Assembly: GCA_016937995.1 (NCBI GenBank)
Contig: JAFGVM010000075.1
Span: 1-24,426 of the forward strand
Direction of reading: 5' to 3'
Source of the DNA: Candidatus Delongbacteria bacterium
Lineage (GTDB): Bacteria; UBA4055
Length of the DNA: 24,426 nucleotides
Part shown: positions 1-24,426 of the stretch, in pieces
Layout: every line of letters starts with the position of its first letter
Position numbering within the stretch: position 1 is the first letter of the stretch
Program-made: the position numbers and the translations under genes
The notes under the pieces: model-generated
Told to the model about the DNA's origin: nothing
Database searches by the model: none
What the model saw: the letters and a program-made list of their open reading frames with translations, nothing else

Positions 1-90
1 ATAATGACCATGTTCAGTCTGGGTGTATTACTGAATATTTCATACAAATCTAATCAGTTGAAGCATAATAATGACCAGAAAAATAAATAA
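1..90 (+). CDS. ftsW: FtsW, C-terminal fragment (cut by window edge)
   Basis: Frame 1 is open from the left edge to a TAA at 88-90. The visible tail contains FSLGVLLNIS, which matches the end of the last membrane helix of SEDS-family glycosyltransferases (FtsW/RodA), where a G-x-LLNIS motif is typical. A hydrophilic tail rich in N, K and Q follows. FtsW polymerises septal peptidoglycan from lipid II in the inner membrane. Its position directly before murC in a dcw string favours FtsW over RodA. The end overlaps the murC start by 20 nt in another frame, so the two are probably translationally coupled. Only 29 codons are visible, so the call rests on one motif and on context. Confidence 0.7.
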   Translation: MMTMFSLGVLLNISYKSNQLKHNNDQKNK

Positions 91-1441
91 AAAGATACAT
101 TTTATAGGTATAGGCGGGGCAGGGATGATGCCTTTGGCTATACATTGTAAAAAGATAGGTTATGAAGTTACAGGTTCTGATATACTCAGTGATTCTTTCA
201 GTATACTGGAAAGAGAAAATATATTTCCAGTTAAAGGGCATATAAGTGATCTTGAAGGTGTAGATATTGTAATTTACACTTCGGCAGTAAAAAGTGACAA
301 TAATGAATATAATCTGGCTTTGGAGAAAGGATTAAAATTATACAAAAGGGCAGAATTTCTCGGGGAAATAACCAAAGCGTCACATTCTATACTAATAGCA
401 GGATCTCACGGAAAATCAACTACTTCTGTAATGCTTGCAGATATGCTTTACAGAGACCCGGATTTTAATATATCAGCGATTATCGGAGCTGAATCTGTCA
501 GGTTGAATTCGAACTACTATAGAGGTGAGGATAATTATCTGATAGTAGAAGCTGATGAATATGATAGAAGCTTCCTTAGTATGTATCCAAAAGACCTGAT
601 CATTTTAAATATTGATAATGATCATCTGGATATTTATGGTGATATCAAGGGTGTAATTTACGGTTTTAAAACTCTGGTCTATAAGCTTGGAGTAGAGTCT
701 ATATTAGTCTATAATTCGGACGATAAAAATGTAATTAATGCTGTAGAAGGCTCATGTGCAAAATTAGTGCCTGTAGGATTATCAAACGGTGCAAAATACA
801 AGGCCAGGAATATAAGCTATGATAAATTTTATACAGAGTTCGATCTTATGAAGTCTGATATCCATTTATCAAAGGTCAGATACTACTATTCGGGTCTTCA
901 TAATGTTTATAATATGCTTTCTTGTCTTGCATTGCTGTCTGAATATGGATTTACCGGGGAAGAACTGATCGATAAAGCTACAAAGTTCATGGGTCTTAAA
1001 AGAAGACAGGAAATTATTTACAGTGACGAAAATATCGTTCTTATGGATGATTATGCACATCATCCTACAGAAATTAAAAGCTCTCTGTCAAATATCAGGG
1101 AAAATCATAGCGGCAGGATTATTGTGATGTTCCAACCTCATCTTTATTCAAGGACCAAAGAACATTTAAATGAATTTTCTCAAAGCTTTAACAAAGCGGA
1201 TCTGATATTCATATCTCAAATCTATCCGGCCAGAGAGAAGCATGATCCTACAATAAGCAGTGAAATGATATATGATCTTATGGATGAAAATTTAAAAAAT
1301 AAGACCAGAGTACTTTCTACTTTCGATGAGATCTTTGATCAGGTGAATAAAATAAAAAAGAGGGGTGATATTATCGTGAGTATGGGGGCAGGTGAGATAA
1401 ATAAAGTGATCTATAAATTAAGGAATTCGTTAACTGAATGA
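71..1441 (+). CDS. murC: UDP-N-acetylmuramate--L-alanine ligase (MurC)
   Basis: This cytoplasmic ATP-dependent ligase adds L-alanine to UDP-MurNAc, the first step of peptide stem synthesis. The protein is 456 residues, a normal MurC length. The N-terminal UDP-binding Rossmann region carries GIGGAGM (about 13-19). The ATP-binding P-loop is GSHGKSTT (111-118), with EADEYDRSF (160-168) and NIDNDHLD (180-187) in the central domain. DDYAHHPTEI (326-335) and FQPHLYSR (354-361) are the signatures of the MurC C-terminal half and separate it from MurD, MurE and MurF. The ATG at 71 lies just before the Rossmann strand and no other start fits better. The gene overlaps the ftsW tail upstream, and its TGA shares an ATGA with murB. 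I see no disruption. Confidence 0.97.
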   Translation: MTRKINKKIHFIGIGGAGMMPLAIHCKKIGYEVTGSDILSDSFSILERENIFPVKGHISDLEGVDIVIYTSAVKSDNNEYNLALEKGLKLYKRAEFLGEITKASHSILIAGSHGKSTTSVMLADMLYRDPDFNISAIIGAESVRLNSNYYRGEDNYLIVEADEYDRSFLSMYPKDLIILNIDNDHLDIYGDIKGVIYGFKTLVYKLGVESILVYNSDDKNVINAVEGSCAKLVPVGLSNGAKYKARNISYDKFYTEFDLMKSDIHLSKVRYYYSGLHNVYNMLSCLALLSEYGFTGEELIDKATKFMGLKRRQEIIYSDENIVLMDDYAHHPTEIKSSLSNIRENHSGRIIVMFQPHLYSRTKEHLNEFSQSFNKADLIFISQIYPAREKHDPTISSEMIYDLMDENLKNKTRVLSTFDEIFDQVNKIKKRGDIIVSMGAGEINKVIYKLRNSLTE

Positions 1442-2325
1442 TAGAAAAGATAAAAAATATTATTGATGCGGATGATATTAAGTTAGATGAATACTTGAAG
1501 GATCATACCAGCTACAGGATCGGTGGACCTGCGGAGATCTATGTATATCCAAAGAATAAAGATCAGCTGGTAAAATTAATAAAATTGTTAAAAGGTTCAA
1601 ATTATCAATATTTTGTGATTGGCAAGGGATCTAATATTCTGGTTTCGGACGATGGTTTTAAAGGTTGTATCATAGATCTGACAAAACATTTCTCTGGGAT
1701 AAGAGTTGATGGAGAAATTATGACAGTTGGTTCCGGAGCATTATTGACAGCAATAGCTTTCGAAGCTATCAAACAATCATTATCTGGATTTGAAGAGCTA
1801 GCAGGAATTCCGGGAACTATTGGAGGAGCTGTTCTGATGAATGCCGGTTGTTACGGTAATGAAATTTCGGATCATATTGTAAGTGTAACTGTGATCGATC
1901 CGCAAAATGAGGTTAAAGAATTATCTGTTGATAATATTCAGTTCGCTTACAGGAAGACAAGTATAAAAAATAACATTGTAGTTGAAGTAAAATTAAAACT
2001 TAAATTCGATGAGCAGGCAAGGATCAGAAATAAGACAGATGAGCATTTGATTAAAAGAAGAGAATCTCAACCGTTAGACCTTCCATCATGCGGTTCAGTG
2101 TTTAAAAGACCTGTAAATAACTTTGCCGGTAAACTCATAGAAGATGCGGGATTGAAGGGTAAAATTATCGGAGGTGCTAAGATCTCTGAAAAACATGCGG
2201 GATTCATAGTGAATTTTTCAAATGCCACATCAAAAGATGTCAGAGAAGTAATAAAATTAGTCAAAGAGACTGTTAATAATAAATTCAATATTATGCTTGA
2301 AGAGGAAGTAATTTATCTGGGGTGA
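1438..2325 (+). CDS. murB: UDP-N-acetylenolpyruvoylglucosamine reductase (MurB)
   Basis: This FAD enzyme reduces UDP-GlcNAc-enolpyruvate to UDP-MurNAc with NADPH, in the cytoplasm, and supplies the MurC substrate. It is 295 residues. FAD-binding signatures are HTSYRIGG (23-30), GKGSNILVSDDGF (62-74) and AGIPGTIGGAVLMNAG (122-137). Catalytic candidates are Arg172 (AYRKTS), Ser220 in SCGSVFKRP (217-225) and the C-terminal Glu in EEEVIYLG. The compact length and the SCGSVFKRP context resemble the shorter type II MurB rather than the E. coli form. The start codon overlaps the murC stop as ATGA, indicating translational coupling. ftsQ follows 3 nt after the stop. Confidence 0.97.
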   Translation: MIEKIKNIIDADDIKLDEYLKDHTSYRIGGPAEIYVYPKNKDQLVKLIKLLKGSNYQYFVIGKGSNILVSDDGFKGCIIDLTKHFSGIRVDGEIMTVGSGALLTAIAFEAIKQSLSGFEELAGIPGTIGGAVLMNAGCYGNEISDHIVSVTVIDPQNEVKELSVDNIQFAYRKTSIKNNIVVEVKLKLKFDEQARIRNKTDEHLIKRRESQPLDLPSCGSVFKRPVNNFAGKLIEDAGLKGKIIGGAKISEKHAGFIVNFSNATSKDVREVIKLVKETVNNKFNIMLEEEVIYLG

Positions 2326-2328
2326 AAT

Positions 2329-3075
2329 ATGAAATTAAAAAATATATTGAACAAAATATTTAGAATACTGAAAGTAACATTTGCAGTGATAATCATAATA
2401 ACAACAGCTTTCAGCTCTTATGAAATGTTCAAATTATACAACAGTACAGACAAATTCAATCTGTCCAAGATCATTGTAAATAATGAATTCATGCTTACTA
2501 AAGGTGAAATTATAGAACTGTCAGAAGCAAAAAGAGGAATAAGGGTCATGGACGTTGATACTGAGCTTCTGAGAAAAAATCTGAAGAGGTCACCATTTAT
2601 CGTGGATGCAGATGTCAGGGTCGTATATCCTTCAGCAATGGTGATTAGAGTTACAGAAAATAAACCTATCGCCTATGTTAATGAAAATAATATATTAAAA
2701 TATGTCGGAAATAACGGAGAAATACTGGGTAAGGTCATTCCTGATAAAAGCTATGATCTGCCGATCATTACTGATAATGAAATTAATGTAAAAGTGATAG
2801 ACTATCTTAATACTGCCTACAATATGAGTCAGTTTGTTTATCATCAGATATCAGAAATTAAATATACTGTCCGAGGTGTTGAGATAAATCTGATAAAGGC
2901 AAGTGCAAATGTGGTGATCGGACGAAATGATTTTGAAAAAAAGATAGTTCTGCTTGAAAATTTCATTAGAGAGGAATATGATAATATTACCTTCAGTAAG
3001 GTTGATTATATTGATTTCAGGTTCGATAAGCAGGTCATATTAAAAGAACGTCAGACAAGTGAAAATAAAATGTAG
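2329..3075 (+). CDS. ftsQ: Cell division protein FtsQ/DivIB
   Basis: This is a bitopic inner-membrane divisome protein that recruits FtsB and FtsL and links early and late division proteins. The 248 residues show the expected layout: a short basic cytoplasmic N-terminus, one hydrophobic segment at about 13-30, a POTRA-like domain at about 42-113 (from FNLSKIIVNN to VRVVYPSAMVIRVTENKP), then the beta FtsQ domain ending near VDYIDFRFDKQVIL. Sequence conservation in this family is low. The call rests on this topology, on the RSPFIVDADVRVVYPSA stretch typical of FtsQ POTRA ends, and on the location between murB and ftsA. A GGGGTGA just before the ATG can serve as ribosome binding site. Confidence 0.9.
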   Translation: MKLKNILNKIFRILKVTFAVIIIITTAFSSYEMFKLYNSTDKFNLSKIIVNNEFMLTKGEIIELSEAKRGIRVMDVDTELLRKNLKRSPFIVDADVRVVYPSAMVIRVTENKPIAYVNENNILKYVGNNGEILGKVIPDKSYDLPIITDNEINVKVIDYLNTAYNMSQFVYHQISEIKYTVRGVEINLIKASANVVIGRNDFEKKIVLLENFIREEYDNITFSKVDYIDFRFDKQVILKERQTSENKM

Positions 3076-3096
3076 TAAAATGGAGATGTCTTCAGT

Positions 3097-4323
3097 ATGT
3101 ATATACTAGGAATTGATTTTGGAAGTAGATATATCAAAGCTGCTTTAAGTATAGTTGACCAGGATAACAAGATCACTATTATTGATACTTTCAGTGAAAC
3201 TCATAAAGCTTCCAGAAAAGGTACTATCACAGATCTTGTAAGGGCAAAAGAGGCATTCAAATCTATCGTTGAAAAGGTAAAAATGAAGCATGAGGAAGAA
3301 ATTGATTTTTATCTGATCACGATCTCGGGTGAAGGGATCAGTACATTCACCGGTACTACAAAAATACCTTTGTGGAAGCAGGAAAATGAGGAAAGAAGAA
3401 TTAAGATAACCAAAGCACACGTAAATGAAGTGATAAAAACGGCTAAATTATCATATATGACAGATAATAAAGTTGAACTGCATTCGATACCTCAGGAATA
3501 TACAATAGATGATCAGCAACCGACTCAGAATCCGATCGATATGAGTGGTGTTAAACTTAAAGGCAGTGTTTATGTAATTCAGGCTGAAAAAACACAGAAA
3601 GAGAATCTTGTGAATATATTAAGTGATTGCGGGATTGAAAATTACAGGATCATTTATTCTCCACTGGCTACATCTGAAGCTGTATTGGATGAAGATGACA
3701 AAGAAACAGGTATGATAATGTTATCAGTTGGTGATCAGACGACCGAACTTGTTATCTATCACGGTGGAATATTGAGAATGGCAAAAGTAATTCCGTTCGG
3801 TTCTTACAACATTACAAAAGATCTGAAAATATTATTAAAGACAGACTATAAAACTGCTAATGAAATAAAGAAGGAAAAAGCTACAGCTTTTATAGAGGAT
3901 GCTGATCCGGAGAAAGAGATAGAAGTAGAAAATTCAGGAATTCAAAATAAATTACCAACAGAAGAATATGTATCCAAGATAGTTTCAGCCAGACTGAAAG
4001 AAGTATATGATTTCGCGATACATGAGATATATAAAGGTTCGTACCAGAGGATCATACATTCTCCTGTTATGTTAACTGGACCGGGCAGCAGATTGAAAGG
4101 TGCGGACAAATTATTTTCTCAGATGAATAATTCAAAAACAGTGAATGGTAAAATTTGCGGTATAAATACAAAAGATAAAGAAATACATGAAGAAATGTTC
4201 ACTGTTGTAGGTTTAATCAAGTACGCAGTTAATAACGACCTGATCGTATCTGAGCATGATGAAAATGAGGAATCAAAAGGAATGCTTTTCAAAATGAAAA
4301 GATTCTTTGCAGATATATTTTAA
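3097..4323 (+). CDS. ftsA: Cell division protein FtsA
   Basis: This actin-like ATPase tethers FtsZ filaments to the inner membrane. It is 408 residues, close to the usual length. LGIDFGSRYIKAAL (4-17) is the phosphate-1 loop. HSIPQEYTIDDQ and NPIDMSGVKL follow in the 1C domain, as in other FtsAs. LTGPGSRLKGADKLF marks the adenosine motif. The C-terminus (GMLFKMKRFFADIF) is a short basic amphipathic helix, the membrane-targeting sequence. The phosphate-2 loop reads LSVGDQTTEL (209-218), where most FtsAs have DIGGGTTD, so the first Asp and a Gly are changed. The adenosine motif has GPGS where GGGS is common. A GGAGA precedes the start. The gene lies between ftsQ and ftsZ in the usual order. Confidence 0.95.
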   Translation: MYILGIDFGSRYIKAALSIVDQDNKITIIDTFSETHKASRKGTITDLVRAKEAFKSIVEKVKMKHEEEIDFYLITISGEGISTFTGTTKIPLWKQENEERRIKITKAHVNEVIKTAKLSYMTDNKVELHSIPQEYTIDDQQPTQNPIDMSGVKLKGSVYVIQAEKTQKENLVNILSDCGIENYRIIYSPLATSEAVLDEDDKETGMIMLSVGDQTTELVIYHGGILRMAKVIPFGSYNITKDLKILLKTDYKTANEIKKEKATAFIEDADPEKEIEVENSGIQNKLPTEEYVSKIVSARLKEVYDFAIHEIYKGSYQRIIHSPVMLTGPGSRLKGADKLFSQMNNSKTVNGKICGINTKDKEIHEEMFTVVGLIKYAVNNDLIVSEHDENEESKGMLFKMKRFFADIF

Positions 4324-4356
4324 AAAATTATATATAAACTTGGCATGGAGGAAATT

Positions 4357-5511
4357 ATGTCATCAATGATATTCGAATTTGATAATGAAATAAAGGGCAG
4401 TGCAAAGATCAAGGTCCTGGGCGTAGGCGGAGGCGGTTGTAATGCTCTGGACAGTATGATAGATTTCGGTGTAAAAGGTGTTGAATTCATTGCTTTAAAT
4501 ACAGATGCTCAGGCCCTGGAAAACTCTAAAGCTGATATCAGGATCCAGATAGGTACCGAAACCACAAAAGGTTTAGGGGCAGGGGCAGATCCGGATATTG
4601 GGAAAAAAGCTATGGAGGAATCCAGAGAGAAGGTCACAAATATTCTTTCTGATGCTGATATGGTATTTATTGCTGCAGGAATGGGTGGTGGTACAGGAAC
4701 TGGTGCTGCCGGTGTAATAGCTGAGATAGCGAATGAGTTGGGAGCTTTAACTGTAGCTATCGTTACAAAACCTTTTAAATTTGAAGGCAATAAAAGAATG
4801 AATAATGCCGGGGAAGGTATCAAAAAATTAAAAGATAATGTTGATGCTCTTATTATAATAAACAATCAAAGGCTTCTTCAGTCAGCTTCAGATTCCAACA
4901 CGACCATTAAAAATGCATTCCTTCAAGTGGACCAGGTATTATATAAAGCTGTTAGAGGTATTTCAGACCTGATCACTGTCAGAGGTATTGTTAATCTTGA
5001 TTTTGCTGATATTAAAACAGTGATGAAAGGTATGGGAGATGCAATGATGGGTGTTGGTGAGGCAGAAGGTGAACATGCATGTGTGGAGGCAGCTCAAACA
5101 GCAATTCAAAGCACATTATTGGAGAATATTGATATTAAAGGAGCTAAAGGTATACTGGTAAACATTAGTGCAAGTGATAATATGTCATTATTTGAAGTTG
5201 AACAGGCTATGGATATCATTTATGATGCCGCTGGAACAAATGATGTAAATGTTATCTTTGGAGTTGTTACAGAGGAAGATATGGGTGATAAGATCAGAGT
5301 TACAGTTATAGCTACAGGATTTGAAAGTGACAGCCAGCCGAAATTCAAGAGCAGTAATATAGTTGAAAGACATATATTTGGTAATGAAAACAAGAAGAGG
5401 GAAGAAGCTGAAGAGATCGAAGCTGAAGAAGTTAAACCAGCGTTGAACGTAGTTTCATCAGTTGATACAGATTTTGAGATACCTGCATTTTTACGAAATC
5501 AAAAGGATTGA
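4357..5511 (+). CDS. ftsZ: Cell division protein FtsZ
   Basis: This tubulin-like GTPase forms the cytoplasmic Z ring. From the ATG at 4357 it has 384 residues. I prefer this start to the ATG at 4345 because GGAGG at 4347-4351 lies 5 nt upstream of 4357 and would be the Shine-Dalgarno. Motifs in order are the nucleotide-binding GVGGGGCNA (about 22-30), NTDAQAL, the tubulin signature GGGTGTGAA (about 110-118), KPFKFEGNKR, the T7 synergy loop NLDFADIKTVM, and a charged linker rich in E and K. The extreme C-terminal peptide EIPAFLRNQ is the conserved tail that binds FtsA. All GTPase elements look intact. It is the last division gene of the string. Confidence 0.98.
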   Translation: MSSMIFEFDNEIKGSAKIKVLGVGGGGCNALDSMIDFGVKGVEFIALNTDAQALENSKADIRIQIGTETTKGLGAGADPDIGKKAMEESREKVTNILSDADMVFIAAGMGGGTGTGAAGVIAEIANELGALTVAIVTKPFKFEGNKRMNNAGEGIKKLKDNVDALIIINNQRLLQSASDSNTTIKNAFLQVDQVLYKAVRGISDLITVRGIVNLDFADIKTVMKGMGDAMMGVGEAEGEHACVEAAQTAIQSTLLENIDIKGAKGILVNISASDNMSLFEVEQAMDIIYDAAGTNDVNVIFGVVTEEDMGDKIRVTVIATGFESDSQPKFKSSNIVERHIFGNENKKREEAEEIEAEEVKPALNVVSSVDTDFEIPAFLRNQKD

Positions 5512-5542
5512 TATAAGTTGATAATCAAAAAATAGGAATAAA

Positions 5543-6025
5543 ATGCTATATCTAAATGAAAAAGAAATAATTAAAGGATTCCTGGATCACTTTGTCAAAA
5601 GATCATCTGAAACTATGAACCTTAAGTTGCAGATAAAGAAACTGCACATAGAAGATCCGAGGCCAAATGAATTATATAAAGATTTTCAGGATGGAAAAAG
5701 TTCATCGGAGACAAATGTCGAGATAGAAATAATAGGATGGAAAAGTTATTCAGATGACGGTTTAAAACAATTTATGATATCACTTTTAGATGATTCAGAT
5801 GTTTTTGCTCCTATAGTTGAACTTGAGGTCTTTGAAATATCTGCAAAAGGTAAACTGACAGTTAATTTGATCTTCAAGATAGTTTATGCAAGATATGAGA
5901 TCGAAACAGGTCAAAAAATAGTTAATGATCTTTCAACAGGAAAGATGAATAAAAATGATGTGATAAGAGAAGTTGAGATCAGATTGTCAGAAATATATTC
6001 TTTACTAAATAAGCTTAAGGATTGA
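5543..6025 (+). CDS. Conserved-context hypothetical protein, 160 aa
   Basis: I do not recognise this protein. It has 160 residues, no Cys, no signal peptide and no membrane segment, so it is probably cytoplasmic. It looks alpha/beta: a helical N-terminus (KEIIKGFLDHFVKRSS), several beta-like stretches (NVEIEIIGW, VELEVFEI, KLTVNLIFKIVYARY) and a charged C-terminal helix (DVIREVEIRLSEIYSLLNKL). AGGA lies upstream of the ATG. The gene starts 31 nt after ftsZ, and queD begins 2 nt beyond its stop, so it is very likely co-transcribed with both. Codon use matches its neighbours, which supports a real gene. No function is assigned. Confidence 0.85.
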   Translation: MLYLNEKEIIKGFLDHFVKRSSETMNLKLQIKKLHIEDPRPNELYKDFQDGKSSSETNVEIEIIGWKSYSDDGLKQFMISLLDDSDVFAPIVELEVFEISAKGKLTVNLIFKIVYARYEIETGQKIVNDLSTGKMNKNDVIREVEIRLSEIYSLLNKLKD

Positions 6026-6027
6026 TC

Positions 6028-6399
6028 ATGTATGAAATATTTATAAAACATCATTTTTCATCAGCTCACAAATTAATAGATTATGATGGTGAATGTAAAA
6101 AACTTCACGGACATAACTGGAAAGTAGAAGTACATGCCAGATCAACTGTGCTTAATGATATAGGTATCTCACTGGATTTTAAAGAATTTAAGAAGATAGC
6201 CAGAGAAGAGATAGATAAGTTCGACCATGTATATCTGAATGAACATCCAGTTTTTGAAAATATTAATCCAACTGCGGAAAATATTGCCAGAATACTATAT
6301 GAAATACTTTCTAAAAAAATAAATAATGATGATCTCAAAATATATATGATCGAAGTATGGGAAAGTGAAAATCACGGTGTAAGATATTTTAAGGAATAA
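6028..6399 (+). CDS. queD: 6-carboxy-tetrahydropterin synthase / PTPS-family protein (QueD-like)
   Basis: This small enzyme family converts dihydroneopterin triphosphate to 6-carboxy-tetrahydropterin (queuosine/7-deazaguanine pathway) or to pyruvoyl-tetrahydropterin. From ATG 6028 it is 123 residues. Zinc ligands are His14 (FSSAHKL) and His27 and His29 (LHGHNW). The candidate catalytic Cys is Cys23 (ECKKLHGHN). DHVYLNEHP, NPTAENIA and IEVWESENHGVRY complete the family pattern. A TTG at 6022 is also in frame, but AAGGA at 6017-6021 is correctly spaced for the ATG. QueD is the likeliest subfamily in a bacterium, but PTPS or a folate-related role cannot be excluded. No other queuosine gene is in view. 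Confidence 0.9.
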   Translation: MYEIFIKHHFSSAHKLIDYDGECKKLHGHNWKVEVHARSTVLNDIGISLDFKEFKKIAREEIDKFDHVYLNEHPVFENINPTAENIARILYEILSKKINNDDLKIYMIEVWESENHGVRYFKE

Positions 6400-6671
6400 A
6401 AAAAAGTTATACCTGAAAAATTATAGATGTTGTAAATGTTGAAATAGATAGAAAAAAGATGGTGTTTTATACTTGGGAAATCGTTGGTGTGGATTTTACC
6501 TAGGGATTACCTATAAAAATATGTGAAAAAATACCATTTTTTATTTGAAATATAAAAGAGTATTAGCTAAATTAACTTGTTATATACAACATATTGTGTT
6601 TGATAAATTCTTTTAACGCTATATGTTGTGTGTCGCTCTAAGTTAACTAAACATATTTCTAAGGCTTTTCA
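6400..6671 (+). other. Intergenic region upstream of dnaE
   Basis: These 272 bp are very AT-rich and separate queD from dnaE. I see no credible gene; the longest candidate with a start near 6459 has only 14 codons. An imperfect inverted repeat occupies the right half and is listed separately. dnaE probably has its own promoter here, but I could not find a convincing -35/-10 pair at 16-18 bp spacing. No strong Shine-Dalgarno precedes the dnaE ATG. Confidence 0.6.
6572..6646. repeat. Imperfect inverted repeat upstream of dnaE
   Basis: The inner arms ACAACATAT (6586-6594) and ATATGTTGT (6621-6629) are perfect complements across a 26-nt loop. The outer arms TTAACTT (6572-6578) and AAGTTAA (6640-6646) are also complementary, with unequal unpaired stretches between inner and outer arms. 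It could be a folded 5' leader of dnaE, a two-site operator, or a worn miniature element or recombination site. There is no T-run after it, so it is not a typical terminator. Function is unknown. Confidence 0.45.
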
Positions 6672-9600
6672 ATGTCATTTGTACATTTACATAATCATTC
6701 TCACTATTCTACCCTGGATGGTCTCTCAAAACCAAAAAATATGATCCAAAAAGCAGTTGAACTTAAGCAAACTGCAATGGCTATTACTGATCATGGTAAC
6801 ATGATGGGTGTTATTGATTTTTATAAAAATGCTAAAAAGCAGAATGTTAAACCTATTATAGGTATAGAAGCCTATCTTGTCAATAACAGAAAGGTTAAAG
6901 AAAAGGGTGAAAAGAGAAATCATCTTGTACTCCTTGCAAAAAATACAACCGGGTACAAGAACCTTATCTATATGTCGACTCAGGCCAGTTTGACCGGCTT
7001 TTATCATAAACCAAGGATAGATTATAAATTACTTGAAGAGCATAGTGAAGGTTTGATCGGTCTCTCAGCTTGTTTGGCAGGAGAGATACCAAGATTAATT
7101 ATCGATAATAAGACCGAAGAAGCAAGAAAAGCAGCATTAAAATATCAGAATATATTCGGGAAGGGTAATTTTTATCTTGAGGTCCAGTATCATCCCGAAA
7201 TTGCAGAACAGGAAAAGGTCAATAGAGAATTGCTCCGTATCTCAAAAGAGACGGGTATTGGTTTAGTCGCTACAAATGACACACACTATGTTGAAAAAGA
7301 TGATGACATAATTCAGGACGTACTTGTTTGTGTTAACACGGGTAAGATACTCAGTGAGCAGAATAATAGACTATGTATGATGGGGGGTAATTATTCTATT
7401 CTTTCAACTCAGGAAATGGAAAAGAACTTTAAAGACTATCCAGGAGCAATTGAAAATACAGTTAAGATCGCGGACATGTGTAATTTAGAGATAGAGTTCG
7501 ATCAATCATTATTACCTAAGTACGAGTGCCCCGACGGTATGACAGAAGATGCATATTTGACAAAATTATGTGATATAGGTCTTAATAAAAGGTACGGAAT
7601 CGATAAAGATAAAAACGGAAAGTATATTCTAAGCAGTGACAGGCAGTTGAGCGAATTACCGATCCCTTTCGAAGAAATAATTGAAAGACTGGAGTTTGAG
7701 CTTAAAACAGTGAACAACATGGAATTCCCGGGTTATTTTCTGATCGTTCAGGATTTTGTTAACTGGGCAAAGGAGAATGGCATACTGGTAGGTCCCGGAA
7801 GAGGTTCTGCAGCAGGTTCGGTCATTTCGTATCTGACAGGAATTACAAATGTCGATCCTTTGAAATATGGATTACTGTTTGAGAGATTTTTAAATCCTGA
7901 AAGAATTTCTATGCCTGATATTGATATCGATATTCAGGATGATGAGAGAGACAAAGTTCTTGATTACGTTAAAGATAAATACGGAAGAGATAATGTTTGT
8001 CAGGTTGTAACCTACCAGACAATGGCAGCAAAAAATTCTATCAGAGATATTGGTAGAGTAATGGATATACCATTAGACCAGGTGAACAAAATAACTGAAA
8101 AGATATCAGGAAAACCGGGCACTACGATAAGTTCCAGCCTGAAGGAAAAAGATTTTAAAAGTATTTATGATGCAAATAAATTAAACAAGGAACTGATCGA
8201 TAAAGCCAATAGAATTGAAGGTACTATCCGTGGTACAGGAACTCATGCATGTGCAGTTATAATCAGTGATAAACCTGTCCATGAGTATGTCCCGTTACAA
8301 TATCCGCCGAAGGACAGTAAAACTGTGATAACACAGTATGAAGGTCCGCAATTGGATGATCTTGGTCTGTTGAAAATGGATTTTCTAGGTTTAAGAACAC
8401 TGTCCATCATTGCAAATGCTTTAAAATATATTAAGAAACAAACAGGTAAATCAATTGATATTGATAATATCCCTTTCAACGATAAAAAAGTTTATGATCT
8501 TTTTTCACAAGGAAATACTAACGGGATCTTTCAGTTTGAATCTGCAGGTATGAAAAAACATCTCAGGGAACTTAAACCTGATAAATTTGAATATCTATAC
8601 GCAATGAATGCTTTATACAGACCGGGACCGATGGATTATATCCCTTCATTCATTGCAAGAAAACACGGAAAGGAAAAAGTAGAGTATGATCATCCTTTAA
8701 TGGAAAAATATCTGAAGGATACTTACGGAATTACTGTTTATCAGGAACAGGTCATGATCCTTTCCAGAGAGCTTGCAGGATTTACAAGAGGTGAATCTGA
8801 TATGCTCAGGAAAGCAATGGGTAAAAAGATCAAAAAATTACTTGCTGACCTGAAGAAAAAATTCGTTAAAGGCTGTAATAATAATCAAAAATTCATTGAT
8901 GGCTGCAAAGAGTATAAAGTTGATATTAATAAAACTGTTGAGAAGATCTGGAGTGACTGGGAAGCTTTCGGAAATTATGCATTTAACCGTTCACATTCTG
9001 TCTGTTATGCCTATGTTGCATATCAGAGTGCGTATTTAAAAGTTAATTACCCCATTCAATTTATGACAGCAATGCTTAACAGTGTTAAGAACAATTCTGA
9101 TAAAGTTCTTGAGTATATTGATGAATGTGAGAACATGAATATTGAGATCGTAAGGCCTGATGTGAATTACAGTGGTATGGAGTTTGAGCCTACTGAAGAC
9201 GGCAAGATATCATTCGGACTTCTTGCTATAAAAAATGTGGGTGAGAAGGCGATCGAATCGATCATAAACACGAGAGAAGGATCCGGTATTTATAAAAATA
9301 TCTATGATTTTCTGGACAGGATCGATATTTCTAAAGCTAATAAAAGAACTATCGAGCATTTATCAAGAGCAGGAGCACTGGACTCTCTGGGACATAAAAG
9401 GTCACAGATAGTGAATTCTCTTGAAGACCTTCTTCCTCATTTTCAAAAGATAGCATCAAGAAAGCTGGACTGGGACAACAGTTTATTTGGAGATGAGACA
9501 GAACATGACATCGTAATTGATCATCCTCCGCTGCTGGATATTGATGAATATGATAAGAATAGCATGCTGGAACAGGAAAAAGAACTGATAGGTCTTTATG

Positions 9601-10190
9601 TTTCCGGTCATCCTCTTGATAAATACAAGGACCTTATTAAAGCTTTGTCCATCAATCAGAAAGTTCTGACAACATCTTTTACAGACAACTATACCTTTAC
9701 TCTTGGTGGTATGCTTAGAAATAAAAGGATCAGGTCCACAAAGACAAATAACCTGATGGCAAATCTTACAGTTACGACTTACTATGGTGATGAGGAGCTG
9801 GTACTCTTTCCAAAAAAATTTGAAGAATACAATGAAAAACTATTAGAAAATGAAGTTTATTTTTTTAAACTGAGATTTCAGAGACAGGGTGAGTATTTCA
9901 GCCTGATAGTCGATGAAGTCTACGATTACGAAAGGGCAAAGCAAATGTTCGGAGAAAAAACAAATACTGTGAAGATCAATTTTAATCCCCAGGATCTTAA
10001 TGAGATCATTGTTGAGAATTTTATTCAACATCTTCAAAACCACAAAGGTAACAAAGAACTTTATTTTAAGGTCAGTGGTCAGAAGGAGAAGGAAATTTTG
10101 TTAAAATCCTCTTCATACAAGGTTTCAGGGTCACTTCAGTTTGTGAAAGGGGTTAAGCAGATCCTGGGTGAAAATTCCATCGATTTTTGA
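6672..10190 (+). CDS. dnaE: DNA polymerase III subunit alpha (DnaE)
   Basis: This is the replicative C-family polymerase, 1172 residues, a full DnaE length. The N-terminal PHP domain (about 1-210) keeps metal-binding residues in HLHNHSHYSTLDG (5-17) and AITDHGN, so PHP activity may be retained. The palm has GPGRGSAAGS and PDIDID (415-420), with Asp416 and Asp418 as catalytic carboxylates and a third at Asp570 (KMDFLGLRTL). Thumb and fingers motifs (ALYRPGPMDYIP, TVYQEQVM, AFNRSHSVCYAYVAY) are complete. A helix-hairpin-helix region and an OB fold follow (about 980-1080), with the family's usual VSGHPLDKY before it. There is no exonuclease insertion, so it is DnaE and not PolC. Confidence 0.98.
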   Translation: MSFVHLHNHSHYSTLDGLSKPKNMIQKAVELKQTAMAITDHGNMMGVIDFYKNAKKQNVKPIIGIEAYLVNNRKVKEKGEKRNHLVLLAKNTTGYKNLIYMSTQASLTGFYHKPRIDYKLLEEHSEGLIGLSACLAGEIPRLIIDNKTEEARKAALKYQNIFGKGNFYLEVQYHPEIAEQEKVNRELLRISKETGIGLVATNDTHYVEKDDDIIQDVLVCVNTGKILSEQNNRLCMMGGNYSILSTQEMEKNFKDYPGAIENTVKIADMCNLEIEFDQSLLPKYECPDGMTEDAYLTKLCDIGLNKRYGIDKDKNGKYILSSDRQLSELPIPFEEIIERLEFELKTVNNMEFPGYFLIVQDFVNWAKENGILVGPGRGSAAGSVISYLTGITNVDPLKYGLLFERFLNPERISMPDIDIDIQDDERDKVLDYVKDKYGRDNVCQVVTYQTMAAKNSIRDIGRVMDIPLDQVNKITEKISGKPGTTISSSLKEKDFKSIYDANKLNKELIDKANRIEGTIRGTGTHACAVIISDKPVHEYVPLQYPPKDSKTVITQYEGPQLDDLGLLKMDFLGLRTLSIIANALKYIKKQTGKSIDIDNIPFNDKKVYDLFSQGNTNGIFQFESAGMKKHLRELKPDKFEYLYAMNALYRPGPMDYIPSFIARKHGKEKVEYDHPLMEKYLKDTYGITVYQEQVMILSRELAGFTRGESDMLRKAMGKKIKKLLADLKKKFVKGCNNNQKFIDGCKEYKVDINKTVEKIWSDWEAFGNYAFNRSHSVCYAYVAYQSAYLKVNYPIQFMTAMLNSVKNNSDKVLEYIDECENMNIEIVRPDVNYSGMEFEPTEDGKISFGLLAIKNVGEKAIESIINTREGSGIYKNIYDFLDRIDISKANKRTIEHLSRAGALDSLGHKRSQIVNSLEDLLPHFQKIASRKLDWDNSLFGDETEHDIVIDHPPLLDIDEYDKNSMLEQEKELIGLYVSGHPLDKYKDLIKALSINQKVLTTSFTDNYTFTLGGMLRNKRIRSTKTNNLMANLTVTTYYGDEELVLFPKKFEEYNEKLLENEVYFFKLRFQRQGEYFSLIVDEVYDYERAKQMFGEKTNTVKINFNPQDLNEIIVENFIQHLQNHKGNKELYFKVSGQKEKEILLKSSSYKVSGSLQFVKGVKQILGENSIDF

Positions 10191-10299
10191 TCTGAAAAAA
10201 TCACAAAGTAATTAAGGTTTTTATTAAATGGTCACTCGGAGCTTATTTCCGGGTCTTAAAAACCAAATCAGATACATACTGAAAAGAAAGCATTTATTT

Positions 10300-11523
10300 A
10301 TGATCAAAAACTATATAATACGGATTTTTTTATTTCTGTTCCTGAATGCATTATTTGCTGAACCGATTCTTTATTTTAGAGATCTGAGCAAAACACCTAA
10401 GTTATTATATCAGGTGGAGGAAGAGCTTATTGCCAGCCGGTCTGACAGTCTTCGAAATAGAATTTCTGAAATTCCTATAGGGGAAAGGCTATTAAATCAA
10501 CTTGTGAAAAAGATATATGTTTCATCTGCGAAATATCTAAATTTTAAATACACACCCTCAGAGTATGTTGATACATTGACATTCGTAGAAAGCATTTTGG
10601 AGGATCTTAGTAATTCAAACTATTTTCAGAAGAGAAAAACGTCATGGGATGACACTTCTCTGATCAATTATTTAACATTTAAGATAGAGTTGCATTTTCT
10701 TGAAGAATATCTGAATAGATTTGATATTAAAAAATTTAAAGACTCAGATATTTATAATGACATAATCGATCAAGCGAGAAAAGATTCTTTAGAAATAAAC
10801 AAGATCGATACTTTATTGTCACAAATTAAAACACTTAAATTCGACCCGTTGCATTTTTATTATAAACCCAATTCTATCAAAGAACAACAATGGGTTGATA
10901 AATTCGATATTAATAAATTCAATTTTGAAAGACTTGAGAAGTTCTATAACGATCATGCAGATGTTCTTGAAAGAACAGAGGATGAATACAAAGTGAACAA
11001 AGAGATCATTATTGCAATTTTAAGAAAAGAGACAAATCTTGGAGAATATAAACTTTCATATAATCCTTTTCAGGTATTATTAGGCCAAGCACAATTTGGT
11101 ATATTGAACCCCATGTTGAATGATTCTGATAAAGATAAACAGAAAAAGAGGATCGAGAGATTAAAACGTTCCGCACAGAGAAGTTTGTATCATATTATCA
11201 AATATTCAATTGAGAACGGTTTTAAAGCTGATGATATTAAGAGTAATTTTGTAGGTGCTGTAGGTCACACACAGTTCATGCCGTTCAACCTATATCTTGC
11301 AAGAGACGGGGATTATGACGGGAAAGCTGATCTGTCAAATATGGATGATGCGATCATAAGTATCGGTAATTTTCTTAATCATAACGGCTGGAAGACCTAT
11401 ATTCCTTTGAATAAGCAGAATAAGGACAGGATCATTAAACAGATCCTGAAATATAATACAAGTGACAGTTATGCTGACGCTGTTTTTCAAATAGCATTAA
11501 GACTTTCAGAAAGACTTAAGTAA
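10300..11523 (+). CDS. mltB: Lytic murein transglycosylase, MltB-like (GH103/SLT_2)
   Basis: This enzyme cleaves the MurNAc-GlcNAc bond of peptidoglycan to form anhydro-muropeptides. From ATG 10300 it has 407 residues and begins with a convincing signal peptide of about 22 residues (basic, then a hydrophobic FLFLFLNALFA, then EP). An upstream in-frame ATG at 10228 adds 24 basic residues that would spoil the signal, so I prefer 10300. The catalytic glutamate is probably Glu244 in ILRKETNLGEY, the MltB pattern. GAVGHTQFMPFN, a DGDYDGKADL segment and NFLNHNGWKTY are typical of the family's C-terminal half. No lipobox Cys is seen at the signal end, so it is likely soluble in the periplasm. The N-terminal 200 residues are not recognisable. 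Confidence 0.88.
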   Translation: MIKNYIIRIFLFLFLNALFAEPILYFRDLSKTPKLLYQVEEELIASRSDSLRNRISEIPIGERLLNQLVKKIYVSSAKYLNFKYTPSEYVDTLTFVESILEDLSNSNYFQKRKTSWDDTSLINYLTFKIELHFLEEYLNRFDIKKFKDSDIYNDIIDQARKDSLEINKIDTLLSQIKTLKFDPLHFYYKPNSIKEQQWVDKFDINKFNFERLEKFYNDHADVLERTEDEYKVNKEIIIAILRKETNLGEYKLSYNPFQVLLGQAQFGILNPMLNDSDKDKQKKRIERLKRSAQRSLYHIIKYSIENGFKADDIKSNFVGAVGHTQFMPFNLYLARDGDYDGKADLSNMDDAIISIGNFLNHNGWKTYIPLNKQNKDRIIKQILKYNTSDSYADAVFQIALRLSERLK

Positions 11524-11545
11524 GATTTGCTCACTTTACACAGTC

Positions 11546-11565
11546 ACCTTGAATTTTTTCAGGGT
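11546..11565 (+). terminator. Weak hairpin after mltB
   Basis: ACCTTGAA (11546-11553) pairs with TTCAGGGT (11558-11565) over a TTTT loop; all eight pairs form if one G-U is allowed. It lies 22 nt after the mltB stop. The following T-run is interrupted (CTATTTATAC), so termination may be inefficient. Confidence 0.4.
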
Positions 11566-11672
11566 CTATTTATACATAACTAAATATTACTAATAAATAA
11601 TGTTGCATATAATTTATACTTTTGATAGTTTTATCTTGATAAATGAAAAAAAAATTACAAAATATTTCACTA

Positions 11673-11710
11673 GGTCACTATTTGACCCGGCAGTTGGTTT
11701 ATATTACAAA
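11673..11710 (+). promoter_or_regulatory. Candidate cas6/cas operon promoter with overlapping dyad
   Basis: TTGACC (11682-11687) and TACAAA (11705-11710) are separated by 17 bp and fit a sigma70-type promoter with a degenerate -10. Transcription would begin about 17 nt before the cas6 ATG at 11734. A dyad GGTCA-N5-TGACC (11673-11687) covers the -35 element, an arrangement typical of a repressor operator. Both assignments are inferences from pattern only. Confidence 0.35.
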
Positions 11711-11733
11711 TGTGTGAATAAAAGAGGTTTAAA

Positions 11734-12396
11734 ATGAAATTAAAAACTACGGTAGTGTTATTACCCGATTTAAAGATCAAGCGCTCTGAGCTGCATAAAG
11801 TAAGAGGATTTTTCTCTTCGAAATATAATGAAAATAATCTGATACATAATCACGATGGCGATAAGTTCATCCACAGATATCCTGCAGTTCAATTTAAAAC
11901 AATAGATAATATTTTGTATATTTATTCTTTCTCTTCAGATACTGAAGATGTTTTTAAGGATATCTTTCTAACAGACTATGAACTTGATATAGAAGGGAAG
12001 AAGTATAGTATTAATGAAAAGCAGATCGAAGTCAAAGATCTTGAACTGAATGATAGTGAAGATTATTTCAAATATGAATTTTATTCTCATTGGATAGCCT
12101 TAAATCAAAAGAACTTTGAAGAATACATGAAATTAAAATTTCAGGATGAAAAAGACGCAAAATTAAAATCAATTATAATCCAGAATATAATCTCAGTCTG
12201 TAAATTTGCAGGATATACGATACAAAATAAGCTTGAAGTTAAAGAATTGAATTTAAAACCCGTAATGACTAATTTAAAAGGAATGGAAATTCTTGCATTC
12301 AAAGGTGATTTTGAGATTAATTTTATATTACCGGATTACATAGGACTAGGCAAAAGTGTATCAAGAGGATTTGGGAATGTCAGGAGAGTGAAATGA
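11734..12396 (+). CDS. cas6: CRISPR-associated endoribonuclease Cas6
   Basis: Cas6 cuts the pre-crRNA within each repeat to give crRNAs with an 8-nt 5' handle. This protein is 220 residues, short but within the family range. The call rests on the glycine-rich C-terminal loop GLGKSVSRGFGNVRRV (204-219), a hallmark of Cas6 RAMP proteins, and on an N-terminal TTVVLLPDLKI beta strand followed by the HKVRGFF helix. Several histidines near the N-terminus (HNHDGDKFIHRYP, about 38-50) are candidate catalytic residues. AGAGGT precedes the ATG. It is the first gene of the cas operon, and its TGA overlaps the next start as ATGA, coupling it to an unusual accessory gene. Confidence 0.88.
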   Translation: MKLKTTVVLLPDLKIKRSELHKVRGFFSSKYNENNLIHNHDGDKFIHRYPAVQFKTIDNILYIYSFSSDTEDVFKDIFLTDYELDIEGKKYSINEKQIEVKDLELNDSEDYFKYEFYSHWIALNQKNFEEYMKLKFQDEKDAKLKSIIIQNIISVCKFAGYTIQNKLEVKELNLKPVMTNLKGMEILAFKGDFEINFILPDYIGLGKSVSRGFGNVRRVK

Positions 12397-14057
12397 ATGA
12401 AAACGAACTAAAAAATTATTTAATTCAGAATTATCCTGTCGAAGATGAGACCTGTGAATGGAAAGAGTTTTATTCTTTGAAGCACAGCACTTCCGGTGAC
12501 GAAGGGAAAGATATTGTTTCTTATATATCCGCAATCTCAAACATGAACGGCGGGCAATTAGTTGTAGGCGTAGAAGATCAAACTATGAATATTAGTGGTA
12601 TTAAGGATTTTAACAAATTCAATAAAATCAGGATTAAGCTTAAAATACTTCTTGATTGCACAAATTTAAGTTCGGAAAAATTTGAAATTGAAGAATTTAT
12701 TACAGATGATACTCATAAAATCGTTTGGATTTTTCATATTCCAAAGCACACATACAGACTTCCTGTTTATGCGCACAGAAAAGCTTGGCAAAGAATTGGT
12801 GACAGTCTTGTTGAAATGACCCGCGTTAGATTAAATACAATTCTTTCCGAAGTCAGACCATCAGAGGATTGGTCAGCTGAAATAATAAATGAAGCTTCTT
12901 TAGAAGATCTTGACCCTCAGGCAATTGAAAAGGCAAGAATTGAATTTAAAAAGAGAAATTCAAAGTATAGAGATGAAGTTGACAAATGGGATGATAAAAA
13001 ATTTCTTAACAAGGCTAAAATTACAAAGAAAGGGAAAATTACCCGTACCGCTATGATTTTACTGGGAAAAGATGAGGAGGAGCATTTCCTTGGTTCATGT
13101 GTAAAAATAAGGTGGAATCTCAAAACTATTGATAATCAGGATAAAGACTTTGAAATATTCTCAATCCCCTTTCTGCTAACCGTGGATGATGTATGCAAAA
13201 AGATCAGAAATTTAAAATATCGTTATTTACGAAAAGGTTCGATGTTCCCTGACGAATTTTTGAAATACGAACCGTTTTCTATCAGGGAAAGCATTCACAA
13301 CGCTTTAGCGCATCAGGATTATTCTTACGGTGCCAGAATAAATGTAGTTGAAATTGAAGACGATCATTTGATTTTTTCAAATTACGGATCGTTTCTACCA
13401 AAGTCTGTTGAAGATGTGGTTTTAAAAGATTCTCCCGAAGAATTATACAGAAATCCGTTCCTTGTCGAAGCCATGAAAAACCTTGATATGATTGAAACTC
13501 AGGGTGGCGGTCTAAGGAAAATATTCAATTTCCAAAAACAACGATTTTTCCCGATGCCAGATTTTGATTTCTCAGATAACAAGGTAAAGGTAATTATTAC
13601 CGGAAAAGTAATTGACGATGAATTTGCGGATATTCTTATTCAAAATCCAAATATTTCAATGAGTGATATTCTTTTACTGGACAAAGTTCAAAAGAAAAAA
13701 TATATGTCGGACGATGAATTTAAATACCTGAAAAAAATGAAATATGTTGAGGGTCGAAAACCGAATATTTACATTTCAAAGGATGTACTTGAGCCAGTCA
13801 AAGATGAAACGATGAAAGCTGATTACATTAGAAATAAAGGTTTCGATGATACTTACTGCAAAGATTTAATTCTTAATTACATTAAAGAATGGGGGAGCAT
13901 CACCAGAAATCAGGCTGAAAAATTGTTATGGGATAAACTATCGGATGTTCTGTCTGATGAATCAAAGAAGAATAAAGTACAAAATTTATTCCAAAAACTT
14001 AAGAGTGAGAATCGAATATCATTGGGTAAAAGAAAAAAATGGGAATTAAAAAAGTAA
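12393..14057 (+). CDS. Schlafen/AlbA_2 domain protein with C-terminal HATPase-like and winged-helix regions
   Basis: The protein has 554 residues. An N-terminal AlbA_2 (Schlafen-type) domain spans about 18-130, seen as CEWKEF (21-26), a SYISAISNMNGGQLVVGVED run (43-62) and an SGI motif. The middle (about 270-400) resembles the HATPase_c_4 module of COG2865-type regulators: RESIHNALAHQDYS with His302-Asn303, DDHLIFSNYGSF, and ETQGGGLRKIF with Gly371-373. The last 70 residues (from CKDLILNYIKEWGSITRNQAEKLL) look like a winged helix. This family includes putative ATP-dependent transcriptional regulators, and some Schlafen relatives act on nucleic acids or in defence. The start overlaps cas6 by ATGA, so it is expressed with the cas genes. 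A 42-bp repeat block starts 3 nt past its stop. Its role in CRISPR is unknown; autoregulator of the operon is my leading guess. Confidence 0.82.
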   Translation: MNENELKNYLIQNYPVEDETCEWKEFYSLKHSTSGDEGKDIVSYISAISNMNGGQLVVGVEDQTMNISGIKDFNKFNKIRIKLKILLDCTNLSSEKFEIEEFITDDTHKIVWIFHIPKHTYRLPVYAHRKAWQRIGDSLVEMTRVRLNTILSEVRPSEDWSAEIINEASLEDLDPQAIEKARIEFKKRNSKYRDEVDKWDDKKFLNKAKITKKGKITRTAMILLGKDEEEHFLGSCVKIRWNLKTIDNQDKDFEIFSIPFLLTVDDVCKKIRNLKYRYLRKGSMFPDEFLKYEPFSIRESIHNALAHQDYSYGARINVVEIEDDHLIFSNYGSFLPKSVEDVVLKDSPEELYRNPFLVEAMKNLDMIETQGGGLRKIFNFQKQRFFPMPDFDFSDNKVKVIITGKVIDDEFADILIQNPNISMSDILLLDKVQKKKYMSDDEFKYLKKMKYVEGRKPNIYISKDVLEPVKDETMKADYIRNKGFDDTYCKDLILNYIKEWGSITRNQAEKLLWDKLSDVLSDESKKNKVQNLFQKLKSENRISLGKRKKWELKK

Positions 14058-14059
14058 TT

Positions 14060-14213
14060 ATGAGAACTTATACGAAGTCATGCGTAATTTTATACGAACT
14101 TACGAGAACTTATACGAAGTCATGCGTAATTTTATACGAACTTATGAGAACTTATACGAAGTCATGCGTAATTTTATACGAACTTATGAGAACTTATACG
14201 AAGTCATGCGTAA
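14060..14213. repeat. 42-bp tandem repeat, about 3.7 copies, iteron-like
   Basis: Units start at 14060, 14102, 14144 and 14186; the last stops matching at about 14213. Each begins A(T/C)GAGAACTTATACGAAG. Copies differ by a single base (C at 14103), so the expansion is recent or held by selection. Within each unit TTATACGAA occurs twice. The seven occurrences start at 14068, 14090, 14110, 14132, 14152, 14174 and 14194, spaced alternately 22 and 20 bp, about two helical turns, all in the same orientation. This is the geometry of a multi-site protein-binding array. Because 42 is divisible by 3, two forward frames stay open through it; I do not treat either as a stand-alone gene. Confidence 0.9.
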
Positions 14214-14513
14214 AAATGTGCGAGCGGTTTGGAATGCGACCGAACATAAGTCGGTTACAAATTTGAACCAGTAGAAATAAAAAAGGAAAAGTGAAATGGA
14301 TAAACAACTCTTCGTTTCGTATTATCTTGTTTCATTACCGGACATTGAAGAACTTAAAGAATTTATGCGTAAAGAAATGACCATGAAGGAAGCTGATGTG
14401 ACAAGCAGGAAGAGGATAAAAGGAAAAATAGGAAGTATTGGGATTTCAACCCGTGAAATTTGACAGGTTAAGAATATTAAGATGGTAAATAGAAAAGAAA
14501 AAAGAGGTAATCT
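14214..14513 (+). other. Spacer between repeat block and cas8b
   Basis: This 300-bp stretch separates the repeat block from cas8b. It holds a short hairpin ACCGA/TCGGT (14239-14243, 14251-14255; 7-nt loop, no T-run) and one small ORF listed separately. A perfect TTGACA at 14460-14465 has no good -10 partner at normal spacing. I see no other gene or mobile element. Confidence 0.5.
14296..14463 (+). CDS. Small hypothetical protein, 55 aa
   Basis: An ATG at 14296 opens a 55-codon frame ending in TGA at 14461-14463. AAAAGGAAAAG at 14281-14291 provides a reasonable ribosome binding site about 8 nt upstream. The product starts MDKQLFVSYYLVSLPDIEEL, continues with a charged helical EFMRKEM segment, then a very basic SRKRIKGKIG stretch. 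It has no Cys, signal peptide or recognised domain. It could be a genuine small CRISPR-locus protein, the stub of a decayed gene, or chance. cas8b starts 50 nt downstream. No function is assigned. Confidence 0.4.
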   Translation: MDKQLFVSYYLVSLPDIEELKEFMRKEMTMKEADVTSRKRIKGKIGSIGISTREI

Positions 14514-16604
14514 ATGATAGAAAAAATATACCAAATAGGTAAATGTTTATCAGGCAACCAAGAACCAATTGATAAATACGTGCAAAAAGTGAAAATAAAA
14601 AAAAATACAAAGATCGACGAAAGCTTTGAATCAGAAACGAAATTATTTATTGCAAAAGTTGTTTACAACATTCCTGAATTAAGAATTGAATTTGAGCTAC
14701 AAAAAGAATATGAACTCGGTGATGAAAAAAGATATAATTTTCTTGATACACCTAGAGCTCGAAGTAGAAAATTTCATTTGGTATGGTTAAGTAAAGATTT
14801 TAAAAATCTTGTTAAATATCCATTTAAAGAAATAAAGACTCAGATTAGTTTAGAACGAGATAAAATAAAGGATTTTGACGAGAAGTTTGCATATCTATGC
14901 AAGATGATAAACATGGTTATTGAAAGTAAAATTGACGGTAACAAAATTTATACACCAGATAATGTCTTAGAATCAGAAAAATTTAAGGTTTACTTAAGAA
15001 AAAAAACTGGAAATTTGTCTGATAATATTGAAGATCAAATTAATGAACTTCACACTGATTTGACCGAAGAGTACATTAAGAAATTTTTACTCGAACTTAA
15101 ACCAAAACAAGACATTGCTTTTTATATCCCAGTTATTAAATATCTTGACGAAACAGAAACACTAAAAGAAGCGTATATAACAGAACATAGAGAGTATCGC
15201 AATTTTTATTTGCTAACCAAAAATGATACGAGTGTTACTTCAGCTAATATTGACAACAGCACAGTAACAGAATATTGTTATCTATGTAAACAAAAAGCTG
15301 AATCCGTAAAAGTTCCAACTTTTGAAAGAGGAGCAATAACTCAGATCTTTGTAACAACTACCATAAATTCAGCTAGGAATATATCAGATAATAAATACAA
15401 AGAAAATTTCTCCATCTGTAATGATTGCTTAGAAGCAATTAAAGTTGGTGAAAAATATATCCGTGAGCATTATAGATTTAAGTTTGCAGAGTTAAATACT
15501 TATCTCATACCATATTTTTACGATATAAAAGATGATTTTGATTATCAATTAGTATCAAATGAAATAAAAAAAGATACAGAACTTTTATTTCAAGGGGCGG
15601 AAGTAAAGAATTTTATAAACTCAATTAAAGACGAGCTCGATGATACAAGTGATAAATTCCAATTTTGGAAAAACAATATATTTTCTCTTACATTTATTAG
15701 CTACCAATCTGATGGTAATAGCTTTAAAATCACAAATATTATTGAAGAGGTTTCCAAATCACGATTTGAGATTATCATTAAAGCTTTTGCTGAGGAATTT
15801 GCAAAATTAACAGATTATGTACGCAAATTTTCGATTGAAAGTATATACAGTTTAATTCCTGTAAAAAATAACAGCAAAGCTAAAAATGAAGCAATGGAAT
15901 TTTTCAACGCTTTATTTAAACTCAATATTATTGAGAGGAAAAACATTATAAAGCATTTTTGTCAATCCATGCATTACTTATTCCATTTAAAACCTGACAA
16001 ATTTTATACAAGCAGTGACATTTATAAAAATCTAAAAAAAGGTGAAATATTTGATTTTACAATCAAGGATTATGTCTTTAGATATTTGATTATAATCAAT
16101 GCGCTAGAAAAACTTAATATTTTAAAACAGGAGGTAAAATCTATGTCGGAAGATCTGTTAAAATGCGAAGAAGAAGCTTTCATTAATACGCAAAAACTAG
16201 GTGAACAGGAGAGGTCACTTTTTTATCTTGGCTTGATTTTAAGAAAGATTGCGGTAAAACAACAGAGTAAAGGGCACTACTCTGCTCCTATTCTACAAAA
16301 AATCCAATTCCAGGGCATGAACAGCAAAGATATTCAAAGGCTATATCTTGATATCATGGAGAAGGTAAAGCAGTACGAAATTGAGAAATGGACAAATGAC
16401 CGTGAAGAACTTCATCGTTATATGAAAGGATTTCACAACTATTTTGATCGTAACCTGAAAAATTGGCAGCTAAGCGAGGAGGAGAATGTATTTTATCTTT
16501 TAAGCGGATACGCATATTTAGTTGCCGATAGTACCATTAATAAAGATGAGGCACTTGAAAACAAAACTAACGAATTAGAAGGAGATAATAAAAATGGAAA
16601 CTAA
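14514..16604 (+). CDS. cas8b: Type I-B Cascade large subunit Cas8b (Csh1/TM1802-like)
   Basis: Cas8b is the large subunit of the type I-B Cascade, expected to read the PAM and recruit Cas3. It is 696 residues. Two CxxC pairs, Cys255/Cys258 (CYLCKQ) and Cys302/Cys305 (CNDCLE), form the zinc site typical of Cas8b. The N-terminus MIEKIYQIGKCL and the overall size agree with the Csh1 group, and the position directly before cas7 and cas5 is diagnostic. AGAGGT lies 5-6 nt before the ATG. The stop lies 11 nt inside cas7. An internal AGGAGGT plus in-frame ATG at codon 544 suggests separate translation of the C-terminal domain, listed as its own entry. The composition is poorer in GATC than the housekeeping genes. 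Confidence 0.9.
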   Translation: MIEKIYQIGKCLSGNQEPIDKYVQKVKIKKNTKIDESFESETKLFIAKVVYNIPELRIEFELQKEYELGDEKRYNFLDTPRARSRKFHLVWLSKDFKNLVKYPFKEIKTQISLERDKIKDFDEKFAYLCKMINMVIESKIDGNKIYTPDNVLESEKFKVYLRKKTGNLSDNIEDQINELHTDLTEEYIKKFLLELKPKQDIAFYIPVIKYLDETETLKEAYITEHREYRNFYLLTKNDTSVTSANIDNSTVTEYCYLCKQKAESVKVPTFERGAITQIFVTTTINSARNISDNKYKENFSICNDCLEAIKVGEKYIREHYRFKFAELNTYLIPYFYDIKDDFDYQLVSNEIKKDTELLFQGAEVKNFINSIKDELDDTSDKFQFWKNNIFSLTFISYQSDGNSFKITNIIEEVSKSRFEIIIKAFAEEFAKLTDYVRKFSIESIYSLIPVKNNSKAKNEAMEFFNALFKLNIIERKNIIKHFCQSMHYLFHLKPDKFYTSSDIYKNLKKGEIFDFTIKDYVFRYLIIINALEKLNILKQEVKSMSEDLLKCEEEAFINTQKLGEQERSLFYLGLILRKIAVKQQSKGHYSAPILQKIQFQGMNSKDIQRLYLDIMEKVKQYEIEKWTNDREELHRYMKGFHNYFDRNLKNWQLSEEENVFYLLSGYAYLVADSTINKDEALENKTNELEGDNKNGN
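16143..16604 (+). CDS. cas11b: Cas11b-like small subunit from internal start in cas8b
   Basis: Inside cas8b, AGGAGGT at 16129-16135 is the strongest Shine-Dalgarno I noticed in the window and lies 7 nt before an in-frame ATG at 16143. Translation would give a 153-residue, mostly helical, highly charged protein (MSEDLLKCEEEAFINTQKLG to the Cas8b C-terminus). In type I-B, I-C and I-D systems a small subunit, Cas11, is known to be made from an internal start near the 3' end of the large-subunit gene, and it lines the Cascade belly. Size, position and signal all match that arrangement. There is no separate cas11 gene in the locus. The assignment is inferred from sequence only. Confidence 0.75.
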   Translation: MSEDLLKCEEEAFINTQKLGEQERSLFYLGLILRKIAVKQQSKGHYSAPILQKIQFQGMNSKDIQRLYLDIMEKVKQYEIEKWTNDREELHRYMKGFHNYFDRNLKNWQLSEEENVFYLLSGYAYLVADSTINKDEALENKTNELEGDNKNGN

Positions 16605-17742
16605 AAATGAAAAGAAAGATAACACCGTTATCAATAACTCGGACTTTATTTTTCTCTATGAGGCAACAATGTGTAATCCCAACGGTGACCCAGACATGGA
16701 AAACAAACCACGCATGGATTATGATACCAAAACTAATCTCGTATCCAAGTATCGTAAAAAAAGAGATATCCGGAATTACGCAAAAGAAAACAAAAAGCTG
16801 ATTTTTGTGGATACTGAAGACGAACGGAAAGTTTCGGTTGAACAAAGGTTAGAGACTGTCTTTAAAGCATTCTTAGCAGATGAAAATAGTCAAGAAGAGT
16901 TACAGAAAGTAGATATCTGGAAAAATTGCTTTGATAAATTAGATAATGCAGAACAGGGCAAATCGACAGTTGAAATTTACGAGAAATTAAAAAAAATCAG
17001 TGTAATGAAAAAAACAGAAGTTGCTAAAGATGAGAAGCTTAAATTTATTAATGATAATTTTTCTAAACTTAACAATGAACTACTTACCCACATTGTCAAA
17101 ACCAAGCTTTACGACATAAGGCTTTTTGGCAGTGCTTTTGCAGTCGGTGGGTTTTCTAGAACATTTACCGGTCCGGTTCAGCTAAGTTGGGGGTATTCGC
17201 TTCATCCGGTAGAACTAATGAAATCTAATGCCTTGGTAACCATCATGAATGATGATAATTCAACTTTTGGTCGAGATAACAATCTTTATTATTCGCTAAT
17301 TGCTTACAGTGGAACAATCAGCAAAACTTTGGCTGATAAAACTAATCTTTCTGAAAAAGATATTACTTTTTTCAGGGAAGCAATCATCAAATCAACTAAT
17401 GCAACGCCAACTGCTTCCAAAACCAATTTACGACCAGTAGCCTACCTTGAAGTAAAATACAAAAAAGAGTTCGACGGTTTCATGTGTGATCTGCGGAACT
17501 TCTTAAAACTTGATAAAGAAAAAAGTGTTGATCCAATCCGCAATAGAAGCCATGTGAAAATCAACATAGAACAACTTGTAGATTTCTTAAAAATAGATCA
17601 AGTCAAAGATAAAATCGAAAAAATCATTGTTTGGGAATCTTTGACTCTAAAAGATGACGATAAACTATTTACGGATCTCTCTATTAAAGATAATAATGAA
17701 ATTGAACTCGTGGACAGAGAAACCCTCAAAGTTATAGTATAA
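16594..17742 (+). CDS. cas7: Type I-B Cascade backbone Cas7 (Csh2-like)
   Basis: Cas7 is the repeated RAMP subunit that coats the crRNA spacer in Cascade. It is 382 residues. FLYEATMCNPNGDPDMENKP (about 20-39) followed by PRMDYDTK is the strongly conserved Cas7/Csh2 (DevR-type) N-terminal signature. RLFGSAFAVGG and FTGPVQLSWGYSLHPVE are further family markers in the middle. The gene overlaps the end of cas8b by 11 nt, and GAAGGAG lies about 10 nt upstream of its ATG. cas5 begins 11 nt after the stop. Nothing appears missing. Confidence 0.95.
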   Translation: METKNEKKDNTVINNSDFIFLYEATMCNPNGDPDMENKPRMDYDTKTNLVSKYRKKRDIRNYAKENKKLIFVDTEDERKVSVEQRLETVFKAFLADENSQEELQKVDIWKNCFDKLDNAEQGKSTVEIYEKLKKISVMKKTEVAKDEKLKFINDNFSKLNNELLTHIVKTKLYDIRLFGSAFAVGGFSRTFTGPVQLSWGYSLHPVELMKSNALVTIMNDDNSTFGRDNNLYYSLIAYSGTISKTLADKTNLSEKDITFFREAIIKSTNATPTASKTNLRPVAYLEVKYKKEFDGFMCDLRNFLKLDKEKSVDPIRNRSHVKINIEQLVDFLKIDQVKDKIEKIIVWESLTLKDDDKLFTDLSIKDNNEIELVDRETLKVIV

Positions 17743-17753
17743 CAGGATTCAAC

Positions 17754-18515
17754 ATGAAAACATTTATTGTAGATTTTAAAGGCAAATTTGCTAACTTCAA
17801 GAAGTTTTACAGTAATTCTTCGGCTCTGTCTTACTATTTTCCGCCAAGAACGGCAATTACTGGCATTTTTGCTGCCATATTAGGCAGAGAAAAGGAAAGT
17901 TATCATGAAGAGTTTTGTTTTGTAAACTTTAAAGTAGCAATTGCGATTAAAAGCAAATTGAAAAAAAGTATACACAAGATCAACTATCTAAAAGTTGAAA
18001 ATCCAAATCAGCTAAATGGTTCTCATAACGATACAAGAACACAAGTGCCTTTTGAGATGTTATCTGCAGCTGACTTTAGGAAACAGATTCATTATCGTCT
18101 ATACTGTAACTGCTCAGAACCTTTATATGAGGAGTTAATCCAAACAATAACATCATATACTCAGAAATTTCCAATATATCTAGGGAAAGCTGGCTTGTCT
18201 GGACAGATTTCCCTGATAGCAGAAGATTCAGAATTAAAGTTAGCTATTGATGAAAACATTGAAAACTATAATTTGTTTGTAACACCATTACCCAAACAAA
18301 CTATAGCTGATATTGAGTTCAAACAAAATGAAACACTTAATATTTATGAAGATAGTATGCCTTTAACTTATGATAAAGATTACAGCAGGCAAACTTGCGA
18401 GATTAAAACTTATATATTTGGCAATGGAGAGCCTTTATTGGTTAAAGTAAAGAAATCTTTTTATCTTATTGAGTATTGTTCAGAATCAGAAAATATTTTT
18501 TTCTTGGAGGACTAG
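17754..18515 (+). CDS. cas5: Cascade subunit Cas5 (type I-B, Cas5h/Cas5b)
   Basis: Cas5 caps the 5' handle of the crRNA in Cascade. The 253-residue protein starts MKTFIVDFKGKFANFKKFYS, then SSALSYYFPPRTAITGIFAA, the standard Cas5 N-terminal RAMP fold with its conserved PPRT-x-GI turn. The middle shows an RTQVPFEML segment and KFPIYLGKAGLSGQI, also seen in Cas5 proteins. The C-terminal half is less conserved. Because a dedicated Cas6 is present, this Cas5 is unlikely to be the processing nuclease. The end of the gene contains GGAGG (18506-18510), which serves as Shine-Dalgarno for cas3, so the two are closely coupled. Confidence 0.92.
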   Translation: MKTFIVDFKGKFANFKKFYSNSSALSYYFPPRTAITGIFAAILGREKESYHEEFCFVNFKVAIAIKSKLKKSIHKINYLKVENPNQLNGSHNDTRTQVPFEMLSAADFRKQIHYRLYCNCSEPLYEELIQTITSYTQKFPIYLGKAGLSGQISLIAEDSELKLAIDENIENYNLFVTPLPKQTIADIEFKQNETLNIYEDSMPLTYDKDYSRQTCEIKTYIFGNGEPLLVKVKKSFYLIEYCSESENIFFLED

Positions 18516-18518
18516 CTT

Positions 18519-20876
18519 TTGTTGTTTTATTCACATAAATACAAAGATAAACCTCAAAAGAATAAATTGTTAAAAGATCATCTTTCGAAAGTTTCAGACT
18601 ATATAAGAAACAATGTATACCCACATATTTTTTTCCCGAATTTAGTTGATGTTGCTAAGGTTATTGAAACAGTAGGTTGTTTTCATGACCTTGGCAAATA
18701 TACCAGCTATTTTCAAGATTATTTAGATGATATTTTCAAAGGCGCAGAAAAGAAACATGCTTTTATTTCTGCTGTAGCAGCTTTTAATTATCTAACTGAA
18801 AACAAACTTACGGATTATGAAAAATATCTTGTTTATTTTGTAATCAAAAATCACCACCTGAATTTATCCTACCTGAAAGATGATATTTGGTTTGATGAGT
18901 TTAAAATCGTTGAGCAACAAAATTTAATTACAAAACAAGCCAATGATTTAAAGAAAAACTTTCTCAACATCAAAGGTGATTTTCCACAATCTCTAAAGGA
19001 AGAATATTTGGCTATCAATAATGAGATGCAAACAATTATCCGTAAAATGGTAAAAAGAATAACTCAAAAAGATGTAAATATTGCAAATTACTTCTGCTTT
19101 AACTATTTCTTTTCAATATTGATTGAATCTGATAAACTAAATGCTTCAAATACTGAATGTTACCAACTGCAGCAAATACCACCAGATATTATTACGAATT
19201 ACATCAATAATAAATTTAGAGCTGAAAGCAAAAATAATAACCGAAATGAAGCCAGAATAGAAATTGAAAATAATGTTGACGACATCAAACTTGATATGGA
19301 AAAAATCTTTTCAATCACTGCGCCGACTGGAATTGGCAAAACTTTAGCATCAATTAACTTTTCTATTAAACTTAAATATAGAATAGTAAAAGAAAAAGGC
19401 TACATTCCGCAAATTATCTATTGTCTGCCATTTATTAATATTATTGAACAGGTTGAAAAAGAATTTACAAACATTCTAAGTGATACAAATTTAAAAATCA
19501 TCAAGCACCATAGCTTTACAGATATTTTTTCATTAGCAAAACAGGATGAAAGCAGCAATTACAATTATGAAAACTATAAAATGCTAGTGGAAACTTGGCA
19601 GGGTGATTTCGTTCTAACAAGTTTTGTACAATTGCTTCATACTTTAATAGGCAATAAGAATAGATTACTAAAAAAATTTCATCATTTAGCTGGATCAATT
19701 ATAATACTTGATGAAGTACAAAGCTTGGATTGTAAGTATTGGCCATTAATTGGGGCTGCTCTTTATAATTTGACTAAGTATTTAGATGCCAAAATTATTT
19801 TAATGACAGCGACACAGCCTTATTTATTCGAAAATCTTGATAAGGTTGGCATAAGTAATGTCATTACACCTCGTGAACTGTTACAAAATAACGCTAAATA
19901 TTTTAGAGAATTGAAAAGAACTAAAATTATTCCAAATTTTAAAACTAAATTACAAACAACAGATGAGTTTATTTCATTTTTTAAAGATGTTTATCAAGAT
20001 AATAAGTCATGTTTGATTGTTTTGAATACAATAAATCGCTCTAAAGAGGTTTATGAAAAAGTTAAAGAGAACTATAAAAAAACTAAACAAAGTATATTTT
20101 ATCTTTCAACATCTTTAATCCCCAAACAGCGGCTTTTAGTTATTAGAAAAGTTAAGAAATTGCTTAAAGCTAAAAAACCAGTCATTCTAATTTCAACACA
20201 AAGCATTGAAGCAGGTGTTGATCTAGATTTCGACATGGGAATAAGAGATATTGGTCCGATAGATTCAATAATACAGGTTGCAGGCAGAATAAACCGAGAA
20301 AATGATGAAGACAAAGGAAGTCATTGTCCCCTTTATGTAGTTTATTTTATAGATGACAGTATAAATGTTTATGGTCAGATACTTGTTAAAACAGCACTGG
20401 AAACATTAGATGACCAAACTGAAATATTTGAAGAAAAGTATCCTGGCTTTATAAAGAAATATTTTTCTTTACTGAGTCAAAGAATTTCTCAAAACACAGA
20501 AATATTTGAAGCAATGAAAGTACTTGACTATACAACAAATAATGATAAATGCGGAATTGATAGTTTTAAGTTGATAGAAACCAAAGATGAGATGGTAGAT
20601 GTATTTATTGACTGGTACAACGGTGAGAACTCAGAAGAGAGTATTCTTCAAAGATATTTAACTGCTATTGAAAGTAAAAACAAGGAGAATACTTTAAAGC
20701 TAAACCGTCATTTCAAACAATACATTATTAGTTGCAAAAAGAAATATATCTCATCCTTGCCTGAAAATTATAGAATTTATGAGAATCTTTATTATATACC
20801 AAATGAGTTATTCAAAGACTATTATAAAAAAGACACAGGATTTATTGGAAAAGATATATCCATATTAATCTTCTAA
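18519..20876 (+). CDS. cas3: CRISPR helicase-nuclease Cas3
   Basis: Cas3 is the signature type I effector that unwinds and degrades the target after Cascade binding. The protein has 785 residues with the HD nuclease first and the helicase second. HD residues are His21, His56-Asp57 (CFHDLGK), His80 and His112-His113 (KNHH). Helicase motifs are Walker A APTGIGKT (268-275), DEVQ (398-401), LMTATQP, SIEAGVDLDF and the motif VI segment QVAGRINR (586-593). All look intact. No ATG is available near the start; the first codon is TTG at 18519, placed 8 nt after GGAGG. A second TTG follows immediately at 18522. The coding sequence is AT-rich with few GATC sites, like cas8b to cas5. Confidence 0.96.
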   Translation: MLFYSHKYKDKPQKNKLLKDHLSKVSDYIRNNVYPHIFFPNLVDVAKVIETVGCFHDLGKYTSYFQDYLDDIFKGAEKKHAFISAVAAFNYLTENKLTDYEKYLVYFVIKNHHLNLSYLKDDIWFDEFKIVEQQNLITKQANDLKKNFLNIKGDFPQSLKEEYLAINNEMQTIIRKMVKRITQKDVNIANYFCFNYFFSILIESDKLNASNTECYQLQQIPPDIITNYINNKFRAESKNNNRNEARIEIENNVDDIKLDMEKIFSITAPTGIGKTLASINFSIKLKYRIVKEKGYIPQIIYCLPFINIIEQVEKEFTNILSDTNLKIIKHHSFTDIFSLAKQDESSNYNYENYKMLVETWQGDFVLTSFVQLLHTLIGNKNRLLKKFHHLAGSIIILDEVQSLDCKYWPLIGAALYNLTKYLDAKIILMTATQPYLFENLDKVGISNVITPRELLQNNAKYFRELKRTKIIPNFKTKLQTTDEFISFFKDVYQDNKSCLIVLNTINRSKEVYEKVKENYKKTKQSIFYLSTSLIPKQRLLVIRKVKKLLKAKKPVILISTQSIEAGVDLDFDMGIRDIGPIDSIIQVAGRINRENDEDKGSHCPLYVVYFIDDSINVYGQILVKTALETLDDQTEIFEEKYPGFIKKYFSLLSQRISQNTEIFEAMKVLDYTTNNDKCGIDSFKLIETKDEMVDVFIDWYNGENSEESILQRYLTAIESKNKENTLKLNRHFKQYIISCKKKYISSLPENYRIYENLYYIPNELFKDYYKKDTGFIGKDISILIF

Positions 20877-20894
20877 CCACTACGGAGCTACTTC

Positions 20895-21425
20895 ATGCAA
20901 ATATCATTAACAAAAAAGGTTCAGGATTATCTGGGAATAAAAACTCTTGAGAATTATGTAGAGCAGGATTCTTTTATGACTGATTGGGGTGTTAATTATT
21001 TTACATTGAACAGGAAGCAAATATTTGTTTTTATGAACAGAAAAACAAAATTTATTGTTATCGTGCCTTTTACGAGCAAGAAAAATCTTATTTATGATTT
21101 TGATGACAGACTTGAACTTGAATTAATTAGAGCCGGTGTGCCTCAAGATAAATTAGATGAAATCTATCTCGGGCTTGATAATATAAGATTTATAAAGAAT
21201 GACAGCAAATCGTTTATAGCTTCACAAGTCCAGATGATAAAAGATATTAAAAGTTATCTTTATAAAGGAATTTTTTGGCATGAAGATATACCTGAAATGG
21301 CTAATACTACTTTAGTTAAATTCCATGACGGGTATGATGATCCGGTTATCAGGCTTTTTGACGAGCTTGATCTGCCTGTTAAACTAATAAAATACGAAGA
21401 ACTCAAAAATCATCCAAGAATATAG
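20895..21425 (+). CDS. DUF6933-like accessory protein between cas3 and cas1
   Basis: This 176-residue protein is not one of the standard Cas proteins. The pattern ISLTKKVQDYLGIK, then WGVNYFTLNRKQIFVFMNRK, then TKFIVIVPFTSKKNLI resembles DUF6933, a poorly characterised family with a W-x-N...R-K...F-x-N-x-x-T core. The central part (ELIRAGVPQDKLDEIYLGLD) and the SQVQMIKDIK helix also fit that layout. It has no signal peptide, membrane segment or Cys. It lies 18 nt after cas3 and 13 nt before cas1, with GGAG upstream of its ATG, so it is part of the cas transcript. Its composition is closer to cas1 than to cas3. A role in CRISPR is suggested only by location. The family call is from memory of the pattern. 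Confidence 0.6.
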   Translation: MQISLTKKVQDYLGIKTLENYVEQDSFMTDWGVNYFTLNRKQIFVFMNRKTKFIVIVPFTSKKNLIYDFDDRLELELIRAGVPQDKLDEIYLGLDNIRFIKNDSKSFIASQVQMIKDIKSYLYKGIFWHEDIPEMANTTLVKFHDGYDDPVIRLFDELDLPVKLIKYEELKNHPRI

Positions 21426-21438
21426 AGTAATTAATATT

Positions 21439-22407
21439 ATGGACTTAATTTTTACCACACCCGGCACATATTTATCCGTCAAAGACGAGATGATTCTTGT
21501 TACTGTCAGTGATAATAAAACAAAGGTATCACCTGCGAAGGTTGACAGGCTTATTCTTACGAGTGATGGCGTTATAACGACTGCAGTGATCAATCTTTGT
21601 ACTGAGAACAATATTGATATTATTATTTTGGATAAATATGGTAATCCATCCGGCAGGTTCTGGCATTGCAGATTCGGATCACTTACTACGATTCGCAGAA
21701 GACAGCTTGAATACAGCGAGATTGACAAGGGATTTGAGATTGCAAAAGGTTGGATCGTTCAAAAGATTTTGAATCAAATTGAATTCTGTGAAGAAATTTC
21801 AAAAAACAGAACGTTACTTCAAGATGATATTACTGCTAAACTAAATTCGATCAGAAACAATTTAGAGAGTCTTAAAAATTTAGAATGTAATTCTGAAACA
21901 AAAATTGGAAATATCATCGGGCTTGAAGGGAATAGTTCAAGAATGTATTTTGAGATACTTAATCTGTGTTTATCAGACAGATTTAAGTTCAGCGGCAGGA
22001 GCAGACAGCCTGCTGAAGATCCTTTTAATGCTTTTTTGAACTATGCCTACGGTGTTCTTTATTCCGAAGTTGAAAAGGCTTGTATTATTGCAGGGTTAGA
22101 TCCGTATATAGGTTTTTTGCATACAGACAATTATAATAAAAAATCACTTGTCTTTGATTTGATCGAAAATTTCAGAATTGATGCAGATAAAGTTGTATTC
22201 CGACTATTTTCAAAAAAGCTGGTTAACAGTTCAATGTACGATCAGCTCAAAGCAGGTTATTCTCTAAACAAGGAAGGTAAGAGATTGCTTTTTGATGAAC
22301 GAAGTAAATACTACGAAAAAATCGTGAGATATGGTAACAAGAATATTGCACGAAGCAATATAGTTCAAGCATTTTGCCACAGATTTGCAAATGAATTATT
22401 AAAATAA
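21439..22407 (+). CDS. cas1: CRISPR integrase Cas1
   Basis: Cas1 is the metal-dependent integrase that inserts new spacers at the leader end of the array, in complex with Cas2. It is 322 residues. Catalytic residues are Glu163 (IIGLEGNSSRMYFE), His228 (GFLHTDN) and Glu243 (FDLIENFR), with the surrounding RQPAEDPFNAFLNYAYG segment (189-205) typical of the family. The N-terminal beta domain begins MDLIFTTPGTYLSV. The gene has a short gap on both sides (13 nt before, 13 nt to cas2). Sequence style is close to the host housekeeping genes, unlike the interference genes. Confidence 0.97.
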   Translation: MDLIFTTPGTYLSVKDEMILVTVSDNKTKVSPAKVDRLILTSDGVITTAVINLCTENNIDIIILDKYGNPSGRFWHCRFGSLTTIRRRQLEYSEIDKGFEIAKGWIVQKILNQIEFCEEISKNRTLLQDDITAKLNSIRNNLESLKNLECNSETKIGNIIGLEGNSSRMYFEILNLCLSDRFKFSGRSRQPAEDPFNAFLNYAYGVLYSEVEKACIIAGLDPYIGFLHTDNYNKKSLVFDLIENFRIDADKVVFRLFSKKLVNSSMYDQLKAGYSLNKEGKRLLFDERSKYYEKIVRYGNKNIARSNIVQAFCHRFANELLK

Positions 22408-22420
22408 CATAAGAGGTATT

Positions 22421-22723
22421 ATGTATATTTGGGTGATATATGATATTGAAAGTTCAAAACCGGGCGACAAAAGAAGAAGGCAGATAATAAAAAAGATCGA
22501 AAAATTCGGTTTGCTTCGTGTACAAAAATCAGTTTTTCTTGGAAATATTGAGAATAATCGGGTAGAAGAACTTGAGCTGTTCTCCGAATCATTGATCAAT
22601 CCAAAAACAGACAGTGTTTATATATTCCCAATGTGTAAAACTGATTTTGATAATGTGAAAATGATAGGTTTGGGGTTTGATAAGAAAATGGTAAGTGATG
22701 AAATCAATAATTTATTTTTTTGA
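22421..22723 (+). CDS. cas2: CRISPR adaptation protein Cas2
   Basis: Cas2 forms the dimer core of the Cas1-Cas2 integration complex. It is 100 residues with the ferredoxin-like start MYIWVIYDIE, in which Asp8 is the conserved metal-site position. The KRRRQIIKKIEKFG helix and KSVFLGNIE strand follow the usual fold. The C-terminal DSVYIFPMCKTDF strand ends the core. AAGAGGT lies before the ATG. The stop overlaps an in-frame TTG of cas4. Confidence 0.95.
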   Translation: MYIWVIYDIESSKPGDKRRRQIIKKIEKFGLLRVQKSVFLGNIENNRVEELELFSESLINPKTDSVYIFPMCKTDFDNVKMIGLGFDKKMVSDEINNLFF

Positions 22724-22728
22724 GATAT

Positions 22729-23322
22729 ATGTTTAACGAATATAGAAAATATATAACAGCTACAGATCTTCAAGAATTCTGGTATTGCCCAAGGTTTATT
22801 TATTATATGTATGTTACAAGAATAAGGCAGTATGAAGAAAAAAGGTTCAAGGTTCAAATTGGAAGAGAAGTTCATAAAGCAAAAGCTTTAGAAAAAGAAT
22901 ACTTGAGAAAATCACTGGGTGTAATAAAACAAGAAAAGGAAGTCTATCTTAGTGACGATAATTTGGGAATTTGCGGAATAATTGATGAAGTATTACATTT
23001 AGAAGACGGTAGCATGACAATTCTAGAATATAAGTACGCTGAGAACAAACATAAGTTCAGAACACAGTTTTATCAGGCTGTTTATTACTCCATCCTTGTT
23101 GATTCTAATTATAAAACAAATATAAATTCATGTTATTTCGTTTATTCTAGATCAGGAACGAAACCTTTTAAGTATGAAATAAAACCAAAGCATAAAGAAT
23201 TTGTAAAAGATTGTATAAATGAATTCAAAAAGATTTATTACGAAGGATATTATCCAAAGAGAACAAAATATCTACGACAATGTTTAGATTGTACTTATAA
23301 CAAAATTTGTGATAAATATTGA
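22729..23322 (+). CDS. cas4: CRISPR exonuclease Cas4
   Basis: Cas4 is a RecB-like iron-sulfur nuclease that trims prespacers and sets PAM and orientation. From ATG 22729 it is 197 residues; a TTG at 22720 overlapping the cas2 stop is an alternative adding three residues. ITATDLQEFWYCPRFIYY holds the first cluster Cys (20), and CLDCTYNKIC near the end holds the other three (185, 188, 194). Nuclease residues are Asp86 (GIIDEV), Glu100 and Lys102 (LEYKYAE) and the QFYQAVYY helix. The domain is complete. The order cas1-cas2-cas4 differs from the more common cas4-cas1-cas2 of type I-B loci. Confidence 0.93.
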   Translation: MFNEYRKYITATDLQEFWYCPRFIYYMYVTRIRQYEEKRFKVQIGREVHKAKALEKEYLRKSLGVIKQEKEVYLSDDNLGICGIIDEVLHLEDGSMTILEYKYAENKHKFRTQFYQAVYYSILVDSNYKTNINSCYFVYSRSGTKPFKYEIKPKHKEFVKDCINEFKKIYYEGYYPKRTKYLRQCLDCTYNKICDKY

Positions 23323-23513
23323 TTTTTCCGTTATTGTTCGTTGACATAGCACTATAAATATCGTATATTATACGAGTTATAAAATAAAATATAAACGCAT
23401 AATAATTTGAAATAGGGAGAAAAAATATCAAAACAGTTCGAAAAATAGCATTTTTAGTGCAAAAAATTGAATGCTTAAATAGCATATATTTTGATATTTG
23501 AAAGATAAATGAT
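23323..23513 (+). promoter_or_regulatory. CRISPR leader
   Basis: This is the 191-bp AT-rich non-coding stretch between cas4 and the first repeat. TTGACA (23341-23346) and TATATT (23364-23369) are separated by 17 bp, a near-consensus promoter directed into the array. A perfect dyad CGTATA-T-TATACG (23362-23374) overlaps the -10. Two direct copies of AAATAGCAT (23443-23451 and 23477-23485) and an inverted AGCATT/AATGCT pair lie nearer the first repeat and may be integration or leader motifs. The expected transcript leader is about 135 nt. Position beside cas4 and the promoter direction mark this as the end where new spacers enter. Confidence 0.8.
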
Positions 23514-24426
23514 CTTCGAGTCCAGAATCCACTAAAACAAGGATTGAAACTACAGGATTTTAGCCTTGTTATACTCCATGTCCGCTCTTCGAGTCCAGAA
23601 TCCACTAAAACAAGGATTGAAACCGGCGAAAAATTATCGGATACTTTCGAGGAGCTGGACTTCGAGTCCAGAATCCACTAAAACAAGGATTGAAACCAGT
23701 ATTCACCGTGCCTGATGCAAACCTGCAACACCGCTTCGAGTCCAGAATCCACTAAAACAAGGATTGAAACTGGCTGATTATTAACGAACTTGTACCTTTT
23801 TGAGCTCTTCGAGTCCAGAATCCACTAAAACAAGGATTGAAACTCTCCTCTTCGAGGATTTTTTACATTTCTTATTTTCTTCGAGTCCAGAATCCACTAA
23901 AACAAGGATTGAAACCCGTCTCGACCCAGCCATAAGAAATAAAATCTTTTCTTCGAGTCCAGAATCCACTAAAACAAGGATTGAAACCTAAGGATGGTGG
24001 AGTTATTGTATGGGTGGTTGGAGACTTCGAGTCCAGAATCCACTAAAACAAGGATTGAAACTAGCAAATGGTTTAAAATTTCTATATTCAACACTTCTTC
24101 GAGTCCAGAATCCACTAAAACAAGGATTGAAACACTTGAGGTATAACCACCTTTATTTCTTCTTTTACACTTCGAGTCCAGAATCCACTAAAACAAGGAT
24201 TGAAACAAGGCATCGTATTCTTCTTGTGATATATCATTGTGCTTCGAGTCCAGAATCCACTAAAACAAGGATTGAAACTTGTGGAATTGTTGACATCATT
24301 GCATATTATCAGTCTTCGAGTCCAGAATCCACTAAAACAAGGATTGAAACATGACTGCGTCTTTGTCCATGTCGTCATTTACATCAATCTTCGAGTCCAG
24401 AATCCACTAAAACAAGGATTGAAACA
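23514..24426 (+). CRISPR. Type I-B CRISPR array, 13 repeats and 12 spacers in view, continuing past the edge
   Basis: The repeat is 37 nt, beginning CTTCGAGTCC and ending AAGGATTGAAAC. All thirteen copies look identical. They start at 23514, 23587, 23660, 23734, 23807, 23879, 23951, 24025, 24097, 24170, 24242, 24314 and 24389. Spacers are 36, 36, 37, 36, 35, 35, 37, 35, 36, 35, 35 and 38 nt and all differ. AATCC (repeat 13-17) and GGATT (28-32) can form a 5-bp stem. Cas6 cutting would leave the 8-nt handle ATTGAAAC, typical for type I-B, so the array is read on the + strand from the leader. The last repeat ends at 24425 with no degeneration, so the array extends beyond the window. Confidence 0.98.

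Follow-up and report, generated by a model that had tools for sequence, protein, structure and literature searches.

A Schlafen-HATPase-winged-helix gene within a type I-B CRISPR operon and the 3' repeat array that changes together with its last winged helix

A 554-aa protein that combines a Schlafen domain, an ATPase domain and winged helices is encoded between cas6 and cas8b of a type I-B CRISPR operon, and its position raises the question of whether it serves the CRISPR machinery or has a function of its own. The operon lies on a contig of a Candidatus Delongbacteria bacterium that we analyzed over 24,426 nucleotides (the window); its features described here from cas6 to cas8b are on the forward strand. 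The gene order is cas6-SLFN-cas8b-cas7-cas5-cas3-DUF6933-cas1-cas2-cas4-CRISPR array. The open reading frame of the Schlafen gene (12393-14057) starts within the end of cas6 (11734-12396; Pfam Cas6b_N and Cas6b_C, PADLOC Cas6), its start overlapping the cas6 stop in an ATGA. About six bases ahead of this start, direct reading reveals a probable Shine-Dalgarno sequence, AGGAGA (12382-12387), still within cas6, which suggests translational coupling. An earlier note had described this gene with its AlbA_2, HATPase and winged-helix parts and its overlap with cas6, and reading frame, Pfam matches and structure model agree that it is real. The downstream interference module starts with cas8b (14514-16604), whose product represents a deep lineage with best matches of about 28% identity in 385 other sampled genomes. 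A reading frame of 55 aa (14296-14463), read from the sequence, lies between the repeat array described below and cas8b. It has a good ribosome-binding site; no convincing relative was found in the fetched loci, and its position would make it part of the insert. The second non-Cas gene of the operon, between cas3 and cas1, encodes a DUF6933 protein (20895-21425) that matches the PADLOC candidate PDC-S63 (E=1e-10).

The domains of the Schlafen protein suggest an enzyme with a sensing or switching part. Pfam assigns residues 17-142 (12441-12818) to SLFN_AlbA_2 (PF04326; E=5e-13, 50.1 bits against a curated cut-off of 25.3). The three catalytic acids that characterize a Schlafen RNase are present as E17, E22 and D62 and are kept in 76, 75 and 74 of 77 sequences, respectively. 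In the alignment, their counterparts in the 5yd0 chain (Slfn13) are E218, E223 and D261, residues that we take, by our own count, to be the known catalytic residues E205, E210 and D248 of Slfn13 plus 13. The HATPase_c_4 domain (residues 319-402, 13347-13598; Pfam, E=4e-12, 46.3 bits against a cut-off of 26) is directly preceded by a conserved N-box-like helix (E299, H302, N303, A306, H307, Q308, D309, Y310), a GHKL-like arrangement; these residues as well as G332 and G373 are shared by 77/77 sequences. In the AlphaFold model of the whole protein (mean pLDDT 85), the predicted order of helices and strands gives a first winged helix at about residues 409-461 (13617-13775) and a second one, variable within the family, at residues 484-554 (13842-14054). 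Searches for similar folds returned Schlafens and the tRNase domain of rSAMD9 for the N-terminal part, histidine-kinase domains with weak scores for the middle part and winged helices for the C-terminal end. Many solved winged helices match the second one with Z of about 8.5-9.9 and an rmsd of mostly 1.6-3 over about 56-78 residues. Judged from sequence and fold, the N-terminal domain is probably an RNase acting on tRNA or other structured RNA, and the ATPase domain in the middle, which resembles that of histidine kinases, is probably a sensor or a switch.

The earlier note had seen in this protein either a regulator of the CRISPR locus or a second defence effector linked to crRNA processing. 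Among 84,980 species genomes searched, at least 551 relatives came to light; the closest 80 were retained together with as much as 10 kb of flanking sequence per side. Screening with the window's own Cas proteins found no cas genes beside these 80. Queries with Cas1, Cas2, Cas3 and Cas7 from other loci likewise found none in 106 homologue stretches, some of which overlap genomes already counted and many of which are shortened by contig ends, so that linkage over longer distances may have escaped. The same screening method readily detects cas genes when applied to other bacteria with type I-B loci. Thirteen such loci were sampled, some of them cut by contig ends and none a close orthologue of the window's locus, and the Schlafen gene was found in 0/13; it thus does not recur as a core component of type I-B would. 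Within the host's family (13 genomes), the window's Cas8b occurs only in this genome, and no orthologous cas locus was found with it. A second Schlafen copy in the same genome (paralogue L002) lies apart from cas genes, and a gene remnant in another genus (11111-11512 of L017, G005:C70), about 92% identical in amino acid sequence over its length, has neither winged helices nor an array and is located outside any cas locus. Together with the homologues that lack cas neighbors, the paralogue and the remnant lead us to conclude that the gene moves on its own. In 27/80 loci the gene starts no more than 20 bp from its upstream neighbor, be it a methyltransferase or another gene; the ATGA overlap with cas6 therefore seems to reflect a tendency of the family and not a partnership with Cas6. 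A partner specific to CRISPR and coupled to Cas6, for which the overlap and the position in the operon could be quoted, is therefore rejected on genomic context and would be a most improbable explanation. Of the two options in the earlier note, a second defence effector, here one with DNA-binding domains, is probable, whereas a special link to crRNA processing or to CRISPR is not supported, as no cas genes were seen beside the homologues and the gene is absent from the 13 other type I-B loci sampled.

The relatives that have recognizable neighbors occupy other defence operons. Among the closest 80 homologues, 26 sit in type I/III restriction-modification (R-M) or BREX operons (19 type I R-M, 4 with type III-like methyltransferases and 3 BREX, with profile support), and the remaining 54 have no query gene nearby. 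In domain order and in its location within a defence operon, be it CRISPR as here or R-M and BREX as in these homologues, the gene fits the Schlafen-HK-wHTH type. Two Rhodobacterales plasmids, one predicted to be conjugative and the other mobilizable, carry the gene directly after a DNA methyltransferase and ahead of a helicase gene in R-M-like operons. Further genes accompany it in single loci: a TIR-like protein (L027), a GajB-like helicase (L042) or a PDC-S14 protein (L048) is encoded directly upstream, as if such accessories were stacked in one slot. A small XRE-like HTH gene follows 3' of the Schlafen gene in several Prevotella-type loci (L037, L038, L081, L088, L094 and L074), and the start of some of these HTH genes is preceded by another array or by isolated copies of the repeat. 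In L042, from a Sulfurimonas MAG, three repeats of ~36 bp with ~30-bp spacers (16316-16485) lie downstream of the BREX operon and resemble a very short CRISPR array.

Tandem repeats of 42 bp directly after the gene, which the earlier note does not describe, prove to be the most informative feature of the locus. The array (14058-14211) is built of direct repeats of ~10.5 bp (TTATACGAAC / TTATGAGAAC / TTATACGAAG / TCATGCGTAATT) in four 42-bp higher-order copies, the first of them partial. Each 42-bp unit comprises about four ~10-bp pieces, and the units are nearly identical to one another. The repeat was not found elsewhere in the genome assembly, and this single place rejects a genome-wide minisatellite. 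A faint match of the array sequence 3' of other family members led us to inspect their 3' flanks. Since motif selection favors repeats, shuffled sequences and control genes were run identically. Repeats right after the stop codon were found in 65/80 flanks compared to 8.5% of shuffles, and the same scoring was positive in 81/659 (12%) control flanks of other genes and in 14/80 upstream flanks. Redundancy was removed by taking a single member from each of 38 winged-helix clusters: 34/38 have at least three helically spaced copies compared to 12/185 controls (p=1e-25). The gaps between repeats measure 10-12, 19-22 or 30-33 bp in 204/220 cases, and of those past the first period 68/83 fall on helical multiples, where one third would be expected. 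Copies on the opposite strand near the arrays are in tenfold excess (22 vs 2.2 expected). Outside the set used to build the score, 10/14 closer relatives show the pattern, with at most 3/60 shuffles equaling them, and so do several distant members. Of the 14, L012, L014 and L015 had already been inspected when the idea arose. The window itself scores only 1 by the strict count (exact 7-mers 9-14 bp apart) because its repeat units are imperfect, and 7 by the chain statistic. Some members, for example L164, have no array.

Array and last winged helix change in step with each other, as one unit. In 11 Bacteroidota proteins the chassis (residues 1-420) is near-constant and the last winged helix differs; repeats are alike (similarity 0.53-0.87) only in the 5 pairs whose winged helices are at least 92% identical, whereas in the remaining 50 pairs repeat similarity is at most 0.20. 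L004 and L005, both from the host's family, are 94% identical in the chassis and 44% in the winged helix, and their arrays differ. The opposite constellation is given by the window gene and the paralogue L002 of its own genome: chassis 39% identical, winged helix 64% identical, arrays related. Between L014 and L015, DNA identity amounts to mostly 82-98% ahead of the winged helix, about 50% across winged helix and array and 80-98% thereafter, and in L083 and L014 remnants of an array of another type lie past the array. These related sequences are not independent, so that the pair counts are to be read as natural experiments to which no formal p-value belongs. Over all homologues, the partial correlation of repeat similarity is modest, 0.17 with the winged helix compared to 0.13 with the rest of the protein. 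Pairs with a constant chassis and a differing winged helix and array are well suited for experiments on specificity. The joint change also bears on the alternative of neutral minisatellites or of recombination sites devoid of a binding function. The near-identical 42-bp units of the window do point to a recent expansion, but the fixed place in 34/38 lineages, the degenerate repeats with helical spacing and the change along with the winged helix make this very unlikely.

What the array does can be narrowed down by its position and its strands. The arrays are always located 3' of the stop codon and often include it. As they are probably transcribed there and their partner is a probable RNase, the repeats could act in the transcript, as a decoy, an antitoxin-like RNA or a target of self-cleavage, much like the repeat RNAs of type III toxin-antitoxin systems. 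However, the gaps are helically quantized, copies on the opposite strand are in excess, and the exchanged domain is a winged helix. In addition, the RNA of the window array has no stable fold and is predicted to fold worse than shuffles (z=+2.2), which rejects a structured RNA antitoxin in the window. Control at the RNA level is therefore rather unlikely in our view. The helical spacing, the opposite-strand copies and the poor fold of the window RNA argue for DNA as the form in which the array is read, a choice that rests on statistics of spacing and strand, and opposite-strand copies could also form RNA hairpins. If the array is read as DNA, the protein might still be a plain transcriptional regulator that sets the downstream half of the operon (cas8b to cas4, or hsdR in R-M) and has no role as RNase. 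Two winged helices are present, and the array separates the Schlafen gene from the effector genes both in the window and in many hsd operons. Yet arrays are equally frequent where the next gene is convergent (17/19), and the three Schlafen acids are nearly invariant, so we hold this explanation to be doubtful. The arrays beside convergent neighbors also reject a role as promoter of the gene that follows. In the fetched loci, the promoters of the operons were free of array clusters, and almost none were seen elsewhere, the one exception lying just upstream of the Schlafen gene's stop codon in L061, at the edge of the excluded zone. Because arrays are equally present beside convergent genes and do not cluster at promoters, control of the protein itself is likelier than control of the next gene.

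On balance we lean towards a mobile accessory, probably a Schlafen RNase, whose last winged helix would recognize as DNA the array behind its own gene and may thereby restrain the RNase. A horizontally mobile defence gene would have settled between cas6 and cas8b, where it exploits the operon for transcription and the cas6 end for translation. Its last winged helix, the proposed reader of the array, would bind the helically phased repeats 3' of its own stop codon as double-stranded DNA, with protomers sitting side by side, one turn apart. More tentatively still, the array-held protein may represent the restrained state, and the RNase may be freed by a phage-linked change that affects the ATPase domain. 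A location 3' of the stop codon is odd for an operator and counts against this model. A stricter version, which we consider possible but improbable, is that a suicidal Schlafen RNase is kept inactive on the array at the end of its own gene, winged helix and array being swapped as a cassette that prevents cross-reaction. Loss or occlusion of the array, e.g. by host DNA breakdown during infection, would then free the enzyme, and the locus would be both a sensor and an addiction module. The presence, across bacteria, of an array of short sites behind the stop codon that varies along with the last DNA-binding domain suggests an unrecognized mode of control of such enzymes.

In comparison with known systems, the N-terminal fold and the three acidic residues are those of the Schlafen RNases SLFN11, 13 and 14, but the window protein is bacterial, has HATPase and winged-helix domains and is an RNase by prediction. 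The closest solved structure, the uncharacterized bacterial protein DIP2311 (PDB 3lmm), matches residues 1-473 with a Z of 24, albeit at ~16% identity and with a large rmsd of 18 A. In type III toxin-antitoxin systems, an RNase gene is preceded by repeats of structured RNA, whereas the Schlafen repeats lie downstream and the window repeat RNA is not stably folded. In type I R-M, the target-recognition domains of HsdS are specificity modules that are swapped on a constant chassis; the exchanged module of the Schlafen family differs in that it brings its own DNA sites along. The regulator BldC provides a precedent for binding, as its winged HTH protomers bind direct repeats head to tail, one helical turn apart (PMC5859096), and by this analogy the last winged helix may bind its array in a comparable manner. 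BldC, however, is a small promoter-binding protein with no Schlafen part and no array at its own 3' end. The nearest relative is a fusion of a Schlafen RNase, a minimal histidine kinase and a wHTH, which the accessible part of a 2026 BREX survey lists among the suicidal effectors that serve as backup, in close linkage to the core loci of BREX and BREX-related systems in at least 1017 taxa (PMC12839542). Domain order and defence-operon setting are the same, and BREX loci occur among the homologues analyzed here. The window gene differs by its place in a type I-B CRISPR operon, and that part of the survey neither mentions 3' arrays or winged-helix exchange nor explains how the fusion is controlled. 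In the open-access literature we found no account of this gene with CRISPR or of its arrays, which are apparently unreported. In conclusion, the gene belongs to a known kind of defence accessory but occupies an unusual position, and its 3' array and cassette-like exchange are apparently unreported; it indicates that Schlafen accessories of this kind can enter CRISPR operons, and the array physically attached to it offers a well-defined control element, amenable to testing, for defence RNases of this widespread class.
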